From assembly GCF_038632915.1 (NCBI RefSeq), contig NZ_CP152050.1:2697001-2761000 (forward strand): a DNA stretch of 64,000 bases. The letters run 5' to 3'. Positions within the stretch are counted from its first letter, which is position 1. Each line of letters starts with the position of its first letter. Below the pieces are notes generated by a model. The model was not told the origin of the DNA, ran no database searches, and worked only from the letters and a program-made list of their open reading frames with translations. Both the position numbers and the translations under genes were made by a program. This document shows positions 1-64,000 of this stretch, piece by piece. Origin of the DNA: Paenisporosarcina sp. FSL H8-0542 (GTDB lineage: Bacteria; Bacillota; Bacilli; Bacillales_A; Planococcaceae).

Positions 1-600
1 TGCGGGTGCTCTTTTGACCATTCCCGAAAATACATCAAAACTCCCACCGACCCCTTGAAAAACAAGAACGTTTGGAAGGTTAACCAGGTTTCTCTTTATC
101 CATATTTCCTGTTTTGGGCTGCCGAGTGCAACGAATAATATCTTCGCTCCACTTTCATGAATACGTTGTACCAAAGCTGCCTCATCTTTCTCATAACCAT
201 TTGTATATCCAGCAACGGTCAGAAGTGGTCTCTCTTTTTGAATCTCTGAAATCGCTTTAGTCACGACTTCTTCTTTTGCCCCATAAAAATAAACCGGATG
301 GCCTTGTGATGCGGCGAAGTCCAGTAGTTCCCCCATCATGTCTACCCCAGTAACACGGGAAGTAATCTTGCCACCTCTTAGTTTTGATGCCAATAAGACA
401 CCAACGCCATCAGGAATCTGGAAAGTTGATTCATTAATTAACGTTTTCACTTGTGGATCCCGATTTGCAGTTATGACTTTTTCCGGGTTTACTGCGATAA
501 TTGTTGACTGCTCATTACGAGCCATTTTCTGTTGTAATTCACTGATAATTCCTTCATATGTTAATGGCGATACATCCACGCCTAAGTAGGTCTCTTTCAC
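1..600 (-). CDS. tagA: WecG/TagA/CpsF-family glycosyltransferase, 3' end cut by window edge
   Basis: Translating the minus strand from a GTG at 600 (AUGAGG-type RBS nine bases upstream, in-frame stop just before it) gives 200 codons without a stop, running off the left edge. Hallmarks are PDGVG at residues 63-67 and GSPKQEIWI at 160-168, as in enzymes that transfer N-acetylmannosamine to undecaprenyl-PP-GlcNAc at the inner face of the membrane. Family members are about 240 residues, so roughly 40 are missing. It is divergent from csaB; TagA and CsaB act together on the pyruvylated wall polymer in Paenibacillus alvei, so an SCWP role is the best inference. Teichoic acid linkage-unit synthesis is the alternative. 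Confidence 0.88.
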   Translation of the reverse strand, partial: MKETYLGVDVSPLTYEGIISELQQKMARNEQSTIIAVNPEKVITANRDPQVKTLINESTFQIPDGVGVLLASKLRGGKITSRVTGVDMMGELLDFAASQGHPVYFYGAKEEVVTKAISEIQKERPLLTVAGYTNGYEKDEAALVQRIHESGAKILFVALGSPKQEIWIKRNLVNLPNVLVFQGVGGSFDVFSGMVKRAPA

Positions 601-703
601 TATTTACAGCCTCATTTCGTTCACATTCAATTGATATAGTATAGCAGATTCTTTGTTTAGTTGCATAGCATCCGTGACAAGTGATAAAATTTGGACATAA
701 GAC

Positions 704-729
704 GCTTTCACTTCGTTGTGAAAGCTTTT
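704..729 (+). terminator. Terminator-like hairpin in a divergent intergenic region
   Basis: An 8-bp perfect stem (GCTTTCAC/GTGAAAGC) with a TTCGTT loop is followed by TTTTG. It lies between two divergent genes, where no terminator is needed, so it may attenuate the csaB leader or be a relic. Confidence 0.4.
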
Positions 730-766
730 GTTATGGAAATTAAAAAGATAAATTTCTGTTATTATT

Positions 767-990
767 ATGTCTAGCTACAAGCGCCAGCTCACACTTAAGC
801 TTCAGAAACTCATTCGGAAACAGGTTTCCGATTCGCTTCTTCCAGCGCCAGATCCAGTTGCACAGGCCAACCCGCTCCTAAGCTTCGCAACTTCATTCGA
901 AAACAAGTTTTCGATTCAGTTGCTCCAGCGCCAGAGTCGGATTAGATTGGCCTGTTCCACATTTTAGAGCGTTGAGCTATAGTGGCGCTT
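767..990 (+). repeat. Dispersed intergenic repeat element, copy 1
   Basis: It begins ATGTCTAGCTACAAGCGCCA and ends TAGTGGCGCTTTCCGC. The ends form an 8-bp perfect inverted repeat (AAGCGCCA at 779-786, TGGCGCTT at 983-990), with an inner GCTCA/TGAGC pairing (787-791 with 973-977). Inside, two related blocks of about 60 bp run from AAGCTTC to CCAGCGCCAGA. A second copy lies in reverse at 27953-28125. A 66-codon frame inside (767-967) only reads through the repeat and is not called. Confidence 0.7.
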
Positions 991-1018
991 TCCGCTTTTC
1001 TTAAAAGGAGGACTTCAT

Positions 1019-2128
1019 TTGAAAATTGTATTATCCGGCTTCTATGGTCTTGGTAACACAGGAGACGAAGCGATACTAAAAGCGATCGTAGATAATCTGC
1101 GTTCTGAATTAAACAATCCTGAGATCACTGTGTTTTCCCTATCGCCTGAATTAACAGCGAAGGAACATGGCGTGAAATCTGTTTATCGTGGATGGAGACA
1201 TCAAAATAAGGAAAAAGTAAGAGCGTTGCGTGATGCAGACTTATTGATTTCCGGTGGTGGCGGCTTGCTTCAAGACACTTACCCAACGAAGTTTTTATTC
1301 GGCCCGCTTCCTTATTATTTACTAATTGTGTTCTTAGCTAAACTTTGTGGAGCAAAAGTAATGTTCTTTTCACAAGGAATCGGCCCCGTTACCTCTACAT
1401 GGGGTAAGATTTTGATGAAAATCTTTGCTAACCTGGCTGACTTCGTCACGGTTCGTGACCAATATTCAAAAGACTATCTGCATTCACTCGGTGTTAAACG
1501 ACCTGAAACAGTGGTGACTGCTGATATCGTTTTCGCATTCCGAGCAGACGAAGAAAACTCGGCATATGATTCACTTCCTTTAAAAGGTGACGAAAAAATC
1601 GTTGCCGTTACTGTACGTCCATGGTTTGAGCATCCGGACTACATTGAAAAGATGGCTCATTTATTAGATGAGTTAATAGAACAACGTGGCGTTACACCGG
1701 TTTTCGTTCCAATGGAAGGAAAATATGATGTACCTGCTTCCAATGATGTATTGTCACATATGAAACATGCAGACAAAACATATATGCTTGGTTCTGATTT
1801 TTCACCAAATCAATTCTTAAACTTTATCCGCCATGCGGATTTAACTGTCGGCTTGCGTTTACATGCTTTAATATTCTCAGCACTCAGCAATGTTCCTCAT
1901 CTTGGGTTCAGTTACGATAAGAAAGTAGAAAGCTTCCTAAAACGTTCTGGCATGTGGGACTACTCATTCCGTTTAGGTGAAATTGATCAGGCAAAACTTC
2001 TTGAGAATGCCCTTTATTTACTGGACAACAAAGAAGCTGCACAGAAAACAATGGAACCTAATGTCGATCAACTTCGTCGTGAAGCTATGCGCAACTTGGA
2101 TTTATTAAAAGAAAAATTCGGAAACTAA
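1019..2128 (+). CDS. csaB: CsaB, polysaccharide pyruvyl transferase
   Basis: A protein of 369 residues starting at TTG 1019 behind an AAAAGGAGG RBS. It opens with GFYGLGNTGDEA and carries SGGGGLLQD and FSQGIGPV, the signature of the polysaccharide pyruvyl transferase family. CsaB adds a 4,6-linked pyruvate ketal from phosphoenolpyruvate to a ManNAc residue of the secondary cell wall polymer in the cytoplasm; that ketal is the ligand of SLH domains. Eight SLH proteins are encoded in this window, which supports the assignment. It is six bases or so from the RBS region of the next glycosyltransferase gene and likely co-transcribed with it. Confidence 0.93.
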   Translation: MKIVLSGFYGLGNTGDEAILKAIVDNLRSELNNPEITVFSLSPELTAKEHGVKSVYRGWRHQNKEKVRALRDADLLISGGGGLLQDTYPTKFLFGPLPYYLLIVFLAKLCGAKVMFFSQGIGPVTSTWGKILMKIFANLADFVTVRDQYSKDYLHSLGVKRPETVVTADIVFAFRADEENSAYDSLPLKGDEKIVAVTVRPWFEHPDYIEKMAHLLDELIEQRGVTPVFVPMEGKYDVPASNDVLSHMKHADKTYMLGSDFSPNQFLNFIRHADLTVGLRLHALIFSALSNVPHLGFSYDKKVESFLKRSGMWDYSFRLGEIDQAKLLENALYLLDNKEAAQKTMEPNVDQLRREAMRNLDLLKEKFGN

Positions 2129-2143
2129 AGGAGATTGTCATTC

Positions 2144-3316
2144 ATGAAAATATTATTAGTCACGTCGTATGACTATCCTCATTTAGGTGGCCTTTCGACA
2201 CATATGACAACATTACAATCCGGGCTTGAAGCTCGTGGACATCAAGTGGATACTTTATCTTTCTCTGATGTACCAAAATGGAAACGTGATTTTATCGCAC
2301 GTGGTCCGTCGTTTATTTTAAACAAGATTTCTTTAGGTGCTGGTTATGTGTGGACGTTAGAACGTCGCCAGGCATTCCTCGAAAAAATGTTACGTGAAGA
2401 TAAATATAAAGCGTATGACGTAGTTAATGCGCAAGACGTATTCGCCACTCGCGCTTCTCTTGCAGCAGGTCTTCCGACAGTTACCACTGTTCATGGTTAT
2501 TTAACGTATGAAGGTATTTCAAAAGGATCTGTTGCTGAAGGATCAAAACATGCGGACAAGCTAATGGCAGTAGAACGTGTAGGTTACACGGCTACGCGCG
2601 AAGTCATTACAGTTGATACACGCATTAAAGATTATGTGAAGCGTGAAACAGGCGTTGACGGAACAATGATTAAAAACTTCATTGATGTAGATTCATTTAA
2701 ACCAGAAGTTGAACGTCGCCGTGAATTCCGTGACAAATATGGCTTAAATCAAGATGAACTTATCTTCTTTGTTCCACGTCGTTTAACTCGTAAAAATGGC
2801 GTTATTTATCCAGTATTGTCATTCCCGCCTGTTTTGGAGAAATTCCCGAACGCTCGTGTACTATTTGCAGGCACAGGTGAAATGTTTGATGAAATCAAAT
2901 CTAAAGCTGCAGAACTAGGCGTAGCAGATAACGTTACATTACTAGGAGCCGTAGCTCATAAAGACATGATCGAGTACTTTGCTCTAAGTGATGTTGTATT
3001 AGTTCCTTCTATATATAGTGCAGGAGTTGAAGAAGCGACATCCATTTCTGCTCTTGAAGCAATGGGCTCAGGTGTACCACTAATCGCTTGTGCTGTAGGT
3101 GGATTAAAAGAAATTGTTGACCATGAAAAAGATGGTCTACTTGTTGAAGAAAGAAACATTGAAGATCTTTCAAATGCCATGATTCACCTTCTTGAAAACC
3201 GTGAAGAAGGATCACAGCTGGCTGATGCTGCGCGCAAAAAAATCGTGGACCAGTATTCTCATTACGCAGCTGCCGAAAAATATGAAAGTATCTATAAACG
3301 TGCAATCTCTAAATAA
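2144..3316 (+). CDS. GT4-family glycosyltransferase
   Basis: 390 residues from ATG 2144, which is better placed (10 bases from AAAGGAG) than an in-frame TTG at 2135. It has the GT-B fold pattern: an N-terminal PHLGGLSTH acceptor loop, FFVPRRLTRKNG at the interdomain junction, and the C-terminal nucleotide-sugar site around EEATSISALEAMGSG with the family's E-x7-E spacing. It probably adds a sugar to the lipid-linked wall polymer made with csaB; donor and acceptor cannot be read from sequence. It follows csaB directly and ends at a strong terminator. Confidence 0.88.
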   Translation: MKILLVTSYDYPHLGGLSTHMTTLQSGLEARGHQVDTLSFSDVPKWKRDFIARGPSFILNKISLGAGYVWTLERRQAFLEKMLREDKYKAYDVVNAQDVFATRASLAAGLPTVTTVHGYLTYEGISKGSVAEGSKHADKLMAVERVGYTATREVITVDTRIKDYVKRETGVDGTMIKNFIDVDSFKPEVERRREFRDKYGLNQDELIFFVPRRLTRKNGVIYPVLSFPPVLEKFPNARVLFAGTGEMFDEIKSKAAELGVADNVTLLGAVAHKDMIEYFALSDVVLVPSIYSAGVEEATSISALEAMGSGVPLIACAVGGLKEIVDHEKDGLLVEERNIEDLSNAMIHLLENREEGSQLADAARKKIVDQYSHYAAAEKYESIYKRAISK

Positions 3317-3323
3317 TCTAAGG

Positions 3324-3351
3324 CTCCTTGCTCCTATAGCAAGGAGTTTTT
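3324..3351 (+). terminator. Rho-independent terminator of the csaB-GT4 operon
   Basis: A 9-bp perfect stem (CTCCTTGCT/AGCAAGGAG), loop CCTAT, then TTTTTC. Confidence 0.88.
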
Positions 3352-3370
3352 CTAAATAGGTAGGTGTAAG

Positions 3371-4891
3371 ATGAGTAACTTGAAGAAAGCAGCGTTATGG
3401 TCAACAGGACTTGCTTTATTACTGAAATTATCAGGGTTCGTTCGTGAAGCAGTAGTCGCGAATGAGTTTGGGGCATCAAATGAAACAGATGGCTACTTCC
3501 TCGCTTTCGGTTTTATTACATTAGTGGTGGCCATGATATCTACAGGCTTCAATAATGTATTTTTGCCAATGTATATTAAACGTAAAAAAACTGGATTGGA
3601 TACTAGTGAACAAAATGCGAATGCCCTCCTGAACTGGACAATGGTCATCTTTGGTTTTATCAGTATTTTGGGATGGTTTTTTGCGAAACAGTTTGTTCCC
3701 GTCATTTATCCCAATATGAAGGAAGGCATAGAGCCATATGCCGTTGAAATGACTCAGATTTTCTTTGCATTCATGATGTTAATCGCGTTAACCGGACTAT
3801 TGGATTCCTATCTTCAGTCCCGGCGCATATTTGTACCTTCACAATTAGCGAAGTTGTTAGCTACATTGATGGCAGCCATTTTCGCCATTTTCTTCAGTGA
3901 AGTATGGGGAATTTATTCACTGGTCTACGGATTTTTATTCGGAACGATTTTAGGTGTTGTTATTCAGTTATACTTCCTAGGCCGTTCCGATTATAAATGG
4001 CGTATGGATTTCACTATGGAGCCGGATTTCAAGAAAGCTTTCATTATATTGATTATCCCCTCTTTATTGAACTCTGTGGTTGGACAAATAAATCTGTTCG
4101 TCAATAAAGCTTTCGCATCTGGTGTGGGTGTCGCTGACGGTGCTGTTACGTATTTAAACAACTCATCGCTTCTAATCAGCATACCGAATGCGATTTATGC
4201 GACGACTCTAGCCGCGATTATATTCACTTTGATGAGTGAACAAACGGAAGATATTAAGAAATTTAAAGATACTTTTTTCCGTGGTATGGAAATTTCTCTT
4301 GTTACGTTGTTACCAATTACAGTGGGGTTATTGGTTGTTGGTGACGCTGCTGTGTCGTTCATTTATGAGCGTGGAAAATTCTCAGCGCAAGATACAGATA
4401 ATACGTATATTGCCTTGTTATTTTACCTACCAATTATCGTTTTCCAGGGAATGCAATTGATTCTATCCAAATCGATGTATGCTCGCGGAAAAACAGCTGT
4501 TGTATTCCGAATCAGTGTCACTACAATTTTATTAAACTTCTTATTAAACTGGTGGTTAGTTGATGATTACGGCTACCCTGCACTCGCCGTCTCGGCGTCA
4601 GTAGTCAGCATTTACTACTTTACAGTGTCTATGATTGTGGTTTACAGAGATTTAGGAATGTCTGAGTTTTCTCGATTTGCTCGTATGAGTGTCAGAGTGA
4701 TCATACCGGCAGTCCTTATGGGGCTTGTGGTTTGGGGAGCTAAGATCGCTTTAGGTGCAGAGGATTGGTATTCGCTAATCCAGCTAGCAGTGCTTGTGCC
4801 AATCGGTATAATCGTATATGCAGCGTCATTAAAAGTCACTTACCCGACTGGCTTCAATCGCATGTTGAGTATGGTGAAACGATCTAAATAA
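3371..4891 (+). CDS. MurJ/MviN-family lipid-linked glycan flippase
   Basis: 506 residues with about 13-14 hydrophobic segments. The N-terminus (LWSTGLALLLKLSGFVREAVVA, overlapping the first helix) and the FGASNETDGYFLAF stretch are typical of the MVIN family, part of the MOP superfamily that flips polyprenyl-PP-linked saccharides outward. The RBS is weak (TAGGTG). Its position behind csaB and a glycosyltransferase makes export of the SCWP repeat unit as likely as the lipid II role of MurJ. A terminator separates it from the preceding operon, so it may have its own promoter. Confidence 0.82.
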   Translation: MSNLKKAALWSTGLALLLKLSGFVREAVVANEFGASNETDGYFLAFGFITLVVAMISTGFNNVFLPMYIKRKKTGLDTSEQNANALLNWTMVIFGFISILGWFFAKQFVPVIYPNMKEGIEPYAVEMTQIFFAFMMLIALTGLLDSYLQSRRIFVPSQLAKLLATLMAAIFAIFFSEVWGIYSLVYGFLFGTILGVVIQLYFLGRSDYKWRMDFTMEPDFKKAFIILIIPSLLNSVVGQINLFVNKAFASGVGVADGAVTYLNNSSLLISIPNAIYATTLAAIIFTLMSEQTEDIKKFKDTFFRGMEISLVTLLPITVGLLVVGDAAVSFIYERGKFSAQDTDNTYIALLFYLPIIVFQGMQLILSKSMYARGKTAVVFRISVTTILLNFLLNWWLVDDYGYPALAVSASVVSIYYFTVSMIVVYRDLGMSEFSRFARMSVRVIIPAVLMGLVVWGAKIALGAEDWYSLIQLAVLVPIGIIVYAASLKVTYPTGFNRMLSMVKRSK

Positions 4892-4900
4892 TAGTTAGTG

Positions 4901-4930
4901 AGCTTTTGGCCAGTGCCAGAAGCTTTTTCT
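4901..4930 (+). terminator. Terminator after the flippase gene
   Basis: Stem AGCTTTTGG/CCAGAAGCT (one U-G pair) followed by TTTTTCTTTT. Confidence 0.8.
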
Positions 4931-5049
4931 TTTGATAAAGTCATTGTTAAACAATCATAATGAGTGAGGAGGCTTGCAAGTTCGTCCGAAGAAAAGAATC
5001 TGATTCGCTCTAATTTATATATAAAAAAATTGCCTTAATATAAAACTCA

Positions 5050-5083
5050 AAAGACCGTTTCGTAAAAATACGAAACGGTCTTT
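5050..5083 (-). terminator. Terminator of the SLH glucosaminidase gene
   Basis: A 15-bp perfect stem (5050-5064 with 5069-5083) and a 4-base loop. On the minus strand it is followed by TTTTGAGTTTT; it could act from both sides. Confidence 0.85.
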
Positions 5084-5091
5084 CCTATTTG

Positions 5092-7119
5092 CTAGTTAAT
5101 TTTCTTTACAAGTGTGTTGTTTGCATCTTTCTCACGAATCCACCCGAAATCTGCAGGTGAATTTTGATCTGATAACACTTTAAACCACTTATATCCATCC
5201 GCGCCAATGATTTCATCTAAAATCACCAATGGATAACCAAAGCTATTGTTAGCACCTAAATCTTTTACTTTGTATGTGAATAATAGATTATCGGATTTGA
5301 CTTCAGGAGTAGACCTCACGTTGATTACACCATTATGAGCTGTCATTGCCAATTGTTTCGCATTTACTCCACTATCCTTGTAACCTAGTAAAGTATCCCC
5401 ACGCCACATATATTGAGCAATCTTAGCTCCCCAGTTTGGATCAGAAGCATAATGAACATTCATTCCTGAAGATTTATTTCCAGGCGCCAAACCTTTAGCA
5501 TATGAGCCAGTAGGTGGACCATAGTTTAAGTTCACATAACGGGTCACGAATGCCACGACACTATCTTCAGGTTTGATATATGATTCTCCATCTTCAGGTG
5601 TTGAATCGAATACTTTAATACCGAAAAGATTGTTCTTCGTCTGTGCATTCACACTCATTCCTGAATCACTCTCATGCATCGCCGCACTAAGGATGAAGAG
5701 CGCGTTCACATTATACTTACTTTCCACTTCTTTTAAGAAAGCACCTAGCCCAATCAGTTTCGATTTAGTTAATGCCGTAGGATATTTTGAAGAAACAGTC
5801 TGTAAACGTTCCATAATGTATAGATTCAATTCATCTGCTGTATAGTTCGTTTTACTTCTTGCTGATAAGTATTGGAAATATGGATAGTGCTGACCTGCGA
5901 ATACACCATTCTCATGATAGAAATTGACGCCATCCTGAGAATAATATTTTTGAAGATTCGTCATAAATATTGGTGCAGGTCCAATTTGATAGCCACCAAA
6001 ACCAAATGATTTATTGGCATGATTATAAGTGAAATGTGTTAACACACCTGTAGATGACGGCATGTAGTAATCTTTATTTGTAATCAGCTCTTGCGGAATA
6101 TATTCAATTTCACTTTGTTTCGCAAAACCAATTGTCCCACCAGCTTGAACTTTTACATATTTGTCATTGGACTCCAGTAATTTTAATTCTCTACCATATT
6201 GAATATATGTGACTTGTTTTGAAAAAGTGTTATCTGAATAAATGACAGTAGTTGATCCCGGTGTGTAATGCTTTGCATAAGCAAGGCCATCTTTAATTTG
6301 AATCATTTCATTGCCTTTATAGATTGCTTTGGCAGAAGGGTTACTTCTGAAAGCAGCAGCTGCAGCATCATATGTAATATATTCCGATTGCCCTTTCACA
6401 AGTTGACCATCTTTAATTATGGCATTGTAGTATTTAGTTGTATCAATAGGTGGCTCAGGTTCAGGTTCAGTGGGTGGTGTTGGCACATAGCTCTCTTTCG
6501 CTTCTAAGAAACGTACGATAAATGCGGCTGCTTGCGCTCTAGTCGCATTAGACTTCGGTTCAAATCTCATTGTCCCATCGTCATTCGGAATACCGTTTAT
6601 AATTCCGTAATTAGTTGCATGAAAAATTGCTAATTTCGTTGCTGATGTCATTAAACTAGCATCTGAAAAAAGGGTTTCTTTTTTTACTAATTCCATTTTA
6701 CTGTAAATCAATGCATTTTCAATGGTCAAAGCAACTTGCTCACGTGTAATCAAGGCATCAGGATTAAATCTATCTGACGTTACGCCTTGCATAATACCTG
6801 CACCAGCCACAGCATTAACAGAAGCAGCTAATGTCATATTTGGTGTAACATCCTTAAAAGTGGCTTGTGCTTCAGGTAAATTTAAAGCTCTTTTTATGAA
6901 TGCTGCAAATTGAGCACGTGTTACTTGTTCTTCTTGGCCGTATTTTCCTTCTCCATAACCTAACAATATTCCCCGTTTAACAGCTTCTCTCATCTCAGGT
7001 GCTAAAGTACCGGTAATATCATCATGGCTATCGGCTTTTACTTTTTGTGTCGTCAATAACATCGTAAATGCCAACGTGAACATGACCACAAGAAGCAAAC
7101 CCTTCTTTATATGTTTCAT
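5092..7119 (-). CDS. SLH-anchored peptidoglycan glucosaminidase
   Basis: 675 residues. ATG 7119 is chosen because GGAGG sits 8 bases upstream; frames starting further up overlap the RBS. A signal peptide (about residues 1-29) is followed by three SLH motifs with VTRAQ near 66, ITREQ near 124 and ATRAQ in the third, then a Pro/Glu-rich linker (PTPPTEPEPEPP). The C-terminal half has a GH73-like glucosaminidase block (FILSAAMHESDSGMS, NNLFGIKVFD) with its likely catalytic Glu in MHES, and an SH3-like tail (INVRSTPEV). It should cleave the GlcNAc-MurNAc bond while held on pyruvylated SCWP. It is a single gene with its own terminator. LytD-type autolysins are the nearest relatives I recognise. Confidence 0.9.
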   Translation of the reverse strand: MKHIKKGLLLVVMFTLAFTMLLTTQKVKADSHDDITGTLAPEMREAVKRGILLGYGEGKYGQEEQVTRAQFAAFIKRALNLPEAQATFKDVTPNMTLAASVNAVAGAGIMQGVTSDRFNPDALITREQVALTIENALIYSKMELVKKETLFSDASLMTSATKLAIFHATNYGIINGIPNDDGTMRFEPKSNATRAQAAAFIVRFLEAKESYVPTPPTEPEPEPPIDTTKYYNAIIKDGQLVKGQSEYITYDAAAAAFRSNPSAKAIYKGNEMIQIKDGLAYAKHYTPGSTTVIYSDNTFSKQVTYIQYGRELKLLESNDKYVKVQAGGTIGFAKQSEIEYIPQELITNKDYYMPSSTGVLTHFTYNHANKSFGFGGYQIGPAPIFMTNLQKYYSQDGVNFYHENGVFAGQHYPYFQYLSARSKTNYTADELNLYIMERLQTVSSKYPTALTKSKLIGLGAFLKEVESKYNVNALFILSAAMHESDSGMSVNAQTKNNLFGIKVFDSTPEDGESYIKPEDSVVAFVTRYVNLNYGPPTGSYAKGLAPGNKSSGMNVHYASDPNWGAKIAQYMWRGDTLLGYKDSGVNAKQLAMTAHNGVINVRSTPEVKSDNLLFTYKVKDLGANNSFGYPLVILDEIIGADGYKWFKVLSDQNSPADFGWIREKDANNTLVKKIN

Positions 7120-7242
7120 TCTCATTTCCTCCAATTATTGTGACTATTTCCATTTTAATAGAATAATTGGTATAATAAAAGGTTTTTTGGGTAATTATAA
7201 AATAGATAAAGATTTTTACCCATAAAATGGAACAAAATGAAA

Positions 7243-7272
7243 AGCCATTCGTCTAAACTAGTACGAATGACT
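7243..7272 (-). terminator. Terminator-like hairpin, second of a related pair
   Basis: A 10-bp stem with one mismatch (7243-7252 with 7263-7272). On the minus strand it ends in GGCTTTTCATTTTG. It closely resembles the hairpin at 7330-7357, as if a terminator had been duplicated. Confidence 0.55.
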
Positions 7273-7329
7273 ACTTTTTAATTAATAGGTTTAACCCTAC
7301 AAAATTTGGGGATATTAATAATAAAGAAA

Positions 7330-7357
7330 AGCCATTTGCCTCATTAGACAAATGACT
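7330..7357 (-). terminator. Terminator of the SLH NlpC/P60 gene
   Basis: A 9-bp stem with one mismatch; the minus-strand transcript continues CTTTTCTTTATT. Confidence 0.7.
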
Positions 7358-7369
7358 TCGAACATAATA

Positions 7370-8392
7370 TTATTTTGCCATTATAGCGCTGTACACCGCT
7401 GCTGAGAATTCAGCACGAGATGCTTCAGCATTAACTTTGTAATACGATGTTTGGAAAACTGTTGTTTGGTCAATTGTTTTTAATGCAACAATTGGATCGT
7501 GAGCCCAATACGTTTTTGGAACATCATTATATATAGAGGCCGTGTGAACTTGATTTTCTGTTGCAGCAGAAATTTTGAATGCACGGTCTAAAATTACGGC
7601 TAATTGTGATTTTGTTAAAGAATCATTCATTCCAAATCTTCCTGAAGTATAACCACTTAATATACCTGCTTCGTTCATTGCCGCTATATCTTTAGCAAAA
7701 GTATGATTTGTTGGAACATCAGAAAATCGAGATTGATTCTTAGGCGTTAATTTTAATACTCTATTTACCATCGCGGCAGCTTGTCCACGAGTAACTTCAG
7801 CATTCGGACGGAATTGTTGGTTTTCAAAACCATTGATTACACCATCCATATTTAGTTCCTTAATTGCTACATAGGCTGGATGCGTTGATTTCACATCCGT
7901 GAAATTACCATTTGTTACGGGTGGTGTAGATGCAACTGATGCACTTCCAATTCGTTTAGCACCCATATAATATTTTCCCCAGTAGTATGGGTCGTTTATG
8001 CTCGCTATTGCAATTCCTTTAGAAGAAGTTGCTGAGATAAATTGGCTATTTCCAATATAAATTCCTACATGAGATGTGTATCCCAAGTTATCGAAGAAAA
8101 CTAAGTCTCCCGGTTGAAGATTTGATTTTGAAACAGAAGTGCCCTGTGAATATTGATTGGCAGCTGTTCTATTTAATGATATACCAGCAATATTTTTGAA
8201 AACATAAGATGTATATCCAGAGCAGTCAAACCCTGATGGAGTAATTCCACCATATTGGTATGGGACGCCCTGTAATGTTTTAGCGTAGTTCACGATTTCA
8301 TTTTCTGTTGAAGCACTGGCTTGAGTCGTCATAAATGGCGCCACTGAGATCAGTAACACAGCGATGATCATCTGAGTAATACGTTTCTTCAT
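7370..8392 (-). CDS. SLH-anchored NlpC/P60 peptidoglycan endopeptidase
   Basis: 340 residues from ATG 8392, placed behind GAGGTGG; longer upstream frames lack an RBS. After a signal peptide (about 1-28) comes an NlpC/P60 domain (about 30-155) with PSGFDCSGY carrying the nucleophile Cys57, and TSHVGIYIG with His108. The C-terminal half has three SLH motifs (VTRGQ, LTKSQ, ASRAE). The family hydrolyses D-Glu-(meso-DAP or L-Lys) links in stem peptides. Here the catalytic domain is N-terminal and the anchor C-terminal, opposite to its neighbours. It is monocistronic. Confidence 0.9.
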   Translation of the reverse strand: MKKRITQMIIAVLLISVAPFMTTQASASTENEIVNYAKTLQGVPYQYGGITPSGFDCSGYTSYVFKNIAGISLNRTAANQYSQGTSVSKSNLQPGDLVFFDNLGYTSHVGIYIGNSQFISATSSKGIAIASINDPYYWGKYYMGAKRIGSASVASTPPVTNGNFTDVKSTHPAYVAIKELNMDGVINGFENQQFRPNAEVTRGQAAAMVNRVLKLTPKNQSRFSDVPTNHTFAKDIAAMNEAGILSGYTSGRFGMNDSLTKSQLAVILDRAFKISAATENQVHTASIYNDVPKTYWAHDPIVALKTIDQTTVFQTSYYKVNAEASRAEFSAAVYSAIMAK

Positions 8393-8539
8393 TTTCCACC
8401 TCATGTAATTTTTGGAACCTAGACATAATATCTGGTTCATTTCTATAGTTTTAACAATCTATTTTAAATAATATCAGACATTTCATGATAGTTACTTTAC
8501 GTTTAGGTTACAATTGTGTAACAATCGACAGAAAATTAA

Positions 8540-8570
8540 AAAACTCGAGGCGATAATCGCTTCGAGTTTT
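8540..8570 (-). terminator. Terminator of the SLH subtilase gene
   Basis: Stem AAAACTCGAGGCGA/TCGCTTCGAGTTTT with one G-U pair and a 3-base loop. Confidence 0.85.
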
Positions 8571-8576
8571 TCTTTT

Positions 8577-10481
8577 TTATTTAAAGACTGTCGGTTTTTG
8601 GGCTCTTGCTAAGAACACACTGTACGTTGACCTTGTCATTTTTGCATGAGGTTGGAATTGTGTTGTCGAAATACCTTTTGCTATTCCTTGTTGAACTAAT
8701 GCCTGAATGGCTTCATAACTTGCCATGCCTGTATTCATATCAGAAAAATGTAAACCTTTATTAGGATCACTTGGGAACATGAATGCATTTTGTATGAGAA
8801 TAGCCATCTCTGCGCGAGTCACAGCTTGATTAGGCTTAAATGTACCATCCGGAAAACCTGATAGAATTCCTTCTTCTAATGCAGACTGGATGTAGCCAGA
8901 TGCAAAATTACCAGAACCTACATCTTTAAATGAAGTGACTCTCTCCTCCCCATTCAAATCCTTTGCTCGTCCAAGTAATGCTACTGCTTCAGCTCTTGTA
9001 ATTTCTTTAGTGGGCTTAAATGATCCATCCTTATAACCATTCATTTGTTCTTTAAAGAACAAATAGCTGACATGACTTGAATACCACTGGGATTGATTCA
9101 AGTCAGTGAACGCCGGATTTTTTAATGTCACATTAACTTTTTCTGTTACAGCAGCTCCATTTTTCATTACAAAAGTAAAATTAAATGAATAAGTTCCCGC
9201 AGGACGATACAATTCCCACTTTGAGCCTGTCACTTCTTTTAGGGTAGTCCCATTTTCTGTTAGCTTCCAACTACTCACAGCATCTTTATTTTGTAATGTA
9301 AACAAGATCTGACCATTTGCTACTTTGGATTCCAAGAATGGTAGTTCTGTAATGATAGGCTCATAGGTAGCGACTCCATACCCAAACGTTTCATCTCGTC
9401 CTACTGCACCTAAATCCGTGGCTGTCACTTGCAACATTTGACGCAATTTTACATTTGATGCATTTGGGAATCGTTCTTTATAAAGTGCCAACACTCCGGT
9501 AACATGTGGAGCAGCCATAGAAGTACCTGATTGAGAAAAATATCCGTTCTTTAGGCCATCCGTTGTATCCAAATTTCTCGGATATGTACTAACTATAGAT
9601 GAACCTGGTGCTGCAATTTCAACTTCTGGTCCACTTGAAGATTCAAGCAATTTCTCGTTTGTTGCAGTTATAGCAGCAACACCGATGACGCTGTCATATT
9701 TTGCGGGATATTGAACACTATCTTTTTGCAAAGACTCTCCTTCGTTCCCAGCAGCGGCAACTAGCACCATCCCACTTTGATACGCTTTATCCAATACCAT
9801 TCGAAGCGCGGGGTCATCCCCGTTAGTTGTAACACTTATATTTAAAATATCTATATCATTCTTAATGGCCCACTCTACACCAGCGACTAAACTGGCAGTA
9901 GAACCGCCTCCATTACGATTTAACGATTTAATTGCAAATAATTCAACATTTGGCGCTACACCTTGAATACCTGCATTATTCTTCAGCGCAGCTATTGTTC
10001 CCGCAACATGTGTTCCATGACCGTTGTCATCATCGTAAGACACAGATTGTGGGCATTTCACTTCTAAACTGCAAAAGCCTCCACGAACAAACAAATCGGA
10101 ATGCTCCGTGTCAATTCCTGTATCCAGAATACCTACCTTAACGCCTTTTCCTGTATAGGGTGTAACTTGTGTAGGCGTAACTTTAAGTTGTTTAAAGGAT
10201 ACTGGGACTGAATCCGCTGAAATTTGATAATCAAAATCTGGCAGGATTTGAACATTTGATGAATCCATCTTAAGTTCATTCAGTTGTGAAGATGTTACTT
10301 CAAGTTCAAATACCGGGATAGTGTCGAATTCACGCAGTATCTTGTAATTATCGAGTAAATCTTTCTGGCTATCGTTTACTTTTACTAGAATGTGATGCGT
10401 TGTTTCCGCAACTACTTCATGATTGGGTAAACTACCAAAAAGTAAAAGCGCAGACAAAGCAATACTCCCAATGTATTTCAC
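8577..10481 (-). CDS. SLH-anchored subtilisin-like serine protease (S8)
   Basis: 634 residues from GTG 10481 behind AGGGGG. A signal peptide (about 1-25) and an I9-like propeptide region (about 28-90) precede the S8 domain (about 100-375). The triad is visible: Asp120 in ILDTGID, His155 in NGHGTHVAG and Ser321 in SGTSMAAPH, with oxyanion Asn246 in AAAGNEG. Two Cys (137, 143) lie in a loop and may pair. Three SLH motifs (ITRAE, VTRAE, MTRST) fill the last 170 residues or so. It is a surface-held protease, possibly for maturing exoproteins or feeding on protein. Single gene with its own terminator. Confidence 0.93.
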   Translation of the reverse strand: MKYIGSIALSALLLFGSLPNHEVVAETTHHILVKVNDSQKDLLDNYKILREFDTIPVFELEVTSSQLNELKMDSSNVQILPDFDYQISADSVPVSFKQLKVTPTQVTPYTGKGVKVGILDTGIDTEHSDLFVRGGFCSLEVKCPQSVSYDDDNGHGTHVAGTIAALKNNAGIQGVAPNVELFAIKSLNRNGGGSTASLVAGVEWAIKNDIDILNISVTTNGDDPALRMVLDKAYQSGMVLVAAAGNEGESLQKDSVQYPAKYDSVIGVAAITATNEKLLESSSGPEVEIAAPGSSIVSTYPRNLDTTDGLKNGYFSQSGTSMAAPHVTGVLALYKERFPNASNVKLRQMLQVTATDLGAVGRDETFGYGVATYEPIITELPFLESKVANGQILFTLQNKDAVSSWKLTENGTTLKEVTGSKWELYRPAGTYSFNFTFVMKNGAAVTEKVNVTLKNPAFTDLNQSQWYSSHVSYLFFKEQMNGYKDGSFKPTKEITRAEAVALLGRAKDLNGEERVTSFKDVGSGNFASGYIQSALEEGILSGFPDGTFKPNQAVTRAEMAILIQNAFMFPSDPNKGLHFSDMNTGMASYEAIQALVQQGIAKGISTTQFQPHAKMTRSTYSVFLARAQKPTVFK

Positions 10482-10532
10482 GCTATCGCCCCCTATCTCT
10501 TTTTCTCATTATACTTTTAATTGACTCATATG

Positions 10533-10571
10533 AAAAACGCTGACCTAAATTTTCTTTAGATCAGCGTTTTT
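10533..10571 (-). terminator. Terminator of the SLH amidase gene
   Basis: AAAAACGCTGA pairs with TCAGCGTTTTT, extended by CTAAA/TTTAG after one mismatch. Confidence 0.85.
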
Positions 10572-10574
10572 GGT

Positions 10575-12035
10575 TTAATGAAGTTTAGGAGAAGGTTTGC
10601 CGTTTACCGTGTTATATAATGGCAACACATCTTTTCGCCCTTCATAGTGGTAGAAATAGTCAAGAGTTGCCATGAAGATAGCTTTTGCCATTTGGTCACG
10701 ACGTGTAGATGATGCGATATACGCATTATCAGTCTTGTTATCGATAAATCCGATTTCTGCTAAAGCTGCAGGCATTGTATTCTCACGTAATACATAGTAG
10801 TTCCCAGGTCTAGCACCACGATCTGCCAAATCCCATGCTTCTAGCATACGATTTTGAATATATGTGGCAAGAGCCTTGGAATCATTTACATATGGATTAG
10901 TTGCAGCTGTTCGATAATAATAAGTTTCTGTTCCATTCGCTGAACCATTCAGTGCATTTGCATGCATACTGATGAAAATATCACCATTGTTTTGCGAAGC
11001 AAATTTAGTACGTGCGCCCAACTCAAGAAAAACATCTGTGGATCTTGTCAATTTTGCCTGAATTGGTGTTTTATCGAAATATGTCTTAATTAATTTGGAA
11101 ATGCTCAATACGACATCTTTTTCTTTATAACCAAACCCCTGAGCGCCTGGATCGTGTGCACCGTGACCTGGATCGATGATGACAACTAAATCGCTAGGTA
11201 CAGTAGTAGGTGGCGGTGTTACGACAGGAGGCGTTGGATTATTCGGATCTGGCACATCTATTTGGATATATGAACTATGTACAAATCCTTCTTTTCCATT
11301 TACACGTATGAAAGACCAATCTCCAATTGTATATCCATATTCAACGACTTGTCCCTTGTTTACTTTTACCAAAGAAGGGTATTGTGTATTAGGACCAGTG
11401 CGGACGTTTAAACTATCTACATTTACATACATAGGACGGTTAAACGTTTGTTCATCAGACGTACGGAATTGACTATGAATTCCACGAGCTAAGAATACAG
11501 AGAAGTCTGCTCGAATAATCGTCTCAGATGCACCAAATGAACCGTCAGCATAACCTTGTGCGATTCCTTTTTCCATCAGACGAGAAGAAGCAATTGATAC
11601 AGAGTTTGCTCCATAGCCAAATGAACGACTAATTAAAAGAGCCATTTCACCTCGTGTCAAAGTTTTGTTAGGTTGGAATTGACCATTAGGATAACCTGAA
11701 ATAATCCCCTTATTTACCATTTGTTGAATATAACCAGATGCAAAATAGTTTGAAGAGACATCCGAAAAGGATGTTGGCTTTTTCTCTCCATTCAAACCAA
11801 GTGCACGCCCTAGCATAGCAGCAGCCTGTCCACGCGTTACTTGTTGGTTCGGTGAGAAGGATGTCGAAGAAATTCCGTTCGCAATTCCCCCTTCTACTAA
11901 ATAATAGATTTCCTCTTGGGCCCTATGAGTAGTTCCAACATCACTAAATGATGTGTTAGCCGAAGCTTGTGTTACAGGAAACCCTAATCCAATGAATACT
12001 GCAGCAAAGAAAGCATACAACCATAATTTTTTCAA
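10575..12035 (-). CDS. SLH-anchored N-acetylmuramoyl-L-alanine amidase (Amidase_3)
   Basis: 486 residues from TTG 12035, nine bases behind AAAGGAGA; the longer frame has no RBS. Order: signal peptide (1-27), three SLH motifs (VTRGQ near 66, LTRGE near 126, IIRAD near 173), a bacterial SH3 domain (about 203-260, LNVRTGPNTQYPS), a Pro-rich linker, then an Amidase_3 domain from about 283. Zn ligands are His291 in DPGHGAHDPGAQ, Glu305 in GYKEKD and the His of SMHANA; AALAEIGFIDN carries the catalytic Glu. It cuts the MurNAc-L-Ala bond, so it is an autolysin. Confidence 0.93.
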   Translation of the reverse strand: MKKLWLYAFFAAVFIGLGFPVTQASANTSFSDVGTTHRAQEEIYYLVEGGIANGISSTSFSPNQQVTRGQAAAMLGRALGLNGEKKPTSFSDVSSNYFASGYIQQMVNKGIISGYPNGQFQPNKTLTRGEMALLISRSFGYGANSVSIASSRLMEKGIAQGYADGSFGASETIIRADFSVFLARGIHSQFRTSDEQTFNRPMYVNVDSLNVRTGPNTQYPSLVKVNKGQVVEYGYTIGDWSFIRVNGKEGFVHSSYIQIDVPDPNNPTPPVVTPPPTTVPSDLVVIIDPGHGAHDPGAQGFGYKEKDVVLSISKLIKTYFDKTPIQAKLTRSTDVFLELGARTKFASQNNGDIFISMHANALNGSANGTETYYYRTAATNPYVNDSKALATYIQNRMLEAWDLADRGARPGNYYVLRENTMPAALAEIGFIDNKTDNAYIASSTRRDQMAKAIFMATLDYFYHYEGRKDVLPLYNTVNGKPSPKLH

Positions 12036-12166
12036 ATCGCAAAATTCTCCTTTTTCTATGTTGTAACGGAATCGTAACATAAAATTTGCCAAATTTCTAT
12101 GTTTCTATTGGTCTATATTTTACCAATAATCGACTTTTCACTCTAGTTTGCTGTATTTTAATAGGA

Positions 12167-12193
12167 AAAAGACCTCACTCTGTGAGGTCTTTT
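12167..12193 (-). terminator. Terminator of the unknown SLH protein gene
   Basis: A 12-bp perfect stem (AAAAGACCTCAC/GTGAGGTCTTTT) with a 3-base loop. Confidence 0.88.
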
Positions 12194-12198
12194 GTAAT

Positions 12199-14142
12199 TT
12201 AGTTAATGAATTTGACAGATTGTAAGAAGTTATAAAGAATTTTTGCCATTTGGCCACGTTCAGTATCTTGTGAAGGACCAAACGTTCCATTGCTGTAACC
12301 ATTGATGTATCCAGCTTGATAAACTTTTTGAACGTGTGGTCGTGCAGTGTTACCGATGTAACGGTAATCTGTAAAATTCGTAATCTTTTTAGTCGTGTCT
12401 ACTTTAACGCCATCAGTGCCGATAAAATCAAGTGCACGGCTAATCATGATTGCCGCTTCATCACGAGAAATTTCATCATATGGACGGAATTTACCTTTCG
12501 CATCACCCTTAACAATTCCAGCTTCAACTACTGCTGCAATTTCACCATTAAGATTGAAAGCTTGTTTTGAAGAGACATCAGTAAATTTAACATTTGAAGA
12601 TTTCGAAATTAATCCAAGACCACGAGATAAAATTGCAGCAAACTCACCACGTGTAATTTCACGGTTTGGAGAGAATGTTGTTGCAGTCGTCCCTTTAACT
12701 ACCATACGAGAAGCTAATTTCTCAACATATTCTTCTGACCAGTTTTTACCGTTATTTACATCATTAAATGTCTTGAAGTTCTCAATTAGTGTGTAAACCG
12801 AGTTACTGTTACGGTAAAGATTAGCTCCTTTATCTTCTACAAATGTCGGAACTGCTACGACTGAACCGTCAGCATTGACTACCACACCAACTGTTGTTAA
12901 TGGGTTTAAGGTTGTAGGAGTACTAATTGAACGTTGAACAGGTTTACTGAAGTTTTTCAATTCGATTGTTTTATTATCCGGTGCTACTAAAGAAAGTTTG
13001 AAATCAATTGCATCAGATAGTGTTTTAAACCCAGCTTTTCCTGCTAGTGGGTTTGCGACTTCATCAACTGTTACTACAAATTTTAATTCAGCAGAAGCAA
13101 CACCTAGCGACGCAGCAGCTGCCAAAAGGTCAATCTGCGAAACAGGAACTTCATATGTAGCGTCTCCAGAAACGATAACAACAACAGCCTCGTTATTTTT
13201 GTTTTCAAGAGCAGCTAGGATTGTTGCAGGAATATTAACAACTACAACCCCAGCATCTAATTTAACAACTAACGCTTCAACAGTTGCCGCTTTCGTAATT
13301 GCATCGATTACAGATTGTGGATTTGACTCAATTGTTGATCCACCCGTTGATACCTCACCTTTATTTACCTCAACTGGAGGTGGTGTTGGTCCTGGAGTAC
13401 CACCGCCTGGATTTCCTGTGTCGACACCGAATTTTCCGTCATAAATAGTCGCAACTTTTGCAAAAGCAGGTTTAGCGTCATTAATTATTCCAACACTCAA
13501 GATATCTTGGAGCTCATCAAAAACTCTAGTTAATACGAACTTATCTGTAATTGCTTTTTTTACATCTGGATAACTTGTTGGGGAAATTAGTGCATTCACA
13601 AATTCGTTAAATAAAGTTGTCCCTTTTGTATTGTTCGCATAGTTAGTAAAAACTTTAGTTTCAGTTTCTACTAAGAATGAAGTAAAAGTAGCTTTTGTAA
13701 ATGTAGTAGAACCTACTTGTACATCAAATGCTTTTTGTAATTCAGCATCACTTACCTTTGAGTAGAAACTATTAATAGAAGCTTTTAAGTTAGTTGTTGT
13801 ACTTGCGGCAAATAAAGGAAGAAGATACGTAAGAACTTTCTGCTCTTCAGCAGTTAAAGTACTTTTATTAAGCATTCTTTCTGCAACATCTACCCAGTCA
13901 CTTTTGGCAGCTAAGTAATTTCGGGCTGCATGTAATTTAGATAAGTCATCTTTAGTCAAACTTGGATCCGCATAAACTACATCTAATTGATTAAGGAACG
14001 TTTCCACGTTACTAGGTAGAGAATCCTGCTCTGCTGCACTAGTCTTCTCAGCATTTATACCTACTGCTATCACGGGTGTGAATGCAACCGCTCCTGCGAT
14101 TATTGCTTTTATAGTCTTATTATCACTAGAAAATTTAATCAT
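12199..14142 (-). CDS. SLH protein of unknown function
   Basis: 647 residues from ATG 14142 behind AGAGGTGAT. There is a signal peptide (about 1-37), a helical Thr/Asn-rich region (about 40-245) that I do not recognise, a linker GGGTPGPTPPPVE, then a beta-rich region (about 260-460). The tail of that region (YRNSNSVYTLIENFKTFNDV) resembles the block that precedes SLH domains in Paenibacillus exoproteins. Three SLH motifs (ITRGE, ISRDE, TERGQ) follow at the C-terminus. No catalytic motif was seen, so an adhesin or structural surface role is possible. Confidence 0.8.
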   Translation of the reverse strand: MIKFSSDNKTIKAIIAGAVAFTPVIAVGINAEKTSAAEQDSLPSNVETFLNQLDVVYADPSLTKDDLSKLHAARNYLAAKSDWVDVAERMLNKSTLTAEEQKVLTYLLPLFAASTTTNLKASINSFYSKVSDAELQKAFDVQVGSTTFTKATFTSFLVETETKVFTNYANNTKGTTLFNEFVNALISPTSYPDVKKAITDKFVLTRVFDELQDILSVGIINDAKPAFAKVATIYDGKFGVDTGNPGGGTPGPTPPPVEVNKGEVSTGGSTIESNPQSVIDAITKAATVEALVVKLDAGVVVVNIPATILAALENKNNEAVVVIVSGDATYEVPVSQIDLLAAAASLGVASAELKFVVTVDEVANPLAGKAGFKTLSDAIDFKLSLVAPDNKTIELKNFSKPVQRSISTPTTLNPLTTVGVVVNADGSVVAVPTFVEDKGANLYRNSNSVYTLIENFKTFNDVNNGKNWSEEYVEKLASRMVVKGTTATTFSPNREITRGEFAAILSRGLGLISKSSNVKFTDVSSKQAFNLNGEIAAVVEAGIVKGDAKGKFRPYDEISRDEAAIMISRALDFIGTDGVKVDTTKKITNFTDYRYIGNTARPHVQKVYQAGYINGYSNGTFGPSQDTERGQMAKILYNFLQSVKFIN

Positions 14143-14321
14143 TATATCACCTCTTGGTTATATTTGCTTATTACGTAGTGTTTATTATAGTCCATAGATT
14201 TTCCAACCACAACCGAATTTACCAAATATATTGAAATTGGATTGTCTTTTCAATAATTCTACTTGGTTCATGTCGAATTATGGTAATCTTATAGTAGAAT
14301 TTATTTAGGAGGCGTCTGCGC

Positions 14322-15050
14322 GTGAAAAAGCATTGGAAGAAAATATTAGCTGCTTTCGTAGCTTTATTTTTAATCGTTGGTGGATATTTAATTTACATTT
14401 TTCAAATTAAGGAATATGATATAGCCGATTCAGAAGTCACAGAAATTACTAAAGAAACATATAAAATTGACTTACCAGATGGCACTACTATTGAATTAGA
14501 TGAAGATGGCAACATTGTTGAATCGGAGGTTAACAATAATATTCCGGTCGTGTCTACTGACAATGGATCTTCAGGTACAAATTCTAGTAACGGAACAACA
14601 AATGACGACTCTTCTTCTGGTACAAAAACGAGTACAACTGGTAATGCGGGGAATTCATCAAAGGGAGGATCCAGCACAGGCAACACCCCTGATAGTGGTG
14701 TAACAGTTGCTTCTATTAAACAGAAATATGAACCCGTAATGTCGAGTCTGCAATCTCAGGCAAATAGCCGTATTGATGCATTAGTTGGTCGTGCATATTC
14801 AGAGTATCAAGGAAAAAAAGCAAATGGTGAATCAATTAACTACGCTTACTTCTACAACAAATACACTTCAGCTGCTTCTGAATTGGAAGGCCGAACAGAC
14901 AAAGTATTTTACTCAGCAATTTCAGTTATTGAAAAGGAACTTGTAGCAAATGGTTATGGAAAGTCCCACGCTCAAAGTTTAATAAATGACTATGAAGCTG
15001 AAAAAGAAGCTCGACGTAGCGCACTATTAGATAAGGCAATGAATAGATAA
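14322..15050 (+). CDS. Membrane-anchored hypothetical protein with Ser/Thr/Gly linker
   Basis: 242 residues from GTG 14322 behind AGGAGGCG. One N-terminal membrane helix (about 7-28) is followed by an acidic stretch with a short LPDGTTIELDEDG motif, a low-complexity Ser/Gly/Thr/Asn linker (about 75-125) and a C-terminal helical, charged domain (about 130-242) that may form a coiled coil. I do not recognise the family. It is the only plus-strand gene inside the SLH block and has its own terminator. The domain order suggests a wall-spanning protein with an extracellular helical head. Confidence 0.78.
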   Translation: MKKHWKKILAAFVALFLIVGGYLIYIFQIKEYDIADSEVTEITKETYKIDLPDGTTIELDEDGNIVESEVNNNIPVVSTDNGSSGTNSSNGTTNDDSSSGTKTSTTGNAGNSSKGGSSTGNTPDSGVTVASIKQKYEPVMSSLQSQANSRIDALVGRAYSEYQGKKANGESINYAYFYNKYTSAASELEGRTDKVFYSAISVIEKELVANGYGKSHAQSLINDYEAEKEARRSALLDKAMNR

Positions 15051-15057
15051 TAAGTCT

Positions 15058-15086
15058 TCCTGACCGAAATACCGGTCAGGATTTTT
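15058..15086 (+). terminator. Terminator of the linker protein gene
   Basis: TCCTGACCG/CGGTCAGGA stem, loop AAATAC, then TTTTTT. Confidence 0.88.
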
Positions 15087-15192
15087 TAATAGAAAAATTA
15101 TCTATTAAACATTACTATTATTGAGTTGTATATTATAAACTCTTTTTTAAAATACAATGACATACCCTCACTCATTTCATCCTTAAAAAAAC

Positions 15193-15228
15193 AATAACCC
15201 CGACATCAAAAGATGCCGGGGTTATTTT
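15193..15228 (-). terminator. Terminator of the SLH 5'-nucleotidase gene
   Basis: A 10-bp stem AATAACCCCG/CGGGGTTATT, one mismatch, then CATC/GATG closed by an AAAA loop. Confidence 0.85.
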
Positions 15229-15248
15229 ACAATTTATTAATTACTCAA

Positions 15249-17423
15249 TTAGTTAGCAGCAGGAGTAGCAACGTCAACGATGCGACCTTCTACTTTTGGA
15301 TCAACTTTATCCAATGTCTTGATGTAATCGATGAAGCTTGTGTAATCAACGATACCTGGTTCAGACACACGGCCTTCATTGTAAGCCGTTTTGAACATTT
15401 CGTAACCGTCCCCACCTTTAGCAGTGAATGTGTTAGTTGCTACGAAGTAGTTTTTCGCATCTTCAAGAGCCACATATTCAGGTCCAACTTTTACTTGAAC
15501 TTTTGTTACACGTTTGCCCGCTTCTTTTGAACTATCATACTCAAATTTCATGCCAGCTACGTGTAAGAATGCACCGTTTTCTTTTGGTGCTTGAGACACT
15601 GAATGTTCCAAAGCAGCTTTGATTTCAGAGCCTTTAAGGTCTATGATTGCCAATGCATTACCAAAAGGCATAACTTTCAATACTTCACCAACTGTAATGT
15701 CACCCGCATCGATTGAACTACGGATACCCCCTCCGTTTTGAAGAGCGATTACCGTATCTTTATTGATAACTTTTGCTTTTGCAAGCATACCGTCAGTCAT
15801 CAAGTTTCCAAGGTTTGTTTCATTGAAGCGGACACTTGACTTGCCTTCTGTATCACCAGCACGTTGTCCATCTAACATCGCTACTGCTGTTGTACCTGTA
15901 GATTGAGTTTTAATAGCTTCAACTTCTGCTTTATACGGAGCTAATAATTTCACAGCGCCTTCATCAGCAGCAAAGTTTTCAGCCTTCATTTCTAAATATT
16001 CTCCAGCAAAGACTGAAACTTCGCCTTTTTTATTGAAAGTAACATCAAGAGTTCCTAATAATTTACCATATTCATTTGCCGTTACGATAACTGTTGGAGC
16101 GTCGAACGCTTTAGATACTACCGGAGCAGAAATTTTCGAATGTGTATGGCCACCAACAATAACATCGATACCTTCAACTTGTTTCGCTAATTCCAAGTCA
16201 TTATCAAATTTCAAGGAATCATCTAAACCAAGATGAGTAAGTGCGACAATTTTATCTACGCCTTGTTCTTGAAGTGCTTTTACAGACGCTTTTGCTGATT
16301 CAATGTAGTTTTTGAATTCAACTTTCCCTGTTGAAGAAATTGTTGGTGTTTCTTCAGTTGTTAAGCCAAACACACCTACTTTTTCACCATTAACATCTAA
16401 AACCACACCATTATAGATTTGTCCATCTTTGTATGATGAAGCGTAAGTTTTTGATTGAAGTCCGTCAAACAATGGGTCTTTCGAGAAATCCACGTTAGCA
16501 GATACCAATGGGAATTTTGCATTTTTGATGAATTCCGTTAAAGACTTGTGGCCATCTTTTGAAGATCCCAAATCGAATTCATGATTACCAAAAGTCATGG
16601 CATCATAACCAAGGTAGTTCATCATCTCAACGTCTGCAGCGCCTTCAAATGCGTTGAAGTAAAGATCTCCAGAGAATACGTCACCAGCATCTAGTAAAAT
16701 ATTGTTTTCATTTTCTGCACGTACTTCTTTAATTGCAGTAGCACGGAATGGAGCTGTTTCCAGGTATGCATGTGTATCATTTGTATGCATGACAGTTAAA
16801 TCATAGAAACCAAAATGTTCTTTTGCACGATCAAGGAACAACGCAAGTTCACCACGTCTCACTGCGTACCATGAACCATACTTTGTTTCTGTTTGTCCAT
16901 TTGTGATTCCAGCTTTAACAAGTGCATCAACATATTTTGCAAATCTAGGATTTACATCTGTAAATTTAGTCTTTGTAACGCTCTCATCGATTGGTAGCTT
17001 AGCAGCATTTGCTAATATCTTAGAAGTTTCATCACGAGTCAAATCGTCATAAGAGCCAAACGATTTATTCGTCTTACCGTTTACAATCTTCGCTTCTACC
17101 AATGCATCAACTGCCCATTTTGCACGAGCTGGTACATCAGTGAATCCAGAGCTCTTATACTTTCCATCTTCAGAAAAACCTAATGCACGTGCAACTTGAA
17201 CCGCTGCATCTACTCGGTCAATGTTTTTGCTAACACCGAATTGTGTATCAGTTAGCCCTTTAGATATACCGCTTCCCACCAAAAAGTTAACCGCATCACT
17301 ATATTTCTCACCTACATCAGTGAATTTCACTTCGTCAGCTGATGCAACTGGTGCAAATGCCATGGCTACGGCCGCAGCAGTAACAGTAGTAGCTAAGAAT
17401 TTCTTATTAGACAATTTCGACAT
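15249..17423 (-). CDS. SLH-anchored 5'-nucleotidase / 2',3'-cyclic phosphodiesterase
   Basis: 724 residues. ATG 17423 is 10 bases from AAGGAGG; an in-frame TTG two codons up is too close. A signal peptide (cut near ASA-DEV) is followed by three divergent SLH motifs (about 30-205; IDRVD, LTRDE, VRRGE). Then comes a UshA/YfkN-type two-domain nucleotidase (about 208-715) with metal-site motifs MHTNDTHAYL, LDAGDVFSGD, GNHEFDLG and GGHTHSKI, and the substrate domain motifs QNGGGIRSS and AKGGDGYEMF. It should release phosphate from extracellular nucleotides at the cell surface. It resembles each half of the doubled enzyme at 52504-56820. Confidence 0.93.
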   Translation of the reverse strand: MSKLSNKKFLATTVTAAAVAMAFAPVASADEVKFTDVGEKYSDAVNFLVGSGISKGLTDTQFGVSKNIDRVDAAVQVARALGFSEDGKYKSSGFTDVPARAKWAVDALVEAKIVNGKTNKSFGSYDDLTRDETSKILANAAKLPIDESVTKTKFTDVNPRFAKYVDALVKAGITNGQTETKYGSWYAVRRGELALFLDRAKEHFGFYDLTVMHTNDTHAYLETAPFRATAIKEVRAENENNILLDAGDVFSGDLYFNAFEGAADVEMMNYLGYDAMTFGNHEFDLGSSKDGHKSLTEFIKNAKFPLVSANVDFSKDPLFDGLQSKTYASSYKDGQIYNGVVLDVNGEKVGVFGLTTEETPTISSTGKVEFKNYIESAKASVKALQEQGVDKIVALTHLGLDDSLKFDNDLELAKQVEGIDVIVGGHTHSKISAPVVSKAFDAPTVIVTANEYGKLLGTLDVTFNKKGEVSVFAGEYLEMKAENFAADEGAVKLLAPYKAEVEAIKTQSTGTTAVAMLDGQRAGDTEGKSSVRFNETNLGNLMTDGMLAKAKVINKDTVIALQNGGGIRSSIDAGDITVGEVLKVMPFGNALAIIDLKGSEIKAALEHSVSQAPKENGAFLHVAGMKFEYDSSKEAGKRVTKVQVKVGPEYVALEDAKNYFVATNTFTAKGGDGYEMFKTAYNEGRVSEPGIVDYTSFIDYIKTLDKVDPKVEGRIVDVATPAAN

Positions 17424-17559
17424 GTACAAATTTCCTCCTTCGAATATGTAGGTTATTAGGTAAAAACTCTTACCCTATTAATTTTACCAATATTCCCATT
17501 AATAATATAGTTTATTTACAAAATCTTCATTTTTTTGCAAGCGTTTTCTTATCATGTAA

Positions 17560-17592
17560 AAAAGAAGCCCATTTTAAATGGACTTCTTTTTT
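17560..17592 (-). terminator. Terminator overlapping the vanZ-like gene's stop
   Basis: GAAG(C)CCATTT pairs with AAATGG(A)CTTC, flanked by an A-run and a T-run, so it can work in both directions. The TAA of the minus-strand gene lies in its loop. Confidence 0.75.
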
Positions 17593-18035
17593 TTAGACCT
17601 ATACTTTTCAATGAAATAAATAGAGATTAATGCCAAACCCGCACCAAATGAATCCAACAAAACATCATGTATCGTGGGTGTCCGCCCGCCTGTCAGTGAT
17701 TGATGAAATTCATCAGCAATCGCCAGTACTACTGTAAGGATGAATGCCATCCTTAAGCGACCTACCATGATATACGCGGCAATAGCAAGAGCACCAAACG
17801 TAACAACATGTGCTCCTTTTCTGATTATAAATTCAATAAATGCATGGTACCCACGTTCTTCCACAGAAACGATTGTCCCCCAATAAGGAATTTGCAAAAG
17901 AGATAAACCACCTTTAAAAGGTTCGTTCGGGAGCCATCTAATGAGGTCAGGAATCAACGACTGTTCTTCATACGTTTGAGCAGAAGAATAAAATAGTGTT
18001 GCTAGGATGAAGATAAATAGAATGTACTTTTTCAT
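17574..18035 (-). CDS. VanZ-like family membrane protein
   Basis: 153 residues with about four membrane helices. The conserved VanZ pattern is present: RKGAHVVTFGALA in the middle and AIADEFHQSLTGGRTPTIHD before the last helix. The family is named after VanZ, linked to low-level teicoplanin resistance; most chromosomal members have no known role, and wall-related function here is inference from context. The RBS is weak. A 113-bp repeat array lies directly upstream of its start, so any promoter is close to or inside that array. Confidence 0.85.
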   Translation of the reverse strand: MKKYILFIFILATLFYSSAQTYEEQSLIPDLIRWLPNEPFKGGLSLLQIPYWGTIVSVEERGYHAFIEFIIRKGAHVVTFGALAIAAYIMVGRLRMAFILTVVLAIADEFHQSLTGGRTPTIHDVLLDSFGAGLALISIYFIEKYRSKKKKSI

Positions 18036-18102
18036 ATTTTCAAGTTTAGCACACTTCCTAGATTTATTCGTGCTGAAGGGTGATTGTGGATCAGGAGTTG
18101 GA

Positions 18103-18590
18103 AATCTGCATTTCGTGCATGGTTATCTAGATTTCGATTAGCGTTATCTTGAATTCGTGGTGTGTTTTCAGGAATTGGTATCAAAGTAAATTGGTATCTA
18201 CATTTGGTGCGCAGATATCTGTATTTCGTGATGACTTATCTAGATTTCGATTAGCGTTATCTAGAATTCGTGATGTGTATTCTGGAATTGGTGTCAAAGT
18301 AAATTGTTATCTACATTTGGGGCGCAGATATCTGTATTTCGTGATGACTTATCTAGATTTCGATTAGCGTTATCTAGAACTCGTGGTGTGTTTTCTGGAA
18401 TTGGTATCGAAGTAAATTGTTATCTACATTTCGTCCGACGTTATCTGTATTTCGTGCTGACTTATCTAGATTTCGATAAGCGTTATCTTGAATTCGTGGT
18501 GTGTTATCTGGAATTGATGTCAAAGTAACTTGTTATCTACATTTGGTGCGTAGATATCTGTATTTCGTGCTGACTTATCTGGAATTGGTT
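18103..18590. repeat. Intergenic array of 21-bp monomers in 113-bp higher-order units
   Basis: The 113-bp unit recurs exactly: TAGATTTCGAT begins at 18128, 18241, 18354 and 18467. Each unit is itself four 21-bp monomers plus one of 29 bp, each starting with a form of TATCT. Monomer starts are 18103, 18124, 18145, 18166, then 18195, 18216, 18237, 18258, 18279, then 18308 and so on to 18576, about 22 monomers. 113 is not a multiple of 3 and the frames through the array are not genes. The same monomer, reverse-complemented, builds the array at 21001-22140. Confidence 0.88.
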
Positions 18591-18613
18591 ACACCCTTCA
18601 TAACATTGAAAAA

Positions 18614-18636
18614 TGGCAGTCTAAGTTAGACTGCCA
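18614..18636 (-). terminator. Terminator of the SLH CAP-protein gene
   Basis: A 10-bp perfect stem TGGCAGTCTA/TAGACTGCCA, loop AGT, followed on the minus strand by TTTTTC. Confidence 0.85.
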
Positions 18637-18651
18637 CATAATTTCTCATAT

Positions 18652-19701
18652 CTATTTACTTGAAAACATATGAACCCAATAGATTCGGCCATTTGAATCT
18701 TTCTTTATTCCAGCACCGATATTGGTATAGTCTTTGTTTAAAATATTGGCTTTATGACCTGGTGAATTCATCCACGCAGTTACAACTTCCTGCGGTGTTC
18801 GTTGACCATATGCAATGTTTTCTCCGAAGCTGCTATAACTATAGCCGAACTTCTCAGCCATATCCCAAGGCTTCCCATACGTTGGAGAGGTATGATCGAA
18901 ATAATTGTTTTTTACCATGTCTTCCGCTTTTACTGTAGCTATTTTAGATAATGGTGCATCTGCCACTAATGCAGGAAGACCCGCTTTCGCGCGTTCAAGA
19001 TTCACCAAGTGAATGGTTTGTTTTGCGGTATCATCAATTGCAAGCGTGGAATCGACATAGACTTTATTTGTGCTGTCATACTTAATCACACCTGAATCTC
19101 GTTTTTGATCCCAAGTCATCGCACGATCGATGAAGACCGACAATTGCGCACGTGTGACTTTGGCGTACGGACTGAAATAGTTCCATGAAACTCCTTCAGA
19201 AATTTTCACTTCTGCCAAAGTAGTAATGAATGGTTTCCAGTTGTCTTGTGGCACGTCTTTGAAAGTAACTTGGTGATTATCGTCAATTTTAATTTGGTAT
19301 GCCACTACCAGAACTTTAGCCATTTGCGCACGACTCAATGGTGCATCAGGGTTAAATGTTGTCGCATTTGAAAAGATTCCTTTTTCAGTTAAAGCGCGTA
19401 TTTCTTTAAATGCCCAGTGCGTTGAAGGTACATCTTGATAACTCGTTTTGAAAGTTGAATCAAGCGGTAGCTTTAACGCACTCGCCAATATTTTTGCGGC
19501 TTGTGCACGGGTAACTTGATTGTTCGGACCAAACGTCCCATTACTATATCCATTAATTATTTTTGCATTTGAAAGCGTTATAATTGAGCTATATGCCCAA
19601 TGTTCCGTTGAAACATCCGGAAAACCAGCAGCTTGACTACTTGTCGGAACGAACAAAGTAATAGCGAGTAATGCCGCAACAATAAACTTTACGGGTTTCA
19701 T
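18652..19701 (-). CDS. SLH-anchored CAP-domain (SCP/YkwD-like) protein
   Basis: 349 residues from ATG 19701. A signal peptide (1-24, SQA-AGF) is followed by three SLH motifs (VTRAQ, LSRAQ, VTRAQ; about 25-205) and a CAP domain (about 230-349) with LVNLERAKAGLPAL, FDHTSPTYG, FGENIAYGQ, WMNSPGHKANILN and GAGIKKDSNGRIYWVHMF. The His and Glu of the CAP cavity (FDH, GEN, GHK) are present. YkwD-type CAP proteins are secreted and of uncertain activity, with lipid or peptide binding and protease action proposed. It is flanked upstream and downstream by intergenic regions, one of them the 113-bp array. Confidence 0.92.
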   Translation of the reverse strand: MKPVKFIVAALLAITLFVPTSSQAAGFPDVSTEHWAYSSIITLSNAKIINGYSNGTFGPNNQVTRAQAAKILASALKLPLDSTFKTSYQDVPSTHWAFKEIRALTEKGIFSNATTFNPDAPLSRAQMAKVLVVAYQIKIDDNHQVTFKDVPQDNWKPFITTLAEVKISEGVSWNYFSPYAKVTRAQLSVFIDRAMTWDQKRDSGVIKYDSTNKVYVDSTLAIDDTAKQTIHLVNLERAKAGLPALVADAPLSKIATVKAEDMVKNNYFDHTSPTYGKPWDMAEKFGYSYSSFGENIAYGQRTPQEVVTAWMNSPGHKANILNKDYTNIGAGIKKDSNGRIYWVHMFSSK

Positions 19702-19890
19702 TCTCCCACATCCTCTCCATATTACTCTACCAAAAAATAGAATAATTTTAATGAGGATAAGGAGGCACGAAAATAAATCTATGATATTGGAAGATTGTTG
19801 AAATTTGAAGGGATTTATGTTGGTGTAGGGTGATAAGTTTTAATAAATCTTGTGAGATATCATAATATTTGATAAATTCATAAAAAGGAG

Positions 19891-20892
19891 ATGATTTTTA
19901 TTCAACTAAATCGAGATATTCCTGCAGGATTATTTTCTCTTCGGCGATTGCATCGTCGATTATCGGTAAATCACCCCCAATTTACCGACATTAATCAAGA
20001 TTTGTATAATTCCAACGCAGGTCATGCTGGAGAAGCATATATTGATTCTGTCTTATCGACCATTCACTTCCCTATCCCCCATATATTACTTCCCAATATT
20101 CGAATCCATGAAAAAGACATTCCTTCCACCCAAATTGATATTTTAATATTCACAACCGCTTATGCATTAATAATAGAAGTAAAGAATTGGAGTGGAACAA
20201 TATCCTTCCAACAAGTCGGACAAGTATTACAAACAAAAGATGGCATCGTAAGATCAATGGATTGTCCTACCGTTCAAGCAGATTACTATGTCGGGAATTT
20301 GCTAGATTGGTTTGTAAAGCATGATACACAATTACCTGTACATCGAATTGTCAGTTTCCCCTTTGCTTCCACCTTACTAATTGGAGCTGAGAATCGGGGT
20401 ATTCATTCTGCAAAAGAGTTACCTATAATTCTTCGGAAATTAAATAAGCTCCCGCAGCAACTTACTCATTATCAATTTCAAACACTTTCTAGGAAATTAC
20501 AAGAAGCAAATCTACCTTTCGAACACGCAACTGCATGCCAAAAATATGGAATACATCCCTCTGATCTTCTGAAAGGAATTTTCTGCCCGAAGTGTGAGAG
20601 CCGCTTATTGAAAAAAAGTAATCGAGTATATGTATGCTCCTCATGTCTTCATATTCCTGACAACCCTTTTTACGATACGATGATAGATTGGTTTACATTG
20701 GTCGGTAATCAGATTACAAATAGACAATTACGTTTATTCGCAGGTGTAGACAAATCCTATACGGTCGGTTATTTTATGAAAAAATCAAACTTCCCTTACT
20801 CAGGTCAAAATAAGGGAACAATCTATCATGTAAATGCTGAAGAAATGCATCGCTTTCTATCCAAAAAGGAAAAAGCTTGCTTCCGGAAATGA
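19891..20892 (+). CDS. NERD-domain protein with C-terminal zinc ribbon
   Basis: 333 residues at most. The NERD (nuclease-related) domain covers about 40-150: GHAGEAYIDSVL, then TQIDILIFTTAYALIIEVKNWSG (over two lines of the fold), with the D, E-V-K of a PD-(D/E)XK-like core. A zinc ribbon CPKC-x18-CSSC lies near 230. The ATG at 19891 touches its RBS (AAAAGGAG), so initiation may really be at an ATT nine bases further (19900) or the start may be inefficient. The substrate is unknown. It is bracketed by the two large repeat arrays, and no partner gene is near. Confidence 0.85.
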   Translation: MIFIQLNRDIPAGLFSLRRLHRRLSVNHPQFTDINQDLYNSNAGHAGEAYIDSVLSTIHFPIPHILLPNIRIHEKDIPSTQIDILIFTTAYALIIEVKNWSGTISFQQVGQVLQTKDGIVRSMDCPTVQADYYVGNLLDWFVKHDTQLPVHRIVSFPFASTLLIGAENRGIHSAKELPIILRKLNKLPQQLTHYQFQTLSRKLQEANLPFEHATACQKYGIHPSDLLKGIFCPKCESRLLKKSNRVYVCSSCLHIPDNPFYDTMIDWFTLVGNQITNRQLRLFAGVDKSYTVGYFMKKSNFPYSGQNKGTIYHVNAEEMHRFLSKKEKACFRK

Positions 20893-20905
20893 CCGGAAGC
20901 TTTTC
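20879..20905 (+). terminator. Terminator of the NERD gene
   Basis: GCTTCCGG/CCGGAAGC stem followed by TTTTC; the stop codon lies in its loop. Confidence 0.85.
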
Positions 20906-21000
20906 TATTGTAAGTAAGAATTATTGATTGATAAACTTCATGCAATTTGCTGCCAAATGCATATTTTTTGCCGTAAGAAATTTTCGGTTTTCATGAATTT

Positions 21001-22140
21001 TAGATATGAGTACTCGATTTCTAGATAAACACTGTCCAATGCGAGATATCACCTATTGAAATGTAGATATCACACGTCGAATCCTCGATATCCACCCGCG
21101 AATCCATGATTCCAGCGATAAACCCACAGCAACGTGCCATTTGCGGTGCAAATGGCACCATTTCAGCGCGTTTGAATTGTACGGTTTTCGTGAATTTTAG
21201 ATATGAGACCTTGATTTCTAGATAAACACTGGCCATTTCAAGATATCCCTTTCTGAAATGTAGATATTACACGACGAATACTCGATATCCACCCGCGAAT
21301 CCTTGATTCCAGCGATTAACCCACAGCAACGTGCCATTTGCGGTGCAAATGGCACCATTTCAGCGCGTTTGAATTGTGTGGATTTAGTGAATTTTAGATA
21401 TGAGTACTCGATTTCTAGATAAACACTGGCCAATTTGAGATATCACCTATTGAAATGTAGATTTCACACGATGAATCCTCGATATCCACCCGCGAATCCT
21501 TGATTCCAGCGATTAACCCACAGCAACGTGCCATTTGCGGTGCAAATGGCACCATTTCAGCGCGTTTGAATTGTGTGGATTTAGTGAATTTTAGATATGA
21601 GTACTCGATTTCTAGATAAACACTGGCCAATTTGAGATATCACCTATTGAAATGTAGATATCACACAACGAATCCTCGATAGCCACCCGCGAATCCTTGA
21701 TTCCAGCGATACACCCACAGCAACGTGCCATTTGCGACGCAAATGGCACCATTTCAGCGCGTTTGAATTGTGCGGATTTCGTGAATTTTAGATATCTGTA
21801 TTCGATTCCTAGATAACCCAGGCACATTTCAAGATATCCCTTTCTGAAATGTAGATATCACACGACGAATCCTCGATATCCACCCGCGAATCCTTGATTC
21901 CAGTGAAAAACCCTCAGCAACGTGCCATTTGCGATTCAAATGGCACCAATTCAGCGCGTTTAAATTGTGCGGATTTCGTGAATTTTAGATATCTGTATTC
22001 GATTCCTAGATAACCCAGGCACATTTCAAGATATCCCTTTCTGAAATGTAGATATCACAAGGTGAATCCTCGATATCCACCCGCGAATCCTTGATATCCC
22101 CAGCCTGATATCCCCACTCGATATCCCCAGCTGATATCCT
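21001..22140. repeat. Tandem array of 197-bp units made of 21-bp monomers and a hairpin spacer
   Basis: TAGATAT begins each unit at 21001, 21198, 21395, 21592, 21789 and 21986, a constant 197 bp. In every unit six monomers stand exactly 21 bp apart (for example 21002, 21023, 21044, 21065, 21086, 21107), followed by a 71-bp spacer. The spacer has an 11-bp perfect inverted repeat (GTGCCATTTGC/GCAAATGGCAC, 21134-21158 in unit 1) whose arms are kept while the loop changes (GGT, GAC, GATT). The sixth unit breaks into GATATCCCCA words 13-14 bp apart ending near 22140. Repeated 71-codon minus-strand frames here are a by-product. Confidence 0.9.
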
Positions 22141-22156
22141 GAAAAGTATTACAAAA

Positions 22157-22186
22157 ATCCCCCACTCTTTCAGAGAGTGAGGGATT
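22157..22186 (-). terminator. Terminator of the M20 peptidase gene
   Basis: CACTCT/AGAGTG plus CCC/GGG around one mismatch; the minus-strand side runs into TTTTTG. Confidence 0.8.
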
Positions 22187-22189
22187 GGG

Positions 22190-23809
22190 TCAGGCTTCTA
22201 TTTTTTCCAAAAGGACTTTTTTCACTAAATTCTCGAGTAACTGTGGCAATTCAACGAATGCACTTTGGATGTGAAGCCGTTCCGTACGTTTGTGTGCGTC
22301 TTTTCCGAAGGGTCCCACGTTGAGAACTGGAGCTTTTAGATTTCGCATTTCATTAAAGGGAATGGAGTACGTATCGCCCCATACAGGTGTGTTGGCTTCA
22401 AACACCTGCCATCCCCCATTTGTATCTTCGTAGTTCACGTAACTCAAATCAGAGATTCCATTAAAATAATGAATCTGTTCAATCGCTAGATTAAATTCCG
22501 ATTTACCCAGCTCTTTTATAAATTCCATACACTCTTCCACTAACGGATCGTCACTCGTATTGACTGCAGGATAATATGGTGGGGCAAAAAGGAGTACGAT
22601 TGCAGGTGCCAACTCCTGACATTGAATCATCAGTGTATCAACGATTCGGAATGATTTTTCACGATCATCCAATTCCTGTTGATCCCGAACGGTCGTTTTG
22701 ACTAATTCTACATAATCGTAGCCAAATTTCGAAACTGCGTGATTCATCAATTCCTCGTACTTCAATACCCGTATCTCACCAACTGGTGCTACATCCTCAC
22801 GAGTACAAATCGCTTGATAGCTTGAGTTGCAATCATCCGCAGCTTCATTCGCTACACCTTCAAAAATCGACATGATTTCAGCAGCATTGCGTTTCATCAG
22901 AAACACATTATATAATGCTTTCGCACGATACGGTGTCTGCGCTGAATACTCCATTTTCAAATCTTTTTGCTGAATGGTTACGGGTAATGGAGTCTTCTCA
23001 CCTAGAACAGTTTCCTGAAATAATGGATTATATTCCATACGCTGCGTTAAAAATGAAGCAATATAATTGGCCGTAATTCCACTAAGCGGTTCTCCCACAT
23101 GTGTCTCCATGCCGTAAAAAAGGGCTGACGGCATAATTTTTCCGATGGATCCCGAATACAAATAATATTTATCGTCACCCGGTTGTTGTGCGAAAACGGG
23201 CTCGCTGTTTAAAAATAGCTTGTATGTGAGATCATGTTGCTCACGATATTCATTCAATTTAGATACTGCCGCTCTCATGCCAGAGCTGTTTACTTCTTCG
23301 TCTGGAACCGTCAATAACAGGATATTGACCGGCCATTGTTCATGACATGCTTTTTCGATAAGGCTCATGTGCAATACTAGACCCATCTTCATATCCATCG
23401 TGCCACGACCAAATAAATAATTACCTGATTCCAAATCAAGTCGGGCGTCTTCAGGCAATTCTTCTTTTACATCATGCAAGGCTTTCGTCAACATTTCCGG
23501 TTCAAAAGCCAATGCTTCGAGGTCACCGTATTCTTCGGTATTAACCGTATCGAAATGACTAATTAGCACAATCGTTTCTTTCGCTTCTGGATGTTTATAT
23601 AAAGCAGTGAGAAACTTCCGACCAAGATCTGCCTCGCTTAATTCAATGTTTTTATAATGATCTTGGAAGTATGGAATATCCTGCAGTTTCGCTTGAACCT
23701 TAAACGGAAATTCTCGTTCTCCATCTGATAGCGTCATACTTTTCCAACTGACTACTTCACATAACAAGGTACGGAGTGCTTCTGGTGTTGACCACATAAG
23801 TTCTGTCAT
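22190..23809 (-). CDS. RocB-like M20 family metallopeptidase
   Basis: 539 residues. The M20 metal-site motifs are present: SHFDTVN, FGRGTMDMKMG (bridging Asp) and PDEEVNSSGMR with the catalytic Glu pair, plus a C-terminal GPFGKDAHKRTER with the last metal-ligand His. Length and layout match RocB, the arginine-catabolism protein of B. subtilis, rather than short acylases. No signal peptide, so cytoplasmic. It lies 50 bp behind an aminotransferase gene, and the two with gntR form one likely operon for amino-acid or peptide degradation. The exact substrate is unknown. Confidence 0.85.
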   Translation of the reverse strand: MTELMWSTPEALRTLLCEVVSWKSMTLSDGEREFPFKVQAKLQDIPYFQDHYKNIELSEADLGRKFLTALYKHPEAKETIVLISHFDTVNTEEYGDLEALAFEPEMLTKALHDVKEELPEDARLDLESGNYLFGRGTMDMKMGLVLHMSLIEKACHEQWPVNILLLTVPDEEVNSSGMRAAVSKLNEYREQHDLTYKLFLNSEPVFAQQPGDDKYYLYSGSIGKIMPSALFYGMETHVGEPLSGITANYIASFLTQRMEYNPLFQETVLGEKTPLPVTIQQKDLKMEYSAQTPYRAKALYNVFLMKRNAAEIMSIFEGVANEAADDCNSSYQAICTREDVAPVGEIRVLKYEELMNHAVSKFGYDYVELVKTTVRDQQELDDREKSFRIVDTLMIQCQELAPAIVLLFAPPYYPAVNTSDDPLVEECMEFIKELGKSEFNLAIEQIHYFNGISDLSYVNYEDTNGGWQVFEANTPVWGDTYSIPFNEMRNLKAPVLNVGPFGKDAHKRTERLHIQSAFVELPQLLENLVKKVLLEKIEA

Positions 23810-23859
23810 GATGTATTCCCCCTGTTTTTAAGACAAATATCTTTTAATGGTGCCCTAAC

Positions 23860-25035
23860 CTATACGATTTTAAGTAATTCCCTTTGTTTTGAAATGAATG
23901 CTTCCATTCGATCCATTCCTTTTTCCAATACCGGCATTGCATATGCATATGAAATGCGAAGGAACCCTTCACCATATTCACTGAAGGCACTGCCTGGCAC
24001 ACATGCAACGCCTCCTTCTTTCAACAGACTTGTTGCAAAATCAAAGGACGTCATTCCGAATTCTTTAATAGAAGGAAAAATATAAAAAGCGCCATTTGGT
24101 TTAACCACATCAAGTCCCATATCAATCAGTCGGCCATATACGTAATCACGGCGGACAATGTACTCTTTATTCATTTCAGCAGGAACATCCCTGCTGTTGC
24201 TTAGCGCCTCGATTGCTGCATATTGGCTTGGAACTGGTGCACAAACGGAATTATATTGATGAATTTTAATGCAATGTTGCATTAGTGCTTCAGGACCTAA
24301 TAAAAATCCGATGCGCCAGCCTGTCATAGAGTGAGATTTTGATAATCCGTGAATGAGGAACAAACGGTCTCTTAATTCTGGATAAGAACCAAATGAACGA
24401 TGTTCGCCAGAAAAAGTGTTTTCACTGTATATTTCATCGGACAATACATAGATTTCCTGCTCTTTCAATACATCCGCCAAGGCATCCATTTGCTTGGAAT
24501 CAATGGTGACACCTGTCGGATTTGATGGGAAATTGAATAGAACTGCTTTCGTCTTCTCGCTAATTAAAGCTTTCAGACGTTCGGGAGATGGTTGGAAGTC
24601 TGTATCTGAAGTATCTAAGTACTTTACCTTTGCACCACACATGGTAATGATTGGAGCGTAACCTGTATAGCATGGCGCCGGCAAAATCACTTCGTCTCCT
24701 TCTTCCAGGATGGTTCGGAAAACCGCATCAATGGCTTCGCTTGCACCTATTGTGACGATAACTTCAGTTTCCGCTTTATATGCAAATTCATATTTCTCCA
24801 AGAAAAAGCGACTGACAGCATTGCGCAACTCAATCATGCCGGCATTATGGGAATACCCAGTCAAGTCATTTGAAATAGCTGCAATCCCTGCTTGTTTGAC
24901 GGCTTCAGGTGTTGGGAAATCTGGTTGGCCTATCGTTAAATTCACTGCATCCGGATAATGTACAAGCTGATTGGAAAACTGACGGATGCCTGAAACGGCA
25001 ATTTTGGTAATGCGCTCATTTATCGTAAGTGGCAT
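23860..25035 (-). CDS. Class I/II PLP-dependent aminotransferase
   Basis: 391 residues from ATG 25035, eight bases beyond the gntR stop; longer frames run into gntR. Fold type I motifs: LTIGQPDFPTP at the N-terminus, SNPTGV, LSDEIYSE, and SKSHSMTGWRIGF with the PLP lysine in SKSHS. RISYAYA near the end carries the carboxylate-binding Arg. It looks closest to the PatA / aspartate aminotransferase Igamma group. The pairing with a RocB-like peptidase suggests catabolic transamination of a released amino acid; specificity is not readable. Confidence 0.88.
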   Translation of the reverse strand: MPLTINERITKIAVSGIRQFSNQLVHYPDAVNLTIGQPDFPTPEAVKQAGIAAISNDLTGYSHNAGMIELRNAVSRFFLEKYEFAYKAETEVIVTIGASEAIDAVFRTILEEGDEVILPAPCYTGYAPIITMCGAKVKYLDTSDTDFQPSPERLKALISEKTKAVLFNFPSNPTGVTIDSKQMDALADVLKEQEIYVLSDEIYSENTFSGEHRSFGSYPELRDRLFLIHGLSKSHSMTGWRIGFLLGPEALMQHCIKIHQYNSVCAPVPSQYAAIEALSNSRDVPAEMNKEYIVRRDYVYGRLIDMGLDVVKPNGAFYIFPSIKEFGMTSFDFATSLLKEGGVACVPGSAFSEYGEGFLRISYAYAMPVLEKGMDRMEAFISKQRELLKIV

Positions 25036-25042
25036 GGAATCT

Positions 25043-25702
25043 TCAACCCTTCTCATAGTAATGAAGAAATCTTCTTTCAATATTATCCATATGTTCCAGC
25101 ATGGCATTTATGGCACTAGATACGTCTTGTTTTTCAAGAGCGTTGACGATGTCTTCATGCTCCCCGCTAGCTTCCATTGCAGAAACGGGGTACGTATTCG
25201 CAAGGATTAAAAAGGCACGATTAACACCAGTATTGATGGTATAAATCATTTCACATAATTTTGTATTCGGATTTTGATCAGCCAATAATAGGTGAAACTC
25301 CCGATCCAGTTCAATAAATTCATGAAAGTCATTTTTCTCCGCTGCCCGTTTTTGAAGCTTAAGATTACTCTTCAGAGATTTAAGAAATTCTGGCGTTGTA
25401 AATTTGGCAACTTGCTCAATATTGTACGTTTCGAGTAACTTACGGACTTCCATATGATGAAGTGCATCCTCTTTCGTGAAGGATGAAACACTCGCTGGTT
25501 TGCCAGTTTGTAAGACCACGAGTCCATCAGTTGCTAACCGGCGAATTGCTTCCCGAAGTGGTGTACGACTTATGCCCAATTCCAATGCGAATTTTTCTTC
25601 ACGCAGTTCTTCATTAGGCGCAAGAGTACCCGTCAAAATATCTTTGCGGATTAAATCATAGGCTTGATCCGCTAATGAATCGGGTTTTTTTATCTTTCTC
25701 AA
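25043..25702 (-). CDS. GntR-family (FCD) transcriptional regulator
   Basis: 219 residues from TTG 25702 behind GAGGT. The N-terminal winged helix (about 8-72) has ILTGTLAPNEELREEKFALELGIS (the GntR signature, split here) and SRTPLREAIRRL as recognition helix. The C-terminal FCD effector domain has the metal-site pattern E-x3-R (MEVRKLLE), D-x3-H (LDREFH) and a late His (GEHEDI, MLEHM). It is the first gene of the operon with the aminotransferase and M20 peptidase and likely regulates it through the palindrome at 25737-25746. Confidence 0.9.
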   Translation of the reverse strand: MRKIKKPDSLADQAYDLIRKDILTGTLAPNEELREEKFALELGISRTPLREAIRRLATDGLVVLQTGKPASVSSFTKEDALHHMEVRKLLETYNIEQVAKFTTPEFLKSLKSNLKLQKRAAEKNDFHEFIELDREFHLLLADQNPNTKLCEMIYTINTGVNRAFLILANTYPVSAMEASGEHEDIVNALEKQDVSSAINAMLEHMDNIERRFLHYYEKG

Positions 25703-25736
25703 CAGATGTCAACCTCTTTCAAAAACAACTTGTATT

Positions 25737-25746
25737 CTGTATACAG
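25737..25746. promoter_or_regulatory. Candidate GntR operator upstream of the operon
   Basis: A perfect palindrome CTGTATACAG, extended on both sides as TATTCTGTATACAGTATA, 35 bp upstream of the gntR start. FCD regulators typically bind TGTATACA-type sites, so autoregulation is inferred. Confidence 0.6.
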
Positions 25747-25793
25747 TATATGTGAATTATAACGTACAGGTGTCTCAAAGTATAGAGTGATTG

Positions 25794-25822
25794 TTTGATA
25801 AATTCTGTCATAATTTATCAAA
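25794..25822. promoter_or_regulatory. Long inverted repeat between divergent regulator genes
   Basis: Perfect 11-bp arms TTTGATAAATT/AATTTATCAAA with a 7-base centre CTGTCAT. It lies between gntR and the XRE-cupin gene and could be an operator for either. Confidence 0.5.
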
Positions 25823-25992
25823 TGCAGATGAAGACAACATTGTATTACTAATTATCCACGATATTTTATAACAATAAATAATTATTAATTAAGAATTATT
25901 AATATTTTTTCAACCCATTTATTAGCATATTGTGTAAAATGATAGATAAGTGATAGTGTGCGTCATTAAGTAACTGAATGGGGGTTTAGAAC

Positions 25993-26547
25993 ATGGACTT
26001 TCCAAAAGAGGAAGTTGGTAAAAGAATTAGGTATTTAAGAAAATCGCAAGGATTTACTGCGGATGATTTAGCGAAAAAAGCTGGGGTCAGCCAAAGTATG
26101 ATATCTCAAATAGAACGTGGACAAGTATCGCCTTCACTGGATACATTGTGGAAAATGAGTCATTGCTTAAAAGTTCCCGTCTTCACATTCTTTGTAGAAG
26201 AAGAGCAAGAAATCGTTACAGTTCTACGTAATAATGAACAGCCTGAAATGAAGCAACTGCGTCCGAATGTTACATATCAACACCTGTCACCTACTCAAGG
26301 GAAACAAATCAACTTTTTTAAATTGATTTTAGAACCAGGTGAACAATCAGAAAATCCCTTGATGTTTCACACGGGGGAAGAATGTGGGTATTTATTGACA
26401 GGGCAAATTCGTGTAGAGGTCGATGGAGAAGTATATGAGCTTTTTGAAGGGGACAGTATTTACTTCAACAGCAATCTACCTCATCGTTTTGAAAATGTCA
26501 GTCCACAAATAGCAACAGCAATTTGGGCCATGACTCATCCTTTTTGA
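25993..26547 (+). CDS. XRE-cupin transcriptional regulator
   Basis: 184 residues. The N-terminal helix-turn-helix (about 8-62) contains RIRYLRKSQGFTADDLAKKAG and SQSMISQIERGQVSPSLDTL. The C-terminal cupin (about 105-182) has the GEECGYLLTGQIRV and GDSIYFNSNLPHRF motifs with possible metal ligands. The class senses a small ligand through the cupin and often controls amino-acid or polyamine catabolism. It is divergent from the gntR-aminotransferase-M20 operon and shares the 290-bp intergenic region with two palindromes, so cross-control is plausible. Confidence 0.9.
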   Translation: MDFPKEEVGKRIRYLRKSQGFTADDLAKKAGVSQSMISQIERGQVSPSLDTLWKMSHCLKVPVFTFFVEEEQEIVTVLRNNEQPEMKQLRPNVTYQHLSPTQGKQINFFKLILEPGEQSENPLMFHTGEECGYLLTGQIRVEVDGEVYELFEGDSIYFNSNLPHRFENVSPQIATAIWAMTHPF

Positions 26548-26605
26548 ATCTTTTTCGCCTGTGGTCCGTATACTAATGTATCGGAATCAAAAGGAGGAAT
26601 AATTC

Positions 26606-26833
26606 ATGCTAAAAAACCCAGGCATTGCCGCTGTATTAAGTTTCTTTTGGACCGGCGTCGGGCAAATATATAACGGCCAAATCATGAAAGGCTTAATCTT
26701 GATTGGCGTTCAACTAATCAACTCATTATTAATGTTCGTATTGATTGGCTTCATCACTTTCCCGCTTGTTTGGATATGGGGAATGTACGACGCATACCAA
26801 GTTGCCGATCGAATGAATAAACGCACTTACTGA
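26606..26833 (+). CDS. TM2-domain small membrane protein
   Basis: 75 residues behind AAAGGAGG. Two hydrophobic helices (about 8-22 and 30-55) joined by the short GQIYNGQIMKG turn, with WGMYDAYQVAD at the end: the TM2 domain pattern. Function of stand-alone TM2 proteins in Firmicutes is unknown. It follows the XRE-cupin gene by 58 bp but has its own RBS and terminator. Confidence 0.85.
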   Translation: MLKNPGIAAVLSFFWTGVGQIYNGQIMKGLILIGVQLINSLLMFVLIGFITFPLVWIWGMYDAYQVADRMNKRTY

Positions 26834-26860
26834 CCACTTCCAATTGGGAGTGGTTTTTTT
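26834..26860 (+). terminator. Terminator of the TM2 gene
   Basis: CCACTTCC/GGGAGTGG stem with one U-G pair, loop AATT, then seven T. Confidence 0.88.
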
Positions 26861-26943
26861 ATTCGCGGTTTTGAGTGATCTATTCGCGTTATTGTTCTTT
26901 CAATTCGCGGTGTCGACTCTTCTATTCTTCTTGTCCCATCAAA
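26860..26943. repeat. Short array of 21-bp monomers
   Basis: TATTCGCG-type words start at 26860, 26881, 26902 (AATTCGCGG) and 26923 (TATTCTTC), exactly 21 bp apart. Directly after the TM2 terminator and before the terminator of the convergent EamA gene. Confidence 0.7.
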
Positions 26944-26975
26944 AAAGAGCCTTCCACAAATTCGGAAGACCCTCA
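26941..26975 (-). terminator. Terminator of the EamA transporter gene
   Basis: GAG..CTTCC/GGAAG..CTC imperfect stem; the minus-strand side runs into TTTTTTG. Confidence 0.7.
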
Positions 26976-26988
26976 TTTTATATCCTTC

Positions 26989-27909
26989 TCACTCTGAGAG
27001 GGACTTTTTCAATTTATATTTTCTCCAAATATCTTCAGCAGCACCAGAGCCCAATATTACGCCTGCGACAATCAAAACAAGTCCGTAAATATGACGACTT
27101 GTGATGGTTTCATTAAGAAATACAGACGAACCCACCAAGGTGAACAATGTATTCAAATTCATGAAAATGGCTGCTTTAGAAGGGCCTGCCTTTCCTACTG
27201 AATAGTTATATAGCATATGTCCAACTGCTGTTCCAATCATGCCACTTCCAAAGAATGCTACCCAAAACATCGGTGGAACTTCTAAAAATGCTCGAATTTC
27301 GCCAGGTTCCTGGAACAAACTGATCAAGAACAATACGAATGATCCGATTAAGAACATGTAAGCTGTAAGCAACCTGGGATCCAGTGTTTTTGCAGCTTTA
27401 CTGATAACCAAGTAACTGAAAACCTGTGTCAATATGGCTAGGAACACGAATACGTCACCAAAAGATAACCCAGAGGTTCCTTCTCCTGCAGCTAGTACTG
27501 TTGCGCTAACTCCGAACAATCCGAGTATTACTCCTACCCATTGCAATCTAGAGGGATAAATCCTCATAATCATTGACACTAATACCGCGGTTAGTACTGG
27601 ACCTGTGCCAAGAATTAACCCGGCATTCGAACTTGTCGTCATGGTCAGTCCGATCGACAAAAAGTAATGGTGGCACACAACATTAAGAAGTGCACCAAGG
27701 ACAATGAATTTCCATTCTTGTTTTGTCGGTTTTCTGACGATGCGAAGTACCGCTAAAATCGAAAATACGGTTAAACTGGCTAAAAAAATGCGAAAGGCAG
27801 TCATTGTTACAGGACGCACTTCGCTAACTAAATATTTTACGGCAGGCAAATTAAAGCCCCATATGAACATAACGAAAACGAGTATGCCATAGATTTTCCA
27901 TTGTTTCAC
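26989..27909 (-). CDS. EamA/DMT-family transporter
   Basis: 306 residues from GTG 27909 behind GAGGTG. About ten hydrophobic helices in two homologous EamA halves, each opening with the typical pattern (MFIWGFNLPAVKYL; GDVFVFLAILTQVFSYLVISK). The family moves amino acids, nucleobases and other metabolites or drugs; substrate unknown here. The gene stands alone, next to a copy of the dispersed repeat element. Confidence 0.85.
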   Translation of the reverse strand: MKQWKIYGILVFVMFIWGFNLPAVKYLVSEVRPVTMTAFRIFLASLTVFSILAVLRIVRKPTKQEWKFIVLGALLNVVCHHYFLSIGLTMTTSSNAGLILGTGPVLTAVLVSMIMRIYPSRLQWVGVILGLFGVSATVLAAGEGTSGLSFGDVFVFLAILTQVFSYLVISKAAKTLDPRLLTAYMFLIGSFVLFLISLFQEPGEIRAFLEVPPMFWVAFFGSGMIGTAVGHMLYNYSVGKAGPSKAAIFMNLNTLFTLVGSSVFLNETITSRHIYGLVLIVAGVILGSGAAEDIWRKYKLKKSLSE

Positions 27910-27952
27910 GTGGTTTTCACCTCACCATTTCTTCGTTTCTATGAAAAGCCTA

Positions 27953-28125
27953 AAGCGCTACTTTAGCCCGACGCCGGCGCTGGAAAGGTTCCCTTTGCGA
28001 CGAGTAACCGCAGGAGCAAGATTCCCTTTGCGACGAGTAACCGCAGGAGCAAGAACCGATGCGATAGCCTACTTTCGCCTGAAGGTCTGAAGCTAAGGTG
28101 TGAGCTAGCGCTTGGGGCTAGACAT
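27953..28125 (-). repeat. Dispersed intergenic repeat element, copy 2 (reversed)
   Basis: Read on the minus strand it begins ATGTCTAGCCCCAAGCGCTA and ends AAGTAGCGCTTTAGG, matching copy 1 at 767-990. Its 8-bp terminal inverted repeat (27953-27960 with 28106-28113) is AAGCGCTA/TAGCGCTT, so both arms changed together relative to copy 1. It contains a 32-bp sequence repeated in tandem with a 33-bp period (27989-28020 and 28022-28053). The rest of the gap, 28126-28354, shows nothing I can name. Confidence 0.7.
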
Positions 28126-28354
28126 AGCAATTCTATAATTTTAGATACCCCTTAAATAATTTAGCATGTTGATTGTAGCTAAAAAACAATAGAACAACCA
28201 TCTTAATCCTTTAACTGACTAAAGTAAATGATTTATTTCTCGATATCGTATTGTTGTCTATTACAACATACTTTGCCACACAAGAGCTTTGCCCTAAAAT
28301 CGATTCTTCCATATAATACTTTTAAAAATTTACTTACTCTTATTATCCCAAAAA

Positions 28355-28376
28355 AGAGCATCCACATGGATACTCT
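28355..28376 (-). terminator. Terminator of the DHA2 transporter gene
   Basis: AGAGCATCCA/TGGATACTCT with one mismatch; on the minus strand followed by TTTTTT. Confidence 0.75.
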
Positions 28377-28404
28377 ATCGTCTGGTTTTATCATGAATTA
28401 TGAC

Positions 28405-29973
28405 TTATTCTTCTAAATTAGGTTTTTGCTTTTGACTGCGCAGAGGAACTTCTTTAATGGTAAATGTCAAAAGTGTAGCGATCGCCATGACAATTGCCGC
28501 TACTAAAAATACATTTGATAAAGCAAATGTTAATGATTGTTGTAAGTGCAACATTAAATCATTAAATAGTGGCAACATTTGTTCAGGTAACTGTGCCCGA
28601 ATGGACTCGAGTTGTGTATGATCCAATAATAAATTGGGGTTTTGGAATTTGCTTAATGTTTCTCTTGCAGCTTCAGGTACATTGCTTGAATCGAATGAAG
28701 CCATTTTATCTTTCATCGATGTATTCAATACTGTTCCGAGAACTGCCACACCAACTGTTCCTCCCAGGGATCGGAAAAGTTGAGTAGATGCTGTTGCTAC
28801 ACCCAAATATTCAGATCCAACGGAATTCTGAACAGTCATAGTAAATACGGTCAAGCCCATTCCGATACCAAAGCCCACCAAAATTAAGTAAAGCACAAGT
28901 AGCCACTGGGAAATGTCCATGTCCATTTGGGACAATAATAATAGACCAACGACAGAAACCGCCAGACCAAAAGTTGCTTGTCGCTTATATTTCCCTGTTT
29001 TTGTAATCAATTGTCCACCCCATGCACTCGCTCCGACTAAACCAAGAGTCATGGTCATCGAAATGAAGCTGGAATGTGTTGCGGAATATCCTAGTACGCC
29101 TTGAACGAAATAAGGCACATACATGAGACCACCGAACATGCCTATTCCTACCGCAAAGCCAATAATATTTGAGAATGTAAAATTGGCATATTTAAACAAG
29201 TGCAAAGGCAATATTGGACTCTTCGCTCGGTTTTCAGCCCAAATAAACAACCCCAAGGAAACAATCGATCCTGCGAATAACGACAAGATGATGTCTGATG
29301 ACCAATCATATTTAGAACCAGCCCATGAAAACGCAAGCAACATTGGAACCAATGTTCCGGTAAGGAAGAAAGTGCCTAAATAGTCAATGGTCTCATTTTG
29401 GCGTCTTTCTGTTTTAGGGAACAGCCTTAATATCAATACAAAAGCGACAATACCTAGTGGCAAGAACACCCAAAATACCCATCGCCAGTCTAGATTATCG
29501 ACAATATATCCACCAATAGTTGGTCCAAGAACACTGGATATACCAAATACAGAACTCATAATACCTTGCCATTTTCCACGTTCTCGAGGGGCAAACAAGT
29601 CTCCCACTGCCGCAAAGGCTGTAGGAATAATAAGGCCTGCACCCACACCCTGGATGGCACGATAAATGATCAACTGTTCAATATAAGCGGATGTGCCACA
29701 CAAAAATGCGCCAACAGAGAATATTAAAATACCGATCAGAAAAAACGGCTTTCTTCCATAGATATCCGAAAGTTTACCAGCAACGACTGTCATAATAGCA
29801 CTCGTTAACATAAAGCTGGTAAATACCCAACTGTAATAATTCAAACCACCTAAATCAGAAATGATTTTTGGCAAAGCATTGCTGACGATTGTTTGGTTAA
29901 CTGCTGCAAAAAATAGTGCCCCAATAATCGCAATCATAATAGTTACTTTTTCTTTTTGTTTTAAATGTTCCAT
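28405..29973 (-). CDS. DHA2-family MFS multidrug efflux transporter
   Basis: 522 residues with about 14 membrane helices. MFS motif A (GKLSDIYGRKPFF), motif B (IYRAIQGVGAG) and the antiporter motif C (GISSVLGPTIGGYI) are present, as in EmrB/QacA drug:H+ antiporters. A large loop (about 420-480) precedes the last helix. It is seven bases behind a marR gene in one operon, so export of a toxic compound under MarR control is likely. The native substrate is unknown. Confidence 0.92.
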   Translation of the reverse strand: MEHLKQKEKVTIMIAIIGALFFAAVNQTIVSNALPKIISDLGGLNYYSWVFTSFMLTSAIMTVVAGKLSDIYGRKPFFLIGILIFSVGAFLCGTSAYIEQLIIYRAIQGVGAGLIIPTAFAAVGDLFAPRERGKWQGIMSSVFGISSVLGPTIGGYIVDNLDWRWVFWVFLPLGIVAFVLILRLFPKTERRQNETIDYLGTFFLTGTLVPMLLAFSWAGSKYDWSSDIILSLFAGSIVSLGLFIWAENRAKSPILPLHLFKYANFTFSNIIGFAVGIGMFGGLMYVPYFVQGVLGYSATHSSFISMTMTLGLVGASAWGGQLITKTGKYKRQATFGLAVSVVGLLLLSQMDMDISQWLLVLYLILVGFGIGMGLTVFTMTVQNSVGSEYLGVATASTQLFRSLGGTVGVAVLGTVLNTSMKDKMASFDSSNVPEAARETLSKFQNPNLLLDHTQLESIRAQLPEQMLPLFNDLMLHLQQSLTFALSNVFLVAAIVMAIATLLTFTIKEVPLRSQKQKPNLEE

Positions 29974-29980
29974 GTAGAAA

Positions 29981-30415
29981 TCAAACCTTTCTCTCGTTTG
30001 GCTTAATTTTCTGAAGAATATTCATGACTGAGAGCATTTCTTCATTTGAAATATCGCCAAACGTTTTACTGAAATATGCAAACATTATTTCGTCCATTTT
30101 CTTCACGAGCGTTAATCCTTCATCAGTCAAAGTCATATAAACCGTACGTCGATCTGAATCATTGCGTTCGCGGATGAGATATCCTTTTTGCACCAATTTA
30201 TCACTCGTCAATGTGACATAACTATTGGTTGAATTCAATCTTCGTGCCACATCGGACACACGAAGTGTACGATCTTCTTCCAATGCACGTAGGACCGTAA
30301 ATTCATTAAATGGTATATATCCTTCAAATTCGACCGCAAAATCTTGTCGAGTACTTCTTATTAAATAGCGGAAAGATCGGACAAACTCCTGAATTATTTC
30401 TTTGCGATCGTTCAT
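29981..30415 (-). CDS. MarR-family transcriptional regulator
   Basis: 144 residues. The winged helix has LRVSDVARRLNSTNSYVTLT as the recognition region and QKGYLIRERNDSDRRTVYMTLT as the wing with the family's D-x-R-D/R motif, flanked by dimerisation helices. It heads the operon with the DHA2 pump and probably represses it, relieved by the pump's substrate. A palindrome covers its promoter. Confidence 0.92.
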   Translation of the reverse strand: MNDRKEIIQEFVRSFRYLIRSTRQDFAVEFEGYIPFNEFTVLRALEEDRTLRVSDVARRLNSTNSYVTLTSDKLVQKGYLIRERNDSDRRTVYMTLTDEGLTLVKKMDEIMFAYFSKTFGDISNEEMLSVMNILQKIKPNERKV

Positions 30416-30438
30416 GGAAAAACCCCTTCAACATTAAA

Positions 30439-30457
30439 TAGTTTAGTAACTTAACTA
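30439..30457. promoter_or_regulatory. Candidate MarR operator
   Basis: A 19-bp imperfect palindrome TAGTTTAGTAACTTAACTA (8 of 9 positions pair per arm), just downstream of the predicted -10 and upstream of the marR start. Confidence 0.6.
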
Positions 30458-30464
30458 CTTTAGT

Positions 30465-30493
30465 ATAGTAAGCTTGGAACTGACAGTTGTCAA
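30465..30493 (-). promoter_or_regulatory. Predicted SigA promoter of the marR-pump operon
   Basis: Minus strand: TTGACA (30493-30488), 17-bp spacer, TACTAT (30470-30465). The -10 is a weak match. Confidence 0.5.
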
Positions 30494-30626
30494 ATTGTGT
30501 TGCTTTCCAAAACAAAAGTCAAAATTGTGCACACAAAAAAATCCATTCAACAGAAACCTGTCAAATAGAGTGAATAAGGCAGGACTGATAAATCTTGACC
30601 CAAATATATATAATATTAAGCAAGTA

Positions 30627-30655
30627 TTGACGAAATAGCAGAATATTATTATGAT
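30627..30655 (+). promoter_or_regulatory. Predicted SigA promoter of bioY
   Basis: TTGACG (30627-30632), 17-bp spacer, TATGAT (30650-30655). Confidence 0.7.
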
Positions 30656-30660
30656 ACTAT

Positions 30661-30695
30661 TTGTGTTAACTAAAATTAATAAATAGTTCACTTAA
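30661..30695 (+). promoter_or_regulatory. Candidate BirA operator of bioY
   Basis: Half sites TTGTGTTAACT (30661-30671) and AGTTCACTTAA (30685-30695) are inverted, match at 8 of 11 positions, and are 13 bp apart, like BirA boxes in Bacillus bio genes. The site covers the expected transcription start. Confidence 0.65.
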
Positions 30696-30713
30696 TGAAA
30701 AGAGGTTATACAT

Positions 30714-31268
30714 ATGAGAAACGAACACCTTAAGATGTTAATTGTTACCGCTCTATTCGCAGCAATTATTGGGATTATGGCACAAATAACTATTCCCCTT
30801 CCACTAGTTCCAATTACTGGACAAACCCTTGCTGTTGGACTGGCGGCTACCATTTTAGGCAAGCGTTATGGGGTATTGTCCGTCTTAGTCTATATAATGT
30901 TGGGAATTGCAGGATTACCTGTATTTAGTGAAATGTCATCAGGGATCGGAGTAGTTTTTGGTCCTACTGGAGGCTATATAATTGGATTCATTCCAGCAGC
31001 CTTCTTAATAGGCTGGCTACTGGAGCGATTCGGATTTACAGTTAAAAATGCTGTCATCGCAAATATCATTGCGATGATTATTACTCTATCATTTGGTGCT
31101 GTTTGGTTGAAATTCGTCGCTGAACTAAGTTGGACTGCAGCTTTAACTGGCGGTGTAACTCCATTTATTCTGGTGGGAATAATTAAAGCAATACTTGCTG
31201 CAACTACAGGGATTCTAGTTCGTAAACGTCTAACATCTGCAAAGCTATTACCAGCTACAATTTCATAA
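30714..31268 (+). CDS. bioY: BioY, biotin transporter substrate-binding subunit
   Basis: 184 residues, about six membrane helices. The signature TIPLPLVPITGQTLAVGLAA at the N-terminus and the GPTGGYIIGF motif define BioY, the S component of the ECF-type biotin importer. In Firmicutes it usually works with the shared EcfAA'T module, encoded elsewhere. The RBS is AGAGG at 30702-30706. Promoter and BirA-like operator directly upstream indicate repression when biotin is plentiful. Confidence 0.95.
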   Translation: MRNEHLKMLIVTALFAAIIGIMAQITIPLPLVPITGQTLAVGLAATILGKRYGVLSVLVYIMLGIAGLPVFSEMSSGIGVVFGPTGGYIIGFIPAAFLIGWLLERFGFTVKNAVIANIIAMIITLSFGAVWLKFVAELSWTAALTGGVTPFILVGIIKAILAATTGILVRKRLTSAKLLPATIS

Positions 31269-31286
31269 GCGAAGACAATTGATTAA

Positions 31287-31323
31287 CCCCGTATCTAAAA
31301 AAGAGCTTTGTAGATATGGGTTA
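31287..31323 (+). terminator. Hairpin after bioY
   Basis: GTATCTA/TAGATAT plus CCC/GGG stem; weak T-tract (TTATTT), so termination is only moderately supported. Confidence 0.5.
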
Positions 31324-31380
31324 TTTACGCCCATCGAGTTTTCGATTCTCAAGGAACTATTTTACATAACGGAAAGTTAA

Positions 31381-31415
31381 AACAAGCACTGGAGATACTC
31401 ACTCCGGTGCTTGTT
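31381..31415 (-). terminator. Terminator of the NlpC/P60 gene
   Basis: A 14-bp stem AACAAGCACTGGAG/CTCCGGTGCTTGTT with one U-G pair. Confidence 0.85.
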
Positions 31416-31420
31416 TTCAT

Positions 31421-31987
31421 TTAGTCCGTTACAACATTAAAACGTTTAAACGCGACAAAGTGTAGTTGCCAATACGGATTATCAAGTTTTGTGATTTCTA
31501 CACCTTTTGATCCGGCATGAACAAATGTATTTTCTCCCATATAAATGCCCATATGGGAAATTCCTTCTTTGTATGTATCTTTAAAGAATACTAAATCACC
31601 TACTACAGGTACATTCACTTTGGATGATAATTTGAAATAATCTTCACTACTCATCCGAAGTATATCCAGCCCCGCAAACTGATGAACGTAATGAATAAAA
31701 CCACTACAATCAAAGCCAGCAGGCGTTTTCCCACCGAAAACATATGGCGTTCCGACAAAGTTAGGAGCGATCGAAGCAATATTTGCATATACTGCTTGTC
31801 CAGTTATAGAAACTGGTTTGGCAATCGGCTCAACTGTTTGAGTTTTTTTCTTGAAAATAGAAGATTTCTTTAACTGTGCCATAGTTGAAGTATGTGTTTT
31901 TGTTGTGCTGTATGCCTCTACAATCGGACTTAAAGTTAAACTGAAAGTCGATAACATTAGACAAATTATTATTATTTTTTTCTTCAC
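31421..31987 (-). CDS. Secreted NlpC/P60 endopeptidase
   Basis: 188 residues from GTG 31987 behind GGGGGAT; a longer upstream frame has no RBS. A signal peptide (about 1-25), a basic Lys-rich stretch (about 38-52) and one NlpC/P60 domain with PAGFDCSGF (Cys94) and ISHMGIYMG (His145). No SLH, LysM or SH3 anchor is present, so it is probably held by charge or released. It cleaves wall stem peptides. Stand-alone gene. Confidence 0.88.
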   Translation of the reverse strand: MKKKIIIICLMLSTFSLTLSPIVEAYSTTKTHTSTMAQLKKSSIFKKKTQTVEPIAKPVSITGQAVYANIASIAPNFVGTPYVFGGKTPAGFDCSGFIHYVHQFAGLDILRMSSEDYFKLSSKVNVPVVGDLVFFKDTYKEGISHMGIYMGENTFVHAGSKGVEITKLDNPYWQLHFVAFKRFNVVTD

Positions 31988-32154
31988 TATCTCTATCCCC
32001 CATCTAATCTCTGAAAATCTTATACTCATCATATTAAAATACGAAAATTCAGTCAATATAATTTATATTATAGAAACAACTCGTATTAAGAATAATTTTG
32101 TCAGTAATTACTCTCGTGATTTGTTATTGCCCGGGAAATATTTGGAGACTATTG

Positions 32155-32403
32155 TCATTTACAGGTAGAAAGGACAATTGCCAATAGCAGCTTCACACAA
32201 TTTCTTAGTTTTTCAGAAACTATGTTATTGGCTGTATGTCCACTCAAAATCGACTTAATTACTCCATCTTTCATCGACAAATCATTTGAAAGTACACCGA
32301 TTTTCTTTTGACTATCACTCTTCAAGTAATTCCAATGATTATTAAGCAGTTTTAATCCATTCTCAACAGAAGTAAATATATTTTCCCATTCTCCTATTGA
32401 AAG
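32155..32403 (-). pseudogene. Start-less open frame, possible gene remnant
   Basis: The minus strand is open for 82 codons between a TGA at 32404-32406 and a TGA at 32155-32157, with no ATG, GTG or TTG near its 5' end and no RBS. The reading (GEWENIFTSVENGLKLL near the start, then KLRNCVKLLLAIVL) looks like protein rather than noise, but I do not recognise it. It may be the 3' end of a decayed gene in an otherwise empty 580-bp gap. Confidence 0.3.
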
Positions 32404-32481
32404 TCAGCTTAGGCGGACTTGTTGGAAACATCATTTATATGACGGATTTTCATTCTACTATCGCCAATATTCTAAACGCAC

Positions 32482-32520
32482 AAAACCCCTTACAGCCGCT
32501 GAATTCTGTAAGGGGTTTTT
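32482..32520 (-). terminator. Terminator of the YflT-like gene
   Basis: A 13-bp perfect stem AAAACCCCTTACA/TGTAAGGGGTTTT; flanked by A and T runs, so likely bidirectional. Confidence 0.85.
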
Positions 32521-32572
32521 CTATAAGGAGGTCATCTTATAGCAATAGTATGGGCAGCATGGCTACCATTTA

Positions 32573-33862
32573 TTAAAATAATTTGCTGTTTGGGGGAACT
32601 TCACGAAGATATTTATCTCTATCTAAGCTTTCCTCATATTGATTCGTTGTAACATCTTCATCTTCATCGACACCACCTAAGGGAATTTCATTCTCAGTAG
32701 AATTCGTGTCGAATGCAAATGCATTGCCATGTCCTTCATTTTCGTAACCAGTTTCTCTATACTCTGGCTCTTCGGATGTGTTGTACTTATTTAAAGCTTT
32801 TTCTTCAGATTGATTAGTTGGTTCGTTATGTTTACCTGCTGTATACTCAGTCCCAAAAACTCGTTTTTCTTCCGTTCGAGGATCTCTATCAAAATCGTGT
32901 TTCATTTCCTCAGTGGATTTATCATTATTTAATTCACTACCAAATGCTGCAGGTCCTAAATTAGGGTCTGCACCAGGAGATTGGAATCCATCTGTCTGTT
33001 GTTCATTCTTAATCGTATCCTGAATATTCGGACGATTCTCCCGAACCATTCTATCTTCCTGCATTGAATGACCAATATGGTCTTCTTCTTTGGCCAAATA
33101 TGGATCCGTAGCGAAAGTTTCTCCTCGCCCAAAACGATCTGTAGGTTCGTCGAAACGACCATCTGTCTCATTAACAAAATCATTTGTTGACGGTTCAAAT
33201 CCCTTTTCTTTAGCATATTCTCTTTGAGGATTTTTACCACTGTCAAAAGTCATTTCGCTTCGCGGTTCTTCTGCACTAAAGGTTGTGGAATCTCCAGTAA
33301 GATTTTTATCTGTTTCATTGAATCGTGATTCAACAAAGTCTGTACGTGCTGAAGCGGTAAACTCATTTGAATGTCTTGTCGCTTCGTTACGAGTCGTGTC
33401 TTCGAAACCTGGTTCAATTGGTTGAACTGCCCGCTCTTCTCCATGATAAGATTCATAACTGTTTCCAGTTGATCCAAACGTATCATAGCCTTCTTCAAAC
33501 TCATTCTGGTGAGAATCTGTGACTCTATCGTTTAGCGATGCATCGGTGTACAGTAAAAACCCACCACTAGCAACATCTTTTGAATAGCGATCAGTTTCTG
33601 CGTCATTTAAATCTAATTTCCTCAGACCTTCTTTAACGGAATCTTCTCCCGTAAACCATGATTTGAATTTATCCATGAATGTACCCGCTTCATGCGTCGA
33701 AACTTCAGAATAGCGATTTAATGTACTCATGTGTGCATGATCTTTTGAAATGACATGTATATCACTCTCGGAATAACCTTGTGCTTTTAGTTGTTCTAAT
33801 TTTTCATACATTTCATCCTCTGTACGAGCAACTTCAATTTTACGATTTGATTCAAAGTTCAT
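32573..33862 (-). CDS. YflT-domain general stress protein with long disordered tail
   Basis: 429 residues behind GGAGGT. The N-terminal 110 residues match the heat-induced stress protein YflT / GSP17M domain (VARTEDEMYEKLEQLKAQGYSE, spread over its first strand and helix; GGFLLYTD). The rest, about 120-429, is highly charged, low in hydrophobics and rich in Glu, Asp, Asn and Thr, so probably disordered. Stand-alone YflT proteins are about 110-170 residues; the long tail is unusual. A good SigB promoter lies upstream, matching the domain's stress role. Confidence 0.82.
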   Translation of the reverse strand: MNFESNRKIEVARTEDEMYEKLEQLKAQGYSESDIHVISKDHAHMSTLNRYSEVSTHEAGTFMDKFKSWFTGEDSVKEGLRKLDLNDAETDRYSKDVASGGFLLYTDASLNDRVTDSHQNEFEEGYDTFGSTGNSYESYHGEERAVQPIEPGFEDTTRNEATRHSNEFTASARTDFVESRFNETDKNLTGDSTTFSAEEPRSEMTFDSGKNPQREYAKEKGFEPSTNDFVNETDGRFDEPTDRFGRGETFATDPYLAKEEDHIGHSMQEDRMVRENRPNIQDTIKNEQQTDGFQSPGADPNLGPAAFGSELNNDKSTEEMKHDFDRDPRTEEKRVFGTEYTAGKHNEPTNQSEEKALNKYNTSEEPEYRETGYENEGHGNAFAFDTNSTENEIPLGGVDEDEDVTTNQYEESLDRDKYLREVPPNSKLF

Positions 33863-33896
33863 GGGGTTACCTCCTATTTTTTGATTTACATTCTAT

Positions 33897-33923
33897 CTAC
33901 CCAACGCTTTATTAAAGTTAAAC
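33897..33923 (-). promoter_or_regulatory. Predicted SigB promoter of the YflT-like gene
   Basis: Minus strand GTTTAA (33923-33918), 15-bp spacer, GGGTAG (33902-33897), near the SigB consensus GTTTAA-N12-15-GGGTAT. Confidence 0.75.
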
Positions 33924-33967
33924 ACTTTTGAAAACTTTTAATCAGACTGTAATATGATTGCACAAAA

Positions 33968-33995
33968 AAACCTGTGCTCAGCTGAGCACAGGTTT
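33968..33995 (-). terminator. Terminator of the rsbR-like gene
   Basis: A 28-bp perfect palindrome AAACCTGTGCTCAG/CTGAGCACAGGTTT; an A-run on the plus side gives the minus transcript its T-tract. Confidence 0.85.
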
Positions 33996-34003
33996 ATCTT
34001 AGT

Positions 34004-34834
34004 CTATTTCATTTGTAATGCTTGGGATAGATTTCCAGCTATATGGATGTCTTTGAAGTTCAAACCCAGATGAACTGCTGTCAAAGCGATTTCTGGTCGA
34101 ACTCCGGATAATGTAGTCTTAACTCCGACAATCTTCAATGCATCTATTAATTGGAAAATTTGCATGGCTACCATTGTATCAATTACATTTACACCTGATA
34201 AATCTACATACAAATGAGTAATGCATTTTTTCGTGCATTCCATCAATGTATTCTCCAACAAATATTTAGCTCGTTGCGTATCGATTTCACCCACTACAGG
34301 AAGTAAACCAACATCTTGATGTAATTTAATCACCGGAGCACTCAAGTCATTAATCAATTCTTGCTGACTTTTTAGCCTTCGCAAAGATAGCTGATCGTGT
34401 ACTTCTACAAATCTAGTCATAACCCTACTGAACGCTTTTAGAATAATATGATTCCATGAATAAATTTGTTCTTTTGTATAAGTTCCTTCATTCTCTCTTT
34501 CAAAACTCTCAATCATACTAAGATATTGTCTTTGTACATTGAGGAATTCCTGCAAAATTATATGAGTGGGTGTAGATTGATGACCATTATCGGTAACAAT
34601 TTCGTTTAACCAAACTTCAAAAGCTTTAAAGAATTCATGTTCATCTTCCAAAAAAACCTGAATTAAATGTTCATGAAAACTATAATTTTGAGATTTTAAA
34701 CGATTAATATCTTTTGCATCTTTAGATGCATATACACCTACTGCAGTAGATTGATCAATCGATTTGTACCAGTCATCAGTTAATTTTTCGGCTTTTGTTA
34801 TTAAGTATTTATAAAGATCCATATTCCTGTGCAT
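34004..34834 (-). CDS. RsbR-family STAS-domain stressosome protein
   Basis: 276 residues. An N-terminal helical, non-haem globin-like half (about 1-150) is joined by a helix to a C-terminal STAS domain (about 160-275) with LPVVGEIDTQRAKYL, LYVDLSGVNVIDTMVA and GVRPEIALTAVHLG. The Thr in EIDTQ and in VIDTMV correspond to the two RsbT phosphorylation sites of RsbRA. RsbR paralogues form the stressosome that controls SigB. Two to three SigB-like promoters in this window fit an active SigB pathway. Single gene. Confidence 0.9.
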   Translation of the reverse strand: MHRNMDLYKYLITKAEKLTDDWYKSIDQSTAVGVYASKDAKDINRLKSQNYSFHEHLIQVFLEDEHEFFKAFEVWLNEIVTDNGHQSTPTHIILQEFLNVQRQYLSMIESFERENEGTYTKEQIYSWNHIILKAFSRVMTRFVEVHDQLSLRRLKSQQELINDLSAPVIKLHQDVGLLPVVGEIDTQRAKYLLENTLMECTKKCITHLYVDLSGVNVIDTMVAMQIFQLIDALKIVGVKTTLSGVRPEIALTAVHLGLNFKDIHIAGNLSQALQMK

Positions 34835-34891
34835 GCTGAGGGCACTCCTTCACATTTTAGAATCCTTTCTGTGACGATATGTAGAAAGGAG

Positions 34892-35370
34892 ATGATTTCG
34901 GTTGGTCTTGGATTTACTTTCTTCTCAAACCTCAATTCGTACATATAAAAACAAGAAATTGTCAAAAGAAGAAGTTTTGAACTTATTTCAGTTGCTCAAC
35001 ATGCAGCGAGTTCTCATTTTGTACAAGCTTATAGTGTTATTTGGATAACGGACGAAGTTATCAAGAACAAATTGGGGCAATTATCAAAAAAACCGACACA
35101 AATGAAAACAGCTGGAGCTATTTGTTTGTTTTGTTGATTTTAAGAGACTTCAAATTGCTGGTGTAATTAATGATACTACTATTGTAGCGGATACAACAGA
35201 AAATGTAATCGTCAGAACAACGAATGTTGCAATTTTCTCACAAATTTTCGCTATAACGGCTGAATCAAAAGAGGACCAACTGTACCCAATCAATGGCTAA
35301 GTTTTTAGGGGAAGCCCGTCTGTAACATATGAAAGATTTCCTGAAAAAACAAGGTTTTACTTGGAAATAA
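34892..35370 (+). pseudogene. Frameshifted NfsA/YcnD-like nitroreductase pseudogene
   Basis: After an AAAGGAG site, pieces of one protein appear in changing frames: TSIRTYKNKKLSKEEVLN, then VAQHAASSHFVQAYSV and TAGAICLFC, then VDFKRLQIAGV with a VRTTNVAIF helix, a gap, and HMKDFLKKQGF before TAA 35370. Order and motifs follow the flavin-binding nitroreductase fold (RSIRSY-type start, AP.SxN-type loop degraded, C-terminal KQGF). The middle, including GAVRGNP-type FMN residues, is deleted. It is broken by at least three frameshifts or stops and is not functional. Confidence 0.75.
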
Positions 35371-35585
35371 TTTGATTGAATTCATAGTGATTAAAACGAA
35401 ATCTGTGAAACATCTATGCTCTTGTTTCTGCATCGCTTCGCTAGATTCGAAACATGAAAGGACGTTGCATCGCTTCGTTAGCTTCGTCGCAAAGATTATG
35501 ACCAAAGTAAGTTTGCCCATATTCTTTGGCATTACCAAAATTATGTTCTTTTTTTCAACAAAAATACGAACATATATTCTGTTTA

Positions 35586-35594
35586 TGTTATAAT
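35586..35594 (+). promoter_or_regulatory. Predicted extended -10 promoter of the toxin gene
   Basis: TGTTATAAT: a perfect TATAAT with a TG extension; no clear -35. It is 63 bp upstream of the small ORF. Confidence 0.6.
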
Positions 35595-35657
35595 AAAAGA
35601 AACAATTGTAGATGACAGGTAGCGGATGATCACTTCCAGGGAATGGAGGTGATGCCT

Positions 35658-35765
35658 ATGACAAGTTTTGAATCGATGAGTTTGCTTATGCAGCTTGCAA
35701 CTGTAATGATCGGGGGCTTTTCAATCGTTGTATCATTAGTCATTTTTTTCGCTAAAAAGAAATAG
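35658..35765 (+). CDS. Small hydrophobic holin-like toxin (type I toxin-antitoxin)
   Basis: 35 residues from ATG 35658, seven bases behind GGAGGT. The pattern MTSFESMSLLMQLATVMIG, then a continuous hydrophobic helix ending FFAKKK, matches the TxpA/BsrG-type putative holin-like toxins (M-x-x-F/Y-E-S-L). Such peptides damage the membrane and are silenced by an antisense RNA that overlaps their 3' end. Here the toxin has an extended -10 promoter, its own terminator and a convergent promoter downstream. It is intergenic and lies beside a nitroreductase pseudogene. Confidence 0.82.
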   Translation: MTSFESMSLLMQLATVMIGGFSIVVSLVIFFAKKK

Positions 35766-35797
35766 CCGTCCCCACTGATTAGGCGAGACGGCTTTTT
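35764..35797 (+). terminator. Terminator of the toxin mRNA
   Basis: AGCCGTC (35764-35770) pairs with GACGGCT (35787-35793), followed by TTTTCTG; it begins at the toxin stop codon. Confidence 0.82.
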
Positions 35798-35872
35798 CTG
35801 AATTAATCTGGATCAACCGCTATTTTGTACATTAGCGATTGTTGACTAGGTGCTGACACACCTAGTCTTTCT
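35764..35872 (-). ncRNA. Candidate antisense RNA antitoxin
   Basis: A convergent promoter on the minus strand would start an RNA near 35872 that runs into the toxin's 3' end. Its first bases form a 9-bp perfect hairpin (GACTAGGTG/CACCTAGTC, 35844-35867). The 3' end is not determined; 35764 marks the minimum overlap with the toxin message. Layout is that of txpA/ratA and bsrG/SR4. Confidence 0.55.
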
Positions 35873-35878
35873 AATTTA

Positions 35879-35906
35879 AGTATACACTATTTTTTGCACT
35901 TCTCAA
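35879..35906 (-). promoter_or_regulatory. Predicted promoter of the antisense RNA
   Basis: Minus strand TTGAGA (35906-35901), 16-bp spacer, TATACT (35884-35879): both boxes match five of six consensus positions. Confidence 0.65.
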
Positions 35907-35927
35907 AGGTTTCTTATGTCTAATCTA

Positions 35928-36887
35928 CTACTTGTTTTTGAGAAGCGACTGCTCTTGTTCAATTGTCGGCCCCGCCTTTAACTCTCGATTTATTGCCCAT
36001 TGTCTTGTATCCTGTGCAGTCGTGGCTAAAGGTCTAATGGTCAGCCCGTTGTCGATTGCTCGTTGATTTTCAACAATGATAAAACCTTCGGGATAGTCTT
36101 GTGAAATGGATACCCAAAAAGGATATCTTCGGGAACCCAAGTCCGTTGATTCCAAAACGGCGTCAGGAATCCATTGTTTTTCAATTGTAGCTGTCGTTAT
36201 ACTGTCAATGAATTTTTCCATTGACAGTGGATTTGAAGCTGCATTAAATGTACCAGTTGTCCCATTTTCAATCATTTGCACAATCCAACTAGCCATATCC
36301 CTTACATCAATCCATTGGACCATGCGATGAGGTTCATTCCCACCGGGTAAAGCAACTTTCCCGTTTTCCATTAACCTTTTCGCATAGTACGTGAATCGGT
36401 CTGTAGGATCATGCGGACCTACAACGATACATGGACGAATAATCAATGCACGGTCCTTAAAGGTTTCGTTGATTAATTTTTCGCACATAACTTTTAATGG
36501 TCCATAAGTTTCACCAGTCACTTCATCTGACTCGATTTTTTGTGCAAAAGTAGAACTTGACTCATTAGGTCTGCCTTTTTTGTAATCGTCATAAACCGAA
36601 ATGGTCGAAATGAACATATAACGATTTGTTTTATTTTTCAATACGCTTATCACTGGATGCAGGTCTTGAGGAGAATAAGCACATGTATCTAAGACTGCAT
36701 CCCACTCTTTTTCACGTAACTTCTCCGCATCTTTCCGCCGATCTCCTTGAATATGCCTTAACTGTTTGAACACTTCAGGATTCGTTTTTCCCCGGTTAAA
36801 TAATACCACTTCATGTCCGTTTTTGACTGCCGCTTCCACTAAGTGACGTCCTACAAAAGATGTTCCACCAAGCACTAAAATTTTCAT
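35928..36887 (-). CDS. NAD(P)-dependent epimerase/reductase (extended SDR)
   Basis: 319 residues behind GGAG. Rossmann start MKILVLGGTSFVGRHL, an active-site YGPLK (Y-x3-K) with an upstream Ser (FISTISVY), and VGPHDPTDRFTYY, typical of extended SDRs of the NAD-dependent epimerase/dehydratase family. The substrate is not clear; related proteins act on nucleotide sugars or act as reductases, and isoflavone-reductase-like labels are common. Single gene, divergent from the MurE-like ligase. Confidence 0.85.
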   Translation of the reverse strand: MKILVLGGTSFVGRHLVEAAVKNGHEVVLFNRGKTNPEVFKQLRHIQGDRRKDAEKLREKEWDAVLDTCAYSPQDLHPVISVLKNKTNRYMFISTISVYDDYKKGRPNESSSTFAQKIESDEVTGETYGPLKVMCEKLINETFKDRALIIRPCIVVGPHDPTDRFTYYAKRLMENGKVALPGGNEPHRMVQWIDVRDMASWIVQMIENGTTGTFNAASNPLSMEKFIDSITTATIEKQWIPDAVLESTDLGSRRYPFWVSISQDYPEGFIIVENQRAIDNGLTIRPLATTAQDTRQWAINRELKAGPTIEQEQSLLKNK

Positions 36888-37144
36888 TTTCCCATCTCCT
36901 CTACTTCTTACAATTTCTTCGCATATTAAAAAAAACCTTTAAAAATTTCAGTTAAAGCATTGCTTCTTGTTTTTAAAGCATACTAAATACGACATAGGAC
37001 GTTTTAGTTAGATATAAAAATGGATATAGGGTATGGAGTAGCAAACCGTGTGGGAAAATACTCGCATTTTGTCGAACTGTGCTATAGATTCAATGCGTGC
37101 AATGTTAAACTTACCTAATCTTATTGAAGATAAAGGAGCATTTC

Positions 37145-38644
37145 ATGGATATTCAATGGACTCAACTTCCTCAAATAAAAGCGCTCCACGTATATGGACC
37201 GTCTATGCAGCTAACGGTTGGGATTGTGTACGATTCAAGAGATGTACAAAATCAGTATGCCTTTTTTTGCATTATAGGAGAAGAAACCGACGGTCACTTA
37301 TACATAGATGAAGCAATTCAAAACGGCGCTACCACTATCGTAGGTTCAGACAAAAGTACCCTCGAATCTTATGCTTCTTCCCATCCCCTATTATCTTTTG
37401 TATTAGTGCATGATTCACAGGAAGCCTTGGCTTTTATAGCGATTGAATTTAATCATTATGTCTCAGATAAATTATTCAAAGTCGGTGTTACCGGTACGAA
37501 TGGAAAAACAACAGTTGCTACATATGTAAGAAACTTATTAAATTTACTCGGTTTGCCTTGTGGGATGCTCGGTACGAATGGCATTTTCACTTCAGATGAA
37601 CAACTTCATATCAAGAAAAGCACGCCTACCACCCCGATGTCGTCGGATGTACAAGCTATTTTCACTGAGCTTGTGAACCATGGGGACAAAGCGGCATCCA
37701 TGGAAGTGTCTTCGATTGCATTAGATCAGCATCGTGTAAGTGGATTTGAATTTGATGTAGCAATTCATACAAATATTTCAGAAGAGCACATGGAATATCA
37801 TAAGACGTTCGAACATTATAAGATGTGCAAGCTTCGATTGTTTACACAGGCGAAAGCAAGTGTTATTAATTTGGACGATGACGGGATGAGTCAAGACATT
37901 ATTCAAGCCGTACAAGGATCTATACTGACATATTCCAGTAATGTGGAATCCAATGCAGATTTAGTATGGACAAACATACAGCATCATCTTGATGGAATGT
38001 CTTTCGATTTAATTTACGAAGACCAGACTTATCGTATTAATGTCCCCATCTACGGGGAATATAATGTAGGTAATTTAGTTTCCGCGATTGGTGCTGCTTT
38101 ATTTGCGAATGTCTCCCTACAGGAAATATTGCAAGTCCTCCCCAAGATGCAACAAGTAGATGGCCGCTTCCAAGTTATTCACGGTCCTGAAAATAGAACA
38201 ATCGTTTTGGATTATGCACATACACCTGTTGCATTAGAAGCGATTATGCGGGCTGTAAAAAAATTGCCTCATAACCGATTAATCACTTTAATTACTGGAA
38301 TAGGCATTAGAGATTTCTCTAAGATGCCCAAAATGGCAAAAACAGCAGAAGGAAAAGCAGATGCGTTGATTGTCACAGTTGATCATCCTGGCTATAATGA
38401 TCCTTGGAATGTTGTTGACGCTGTCCTGAAGGGTTTTACCGAACCATATTTACAAGAAGTTTTGACCGCTTCTTCAAGACATGAGGGCGTTATGAAAGCG
38501 TTGGAAGCAAGTGAACCTGGTGATATTGTTTTACTGACGAGTGGATGTATAAACGGCTCCCAAATTGTAAAAGGGGAATATATTCCTCATTCGGATGAAG
38601 AAATTATTCACAATTATTTTTACAATACAAAATTGAGCGTATAA
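37145..38644 (+). CDS. MurE-like Mur ligase with altered specificity motif
   Basis: 499 residues from ATG 37145, seven bases behind AAAGGAG. The three Mur ligase domains are visible: N-terminal UDP-binding region with YDSRDVQ (29-35), central ATPase with TGTNGKTT (116-123) and STPTTP, then the C-terminal domain. Lys in YKMCKLRLF (about 229) matches the carbamylated Lys. In MurE a DNPR motif selects meso-DAP; here the site reads DHPGYNDP (413-420), and the usual GCGGDRD reads ITGIGIRD. It is therefore a paralogue rather than ordinary MurE, and lies outside any division/cell-wall cluster. Confidence 0.82.
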   Translation: MDIQWTQLPQIKALHVYGPSMQLTVGIVYDSRDVQNQYAFFCIIGEETDGHLYIDEAIQNGATTIVGSDKSTLESYASSHPLLSFVLVHDSQEALAFIAIEFNHYVSDKLFKVGVTGTNGKTTVATYVRNLLNLLGLPCGMLGTNGIFTSDEQLHIKKSTPTTPMSSDVQAIFTELVNHGDKAASMEVSSIALDQHRVSGFEFDVAIHTNISEEHMEYHKTFEHYKMCKLRLFTQAKASVINLDDDGMSQDIIQAVQGSILTYSSNVESNADLVWTNIQHHLDGMSFDLIYEDQTYRINVPIYGEYNVGNLVSAIGAALFANVSLQEILQVLPKMQQVDGRFQVIHGPENRTIVLDYAHTPVALEAIMRAVKKLPHNRLITLITGIGIRDFSKMPKMAKTAEGKADALIVTVDHPGYNDPWNVVDAVLKGFTEPYLQEVLTASSRHEGVMKALEASEPGDIVLLTSGCINGSQIVKGEYIPHSDEEIIHNYFYNTKLSV

Positions 38645-38645
38645 A

Positions 38646-38677
38646 ACTTGTTGGCCTCGCGCCAACAGGTTTTTTGT
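38646..38677 (+). terminator. Terminator of the MurE-like gene
   Basis: ACTTGTTGGC/GCCAACAGGT stem with one U-G pair, then TTTTTTG. Confidence 0.85.
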
Positions 38678-38695
38678 TTCTTAAATGAAACTAAA

Positions 38696-38725
38696 AAAGA
38701 ACTGCCAATAAGCCGGCAGTTCTTT
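38696..38725 (-). terminator. Terminator of the class I amidotransferase gene
   Basis: An 11-bp perfect stem AAAGAACTGCC/GGCAGTTCTTT with an 8-base loop. Confidence 0.85.
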
Positions 38726-38730
38726 TTGGT

Positions 38731-39453
38731 TTAGTTATTCTTCTCTTTTCGTTTAATCGCTGCATCAATATATGCCTTAAAGACTCGTTTAGACGGTTCA
38801 TCTCCAGCTATTGCAAATTCCTCTGGATGCCATTGAAAAGCAAAAACGAAGGAATGCTCCGTACTTTCCACGCCTTCAATGATGCCATCTTTAGCTCGTG
38901 CTACTACTTTTAACGGTCCACCTACTTCATGACAGGCTTGATGGTGGAAAGAATTCACTCTGAACTCTTCTTCTTTAAGCATTTCAAACATTCGACTATC
39001 TTTGTCTACTTTTACTGGATGAGAACGATGAGTACGCTCTGCTTGTTGTTTATGTTGCATTACTGCTTCTTCTCTTTGAGAGTGAATACTTTGGTAGAGA
39101 GAACCTCCTGTTGCAACGTTTAACATGTGTAAACCGCGGCATACACCGATATATGGTTTATCAAGCTCCAACATTTTTTGCACTAAAGCATGCTCCATCG
39201 CGTCCAAACGTGGAGCGATTTTCCCTAAATGCACATGAGGATCTTGGTCATAATAAGAAGGATCTATATCTTCCCCTCCTGTTACAAACAGTGCATCAAT
39301 TTGTTCACAAAGTGCATCGATATCTTCTCCCGGAATAAGAGGAATCACTAAAGGAATTCCACCTGCCTGTGTCACAGCATCTGGATAGATGCTGGGCATG
39401 AAATATCCTCCTCCCTCTGTAATTTCTGCGGTAATTCCAACAATTGGTTTCAT
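38731..39453 (-). CDS. Gamma-glutamyl-gamma-aminobutyrate hydrolase family protein (class I GATase fold)
   Basis: 240 residues. The nucleophile elbow is YIGVCRGLHMLN (Cys), with His and Glu of the triad in FQWHPEE. LFVTGGEDIDPSYY near residue 57 is the loop typical of the PuuD/peptidase C26 group. The family cleaves gamma-glutamyl amides such as gamma-Glu-GABA in putrescine breakdown. No other putrescine genes are near, so the substrate is open. It is convergent with the MurE-like gene and each has its own terminator. Confidence 0.88.
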   Translation of the reverse strand: MKPIVGITAEITEGGGYFMPSIYPDAVTQAGGIPLVIPLIPGEDIDALCEQIDALFVTGGEDIDPSYYDQDPHVHLGKIAPRLDAMEHALVQKMLELDKPYIGVCRGLHMLNVATGGSLYQSIHSQREEAVMQHKQQAERTHRSHPVKVDKDSRMFEMLKEEEFRVNSFHHQACHEVGGPLKVVARAKDGIIEGVESTEHSFVFAFQWHPEEFAIAGDEPSKRVFKAYIDAAIKRKEKNN

Positions 39454-39558
39454 GTATATTCTCCGTTCTATTAATAAAAGTTCTTATTCCTTTATCTACC
39501 CTCTTAGATTCAGGAAAAACGTAACTAAATATTCCAAATGTCATCATTTATGTGTTGA

Positions 39559-39985
39559 ATGAGGAAGTTAAATCCATCGCCAATGGAAAAACTTTCAATA
39601 AATAGTTCGAGGGAGACACTAACGGTCCCAATACTGGAAATAGGAAATGGCATTCTTACAGATAGCTTTTCGCATAAGGAAGGATGCGCAGAAATTTTGA
39701 TTGAAAAAGCAGGAGTATACGAAATCCACTTTCAAATTTCGGGTCTTCATCGAAATAAATTCTCCATTATCATAAATAATAATCCGATTCCGCATACTAC
39801 CTTCATCTCTCCTGAAGGATATCCCCCTCCTTAATACTGGTTTAGTCATTCTTACTTTAGAATCTAATAGTAAATTGACAATATGAAATCAAACATCATC
39901 TTCTACTTATGTAGACTTACAGACTGATATCGAAAGTGATGAGATCATCTTAAACGCAGCAATCACTATTAAGAAACTTGTATGA
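39559..39985 (+). pseudogene. Broken BclA-C-terminal-like surface protein gene
   Basis: The first frame (ATG 39559, 91 codons) reads LTVPILEIGNGILTDSF and VYEIHFQISGLHRNKFSIII, the jelly-roll pattern seen in C-terminal domains of BclA/exosporium and similar proteins, but stops at 39834 after GYPPP. The next expected strands continue in another frame (GLVILTLESNSKLTI, a TGA, then STYVDLQTDIESDEIIL and AAITIKKL) to a TGA at 39983-39985. At least one frameshift and one stop break it, and there is no collagen-like stem. Confidence 0.6.
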
Positions 39986-39988
39986 ATC

Positions 39989-40016
39989 AAACGTTGTCAT
40001 AAAGGCAACGTTTTTT
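39989..40016 (+). terminator. Terminator after the broken surface-protein gene
   Basis: AAACGTTG/CAACGTTT stem followed by TTTTC. Confidence 0.75.
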
Positions 40017-40019
40017 CAC

Positions 40020-40044
40020 GTTTGAATCAGCCTGTGAAGGGAAT
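40020..40044 (+). promoter_or_regulatory. Predicted SigB promoter of the SDR stress gene
   Basis: GTTTGA (40020-40025), 13-bp spacer, GGGAAT (40039-40044); five of six bases match SigB consensus in each box. Confidence 0.75.
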
Positions 40045-40080
40045 AATTTTTATATATCATAATTTTTGAGGAGGCGTATC

Positions 40081-40956
40081 ATGGCAAAAGATAAATACGA
40101 AAAAATTCACGAAGAAATTAAAGGTCAAACCCAAGATCACCAACCTGGAATTGAATCAAAAATGAATCCCGAACCGATTTACGACGATATAGATTATAAA
40201 GGATCTGGCAAACTGACTGGAAAAGTGGCACTCATTACAGGTGGAGATAGTGGTATCGGTCGTGCGATTGCCGTGGCTTATGCCAAAGAAGGTGCGAATA
40301 TTGCTATCGCCTATTTAGACGAGCATGATGATGCTGAAAAAACGGTGAAGCTGGTTGAAGGATATGGCGGTAGAGGGATGAAAATTGCAACTGATTTGAG
40401 TGATGATGAAAATTGCCATGACGCCATTGACCAGGTGATTGCAGAATTTGGTCAGCTAAATATATTGGTGAATAATGCTGGTAAGCAATTTCCTACAGGG
40501 GACTTCTTGAAAATCACTCCGGACCAATTGCAAGAAACATTTTCAACAAATATCTTCTCGATGTTTTACTTATCTCAGGCAGCACTTCCCCATTTATCAA
40601 AAGGGGACACCATTATCAACACGTCTTCAGTTACTGCTTACAGAGGATCGCCACATTTAATCGATTACTCGTCCACAAAAGGTGCCATCACTACATTCAC
40701 CCGCTCCCTGGCACTGAACTTGATCGATAAAGGTATTCGAGTGAATGCAGTAGCGCCAGGACCGATTTGGACCCCTTTGATTCCTGCAACATTTTGCAAA
40801 GAAGAAGTAGCTAAGGCGGGAGACGACACACCAATGGCAAGACGTGGACAACCTGCAGAGAATGCTCCGGCTTACGTTTTCTTAGCATCTTCTGACTCAA
40901 GCTACATGATCGGACAAACGATACATGTAAATGGTGGAGACTTCGTTACTTCGTAG
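40081..40956 (+). CDS. Short-chain dehydrogenase, general stress protein 39-like
   Basis: 291 residues from ATG 40081 behind GAGGAGG. A 40-residue polar leader is followed by a classical SDR: TGGDSGIGRAIA (cofactor site), NNAG, STSSV..Y-SS-K (SSVTAYRGSP, IDYSSTKGA) and PGPIWTPL. Length and the N-terminal extension match the YdaD/YhdF/YhxD group, of which YdaD is SigB-induced general stress protein 39. The substrate is not established. The SigB promoter found upstream supports the stress assignment. Confidence 0.9.
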   Translation: MAKDKYEKIHEEIKGQTQDHQPGIESKMNPEPIYDDIDYKGSGKLTGKVALITGGDSGIGRAIAVAYAKEGANIAIAYLDEHDDAEKTVKLVEGYGGRGMKIATDLSDDENCHDAIDQVIAEFGQLNILVNNAGKQFPTGDFLKITPDQLQETFSTNIFSMFYLSQAALPHLSKGDTIINTSSVTAYRGSPHLIDYSSTKGAITTFTRSLALNLIDKGIRVNAVAPGPIWTPLIPATFCKEEVAKAGDDTPMARRGQPAENAPAYVFLASSDSSYMIGQTIHVNGGDFVTS

Positions 40957-40970
40957 AAAATCATAAAATA

Positions 40971-41004
40971 AGAAAAAGCACATCATCAAAGATGTGCTTT
41001 TTCT
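40971..41004. terminator. Shared terminator between convergent genes
   Basis: A 14-bp perfect stem AGAAAAAGCACATC/GATGTGCTTTTTCT; A and T runs on both sides. Confidence 0.88.
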
Positions 41005-41017
41005 TATGGTTATTTGT

Positions 41018-41290
41018 TTAACGTTCGCAAGCAATCAGATCGTTGTCACGATCACTCTTAGTATTTAAATCATACAATTTCTGATTAACGAAAGGTTTGT
41101 ACTTAGTTGCCCCACCTTTATTTTTCACTGTTGATGACCGTGCAATCCCACCTGGATAAATCTTATTAATTTCTTTGCAGTTACTATATTCCTTTACTGT
41201 CACCTTAGGAGCTGCTTCCACTTGTGTATGTCCTACCATTCCTCCGATTAATGCAACAGAAAGAAGAAGACTAGTTATTCTCTTTTTCAT
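41018..41290 (-). CDS. Secreted Excalibur-domain protein
   Basis: 90 residues behind GGAGG. A signal peptide (1-26, VEA-APK) is followed by the Excalibur motif: YSNCKEINKIYPGGIA, then a C-terminal SDRDNDLIACE loop that resembles an EF-hand calcium site (D-x-D-x-D) with a Cys pair likely forming a disulfide. The domain occurs in secreted Gram-positive proteins and nucleases; alone, its function is unknown. Its start is 200 bp from the divergent LCP gene. Confidence 0.88.
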   Translation of the reverse strand: MKKRITSLLLSVALIGGMVGHTQVEAAPKVTVKEYSNCKEINKIYPGGIARSSTVKNKGGATKYKPFVNQKLYDLNTKSDRDNDLIACER

Positions 41291-41492
41291 TAATATTCCT
41301 CCAACACTACTTAATTACCAATATCATACATTAAAAATAGACTATTTGTCCAGAGAATCTAATTTATTTGTAATTATCAAGTGTGCTTTACTAATCTCCC
41401 TTTTAATTTTTTCATCACTTTTAAAATCGATACACTCACTTCTAATTGCCACTATTGCTGGATATATTGTGAAGAGAGGTGTTGAAATACAA

Positions 41493-42407
41493 GTGAAATG
41501 GATGTTGGGTCATAAGCTTATCACGATCGTTAGTTTCTTATTTCTGGTTACAGGATTTGCAATTTATCATGTCTATTCAACTGTTGAATCCACAGTTGAA
41601 CAAATGCACGAACCCTTAAAATTTCCTGAGTCTACTTTCCGATCTACGCCTATACTAATTGAAGAGAAGCCCCCACTTTCTTTTCTGTTATTGGGAGTGG
41701 ATGAGAGAGAAAACGACAGAGGACGAGCGGATACAATGATTGTAGTCACCGTAAATCCAACTGATAATACGACGAAAATCATTAGCATCCCTCGAGATAC
41801 CTATACAACATTGATCGGATTGAACAAAGAAGATAAAATTAATCACTCCTATGCTTTTGGTGGTGTAGAAATGGTCAAAGCTACCGTTGAAAATTTAATG
41901 CAGATTCCTATAGATTATACAGTTTCGATTAATATGGAAGGATTTATCGGTTTAGTTGATGCCGTTGAAGGTGTAGACGTAGAAAACAATTTAACTTTTG
42001 AAGTGGATGATTTTAAGTATCAACTTGGTCCCATTCATTTACAAGGTGAACAAGCATTGGCATTCGTTCGAATGAGGTATGATGACCCAAATGGGGATTT
42101 CGGAAGACAAGAACGTCAAAAAATAGTACTTAATGCTATTTTCAACAAACTGAAATCTTTCAATAGTGTGTGGAAATATAAAGAATTGTTAGCTGTTGCA
42201 GGCGACAATGTGCACACGAATTTAACGTTTGATGAAATGAAGAAAATTTTTAAAGATTATAAAGAGGCTTTTAGTCATCTAGAATCACTTTCTTTACAAG
42301 AAGGACATGGGCAAATTTCGGATGGTGTCTGGTATTACGTGTTAGATACACATGAACTTGAAAAGATACAGCTACAATTGCAGACACATTTAGAATTGAA
42401 AGATTGA
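41493..42407 (+). CDS. LytR-CpsA-Psr (LCP) family cell wall polymer ligase
   Basis: 304 residues from GTG 41493 behind GAGAGGTG; the longer open frame upstream runs over the neighbouring gene on the other strand. One N-terminal membrane helix is followed by the LCP domain: LLLGVDERENDRGRADTMIV, ISIPRDTY, INHSYAFGG, and FVRMRYDDPNGDFGRQERQ with the conserved Arg and Asp residues. LCP enzymes move teichoic acid or SCWP from lipid carrier to peptidoglycan outside the membrane, so it may attach the csaB-modified polymer. It could equally serve wall teichoic acid. Confidence 0.9.
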   Translation: MKWMLGHKLITIVSFLFLVTGFAIYHVYSTVESTVEQMHEPLKFPESTFRSTPILIEEKPPLSFLLLGVDERENDRGRADTMIVVTVNPTDNTTKIISIPRDTYTTLIGLNKEDKINHSYAFGGVEMVKATVENLMQIPIDYTVSINMEGFIGLVDAVEGVDVENNLTFEVDDFKYQLGPIHLQGEQALAFVRMRYDDPNGDFGRQERQKIVLNAIFNKLKSFNSVWKYKELLAVAGDNVHTNLTFDEMKKIFKDYKEAFSHLESLSLQEGHGQISDGVWYYVLDTHELEKIQLQLQTHLELKD

Positions 42408-42466
42408 AAAAAGCTCTATTCAAAATTGAAGAAGCTTATTTGTATGATTTCTGATGCAATTTTAAA

Positions 42467-42500
42467 AAATCCCGCCCTATTTTAAATAGAGGCGGGATTT
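42467..42500 (-). terminator. Terminator of the SEC-C protein gene
   Basis: AAATCCCGCC/GGCGGGATTT with inner CTAT/ATAG. Confidence 0.85.
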
Positions 42501-42505
42501 ACAAA

Positions 42506-43501
42506 TTAATTAGCTAACGTTACTGAATAAAATTCATTAATATCTTTATAATATTTATTTAATGAATGAGTTGATACTCCATACCACTCAGCTATTTCTT
42601 TAACGCTCCAATATGGTCCTTCAAACAATTGATGCTCTTGCCCAAATCGAATGGCACCTGCAGCTACGGCCGCTTCTTTTCTGGCATTCGGTTGATTAGT
42701 TACCAAATAATCTTCGATGATATTCAACAATTGCTTAGGATTACGATTTTGTTTCTCGAGTCGATCCATTACTTCAAGTAGGATACCAGCTTCAAAATCG
42801 GTAAATTCGCCGCCAGCGTAACCGTTTGCCCCTAATAGTTCCCAAAAATCGATGAGGTGTGTTTGCAAGAAGTTGGCTGCCTCTTCCTTTGTACTGACAG
42901 CATTTGTTTGTGCGTAGGTATTGATAACATCCCGATGGTCAGTTGGGAGGAATATTAAGCTTGAAACCGCCAAGAAGTGATTGTCTTTTAAACTGATATC
43001 CGGCAGCATGAAGCAGAAAACATGCACGCCAACAGGAACAGGCTTTTCACTTTCACGTTTTAAATAAAGTGTTTCATTCGTAAGGATATTTTTTACTTTC
43101 ATAAACTCTTGTGCTACTTCTACGACTTCTCCCAAAAGTACGGAAGGCGTTTTCCAATGCTCCAGAACATTGATAACAGATGGTCGCACCGCTTTCTTTT
43201 GTTGCTTTTCAACATATTTCAACCAGATTTCTGGTTTATGATGGAAGAAGAATTCATCGATTGCAATAGCTTCTATCATTTCTTCAAGCAAATACTTCTC
43301 TAGCTTCGATTTCCATTCCTTAATTACACTTAGCAATGCTGGAAAATCCTTGCGTTCGGGATACTCGTCATAAAATGATTGGAGCATTCTATCCAACTCT
43401 TCCGAACGAACAGCTTCAATTGATGGCTCCTGATTGCGTTCACAACATTTTTTAAATTTTTTCCCGCTTCCACATGGACACGGATCATTACGTCCTACCA
43501 T
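42506..43501 (-). CDS. SEC-C zinc-motif protein
   Basis: 331 residues. The N-terminus is the SEC-C motif NDPCPCGSGKKFKKCC (C-x-C-x8-C-C zinc site), as at the C-terminus of SecA but here N-terminal. The remainder is a mainly helical domain of unknown function, ending in a helix-turn-helix-like KEIAEWYGVSTHSLNKYY. Many Bacillales have such a stand-alone protein; its role is unknown. Single gene with its own terminator. Confidence 0.82.
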   Translation of the reverse strand: MVGRNDPCPCGSGKKFKKCCERNQEPSIEAVRSEELDRMLQSFYDEYPERKDFPALLSVIKEWKSKLEKYLLEEMIEAIAIDEFFFHHKPEIWLKYVEKQQKKAVRPSVINVLEHWKTPSVLLGEVVEVAQEFMKVKNILTNETLYLKRESEKPVPVGVHVFCFMLPDISLKDNHFLAVSSLIFLPTDHRDVINTYAQTNAVSTKEEAANFLQTHLIDFWELLGANGYAGGEFTDFEAGILLEVMDRLEKQNRNPKQLLNIIEDYLVTNQPNARKEAAVAAGAIRFGQEHQLFEGPYWSVKEIAEWYGVSTHSLNKYYKDINEFYSVTLAN

Positions 43502-43703
43502 TCAAACACGTCCTTCGATTAATAAAGTTTACGCCCTAGTGTAACATGCAATCCAGCATGAATACAGGGTACGAAGGATGTGGGACTTACGGAATAGCGC
43601 GGATATGGATAAATTCATTATTAAGATATGCACGCTGACAGGGATTAGCTGTAAACAAAATTGTCATACAACAAGAGTTGGATACTTTTTGATGATTTTT
43701 CTG

Positions 43704-43810
43704 TCTATTCGTGGTTTCCTCAGATCTATTCGCGAATCCAGGTTCTCTATTCGCGGTTTCCTGTCGACTATTCTCGCTCAGGTACATTCTATTCTCGTTT
43801 CAATAAATTT
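43704..43810. repeat. Array of five 21-bp monomers
   Basis: TCTATTCG-type words start at 43704, 43725, 43746, 43767 (ACTATTCTCG) and 43788, exactly 21 bp apart; it fills the gap between the SEC-C gene and the YcgG-like gene. The rest of the gap (43502-43703) shows nothing else. Confidence 0.75.
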
Positions 43811-43848
43811 AAACAAATCTTGACCTAATTACAAAAGGCATGACTAAA

Positions 43849-44595
43849 TTAACTTTCAACGGTTTTCATTGCTTTATGATTAAATGGACATTTCCCTTTA
43901 ATGGGTTCAATGTCGTCTCCGATAAAGAATTGTTTCCATTCATTATGCTCTGGATCACCGAAATGGCTGATATCCGGATGCGTTGGCAGGTGGTCCCATG
44001 CCTCTACGCGTTCGCGTACTTTTTCGCGGGACATGATGCCACCTTTTTCAGTACCTTCTAACCCTTGGAATATTTTTCGTGGCTGGAAACCGAGCACCAT
44101 GGAGTTACCTAAATGTCGTGTTTTTCTTTGTTTGTAAGCTGGAGCATTACCAAAAACAAAAATAGGTTCCCCATGAAAACGGAAATCCCATAAATGGTGG
44201 GCTGGATTCCGTGGTGCATCTTCAGGCCATTCCACTGGGTCGACTTCGTGTAAATACTGAAGAATGTCCCAAAATTGTTTGCGGTATTGCTCTAATTTGC
44301 CTTCGACTTCAAATGGTTCAACAAAAACAAATAAGCCATGACGCTTATGTTTAGGGTTATTAAACAAGTCCAAGAAACCTTCCAACGTTTTGGGTAGATT
44401 TGACCAATCGTCCTGTGTGATATAGCCATAACGCAATTCGCCTTTTAACTCTCCACTCATCCCGAAATAACAGGGAAAAGTTTTATCCGTAACTGTATTA
44501 TGAAAAGTTTGATATTCATCGAGTAACCATTGTGGTAGATCCGATCGTGTAGAAAAATCCTCTTTTGTCAATAAAGCCAGTTCCTTTCTTATCAT
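43849..44595 (-). CDS. YqcI/YcgG family protein
   Basis: 248 residues from ATG 44595, seven bases behind GGAGGG; a longer frame overlaps the RBS. The family pattern is clear: FPCYFGMSGELKGELRYGYI, FVFVEP, WDILQYLHEVDP, FRFHGEPIFVFGNAPAY and a C-terminal KCPFNHK. YqcI/YcgG proteins are of unknown function; the His/Cys pattern (NPAHHLWD, CPF) suggests a possible haem or metal site but this is not shown. Single gene. Confidence 0.88.
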   Translation of the reverse strand: MIRKELALLTKEDFSTRSDLPQWLLDEYQTFHNTVTDKTFPCYFGMSGELKGELRYGYITQDDWSNLPKTLEGFLDLFNNPKHKRHGLFVFVEPFEVEGKLEQYRKQFWDILQYLHEVDPVEWPEDAPRNPAHHLWDFRFHGEPIFVFGNAPAYKQRKTRHLGNSMVLGFQPRKIFQGLEGTEKGGIMSREKVRERVEAWDHLPTHPDISHFGDPEHNEWKQFFIGDDIEPIKGKCPFNHKAMKTVES

Positions 44596-44772
44596 CCAAA
44601 TTCCCTCCACCAAATAGCATGTATGTCATATTTTATTAATCAAATACCCTCTACCTTTGATTCGAAACAATCTCATCTAAATATTGAAAAATTTTTTCTT
44701 TCTTTTTATGTTAATTTATTACCGTTACGGGAATAACAGAAGAAACCATTACAATTTCATGGAGGATGAAAG

Positions 44773-45627
44773 ATGAGCATTGAAAGTACCGATTCTATTC
44801 AAACGAGTTGCCAAAGTGAATATGACACTTTGCGAAAAGTTATTGTTTGTGAACCCCAATTTATGTCGATTGATGAAATTATCAACGATGTTCAAAAAAA
44901 ATATAAAGATGAAAACATCAATATTGAACGTGCTTTGAATCAACATCATGATTTTGTTGAGAAAATGCGTGCAGAAGGCGTCGACGTCATTACACTGCCT
45001 GCTAATGCCTCTTATCCTGAACAAGTTTTTACACGGGATATAGGATTCACTCTTGGCAATCAGACCTTTGTATCTGAAATGGCAAGCAGTATCCGACAAG
45101 GAGAAGAAACCGTTCTAGAGAAGTGGTTAAACACACATCATGTACCTTTCCAAAAATTATCTCAAAACCATATTGAAGGTGGAGATGTCATTATTGACGA
45201 TAGGACAATCTATATAGGGCTTAGTCATCGTACATGTAATTCAGCAATTGAACAGCTTCGCTCCGATTTGCCGAATTATGAAATAGTTGCGATTCCATTT
45301 GACCCTAAATATTTACACTTGGATTGTGTATTCAATATACTTTCCCCCACCGATGCATTAATATTCCCACAAGCACTAGACGCGGAAACTGTATCATTTT
45401 TAACAAACCGCTATCACTTAATTGAAGTAAGTAAGGAAGAACAATTTACGATGGGTACGAATGTGTTATCCATTGGACATAAAAGAGTTTTCAGTTTGCC
45501 TATCAACGCCCAAGTAAACAACAAAATGCGGAGGCAAGGCTATAAAGTGATTGAAGTGGACTTTTCAGAAATCATCAAATCTGGGGGATCTTTCAGATGT
45601 TGTACTATGCCAATTGCACGAGGATAA
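44773..45627 (+). CDS. DDAH/arginine deiminase superfamily amidinotransferase-fold hydrolase
   Basis: 284 residues behind GGAGG. Pentein-fold motifs: CEPQFM, FTRDIGF, HIEGGDVII, LHLDCVFNIL with the catalytic His, and GGSFRCCTMP with the nucleophile Cys near 276-277. The layout matches dimethylarginine dimethylaminohydrolase or related arginine-modifying enzymes that release citrulline and an amine. It is alone, with no arginine operon next to it; the RocB-like operon is 20 kb away. Confidence 0.88.
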   Translation: MSIESTDSIQTSCQSEYDTLRKVIVCEPQFMSIDEIINDVQKKYKDENINIERALNQHHDFVEKMRAEGVDVITLPANASYPEQVFTRDIGFTLGNQTFVSEMASSIRQGEETVLEKWLNTHHVPFQKLSQNHIEGGDVIIDDRTIYIGLSHRTCNSAIEQLRSDLPNYEIVAIPFDPKYLHLDCVFNILSPTDALIFPQALDAETVSFLTNRYHLIEVSKEEQFTMGTNVLSIGHKRVFSLPINAQVNNKMRRQGYKVIEVDFSEIIKSGGSFRCCTMPIARG

Positions 45628-45664
45628 AGTGGCAGTTTTATAAAATTGCATACTAAATCACAAT

Positions 45665-45711
45665 AAAAAGAATCCATTTTGATCAGTCTTGCTTCAAAAT
45701 GGATTCTTTTT
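45665..45711 (+). terminator. Terminator of the DDAH-like gene
   Basis: A long stem AAAAAGAATCCATTTTGA pairing with TCAAAATGGATTCTTTTT. Confidence 0.88.
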
Positions 45712-45812
45712 GTTTAATACAATATAATACCCTAAAGAAACACTTTCATTTATCACATGTTTATATGGTGGTTATCATTGAAACGGTTAAACAGTATGAG
45801 TTCTATAGTGTC

Positions 45813-45848
45813 ATTTAATATCTTCTGTGCCAGCAGAAGATATTAAAT
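45813..45848. other. Perfect 15-bp inverted repeat downstream of the peptide locus
   Basis: ATTTAATATCTTCTG/CAGAAGATATTAAAT with hexaloop TGCCAG, lacking a T-tract on either side. Lies 120 bp after the last gene of the minus-strand peptide locus; could be its 3' RNA structure. Confidence 0.5.
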
Positions 45849-45968
45849 TACTAATCAATCTTTCAAATCTAATACACCGTTAATCATTCACCCTAGGATT
45901 ATGGAATGAAGTGATCATAAATACATGATTTTTGTAACTACTTCTCTAGGGCTCAGACTAAAGAATTC

Positions 45969-46229
45969 TTATGCACATTCAGCCCAAACGCTGACTCCCC
46001 ACTGGGACCATTTCCAGTTGCCTGTGAATTTTTTGCCTTGATACACAACACACCAAATCATTAGACCTGCAAAAATAGTAAATGCCAAACCTAATAATAC
46101 TGCTGCAAAGATTAAAAACCAAGCATCACTTTTAACCATTTGCTTTTGAAAAGAGTTAATAGCTTTCACCTTCATGGTTTGTAGAAAAACCAAAATACCG
46201 ATTAAACTGTTATTTATGGACATTGTCAA
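45969..46229 (-). CDS. Short membrane peptide, candidate secreted-peptide precursor
   Basis: 86 residues from TTG 46229, eight bases behind AAAGGAGG (which lies in the end of the previous gene). A 37-residue polar N-terminus, one strong membrane helix (AWFLIFAAVLLGLAFTIFAG) and a Trp-rich, Cys-ended tail (GKKFTGNWKWSQWGVSVWAE plus CA). I recognise no family. Being last in an operon with an S2P-like protease and an ABC transporter suggests it is the precursor of a processed, exported peptide such as a bacteriocin or signal. This is inference; it could be an accessory membrane subunit. Confidence 0.6.
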   Translation of the reverse strand: MTMSINNSLIGILVFLQTMKVKAINSFQKQMVKSDAWFLIFAAVLLGLAFTIFAGLMIWCVVYQGKKFTGNWKWSQWGVSVWAECA

Positions 46230-46230
46230 T

Positions 46231-46746
46231 TTATTCACCTCCTTTCAATTGAGAACTGAGATATGCTTTAATAATCATCATCCCGTCTCCAAAGGGAGGC
46301 AAGAGAAAGATTATGTGTAGAAGAAAAATATAAGAGACATACATCATTAACTGAGAACTAGCTGTCATGAAAAGAATCAACCCTATAGTGAAACAAATCA
46401 ATGGTCCCATCATAGCCATCATCACTATCTGATAGTTACTTAGGTGAAAAAGAGGGATAATCGAAATTCGCAAAAATGTACTCTCAATTCGCACAGCACC
46501 TTTTTTTTTCAAAATCTTAAATGATAAGATATGAAAGTATTCATGCAGCATGAATGAAATAAGCAACGAACTAATCAAGGTGAATTGTTGGACTGTTAAA
46601 AAAGCAACTTCTAGTTTCAAAAACAGTGGCATTGGTAATAAGATGCTTACCATGATCATTATCACCAGTGGCTTATTGATTTTAAGGAATAACCATGAAA
46701 AATTCATAAGATTTATGTCTTCTACTGTTTTTGTGACTTGTTTCAT
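46231..46746 (-). CDS. Site-2-protease-like (M50) membrane metalloprotease
   Basis: 171 residues, about five membrane helices. HEYFH (HExxH) near residue 73 and a second motif LPPFGDGMMI near 155 correspond to the zinc ligands of the M50 family (HExxH and NPDG-like). It is smaller than RseP or SpoIVFB and lacks PDZ/CBS domains, like the M50 proteases of peptide-modifying loci such as yyd. It starts three bases after the stop of the upstream gene and its end contains the RBS of the peptide gene, implying translational coupling. Confidence 0.8.
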   Translation of the reverse strand: MKQVTKTVEDINLMNFSWLFLKINKPLVIMIMVSILLPMPLFLKLEVAFLTVQQFTLISSLLISFMLHEYFHILSFKILKKKGAVRIESTFLRISIIPLFHLSNYQIVMMAMMGPLICFTIGLILFMTASSQLMMYVSYIFLLHIIFLLPPFGDGMMIIKAYLSSQLKGGE

Positions 46747-46749
46747 GGC

Positions 46750-47064
46750 CTAATTATGGCTATTTTTAAGTTGGATTTGTTTTTGTCGTAAAAGTTTATA
46801 AGTAAAGAAAACAATCATATAAAATATAGTAAGTATAATCACTGTAAGGATTGCTGGAAGATAATTTTCAACTCCAAAGTGTAAAGAAACGGAACCATCA
46901 GCCTTATCGGCTGAATCGAAGAAAAGAGTGTCAAAGTAAACTGTTCTCTTTCCTAATTTGCCGCCATCACTGAACAACATGTAAAGAAATGAAAGAACTA
47001 GAATTACTAAAGTTGTGACAAAGGCCCCCAAAAACGCATTGAATCCTATAAAGACTTTTTTCAT
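46750..47064 (-). CDS. Small two-helix membrane protein
   Basis: 104 residues behind GGGAGG. Two hydrophobic helices (about 8-32 and 70-92) enclose a 35-residue extracellular loop rich in Asp, Ser and Gly (TLFFDSADKADGSVS), and the tail is basic. No family recognised. It is fixed between the ABC permease and the M50 protease with gaps of one and three bases, so it belongs to the same operon. An immunity or transporter-accessory role is possible. Confidence 0.75.
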   Translation of the reverse strand: MKKVFIGFNAFLGAFVTTLVILVLSFLYMLFSDGGKLGKRTVYFDTLFFDSADKADGSVSLHFGVENYLPAILTVIILTIFYMIVFFTYKLLRQKQIQLKNSHN

Positions 47065-47065
47065 T

Positions 47066-48484
47066 TTATACTTCCTCCCTTATTTTTTTCAAGCCAAATA
47101 TACTGAAATATATAATTACAAAAAAGATAAAACCGACAAATATAAAATTTTGGGTAGTAGACAATTGAAGAATTGCTATCCCTATCGCCAAAACAATTAT
47201 TATCGTGAAAATAATTACGAAACTGATAATAACAGAGAATGGATTATCATCGTATGGTGGAAAAAGGATACCCACCAGTGTAAATAAAAAAACAGCAACA
47301 GTTACAGATGCTAAAGCCATAAAGTTTGTTGTTAGGCTTGTATTAAAAATTAATACAATTATCACCAATGGTAATGAAATGAACAGTATATATAAAATCT
47401 GACTACTAATAAGGAATACGTAGTCTTTCCAAACCGTATAATTCGTTTTCCACCATAATTTTCTAATAGAATTGGTATTTACATAATGATAAATTCCATT
47501 AAACGCCAAAGGTAGAAGTGCATATAATGAGTATTCACTTTTATTATCCATAAATAAATAGAGGAAGATGATATACGAAACACCTATGTAATTAAAGGTA
47601 TCTTTCTTCCTGAGAATACTATACACATAGGAGACCAATAGGTTATTAAATCGTTTAAATAATTCAATTTTCAAATAATTTTGCGTAGACATGTACGCTT
47701 TATCAGGTATTTTGATATTCAAGAAACTCAAAAGTAAAAACGATATAATAAAAGTGACCAAAATAATCCAAAAGTCGAATCGTTCAAAGAAAATCGACCA
47801 TGATATTAAAATATTAAATCCAACATCCTTTTCGTCGAGATATGCATATACAACTGACTCTGCCACAGAATTAGCATCTTGGTATAAAAAGAAGAACACT
47901 AGGCTAAAAATAAAGATTGTCACGATGTCTTTTAAAGGATTCAGGTTGAAAAAATTGAGAATAAAGACGATGACTTTATTAATAAGTTGTAAGATTAAAT
48001 ACGTAATAATACTAGAGAAGAAGACTGTACTAATTAATAACAAAATGAATTGAGTTCCATATGTAAGGATCAGTGAAAGGACAACAGCACTTGACAACAA
48101 TGAGATTAAAATAATAGATATCACCGTTTCAAAAATTAAAAGTGCGCTATTTCTTTCATTCATCGTTACAGGAAGAGTGGTTGTCATCTTAAGAAAACTG
48201 TTGGACTTCATAAAAAGTATTTTGACAAACATAAAAATAATTAAAGACCAAAACATGATTGTCATACTATAAACTCTTAAGATAAGTGGAACTTCAAGGT
48301 TTTCATTCCCAATTAGATTAAAGAATGAATACAACATAAAAGTGAAAATACCGAGCATCATTACTAGGACTAATAGAAAGATAACTCTAAATGCTTTGCT
48401 TTTTAGAGGACCGATGTTAAAAACCTTTCTGGTGAAATATAAGCTAATCAGATGTACTAAATTGAAAACTTGTGCGGATCTCAT
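47066..48484 (-). CDS. ABC transporter permease of the peptide locus
   Basis: 472 residues behind GAGGAGGT, with about 12 hydrophobic helices and very few motifs. Its start overlaps the end of the ATPase gene by 41 bp, so the two are a pair. Long ABC-2-like permeases with this layout export peptides or protect against them. AT-rich codon use is stronger than in flanking genes. Confidence 0.82.
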   Translation of the reverse strand: MRSAQVFNLVHLISLYFTRKVFNIGPLKSKAFRVIFLLVLVMMLGIFTFMLYSFFNLIGNENLEVPLILRVYSMTIMFWSLIIFMFVKILFMKSNSFLKMTTTLPVTMNERNSALLIFETVISIILISLLSSAVVLSLILTYGTQFILLLISTVFFSSIITYLILQLINKVIVFILNFFNLNPLKDIVTIFIFSLVFFFLYQDANSVAESVVYAYLDEKDVGFNILISWSIFFERFDFWIILVTFIISFLLLSFLNIKIPDKAYMSTQNYLKIELFKRFNNLLVSYVYSILRKKDTFNYIGVSYIIFLYLFMDNKSEYSLYALLPLAFNGIYHYVNTNSIRKLWWKTNYTVWKDYVFLISSQILYILFISLPLVIIVLIFNTSLTTNFMALASVTVAVFLFTLVGILFPPYDDNPFSVIISFVIIFTIIIVLAIGIAILQLSTTQNFIFVGFIFFVIIYFSIFGLKKIREEV

Positions 48485-49187
48485 TTTTCACCTCCTCTAA
48501 ATTCATCAACTCTTTAAATGAATCTGAGAGTGATCGTGTAAGATTGCTTACGAGATCGTCCAGATATACTTCCCCTTTATAAAAAAGAATCACCCTATTA
48601 CTTATCTCCTGCATCAACTCTAAATCATGTGAACAAATTATAATGGTGCCACCATTTTTCGTATACTCATTGAGTAATATTTTTATAATTTCTTTCGCCT
48701 CAACATCAATGCCATTTAAGGTTTCATCTATAATCATTAATGGAGGATTTAATAAAAGAGCATTTATTAATTGAAGCTTTTTTTTCATTCCATGGGAATA
48801 GGATTCCACCATCTCCGAAAGTTTCTTATTCATGCTTAAGTGAGATGAAATTACTTGTAAATTTTGTTCGTCTATGTTCTTTTTATATAACTTGGACATT
48901 AACATAATATACTCTCGACCTGTTAAAAATTCAGGAATATAATCGTCACTAGGTAAATAGACAATTTTACTCTGTACAGACAAAGAAGTATGAGATGTTC
49001 CATTGAAAGTGATGGAACCCTTTTGTAGCTTCAGTAAATTGCATACCAGTTTAATTAAAGTGGTTTTTCCTGATCCATTGGGTCCAGCAATTGCTACAAA
49101 TTCTCCTCTCTTAATTTCCAAATTGATATCATTAAAAATTGGCTGTTCTTTATCATAAGAATGGTGAATTTTTTGAATAGATAGCAT
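48444..49187 (-). CDS. ABC transporter ATP-binding protein of the peptide locus
   Basis: 247 residues behind GGGGGGT. Walker A GPNGSGKTT, Q-loop region, a degenerate signature SYSHGMKKKLQL, Walker B LMIIDETLNGID and the H-loop ICSHD. It is the first gene of a five-gene minus-strand operon (ATPase, permease, small membrane protein, M50-like protease, short peptide). Confidence 0.92.
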   Translation of the reverse strand: MLSIQKIHHSYDKEQPIFNDINLEIKRGEFVAIAGPNGSGKTTLIKLVCNLLKLQKGSITFNGTSHTSLSVQSKIVYLPSDDYIPEFLTGREYIMLMSKLYKKNIDEQNLQVISSHLSMNKKLSEMVESYSHGMKKKLQLINALLLNPPLMIIDETLNGIDVEAKEIIKILLNEYTKNGGTIIICSHDLELMQEISNRVILFYKGEVYLDDLVSNLTRSLSDSFKELMNLEEVKNEIRTSFQFSTSD

Positions 49188-49641
49188 TTTTTACCCCCCG
49201 CAAGGCATATTAAAATCCATTTATTGGTAATGAGTAAATTTTAAGTTAAAAAATGGTATTTTTAATGTAGCATAAAGGAAAAATTAGTCAATGATTTATT
49301 TCAGAATATTTAAAATTTATTATAAAAAACTTTAAAAAATGCTTTTTGTTTATTTAACTGAGAAATGTAAAATGACAAATAGGAAAAATTCTTGATGGCT
49401 ACTCGTTTTGTAATCTATATACTTATTTTACTATTATAGAAAAAAAAGGCTACTTATTTAAGTTGAGAAACTTTTTCCGAAAAAGCATTATTTTCCATAA
49501 TTTTATAAATAAATTTCCCATTTTTTACTCTAAATTTAGTTATTAGAAATAGTAGGTATTACGATTACTTTTCACAAGTGGCTATGATATGCATGCTTAG
49601 ATTATTGAATATAAAACGTGAGAGTGTATTACGCCTTGCAT

Positions 49642-49715
49642 GCCGCAAGTGCGTGAAGAATGAGACCCACAAGTATGTGGTCTTCATACTTGTGGGCTCA
49701 CGCGGAACATGCGGC
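49642..49715. other. Long nested hairpin, possible structured RNA
   Basis: GCCGCA/TGCGGC (outer), GCGTGA/TCACGC (middle) and a perfect 12-bp CCCACAAGTATG/CATACTTGTGGG (inner, 49666-49677 with 49685-49696) nest in one 74-bp structure. GC-rich in an AT-rich 600-bp gap between the ABC ATPase gene's 5' side and pcp's 3' side. No T-tract follows. The rest of the gap (49188-49641) holds the operon's promoter region and nothing else I can name. Confidence 0.6.
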
Positions 49716-49765
49716 TTAGCATAAATGTAGGATTACAACACATTAATGTTTACATATCCAATTAC

Positions 49766-49804
49766 AAAACAAACACCGTAGCTTTTCGCTATGGTGTTTG
49801 TTTT
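49766..49804 (-). terminator. Terminator of pcp
   Basis: A 17-bp stem AAAACAAACACCGTAGC/GCTATGGTGTTTGTTTT with one G-U pair; it overlaps the pcp stop codon. Confidence 0.88.
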
Positions 49805-50424
49805 GATTTAATAGATTTCTCGGATAGCACTGTAATGCAAATCGATATCGCCTTTTTCAAATCTTTGTGCGACCAGCTTGGGATGTTTCCATGTTGGATG
49901 GCTAATTCATGGGAAGCTGGTATATGAATAAATCCGGATGGGATATTTAAGTTGGTTGTATGAATTGTATGTAGTCCTTCGTACATCACGTTATTGCACA
50001 AATATGTACCCGCAGTATTTGAAATGGATGCAGGAAATCCGGATTCGTTTAATTTTTCTACCATCCCTCGAATCGGTAACGTAGAAAAGTAGGCTGCTGG
50101 ACCTTCAGGATGAATAAGTTCGTCCACAGGTGTATGTCCTTCGTTATCTGCAGCACCATCTTTCACATTGATCGCGATGCGTTCTGGTGTTATTTTTGAG
50201 CGACCTCCTGCCAATCCCAATGAAATGACTGCATCCGGCTGTAACTCTTCTATCAATGCGACTAATTGGTCCCCTGATGACTTAAAATCAACCGTCATCG
50301 TTTTCCCTATAATTTGATAATCTCCAATCGTTTGTCCGTTTAATTCCTCCACTATTTTCATAGTTGGATTTACCGTGAACTTTAAAAAGGGTTCAAAACC
50401 TGTCAGTAACAAAGTTTTCTTCAT
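49789..50424 (-). CDS. pcp: Pyroglutamyl-peptidase I
   Basis: 211 residues behind GGAGGT. The C15 catalytic residues are all present at the family positions: Glu81 in ITPERIAIN, Cys143 in GTYLCNNVMY and His167 in GFIHIPASHE. LLTGFEPFLKFTVNP is the typical N-terminus (F-x-G-x-x-x-N-P-S region, here TVNP-T). It removes N-terminal pyroglutamate from peptides in the cytoplasm. Single gene. Confidence 0.96.
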   Translation of the reverse strand: MKKTLLLTGFEPFLKFTVNPTMKIVEELNGQTIGDYQIIGKTMTVDFKSSGDQLVALIEELQPDAVISLGLAGGRSKITPERIAINVKDGAADNEGHTPVDELIHPEGPAAYFSTLPIRGMVEKLNESGFPASISNTAGTYLCNNVMYEGLHTIHTTNLNIPSGFIHIPASHELAIQHGNIPSWSHKDLKKAISICITVLSEKSIKSKQTP

Positions 50425-50823
50425 AAGCTAGTAACCTCCTTTTCCCGTAATTTTATTGTACCGTATAGCTTCTTTTATTTCGAAAAGCAAACAATTTATG
50501 GATAATATTATTTGGAATTTTATCGATTTCAGTCCAAATAGATAGACCACTCCATTGGTATTTCTTCGTATAAAATGAAATTCAATTAACAAATCTGAGT
50601 AATAAGTATCACTCTGTAATGTTCATATAAATTCGAAAGATATTTTTACGCATAATTATTAGAAGTACAATTTTGATTTTGAGTTGAATTAAAGTTATTC
50701 AATTCAAAAAGATGTACAACACGAAATCTCCTAAATACCATCGTATATACCTTTCATCCTTACGATTAAATAGTATCCATCAGAATTATTTTAGGAAAGC
50801 AAATTGGAATTATGAAAGAAAAT

Positions 50824-50849
50824 GTGTGATTGTTTGTGAAAGTGGGTAT
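50824..50849 (+). promoter_or_regulatory. Possible SigB promoter
   Basis: GTGTGA (50824-50829), 14-bp spacer, GGGTAT (50844-50849): the -10 is perfect, the -35 matches four of six. The rest of the 470-bp gap from 50425 is AT-rich and shows nothing else. Confidence 0.5.
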
Positions 50850-50892
50850 CATATAAGATAACTGATTTTTAACAACAATTGGAGGGATGACG

Positions 50893-51303
50893 ATGTCTAG
50901 AGGAAATACACGTTCATTATTAATTGGAGGTCTTGCAGCTACGGCTTATATGTTTCTACAGAAAGCAGAAAATCGTGAAAAAGCCAAAATCATGATGAAT
51001 AATACGATGACAAAAGTGTCCTCATTCATGGATTCAAAAAATGTAAAACAATGCCAAATGACAAAATCAGGTTTCTCAGATCCTAACGATCCGGATGACA
51101 ATCGTATGGTGGAAGAAGGCGCCATGACCAGTGTTCAATATTATATCGAAAGTGTACTAAGCAAGGACACTAAGAAAGAAGCAAAACAAGCTTTCCCAAA
51201 ATCTCAGCATAAAGCTGCACCAAAATCAAAAGAATCACTGCCTGAAGATAACAATGACTCACCAGCGAAACAAGAAAATGCAAAAAGATTGCCAAATGAA
51301 TAA
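50893..51303 (+). CDS. Hypothetical protein with N-terminal hydrophobic helix and disordered tail
   Basis: 136 residues; ATG 50893 is six bases behind GGAGGG, while an ATG two codons earlier touches it. The start GNTRSLLIGGLAATAYMFL is a short membrane or membrane-associated helix reminiscent of YtxH-type stress proteins, followed by a charged helix and a Lys/Glu/Pro/Ser-rich tail (about 90-136). No catalytic motif. A SigB-like promoter would fit a stress role. Confidence 0.75.
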   Translation: MSRGNTRSLLIGGLAATAYMFLQKAENREKAKIMMNNTMTKVSSFMDSKNVKQCQMTKSGFSDPNDPDDNRMVEEGAMTSVQYYIESVLSKDTKKEAKQAFPKSQHKAAPKSKESLPEDNNDSPAKQENAKRLPNE

Positions 51304-51305
51304 AC

Positions 51306-51338
51306 AAAAACCGTGATCCTTATGGGATCACGGTTTTT
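51306..51338. terminator. Terminator between convergent genes
   Basis: A 14-bp perfect stem AAAAACCGTGATCC/GGATCACGGTTTTT, usable from both sides. Confidence 0.88.
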
Positions 51339-51341
51339 TGA

Positions 51342-51500
51342 TTAGTACCCTCCACGCTCATCCAAGTGATGGTTATTCTGACCATCTTTCACTTGAAGTT
51401 TTTCTTTTTCTTCTTTACTTAGCTGGTCTTCTTTTTGTGTTTGTTCAGTAGCTGATTGATTTGCAAATTCTTTTGCAGATTGTTTTTCATTGTCTTTCAC
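51342..51500 (-). CDS. Small hydrophilic hypothetical protein
   Basis: 52 residues from GTG 51500, seven bases behind AGAGGTG, read directly from the sequence because it is short. It is rich in Lys, Glu and Gln (KDNEKQSAKEFANQSATEQ at the start; DERGGY at the end), with no hydrophobic stretch, probably disordered. Good RBS and a shared terminator after its stop support it as real. Function unknown; small acid-soluble-type or stress peptides look similar. Confidence 0.6.
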   Translation of the reverse strand: MKDNEKQSAKEFANQSATEQTQKEDQLSKEEKEKLQVKDGQNNHHLDERGGY

Positions 51501-51616
51501 TTTTTTTCACCTCTCCATTATAAAATTTCCGTCATAGTTGATTTTCCCCTAATAATCAAACTTATAACATGAAATTTAAATATTTATGTATGAAGAGTTA
51601 GATTACATCGAAAGTA

Positions 51617-52144
51617 CTATTCGTTTACAAACGGTTTAATTTCACAATAATCCATGCAATTTTGATTTTTGTTTGTCAATGAATAGCTCATATTTTCTTT
51701 CAACAATTCACTCATGAATCCTGTCCAATAACTCAGCATTATAATACATTCTTGATCTTTATTAATTGATTTGAAAACCCTATGTTCCCAGCTATTGTGA
51801 AGTTCAATAATCACCTTTCTATCTTCTTTGGAAAACTTAGTGATTTTTCACATTTCCCCAACCGGCATTGCGATAATATCACTGAATTGAATTAAAATAT
51901 TTTCAAGATCCATCCGTTCAGAATAGTACTTACTTGCTATTGCTCCCATGCGAAATCCAAAGTCCTTCAATATTGTATTGCTCTTTTCGATATCCAAGTG
52001 TTTATCCAAAGTTTGCAATAAGATTTCAATTTCTAAGTCCCATAATACGATTGCAGAGGCATCATTTTGAAAGAATAGTCCTCTTTCCATTTTCCATATA
52101 AACTCATCTCTGTTAATACTAAATTCTGTGATAGAGTCTGTCAT
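51617..52144 (-). pseudogene. Gene split by one in-frame TGA (V4R/XylR-N-like domain)
   Basis: A good start (ATG 52144 behind AAGGGGAG) opens 98 codons that end at TGA 51850-51848 after VGEM. The same frame stays open for a further 76 codons (KITKFSKEDRKVIIELH to CEIKPFVNE, stop 51617), with no RBS for a separate start. Together they give about 175 residues with the GxRxGxxA...C..CEI layout of small V4R-like sensory proteins. One nonsense mutation, a sequencing error, or readthrough are the options. Confidence 0.6.
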
Positions 52145-52399
52145 TCACGAACTCCCCTTAAAATAAATTTTTCCTACAACAGTTTAATAGATAATTTCAA
52201 ACATTCAATGCGGAATTTCCTGATTTTTTAACTTATTCATAGAGAAAACCGATTCTATTAGCTTTACGAAAAAATTACATATTTACTCAAATTTCAAAAA
52301 GTAGTCTTAATTGCACGTGAAACTTAGTTGTTTCAACATTGTTAAGAAGTAAATTTTGTAAACTTTCGAATGAATTACCCTTTTAATAGGTTAATAGTC

Positions 52400-52428
52400 T
52401 TGTATCTTTAGTTAGCTATTATGATAAT
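52400..52428 (+). promoter_or_regulatory. Predicted promoter of the double-nucleotidase operon
   Basis: TTGTAT (52400-52405), 17-bp spacer, GATAAT (52423-52428), leaving a leader of about 70 bases. The gap 52145-52399 is AT-rich and shows no other feature. Confidence 0.5.
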
Positions 52429-52503
52429 AGTAGTGTTAAAATGATAATGTGATGGAATATTCATATATTTCTAAACAAAAATAACCAAACGGGGGATTGA
52501 CGA

Positions 52504-55500
52504 ATGTCTATTCATGTTAAAAGGTATCAAAAGTTCGTTGCTACAGCAGCCACAGCAGCTTTAGTCGCATCTACACTTCCGATTGCCGCTTCTGCAGCAT
52601 ACAGTGACGTACCAAGTACACTTAAAGCAGCAGTCAATTACGTAACAACCGAAAGTATCTCACAAGGGTATAGCGAATCAACATTTGGAACAAACGATTC
52701 ATTAAAACGTGGAGATGCGGCAATCATGATTGCTAAAGCAATCGGTCTTAATGTGGCCACCGCACCAAAATCTACTTTCACAGATTTAAATGTACGAGTT
52801 GAAGGTTCAGTTAACGCTCTATTTGCAGCTGGAATAATTAATGGAAAAACGAAAACATCTTTCGATCCAGATGCTAAAATCACTCGTGGCGAAATGGCTA
52901 AAGTTTTAGCAATTGCATACAAGTTAGATGGCACGGGGGTTAACAACACATTTACAGATGTAAATAATCGCTGGGATTCATATGTAAACGCACTATTAAA
53001 AGCTGGTTTGACTGAAGGGAAAACAGACACTACATTTGGTTCAAACTTAGCGGTGACTCGTGGCGAAATGGCTATGTTCCTATATCGTGGTAAAGACATG
53101 AACCAAACAACTGACAAAGTAGCACCTACTTTCACTTACACAGGAGCTACTTCTATAAATGTTGCACACAATGGCCAATTTGCTGTTCCAGTTGTTACAG
53201 CTACTGATAACAAAGATGCTAGCGTTCCCGTTAAAACAACAATTCGTAACAGTGAAGGTGCTGAAATCAGCACGATTAACACAGCTAACTCAGGTACGTA
53301 CACGATAACATATAGTGCGGAAGATAAAGCTGGAAACAAAGCAACTAACTTAGTGTTAACAGTTACTGTTGCGGCACCAGTAGTGGTTACACCACCAATA
53401 ACACCCGGTAATCCAAATCCTTTCACACTATCACTAATGCATACAAACGATACACATGCAAATTTGGATAATGTGGCAAAACGCATCACGGCAATAAAAG
53501 AAGTGCGCGCTGCGAAGCCAAACGCTCTATTACTTGATGCTGGGGATGTTTTCTCGGGAACTTTATATTTCAATAAGTTCCAGGGAAAAGCAGACTTAGA
53601 TTTCATGAATTTAGCTAAATACGACATGATGACATTAGGTAACCATGAGTTCGATCTTGGTTCTACTCCAGAAGGTCACAAAGCGCTTGCTGATTTCATC
53701 AAAGATGCTGAATTCCCAATTGTCAGCAGTAACGTTGATTTCTCAGCAGATGCTAACTTAAAAGATTTAAAAAATAGCGGCGTTGGAATTAATCCTACAG
53801 GCGGCAAAATGTATAACACAGTTATTAAAAATGTAAATGGAGAACGTATTGGATTCTTCGGATTAACAACAGAAGAAACGGCTGAAATTTCAAGTGCAAA
53901 AGATGTGAAATTTAAAAATTACATTACATCTGCAAACTCAGCTGTAGATGAGTTGACACGTCAAGGTGTAAACAAAATCATCGCAATCACTCACCTTGGC
54001 TATGATGACAATCCTGCATTCGACAATGATCTACTTCTTGCGAAATATGTTGATGGAATTGACGTAATCGTAGGCGGTCACAGCCATACAAAATTGGATG
54101 CACCAGTTCAAGTAAACTTGGATGAATATGGTGTAGCGAAGAGCCCGACAATTATCGTACAAGCCTACCAATACAGTGAATTCCTTGGAACACTGGATGT
54201 AACGTTTGACAAAAACGGAATTGTAACAGGTAAAACAGGTGGATTAATCACGATCTCTTCAAAAACTGAAGATGCTGAAGCGAAAGCTTTGCTGCAACCT
54301 TATGCTGATCAAATCGCAACAATTAAACTCGAAGAAACTGGAGCTACAGCTGTTTCAGCTTTAGACAACCCACGATCAAGTGATACCGGTCCAAGTGTTC
54401 GTTCAAACGAAACTAAATTAGGTAACTTGATTGCAGACGGTATGCTTTGGAAAGCAAAACAATTCAATCCAAACGTGGTCATATCAATGCAAAATGGTGG
54501 CGGTATTCGCGCTCCTATCAACTCTGGTCCAATTACAGTCGGTGAAGTATTAACAACTTTGCCATTCGGTAACACATTGGCAACAATGAACCTTTCTGGT
54601 ACTGAAATCAAAACAGCTTTAGAGCACAGTGTTAGCCAATCACCGAAAGAAAGCGGTGGATTCTTGCATATTTCTGGTATGAAATTTACTTACGACAGCA
54701 CACTTGCAGTCGGTAGCCGTGTTACTTCAATGAAAGTTGAAAATACTGACGGTTCATTCTCAGATATTGTTCCAGCAAGCAACTATGTAATCGCGACAAA
54801 CGCATTTACAGCTAAAGGCGGAGACGGCTACACAGTTTTCAAGAATGCATATGAAGCAGGCCGCGTAACCGACCTTGGCGCTGCTGACTGGGAGAACCTT
54901 CGTGACTACGTTAAAAACTTAGGCACAGTCGACCCTCAAATTGAAGGTCGTATCGTAAACACAGCATCAGTAGTTATTCCAGGTCCTTTTACGTTGTCAT
55001 TGATGCACACCAATGATACTCACGCTCGTTTAGACAATGCTGCAAAACGCTTAACCGCCATTAAAGAAGTTCGTGCAGCAAAACCTGATGCATTGTTACT
55101 TGACGCTGGGGATGTCTTCTCTGGAACATTATATTTCAACAAGTTCCAGGGACAAGCGGACCTTGCTTTTATGAATTTGGCCCAATATGATTTCATGACT
55201 CTTGGAAATCACGAATTCGATCTTGGCTCATCACCTGATGGCCATCAAGCACTGGCTAATTTTATTAAAGACGCAGAATTCCCGATTGTCTCAAGTAACG
55301 TGGACTTTTCGGCAGATGCAAACTTAAAAGATTTGTTCAACGATTCGACTGGTATTGATCCGGTCGGCGGTAAAATGTACAACACGATTATTAAGAATAT
55401 TAATGGTCAGCGAGTTGGATTCTTTGGTTTGACAACGGAAGAAACAGTTCAAATTTCAAGTGCCAATGATGTGACGTTCAAAAATTACATCACTTCTGCA

Positions 55501-56820
55501 AATGAAGCAGTAGAAGAACTGGAAAGCCAAGGCGTAAACAAAATCGTGGCAATTACCCACTTAGGTTTTGATGATAATCCTGCCTTCGATAACGATCAAT
55601 TATTAGCGAAGCATGTAGATGGCATTGATGTAATAGTCGGTGGCCATAGTCATACACAATTAAAAGCTCCTGTCGAAGTGGCAGTAGACGAAAATGGTGT
55701 GGCAAAGGACTTAACAATCATCGTACAAGCCTACCAATATGGTGACTTCTTAGGCACGCTGGATGTGACTTTTGATAAATCAGGTATCATTACTGCGCAC
55801 AATGGACAATTGATCGCAACTGCTGGCAAAGCGGAAGATGCGCAAGCAAAAGAATTGCTTCAACCTTACGCTGATGAAGTTGCCACAATTAAAAATGAAC
55901 CGACAGGCGCTACTGCACTTGAAGAACTAGCGAACCCACGCCTTGGACCTACTAGTATGGAGAGTGTCCGGGCAAATGAAACAAAACTTGGAAATCTAAT
56001 CACTGACGGCATGCTTGATAAAGCGAAAGAATATAACTCCAAAGTTGTGATTGCAATGCAAAACGGCGGAGGAATTCGAAATCCAATAGACGCAGGACCA
56101 ATCACAGTTGGCGAAGTGTTGACTACCCTTCCATTCGGTAATACGCTTGCAACCATGACACTGTCAGGTGCGGAAATCAAAATGGCACTTGAACAAAGCG
56201 TCAGTCTAGCACCAGGCGAAAACGGTGGATTCTTGCATATTTCTGGTATGAAATTTACTTACGACAGCCGCCTAGCAGCTGGAAATCGTGTTACTTCGAT
56301 GAAAGTCAAAAACACAGATGGCTCTTTCTCGGATATCAATTTAACATCTGATTATGTAATTGCGACGAACGCATTCACTGCAAAAGGTGGAGACGGCTTT
56401 ACAATTTTCAAAAATGCTTACGACCAAGGTCGTGTTACAGATTTAGGTTTATCAGATTGGGAAAATTTACGAGACTATGTTCAAAAATTAGGTACTGTAA
56501 ATCCACAAATTGAAGAACGTATTTTGGACGATGCTAAAGCTCCTGTTGAACCGACTGGACCATTTGAAGTTACTCCGGAAGAATTTTCTGGATCTGCTGA
56601 GACACCAAAAACATTTATTGGCGATGTTATTGTAACCATGGAAAACGCTCAATTACTTCAACATGCAACAATTACAGGCGACCTGGTGCTCAAAGGAACT
56701 TCTTCAACTAACTTGTCATTCTTGAACATTCAAGTTGAAGGCAATATGGACCTTTCTGGACTAGATTTAAACAATGTTAGCCTTGATGGCATTCAAGTGG
56801 ATGGCGACATCATTTTCTAA
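52504..56820 (+). CDS. SLH-anchored protein with two tandem 5'-nucleotidase domains
   Basis: 1438 residues behind GGGGGA. A signal peptide (1-31) is followed by three SLH motifs (about 32-205; LKRGD, ITRGE, VTRGE), one Ig-like/HYR domain (about 207-295), a Pro-rich linker, then nucleotidase 1 (about 306-820) and nucleotidase 2 (about 825-1345). A short repetitive tail (about 1360-1438) resembles a pentapeptide/beta-helix stack. Both nucleotidases keep MHTNDTHA, DAGDVFSG, GNHEFDLG, GGHSHT and MQNGGGIR, so both should be active. Normal enzymes carry one. It lies 38 bp upstream of the endonuclease gene in one operon. Confidence 0.95.
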   Translation: MSIHVKRYQKFVATAATAALVASTLPIAASAAYSDVPSTLKAAVNYVTTESISQGYSESTFGTNDSLKRGDAAIMIAKAIGLNVATAPKSTFTDLNVRVEGSVNALFAAGIINGKTKTSFDPDAKITRGEMAKVLAIAYKLDGTGVNNTFTDVNNRWDSYVNALLKAGLTEGKTDTTFGSNLAVTRGEMAMFLYRGKDMNQTTDKVAPTFTYTGATSINVAHNGQFAVPVVTATDNKDASVPVKTTIRNSEGAEISTINTANSGTYTITYSAEDKAGNKATNLVLTVTVAAPVVVTPPITPGNPNPFTLSLMHTNDTHANLDNVAKRITAIKEVRAAKPNALLLDAGDVFSGTLYFNKFQGKADLDFMNLAKYDMMTLGNHEFDLGSTPEGHKALADFIKDAEFPIVSSNVDFSADANLKDLKNSGVGINPTGGKMYNTVIKNVNGERIGFFGLTTEETAEISSAKDVKFKNYITSANSAVDELTRQGVNKIIAITHLGYDDNPAFDNDLLLAKYVDGIDVIVGGHSHTKLDAPVQVNLDEYGVAKSPTIIVQAYQYSEFLGTLDVTFDKNGIVTGKTGGLITISSKTEDAEAKALLQPYADQIATIKLEETGATAVSALDNPRSSDTGPSVRSNETKLGNLIADGMLWKAKQFNPNVVISMQNGGGIRAPINSGPITVGEVLTTLPFGNTLATMNLSGTEIKTALEHSVSQSPKESGGFLHISGMKFTYDSTLAVGSRVTSMKVENTDGSFSDIVPASNYVIATNAFTAKGGDGYTVFKNAYEAGRVTDLGAADWENLRDYVKNLGTVDPQIEGRIVNTASVVIPGPFTLSLMHTNDTHARLDNAAKRLTAIKEVRAAKPDALLLDAGDVFSGTLYFNKFQGQADLAFMNLAQYDFMTLGNHEFDLGSSPDGHQALANFIKDAEFPIVSSNVDFSADANLKDLFNDSTGIDPVGGKMYNTIIKNINGQRVGFFGLTTEETVQISSANDVTFKNYITSANEAVEELESQGVNKIVAITHLGFDDNPAFDNDQLLAKHVDGIDVIVGGHSHTQLKAPVEVAVDENGVAKDLTIIVQAYQYGDFLGTLDVTFDKSGIITAHNGQLIATAGKAEDAQAKELLQPYADEVATIKNEPTGATALEELANPRLGPTSMESVRANETKLGNLITDGMLDKAKEYNSKVVIAMQNGGGIRNPIDAGPITVGEVLTTLPFGNTLATMTLSGAEIKMALEQSVSLAPGENGGFLHISGMKFTYDSRLAAGNRVTSMKVKNTDGSFSDINLTSDYVIATNAFTAKGGDGFTIFKNAYDQGRVTDLGLSDWENLRDYVQKLGTVNPQIEERILDDAKAPVEPTGPFEVTPEEFSGSAETPKTFIGDVIVTMENAQLLQHATITGDLVLKGTSSTNLSFLNIQVEGNMDLSGLDLNNVSLDGIQVDGDIIF

Positions 56821-56858
56821 GCACCCAGAAAAAATTCAAATAGACTGGAGCGTACTTA

Positions 56859-58670
56859 ATGACTTACTTAAAACGTAAAAAGACTAGTCTCCTTGGACTG
56901 GTTTTCATCTTATTACTCAGTATGGTCATACCTTACACATTACAAGTGGCAAAAGCCGAAGAAGTTAAGACAGTGTCAGATGCCATTGCCAACAACAGCG
57001 GTAAAGCAACCGTTCGCGGCTATATTATCGGACATATTAACAGTGCCACAAATGTCTCCAAAACTAATCTGCCTGACGATTTCAACTTCGCTATTGCAGA
57101 TCGTGCAGACGAGACAAATGTAAATAACATGCTTTTCGTAGCTGTAACTTCTAGTTTCCGAAGTGATTGGGGATTAAACTCAAACCCTTCACTTATCGGA
57201 AAACAAGTTGACATTTCAGGTGACCTGACAGCGTACTTTACAAAGCCTGGTTTGAAAAACCCTTCAGCTATTGCATTTTCAACCATTGAAGAACCAATTG
57301 AGGTAACACCGATTACACCAGAAAAAACATTCAATTTCACAAATATACAAACGAATAAAATCACTATCGATGACCCAAGTATTTCCGTTACGATGGACAG
57401 TTCTTCGAAAATCACAGAAGGCCTCTTTGTAATAGGAGCATATGGTGAATTTCATGGACAAGGATTCTCGTCGAACAAACTGACACTTAATCCAGTATCT
57501 GCAGAAGCAATTTTTGATTTCAAAGGTAATATTGCTTCCAAAGTTGTGGTGGATGGACCGAACGTCAAGGAAATCCGTGGCGCTGAAAACATTCAAGCCC
57601 TAACTTTCATTAACGGTGCTAATCCTGAAACAATCGCATATACGAACGTAAAAGGCGAGGTAATTGACTACCCTGCAGATCCGAATGCAAACCATTCACC
57701 AATCCTGGCAAATACATTCACGAACAAATCAGTGAAAACAGGTGAAACCATCACCATAAACCTAGCTGAACATTTCACAGATGTGGATAACGATGAGTTA
57801 ACCTACACGTCTACACTTGGTACAATTACAGATTGCGTATTGACATTATCACTAGCTGAAGGCTCGTATATTGTCGGAGTTACAGCAACTGATGGCGAAT
57901 TCGAAGTAACAGGAAGCTTCTCAGTAACTGTATCAGATACTGAAATCCCACCTACCGCTGGTGATTATTACAAAGATGCAGAAGGTAAACAAGGTCAAAC
58001 GCTAAAAACAGCTTTACACGATATCATAAAAAATCACAAAGTCCTATCATATGACGCGGTTTGGGCAGCTCTCCGCGAAACAGACGAGGATCCGAACAAC
58101 CCGAACAACGTCATCTTGTTCTACTCAAAAGTATCAAGCCCGAAAAGCAATAACGGCGGGAACACAACTAACTGGAACCGGGAACACGTTTGGGCAAAAT
58201 CACATGGCAACTTCGGCACAAGCAACGGCCCAGGTACTGATATCCATCACTTGCGACCAACCAACGTTCAAGTTAACAGCTCCCGAGGAAACCTTGACTT
58301 CGATAACGGCGGAAGTCCAGTAAGTGGCTGTAATGGTTGTTTAAAAACAGGCAGTTCATTCGAGCCACCTGATAGCGTCAAAGGCGACGTTGCTCGCATG
58401 CTCTTCTACATGGCAACACGCTATGAAAAAGGAGATAAAGTGGATTTAGAACTGAACAACAATTTAAACAATGGTTCAGCACCATACCATGGTAAACTGT
58501 CCATATTGCTACAATGGCACAACCAGGATCCTGTTGATGCATTCGAAGCGAACCGCAACAATGTCATTTACAGCATCCAAGGAAACCGCAATCCTTTCAT
58601 CGATAACCCACAATGGGTAGAATCAATTTGGAATGCAGCTAATCCAAACGAATTGGAAGAAGCATCATAA
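56859..58670 (+). CDS. Secreted endonuclease I-family nuclease with accessory domains
   Basis: 603 residues behind GGAG. A signal peptide (1-34, AKA-EEV) is followed by a DUF6359/OB-fold-like domain (about 35-145), a beta domain, a cadherin-like domain (about 285-365) and endonuclease I (about 370-595). The nuclease carries NWNREHVWAKS and GTDIHHLRPTN (catalytic His and metal ligands) as in B. subtilis Bsn and Vibrio EndA. No SLH or LPXTG anchor, so released or weakly bound. With the preceding 5'-nucleotidases it would turn extracellular DNA/RNA into nucleosides and phosphate. Confidence 0.92.
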   Translation: MTYLKRKKTSLLGLVFILLLSMVIPYTLQVAKAEEVKTVSDAIANNSGKATVRGYIIGHINSATNVSKTNLPDDFNFAIADRADETNVNNMLFVAVTSSFRSDWGLNSNPSLIGKQVDISGDLTAYFTKPGLKNPSAIAFSTIEEPIEVTPITPEKTFNFTNIQTNKITIDDPSISVTMDSSSKITEGLFVIGAYGEFHGQGFSSNKLTLNPVSAEAIFDFKGNIASKVVVDGPNVKEIRGAENIQALTFINGANPETIAYTNVKGEVIDYPADPNANHSPILANTFTNKSVKTGETITINLAEHFTDVDNDELTYTSTLGTITDCVLTLSLAEGSYIVGVTATDGEFEVTGSFSVTVSDTEIPPTAGDYYKDAEGKQGQTLKTALHDIIKNHKVLSYDAVWAALRETDEDPNNPNNVILFYSKVSSPKSNNGGNTTNWNREHVWAKSHGNFGTSNGPGTDIHHLRPTNVQVNSSRGNLDFDNGGSPVSGCNGCLKTGSSFEPPDSVKGDVARMLFYMATRYEKGDKVDLELNNNLNNGSAPYHGKLSILLQWHNQDPVDAFEANRNNVIYSIQGNRNPFIDNPQWVESIWNAANPNELEEAS

Positions 58671-58681
58671 ACAAGCCTCCT

Positions 58682-58713
58682 CCCCTTCATCATCATGATG
58701 AAGGGGCTTTTTT
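58682..58713 (+). terminator. Terminator of the nucleotidase-nuclease operon
   Basis: CCCCTTCATCA/TGATGAAGGGG stem followed by CTTTTTTTTG. Confidence 0.88.
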
Positions 58714-58738
58714 TGCAATGTAAGACTCAAAATTCTTA

Positions 58739-58763
58739 CCCCCTCCCTCCCTCCCTCCCTCTC
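58739..58763 (+). repeat. CCCT tetranucleotide microsatellite
   Basis: About five CTCC repeats just downstream of the operon terminator; prone to slippage but in untranslated sequence. Confidence 0.7.
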
Positions 58764-58909
58764 TGTCGTATTGGACATGCTGCCTATTTACATAGAAGAA
58801 ACTCATTTCACATATTAAATTTTCCCAAGGATTGTTCCGTTTTTATATTGGAACAATTCTTTTTACAATCTATTGCTACTGTAATTCTTAATAAAATCCG
58901 TATGATATT

Positions 58910-58936
58910 TTTACAATTTTCACACAAAAAATCACA
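58910..58936 (+). promoter_or_regulatory. Possible PhoP repeats upstream of the stalk-pstS operon
   Basis: TTTACA (58910), TTCACA (58919) and ATCACA (58931) resemble the TT(A/T/C)ACA PhoP repeats, but their spacing (9 and 12 instead of 11) is imperfect. A weak -10 (TAATAT) follows near 58943. Tentative; the gap 58764-59052 holds nothing else I can name. Confidence 0.35.
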
Positions 58937-59052
58937 CCAGCTTAATATAACCAGTCTACAATGACTTTAGTAGTGAGTAATTAGACTGGGAGGAGAGGTA
59001 TTTACTGGTTTTTATTTATTTTATTTGAACTATAAAAGAGGAGGAAGAAAGA

Positions 59053-60843
59053 ATGAAGCGCCAAGTAACTAGTTTATTTATTGTATCCGCTGTTTTATCG
59101 GGTAGTTTATTTGCTCCCGTAGCAATTAATGAAGCACATGCTGCAGTCGTGCAACAAAATATGACTGTAAAAAAAGAAATGGTCTTAGTTGAGGGTATGG
59201 AAAAATCAGTTTCATTTATTGAGATCAACAAGATTAAGCTTCACTCCGTACAAGAATTGGCTAAAATGATGTCTGCTTCCATCACTTACAATCAAAAAAC
59301 AAAAACATATACGATTACAAAAGGAATCGGGAAAAACAAAAAAACAATCCAGTTAACTCAAAACTCCAATGTTTATGTAGTGAATGGTAAAAAAAGTAAG
59401 TTAGGGATTCCAGCAAAGCTAGAACAAAAAACATTATTTGTCCAAGCAACACCCCTCGTTAAAGCATTAGGTGGAGATATATTAACAGATAAAAACCTAT
59501 TAATCTCTGTAAATGGTAGTTTTAAACTTGGATCTTCCAAATTAATGGTAGACGGTACCGGAAAACAAGTGAATACGTTCACTGTAAACGGCAAACAGCT
59601 TTATTCTGTTCAAGATATCTCAAAATTATTTTCTGCAACCACAACAATCGGAAAGAATAATGAAATCACTCTTTCTAAGCAAGGTAAAACTTTGAAATTT
59701 AAATTATTAAGCAAGGTATTACAAAATAATGGAACATCCATGAAGTTAGTAGCAAGTCCTGTCCACGTGAAAGGCATTGTTTACGCTGATCTGAACGATA
59801 TTGTTACTGCATTTGGAGGTGATGTTCAAAAGTTAAATAGCAGTTTATTTGTTGCAACTTCTGGTTTAGTAAGTGGAGATACGTTTGCGCCACAATTCAT
59901 TAATGAAAAAACACTGTTAGTTACTAATAATGATCGTTCAGTGCTATTAGACACCCAAACTAAAAAAGCAAGCTGGACAATTAATGCAACAGATTTAATT
60001 GTTTCACCCAATGGCAAAAAAGCTGTTTATTCGGACGAAACAGGATTTATGCATTTAGTCGACTTTGAAACGAAAATGGATACTGTTGTAAATGCAGAAG
60101 ATGACTCACTTAAAGTTGAATTTGTTTGGTCATCTGATGGAACAAAGGTTTACTTCCTTCAAGGAGATAAAAACGAAAAAATTTCATATATGACAATTAC
60201 TGATGGTAAGGTTACAAAAGTTTTTGAAGATAAGCTGACCTACAAGTCGGATTTACATTTATCTTTTGATGGAAAAAAAGTTCTGTATGTAGTGGGTAAA
60301 GAAGGAACGACAAAATATACAGATGATGACAAAACAGATGTGGACTCTATCGATTTAACTGGCACTGAGCCTCAGATTTACTCTATAGACCTTGAGAGCA
60401 AAGAAGTGAAAGCAGATCAATTGACCACGACGAATGATAATAAAGTTTTCTCTATGTTCCTAAAAAATGCGGGCATCGTGTATTTAAGTGCTAAGACAGA
60501 TAGTGAAGAGCTTCCAGAGTTAAAGATTTTATATGGAGTGGATGAAACGACTGTACTTGTTAAGAACAAAGACATTATTTCATCTCTGGTAACACCACAA
60601 GGAAAACTAGTGATTCTAGTTGCTGAAGAAAACAGCATGAGCACACTTTACGAAGTAAATACAGATACAAAAGGGTTAAGAAAATTAGCTCAAACTAACC
60701 TTCAATTAACATCATTCACAACTTCTCCTGACGGTAAGTCACTTGTTGCGACTACACCGGGTGAAGACGGCGAAATTGTGGTTGTATGGAAAAACGGTCA
60801 ATTTGAAGCATTAACGAAAAATAAAGGAGCGAATAACAAATGA
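59053..60843 (+). CDS. Secreted stalk/beta-propeller protein coupled to pstS
   Basis: 596 residues behind GAGGAGG. A signal peptide (1-30, AHA-AVV) precedes two copper-amine-oxidase-N-like stalk domains (about 45-265; KLHSVQELAKMMSASITYN, then a parallel QLYSVQDISKLFSATTTI block). The rest (about 275-590) has WD40/TolB-like propeller blades (SPNGKKAVYSD, SSDGTKVYFLQ, SFDGKKVLYV, SPDGKSLVAT). It ends in TGA overlapping the pstS ATG by four bases, so translation is coupled. An extracellular partner or anchor for PstS is a reasonable guess. Confidence 0.8.
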   Translation: MKRQVTSLFIVSAVLSGSLFAPVAINEAHAAVVQQNMTVKKEMVLVEGMEKSVSFIEINKIKLHSVQELAKMMSASITYNQKTKTYTITKGIGKNKKTIQLTQNSNVYVVNGKKSKLGIPAKLEQKTLFVQATPLVKALGGDILTDKNLLISVNGSFKLGSSKLMVDGTGKQVNTFTVNGKQLYSVQDISKLFSATTTIGKNNEITLSKQGKTLKFKLLSKVLQNNGTSMKLVASPVHVKGIVYADLNDIVTAFGGDVQKLNSSLFVATSGLVSGDTFAPQFINEKTLLVTNNDRSVLLDTQTKKASWTINATDLIVSPNGKKAVYSDETGFMHLVDFETKMDTVVNAEDDSLKVEFVWSSDGTKVYFLQGDKNEKISYMTITDGKVTKVFEDKLTYKSDLHLSFDGKKVLYVVGKEGTTKYTDDDKTDVDSIDLTGTEPQIYSIDLESKEVKADQLTTTNDNKVFSMFLKNAGIVYLSAKTDSEELPELKILYGVDETTVLVKNKDIISSLVTPQGKLVILVAEENSMSTLYEVNTDTKGLRKLAQTNLQLTSFTTSPDGKSLVATTPGEDGEIVVVWKNGQFEALTKNKGANNK

Positions 60844-61700
60844 ATATCTTGAAACGATTTACAGCAGCGGCACTAGTGGTTGTCGCATCAGTGGGTTTAA
60901 CTTTTGGTGGAATAACAACAACAGCTCAGGCAGCAACAAGTGGGAAAATCGTCGTTGCAGGTTCTTCTGCTTTATTACCTTTAACACAACAAGCTGCAAA
61001 AGAATTTAAAAAAGCTAATCCTAAAGTTTCTATTTCGGTATCAGGTTCTTCTTCAATTGCTGGTCCTCAATCTGTTATGAAAGGTTCAGCAACAATAGGC
61101 GCAGCTGACTGGGATGCAACCAAAGCTGTTCCTGGATTCAGCGCATTTGATAGTTTAAAAGCTCACAAAATTGCAGTTATTCCATTTGCAACAATCACTC
61201 ACAAATCAAATCCGGTAAAAAATTTATCAACAAAACAGCTTCAAGATATTTTTTCAGGGAAAATTAAAAACTGGAAGCAAGTTGGTGGAGACGATTCAGA
61301 AATCGTTGTAGTAAATCGTAAACATGGTTCTGGTACACGTGTTAACTATCAAATGAAGGCTTTAGCTGGAAATGATTTTATGTCAAAAGGTGAAAATTAT
61401 AAAGAAGTTAGCAGTAATGGAGATATGGTTAAAAATGTCGGAGCAAATCCAAATGCTATCGGTTATACAGATTTAGCTTATGTAAAAGGTGATATTAAGG
61501 CTCTTAGCTTCAACGGTGTATCTGCAACTACGACAAACGTTGTGAATGGTAACTATAAAATTTGGGGTTATGGATACTTATTGACAAAAGGCACTCCTAA
61601 AGGTGCTGAAGCTGCATTTATTAAGTTCATTCAAAGCAGTAAATTCCAAAATGGTTCTTTAAAGAAACTAAAGTTTATTCCTATTAGTGCAATGAATTAA
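60840..61700 (+). CDS. pstS: PstS-like phosphate-binding protein without lipobox
   Basis: 286 residues. A Sec signal peptide cut near AQA-ATS, then VVAGSSALLPLTQQ, VSGSSSIAGPQSVMKGSATIGAADW, VNRKHGSGTRVNY and NPNAIGYTDLAYV, the phosphate-site loops of PstS. Firmicute PstS proteins are normally lipoproteins; this one contains no Cys at all, so it must be released or held by another protein. Overlap with the upstream stalk protein gene points to that partner. pstC follows after a hairpin. Confidence 0.92.
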   Translation: MNILKRFTAAALVVVASVGLTFGGITTTAQAATSGKIVVAGSSALLPLTQQAAKEFKKANPKVSISVSGSSSIAGPQSVMKGSATIGAADWDATKAVPGFSAFDSLKAHKIAVIPFATITHKSNPVKNLSTKQLQDIFSGKIKNWKQVGGDDSEIVVVNRKHGSGTRVNYQMKALAGNDFMSKGENYKEVSSNGDMVKNVGANPNAIGYTDLAYVKGDIKALSFNGVSATTTNVVNGNYKIWGYGYLLTKGTPKGAEAAFIKFIQSSKFQNGSLKKLKFIPISAMN

Positions 61701-61707
61701 GTTAAAT

Positions 61708-61756
61708 CTATGTTTACCATAAACATAGAAAGCCAGCTCTAATCAGAGCTGGCTTT
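61708..61756 (+). terminator. Two hairpins in the pstS-pstC gap
   Basis: TCTATGTTTA/TAAACATAGA followed by a 12-bp perfect AAAGCCAGCTCT/AGAGCTGGCTTT and AAATTAG. The weak T-tract suggests partial termination or mRNA stabilisation, giving more PstS than PstCA. Confidence 0.65.
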
Positions 61757-61777
61757 AAATTAGTTTGGAGGATTTTT

Positions 61778-62707
61778 ATGGCAAAGATCGCACATCCACT
61801 ACCCACTGTAAATGTTTCATTTGCAAAAAATCAAATGAAGAAAATGAAACTTAACTACTTTAATAATCGATTATTTCAAGTCTTCTGTTTTACTAGCGCA
61901 CTTTTCATGGGACTTGTTCTTTTCGCTCTTGTTCTTTTTATCGGGCGGACAGGATTTTTAGTCTTTAATGATGTTTCTCTGACTGAATTTCTCTTTTCTA
62001 CGACTTGGGAGCCTTATGAAGAAAAGTATGGTGCTGCCGTCTTTATCATAGGTACACTTTCTTTGACCGCATTAACCCTGTTGTTTGCTGCACCGATTTC
62101 CATAGGACTAGCAATATTCACGGTTGAAATCGCACCAGAATCACTAAAACGTATAATTCGGCCTGTTTTGGATTTACTCGTGGGGATTCCGTCTATTGTC
62201 TATGGCTACTTAGGTTTGACCATTCTTTTGCCGTTTTTAAGACAAGTGACTGGAAGTCTGTTAGGAGATGGTTTGTTAGCTGCAGCGATTGTTTTGACGA
62301 TTATGGTATTACCTACGATTTCAAGAATTAGTGATGATGCGATCACTGCTGTTCCTCGGGAGCTAAGAGAAGCGAGTTATGCTATGGGGAGCACAAGATT
62401 TCAAACAGTGTTTGGGATTGTTTTGCCAGCAGCAAAATCGGGGATATTTACTGCAATCATTTTAGGGATGGCTCGGGCCATTGGTGAAACGATGGCTGTT
62501 GTTATGGTGATAGGGAATACAGCACAACTACCAACTGATTTGGTCACACCAACCGCTGTACTTACCAGTAATATCGTTAACCAAATCATTGATGTTGAAT
62601 TTGAATCAACATGGAGTAATGCCTTGTACATGATGGCTTTCATTTTATTAATTATCTCGTCACTTATGATTGTCCTAATCCGCAAACTTCGTCCAAAAGG
62701 GGTATAA
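61778..62707 (+). CDS. pstC: Phosphate ABC transporter permease PstC
   Basis: 309 residues behind GGAGG. Six membrane helices; the typical TWEPYEEKYGA periplasmic stretch after helix 1, and the EAA loop REASYAMGSTRFQTVFGIVLPAA that docks the ATPase. ARAIGETMAVVMVIGN near 230 is strongly conserved in PstC. It pairs with PstA two bases downstream to form the membrane channel for phosphate. Confidence 0.95.
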   Translation: MAKIAHPLPTVNVSFAKNQMKKMKLNYFNNRLFQVFCFTSALFMGLVLFALVLFIGRTGFLVFNDVSLTEFLFSTTWEPYEEKYGAAVFIIGTLSLTALTLLFAAPISIGLAIFTVEIAPESLKRIIRPVLDLLVGIPSIVYGYLGLTILLPFLRQVTGSLLGDGLLAAAIVLTIMVLPTISRISDDAITAVPRELREASYAMGSTRFQTVFGIVLPAAKSGIFTAIILGMARAIGETMAVVMVIGNTAQLPTDLVTPTAVLTSNIVNQIIDVEFESTWSNALYMMAFILLIISSLMIVLIRKLRPKGV

Positions 62708-62709
62708 GT

Positions 62710-63609
62710 ATGAGAAGTGGTATTTCAAACGAACTGATAAAAAATAAAAAATCAAGATACCTTGTTGATCGTATACTGACAATTAGCTTATGGATATTAA
62801 CAGTGATCGTTCTTTTTCTCATCGCTGCGTTACTTCTATTTATTCTTTCAAAGGGTTTACCAAAATTGACTCCTCACTTTTTCTTTGGATTACCAGATGA
62901 AATTTTAGCTGGAGGAGGTGTTGGGCCGTTTCTGATTAACTCCTTTTACGTCTTATTTATTTCATTGGTCATTTCGATTCCAATTGGTGTTGGTTCAGGG
63001 ATTTATCTATCAGAGTACGCGCCAAATAATCGATTAACTGAATTTATACGAACATGTGTTGAGAGTTTAGCAACCGTACCTTCGATTGTATTTGGATTAT
63101 TTGGCTATGTTGTATTTGTAGATATCTTTAATATAGGTTTAACCATTTTAGGAGCTGGTGTTGCCTTATCGTTGCTTAATTTACCTGTTATTACACGAGT
63201 AACAGAGGTGTCGCTTCAAGCTGTTCCAGCCGAGTTAAGAGAAGCATCCTATGCGTTAGGATCAACCAAATCAAAGTCGATTGTCAATGTAGTCGTTCCT
63301 GTGGCCATGGGTGGGATATTAACTGGATTAAGCTTGGCCACCTGCCGTGCTTTCGGTGAATCTGCTGTTATTTTACTTGTTGGTGGAACGGGGACATCGG
63401 GGAATATGTGGGACTTTAACTTGCTTTCGCAAGGTGGGACCTTACCTGTCCATCTTTGGTATCTTCAATCAAGCGCGATTGTAGAAGATGCTGCAGATAT
63501 TGCAGACATGTCTGCAGCGGTTCTAGTGTTAATCGTCTTAATAATTAGTTTAACGATGAGATTTCCACTCTGGTTGAGAGATTACAAAATGAGAAGTCGT
63601 ATGAAATAG
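62710..63609 (+). CDS. pstA: Phosphate ABC transporter permease PstA
   Basis: 299 residues behind AAAGGGG, two bases after pstC. Six membrane helices; GGVGPFLINSFYV, YLSEYAPNNRLTEFIR, LATVPSIVFGLFGYVVFV and the EAA loop REASYALGSTKSKSIVNVVVPVA are PstA signatures. Unusually, no pstB ATPase gene follows: after pstA come an intergenic hairpin and no open ATPase frame in the remaining 390 bases. Confidence 0.95.
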   Translation: MRSGISNELIKNKKSRYLVDRILTISLWILTVIVLFLIAALLLFILSKGLPKLTPHFFFGLPDEILAGGGVGPFLINSFYVLFISLVISIPIGVGSGIYLSEYAPNNRLTEFIRTCVESLATVPSIVFGLFGYVVFVDIFNIGLTILGAGVALSLLNLPVITRVTEVSLQAVPAELREASYALGSTKSKSIVNVVVPVAMGGILTGLSLATCRAFGESAVILLVGGTGTSGNMWDFNLLSQGGTLPVHLWYLQSSAIVEDAADIADMSAAVLVLIVLIISLTMRFPLWLRDYKMRSRMK

Positions 63610-63699
63610 GCAGTAACACCTCATTACTCCATAAAAAAAGCTCCCTCTTAAGGCAGCTGGTTCTTCTTACTATGGATGACAACTTCACTTATGAAGAAG

Positions 63700-63740
63700 T
63701 AACCCATCTTTTGCGTCTAACTAAAGGATGGGTTATTTGT
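63700..63740 (+). terminator. Probable terminator after pstA
   Basis: TAACCCATC/GATGGGTTA stem with TTTT/AAAG extension and TTTGTTTC after it, 90 bases past the pstA stop. Confidence 0.65.
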
Positions 63741-63940
63741 TTCGGGGTAAATGACAGAAATGACACGATTAATGCTGCAAATGTTACCGCAAACATCTTA
63801 TCAAGACTAATCTTAAAAATTTAAGTTTCTCTAATTCTTCCTAACATCCTTCTTACGCTAACCTGCTGCGTTAGTTTAACAAGAGTTTATTAACAAATCT
63901 TGTGTAGCACTTTTTTTAAAAAAATAGTTCGGAAAATAAA

Positions 63941-64000
63941 CTACTTAATATTTTTATTACTTTCTAATTGTTTTTGAATACCTGACCTATCAATCTGAAT
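63941..64000 (-). CDS. Possible 3' end of a gene entering from the right edge
   Basis: The minus strand is open from the window edge to TAG 63943-63941, 19 codons ending IQKQLESNKNIK, whose composition looks protein-like. Too short to assign; it may be chance. Confidence 0.25.
   Translation of the reverse strand: MQIDRSGIQKQLESNKNIK

Follow-up and report, generated by a model that had tools for sequence, protein, structure and literature searches.

The intergenic DNA of this Paenisporosarcina chromosome carries polar arrays of short direct repeats set 20 or 21 bp apart, in which a conserved core alternates with a near-random remainder. The cores are replaced between related species, and two array classes, one of them from another genus, read 5′ to 3′ towards oriC at every site counted. 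We read these as candidate binding arrays for sequence-specific DNA-binding proteins, polar and helically phased, whose specificity may have co-evolved with the core and which may act as landmarks or roadblocks with a direction; we give this a probability of roughly 0.45, slightly short of even odds. Judged from sequence, they suggest a previously undescribed set of directional signs read by DNA-binding proteins, and no published description of such arrays was found in the literature searched. Below, the window means the whole stretch of 64,000 nucleotides analysed here. Over 8 kb it matches a Paenisporosarcina record at 99.975% identity, in line with the assignment to Planococcaceae made in the preliminary description.

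Higher-order arrays and the dispersed element

The two largest arrays of the window, A and B (Table 1), lie in the gap between a VanZ-like and an SLH/CAP gene and in a convergent gap flanked by NERD-domain and M20-peptidase genes, respectively, and terminator-like hairpins adjoin the window arrays. The preliminary description of this DNA had proposed higher-order arrays of 113 and 197 bp built on a 21-bp step, which is borne out by TRF (A: 18104-18580, period 113, 4.2 copies, 90% matches, 0 indels; B: the span in Table 1, period 197, 5.6 copies, 92% matches, 0 indels) and by autocorrelation, with peaks in A at lag 113 (0.815) and lag 21 (0.503; mean 0.286, sd 0.071 over lags 5-259) and in B at lag 197 (0.876) and lag 21 (0.411; mean 0.258, sd 0.051). 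Pairs of GATATC at 19-22 bp distance number 8 in the window against 0.03 expected from shuffles. The units had also been called exact, which is true of their period but not of their sequence, as they share 84-95% identity with a single reference unit.

Table 1. Repeat features of the window, with positions counted from its first nucleotide
Feature	Position	Strand	Direction or remark
Array A: TATCT-class monomers, higher-order unit 113 bp (4 x 21 + 29)	18103..18590	+	towards oriC
Array B: TATCT-class monomers, higher-order unit 197 bp (6 x 21 + 71)	20985..22095	-	away from oriC
End module of the element (TATCTAAAATTCAC...CACAATT), one unit of B	21569..21597	-	remaining B units have it as well
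Palindrome GTGCCATTTGC-GGT-GCAAATGGCAC within the spacer of B	21528..21552	.	sequence
13-bp repeat TGATATCCCCAGC, 3.6 copies, bordering array B	22092..22139	.	TRF
TATTCGCG array (second class) in a convergent gap, 21-bp step	26857..26935	+	towards oriC
TATTCGCG array (second class) in a codirectional gap, 21-bp step	43702..43806	+	towards oriC

What had been taken for a 29-bp monomer in A and for the first part of a 71-bp spacer in B is in both cases a conserved end module, diverged in A. The underlying element consists of five to six 21-bp monomers (TATC-N3-ATTTC, remainder variable) followed by this module; it is polar and non-coding, and occurs at 16 intergenic places in the Paenisporosarcina chromosome (E<=0.01), in one origin-proximal stretch, with the monomer order kept from locus to locus. 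A and B are one element class, enlarged via tandem duplication of the whole element, a duplication that this genome shows in three places (A, B and 2894-2896 kb), and one recognisable partial copy of B lies at 294 kb. The likeness to higher-order satellites drawn earlier fits the tandem amplification at few sites but not the base form, in which the element stands singly at dispersed places, its monomers in order and followed by the end module; the 113- and 197-bp units are alike within arrays whereas the 21-bp monomers are not, their variable parts being near random between positions. At the site of the B-spacer palindrome, the relative G005 has GTGACATTTGG..CCAAATGTCAC, with both arms altered. 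A run of G conserved at the element's 5′ edge was considered and rejected, with GGGG in only 4/10 and 4/10 elements. An assembly artefact is unlikely, because this genome was assembled as a single contig and arrays occur at the same sites in separately assembled genomes of other species.

Core conservation, core turnover and the helical step

Among 10 elements per genome, picked by their end module and including two from G002 that form one tandem locus, identity within one genome reached 0.80-0.85 in the core but only 0.25-0.37 in the variable part, where random sequence would give 0.26. The core was TATC in 50/60 monomers here and ATTC in 50/60 in a congener, where the choice by end module makes 10 of each 60 monomers end modules. 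Variable bases at the same position are slightly above random (0.31-0.37), so the copies go back to a single ordered element and owe part of their likeness to descent. The same orthologous gaps are occupied in up to three genomes, and at the orthologous sites S1, S2, S5 and S7 the cores differ between relatives. A lag-21 signal was absent at the shared site S1 in the congener G004, though a model match stands there (E 4e-6), and at S2 in G005; at S8, G004 has no array.

The same genome holds further array classes with a 20/21-bp step and other cores, two of them in the window. Among adjacent spacings of up to 30 bp, the step is 21 bp in 18/18 for TATTCGCG and in 32/32 for TATCT, and 20 or 21 bp in 17/17 for TTTATC and in 66/66 for TTATCTGCG, a core from another genus; wider intervals (40-62 bp, and three of at least 100 bp) were taken as missing or degenerate monomers. 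The two-level organisation and helical phasing proposed at the outset have held up: the 21-bp step, which is 20/21 bp in some classes, reappears in arrays whose cores are unrelated and also in another genus, and cores are conserved relative to the rest of each monomer.

Part of this anatomy would also be expected of old selfish or MITE-like dispersed repeats that contain inner 21-bp units and have no function, their species-specific cores stemming from separate bursts from different masters. The preserved monomer order, the excess of shared bases at the same variable position and the three whole-element duplications agree with such an origin, the partial B copy shows this sequence to be capable of spreading to another place, and elements could settle behind terminators, where an insertion does no harm. 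Conserved cores amid near-random variable parts are, however, hard to obtain without selection, and the exact helical step, the strict oriC orientation of two classes and the shared occupation of orthologous gaps also speak against it, which leaves this origin doubtful in our view.

Orientation towards oriC and candidate functions

Array sites are spread over both chromosome arms, the TATCT class aside. TATTCGCG reads 5′ to 3′ towards oriC at 10/10 sites, after one 2-mismatch match at 2211 kb that would point away was dropped (a reversed-pattern control gave 2+1 matches), and TTATCTGCG does so at 16/16. The TATCT and TTTATC classes are less strict, each with 9/12; the TATCT list counts the copies at 2894-2896 kb as one site and leaves out the partial matches L086 and L087, the 294-kb partial copy, A and B, and with A and B included the ratio is 10/14. 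In convergent gaps, which are neutral with respect to gene strand, the two strict classes point towards oriC at 8/8 sites and the TATCT class at only 2/4, and all convergent gaps seen give 13/15 (P 0.007). In codirectional gaps gene orientation and replication orientation are inseparable, and the core is antisense to the genes at 17/21 sites here and at 9/9 in G024. Divergent gaps are depleted, with 3/45 arrays vs 54/221 (7/52 arrays at edges were left out); the array lists behind the gap-type and orientation counts were assembled by hand from earlier matches.

The antisense position in codirectional gaps, the depletion of divergent gaps and the hairpins beside the window arrays would all be accounted for by signals linked to transcription, lying antisense to the gene whose 3′ end precedes them, for example roadblocks to read-through behind terminators. 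Such signals would not explain why convergent gaps still show a preference for oriC, and gene-strand bias alone would yield 26/26 in the two strict classes with a probability of 0.0004, sites taken as independent, which makes it unlikely as the sole cause of their polarity; in the TATCT class it may be enough. We consider the transcription-linked explanation unlikely.

Under the reading as phased polar binding arrays, successive cores, two helical turns apart, would all face the same side of the DNA, and protein could assemble cooperatively in a row along the array. Machines that travel from origin to terminus, such as the replisome, SMC condensin and SpoIIIE/FtsK-type translocases, would then always meet the bound row from one side, because two classes read 5′ to 3′ to oriC at each of their known sites, and the arrays might serve one such machine as polar landmarks or roadblocks. 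We infer protein binding, specificity that changes together with the core, and a role in replication or chromosome folding from these features. If rows of protein do form, the arrays would be a mapped set of polar DNA sites in bacteria, and sister species with different cores at one site would provide built-in natural experiments. It would also open the marking of chromosome direction in bacteria beyond KOPS, Chi and Ter, and the question of how DNA-binding specificity shifts while many sites follow. A wider proposal, a chromosomal direction code of Planococcaceae (with hints in other Bacillales) in which several oriC-pointing classes would each have a putative reader, species dialects would co-change and bound arrays would form polar condensin or replisome boundaries in the manner of oriented CTCF sites, is speculative and in our judgement unlikely.

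Structured or protein-binding RNA could be made from the arrays by read-through transcription, but eight folds covering both strands were ordinary (z -1.66 to +1.18), Rfam over 17400-22800 gave just two sub-threshold matches, direct repeats are unable to pair mutually and nothing in RNA evidently calls for a 20/21-bp step, so that we hold this to be quite improbable. Remnants of heptad-repeat coding sequence are hardly credible: 21 is divisible by three (21 bp being 7 codons), Indiicoccus arrays are ORF-covered at 2/3 loci and, among the matches listed, many TTATCT x4 stretches outside Bacillales are coding or low-complexity repeats, but array A is crossed only by ORFs of 30-74 aa, units of 113 and 197 bp do not preserve the reading frame, some steps measure 20 bp and the arrays sit in gaps between conserved genes. 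In practice, such arrays can pass for heptad-repeat genes.

Known repeat systems and wider distribution

BOX, REP and bcr-type repeats are dispersed in intergenic DNA, are sometimes modular with tandem inner units, have no clear use and are typically palindromic or form stem-loops. The present arrays share the intergenic dispersal but differ in lacking folding (a palindrome was found only in the B-type spacer), in their two-turn step and in their species-specific cores and orientation. KOPS/SRS and Chi are single short non-palindromic words that a translocase or helicase recognises, replichore-oriented, numerous and also found inside genes; the likeness lies in the non-palindromic sequence and in the replichore orientation, strict for TATTCGCG and TTATCTGCG, whereas the present arrays are intergenic, line up 3-6 or more cores in phase and occupy tens of sites. 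Fork traps of the Ter/Tus and RTP kind are polar protein-DNA sites, single or paired, around the terminus, where the bound protein arrests forks from one direction, and likewise have a fixed orientation relative to forks; our arrays instead lie over both arms, or in the origin-proximal stretch for TATCT. Plasmid iterons, direct repeats some 20 bp long that are bound on a single face of the helix, sit next to the gene for their initiator at a replication origin. They resemble the arrays in repeat length, but the arrays are dispersed over the chromosome and their neighbour genes in the window are not initiators.

The genome also has a remA gene. RemA targets are described as poorly conserved direct repeats, the ring-forming protein is proposed to wrap DNA, and its footprints are 7-bp regions with 3-bp spacing (about 10 bp) upstream of promoters (PMC8481266). 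The arrays are likewise poorly conserved direct repeats, but on these features we reject RemA as their reader, given the step of 20/21 bp vs about 10 bp and the depletion of divergent gaps. A CRISPR array was rejected as well: the cores are degenerate, the monomers measure 21 bp and the array-adjacent genes scanned in the window (8 proteins) are unrelated.

A de novo scan of the window's genome over lags 16-40 placed lag 21 first at threshold 12, with 10 where the mean was 3.58. At threshold 13, lag 21 and lag 34 each reached 3, the mean being 0.46. Over lags 12-60, counted in a slightly different way, lag 21 was exceeded at threshold 12 by lag 12 (15) and by its own double, lag 42 (11), lag 21 was top with 5 (next 3) at threshold 13, and lag 34 (3) exceeded lag 21 (2) at threshold 14. 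By eye, 7/10 of the lag-21 regions in this genome are arrays. The scan gave 4 vs 0.96 in G024 and was not significant in G004 (2 vs a mean of 1.96), where one of the two regions is a clear GGGAATAAA array. Controls from four other families of the class gave 0, 1, 1 and 0 lag-21 regions with no clear array by eye, in a sample (400 kb, about 39 kb non-coding) too small to exclude arrays there. A scan of genome contigs for TTATCT x4 returned at least 119 stretches, 80 of them titled; among the matches listed many are 7-bp microsatellites or coding repeats, and they therefore serve as examples and not as a distribution. In at least one draft genome such arrays stand at contig ends.

Anatomy and dispersal of the TATCT class

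The TATCT-class element is polar: aligned copies show five or six 21-bp monomers, each TATC-N3-ATTTC plus variable bases, and behind them an end module near TATCTAAAATTCAYNTTTTNNNNACAATT. Arrays A and B of the window belong to this class, and the two periods given for them in the preliminary description were borne out, indel-free in both arrays; at lag 21 the autocorrelation of each array exceeds its mean by about 3 sd. The units, described there as exact, hold their period and differ in sequence (84-95% alike to a reference unit), and what had been taken for a 29-bp monomer of A and the start of a 71-bp spacer of B correspond to the end module of the element, in A in diverged form. The remainder of B's spacer contains a palindrome. 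In the relative G005, the orthologous gap of B also holds an array built in a higher-order unit, with the palindrome altered on both arms. Palindromes of the GTGCCA...TGGCAC type lie between elements at four sites of whole-element tandem amplification (B, its G005 counterpart, a G002 site and 2894-2896 kb); array A has no such palindrome.

Coordinates of arrays, palindrome-bearing amplified sites and other repeats
Feature	Location	Period or step (bp)	Remark
Array A	window 18104-18580 (+)	113	no indels
Array B	window 20985-22095 (-)	197	no indels
Palindrome in B	window 21528-21552
Palindrome-bearing site, G005 counterpart of B	L171:2443-3257
Palindrome-bearing site, G002	L154
Palindrome-bearing site	L043, 2894-2896 kb
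Partial copy of B	L012 / G000:C1:294121-294342		<=92% identical
Tandem repeat unrelated to arrays	window 27985-28054	33	2.1 copies, 97% matches
Intergenic arrays, G038	L329:14800-15700	11/22	cores AAAAACCAACT; TGGAGATGTGG; GACGTAGGGCAGTAATGTATGA

A sequence-only model search (E<=0.01) placed the class at 16 places in G000, the single-contig genome of the window, where tandem copies count as one and part of the 16 were used in building the model. Fourteen lie within 2.71-3.21 Mb; the other two are a short match at 1351 kb and, at 294 kb on the other chromosome arm, the partial copy of B, a direct indication that copies of the sequence can form. With dnaA beginning at base 1 and a GC-skew switch somewhere in 1.72-1.90 Mb, nearly the whole class falls within a single stretch of the left arm. 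In the congener G004 all 9 class matches fall at 2.37-3.20 Mb, likewise in the negative-skew arm. At the same threshold the model matched 14 of 60 relatives (15 of 61 when G000 itself is included), several by a single weak match only. Among the matches listed from a pattern scan, a Paenisporosarcina sp. HGH0030 record is 99.975% identical across 8 kb.

The 21-bp step and core turnover

When the non-coding parts of 556 kb sampled from G000 were scanned de novo for direct repeats of four copies, lag 21 was favoured, with 10 regions vs a mean of 3.58 over the other lags from 16 to 40 (threshold 12; lags 12 and 42 score higher over 12-60). Seven of these 10 regions were judged by eye to be arrays, and in five of the seven the core is a different one. 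Together with arrays beside other matches, the further cores of G000 include TATTCGCG (two arrays in the window), TTTATCNNTCAAA, GCCGATTAAAT, AGTTGCCCC, CTGTCTACC, TTTAGTTGGAAAA and a weak GGGAATAAA, and relatives show TTTTTACAACGTGA in G004, TTTTTCCTACGT and TTTTTCAGACGT in G005, AATTCTAACTGAG in the congener G002, and TTATCTGCG and GGTTGAGCGAATTT in G024, from another genus. Counting adjacent spacings of up to 30 bp, the step is 21 bp in 32/32 cases for TATCT and 18/18 for TATTCGCG, in 12 of 17 for TTTATC (20 bp in 5) and in 57 of 66 for TTATCTGCG (20 bp in 9). Spacings of 20 or 21 bp across four classes suggest a helical constraint and not purely copying. In G024 (L182-L185, L394-L405), TATCTGCGAAT-type and TATCTGCG(C/T)TT-type monomers often alternate, forming a 42-bp dimer atop the 21-bp step.

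Orthologous gaps were recognised by their flanking proteins. Gap S1, between an ABC-type ATPase gene (presumably ABC-F) and its convergent neighbour, carries a TATC core in G000 and G005 and ATTC in G002; in G004 it is without lag-21 signal, yet matches the model at E 4e-6. The adjacent gap S2 carries TTTATCGCTCAAAC in G000, AATTCTAACTGAG in G002, TTTTTACAACGTGA in G004 and no array in G005. G000 and G005 also differ at S5 and S7, and S8 holds no array in G004. When ten elements of G000 and ten of G002 were compared (60 monomers each), TATC was present in 50/60 and ATTC in 0/60 monomers of the former, and ATTC in 50/60 and TATC in 1/60 of the latter. Agreement of the variable parts is 0.25-0.28 for unlike monomer positions and 0.31-0.37 for like ones (random 0.26), which with the conservation of the core argues for an old ordered element with its core under selection. 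The simplest cause of the TATC/ATTC turnover would be a species-to-species change of a trans factor.

Gap type and orientation to oriC

Of the hand-listed arrays, drawn from five genomes, 45 have both flanks: 18 lie in convergent, 24 in codirectional and 3 in divergent gaps, against 47, 120 and 54 in a background of 221 gaps of >=150 bp from G000 samples and the window (P 0.0085). Arrays of TATTCGCG point to oriC at 10/10 sites, and those of TTATCTGCG in G024, where dnaA lies at 1.01 Mb and skew was sampled, at 16/16; nearby skew is about 0 at the 498-kb site, whose position vs oriC is clear. Matches to the TTATCTGCG pair numbered 40 forward and 20 reverse in G024, and 0 and 0 with a reversed-pattern control. 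For TATCT (A and B left out) and TTTATC the count is 9/12 each; A points to oriC and B away from it.

Such polarity might come from gene-strand bias alone, as 326/413 and 116/163 ORFs are on the leading strand, but this bias would yield the 26/26 of TATTCGCG and TTATCTGCG with a probability of only 0.0004, assuming independent sites. In convergent gaps, which are neutral as to gene strand, arrays point to oriC in 2/2 cases for TATTCGCG, 6/6 for TTATCTGCG, 3/3 for TTTATC and 2/4 for TATCT including B, that is 13/15 over all classes (P 0.007). In codirectional gaps, where genes and replication are inseparable, 17/21 arrays in G000 and 9/9 in G024 have their core antisense to the genes.

Possible nature and reach of the arrays

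We infer, with a probability of roughly 0.45, that these are polar, helically phased binding arrays: each would offer a row of sites to putative DNA-binding proteins that co-evolve with the cores, and would probably act as a landmark or roadblock for machines moving from origin to terminus. The main rival, an old selfish repeat, accounts for the dispersal and the ordered monomers, but leaves core conservation, dialects and orientation unexplained. Polar words are known, as are phased direct repeats and dispersed repeats, each on its own; neither a description of such arrays nor this combination was found in the freely readable journal literature. The flanking genes scanned within the window (8 proteins) share no theme. 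An RNA element was rejected on ordinary folds and no RNA family above threshold at 17400-22800, and a coding repeat on broken reading frames in the arrays.

Among the matches listed, a pattern scan found non-coding TTATCT arrays with the 21-bp step in at least five named Bacillales taxa (Bacillus sp. ZZV12-4809, Cytobacillus oceanisediminis, C. firmus, Metasolibacillus and Bacillus mediterraneensis), the core continuation being particular to each of these taxa (TTATCTAACA, TTATCTGCGAATTT, TTATCTACGGTAA). Also among the matches listed, the array is inside a called ORF in Bacillus sp. UNC438CL73TsuS30 and at 2/3 Indiicoccus loci. In G018 (L189, L191), TTATCTCGGTCTCG arrays reach contig ends, so that the draft assembly was probably broken by them. 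Uncultured Prevotella (L215, L247, L253, L266; among the matches listed) carry mostly non-coding TTATCTCTGCATGTTACGAAA arrays with mixed companions, an unrelated case in which the 21-bp step has arisen. The intergenic arrays of G038, from another family, are perhaps a one-turn relative of the 21-bp arrays.
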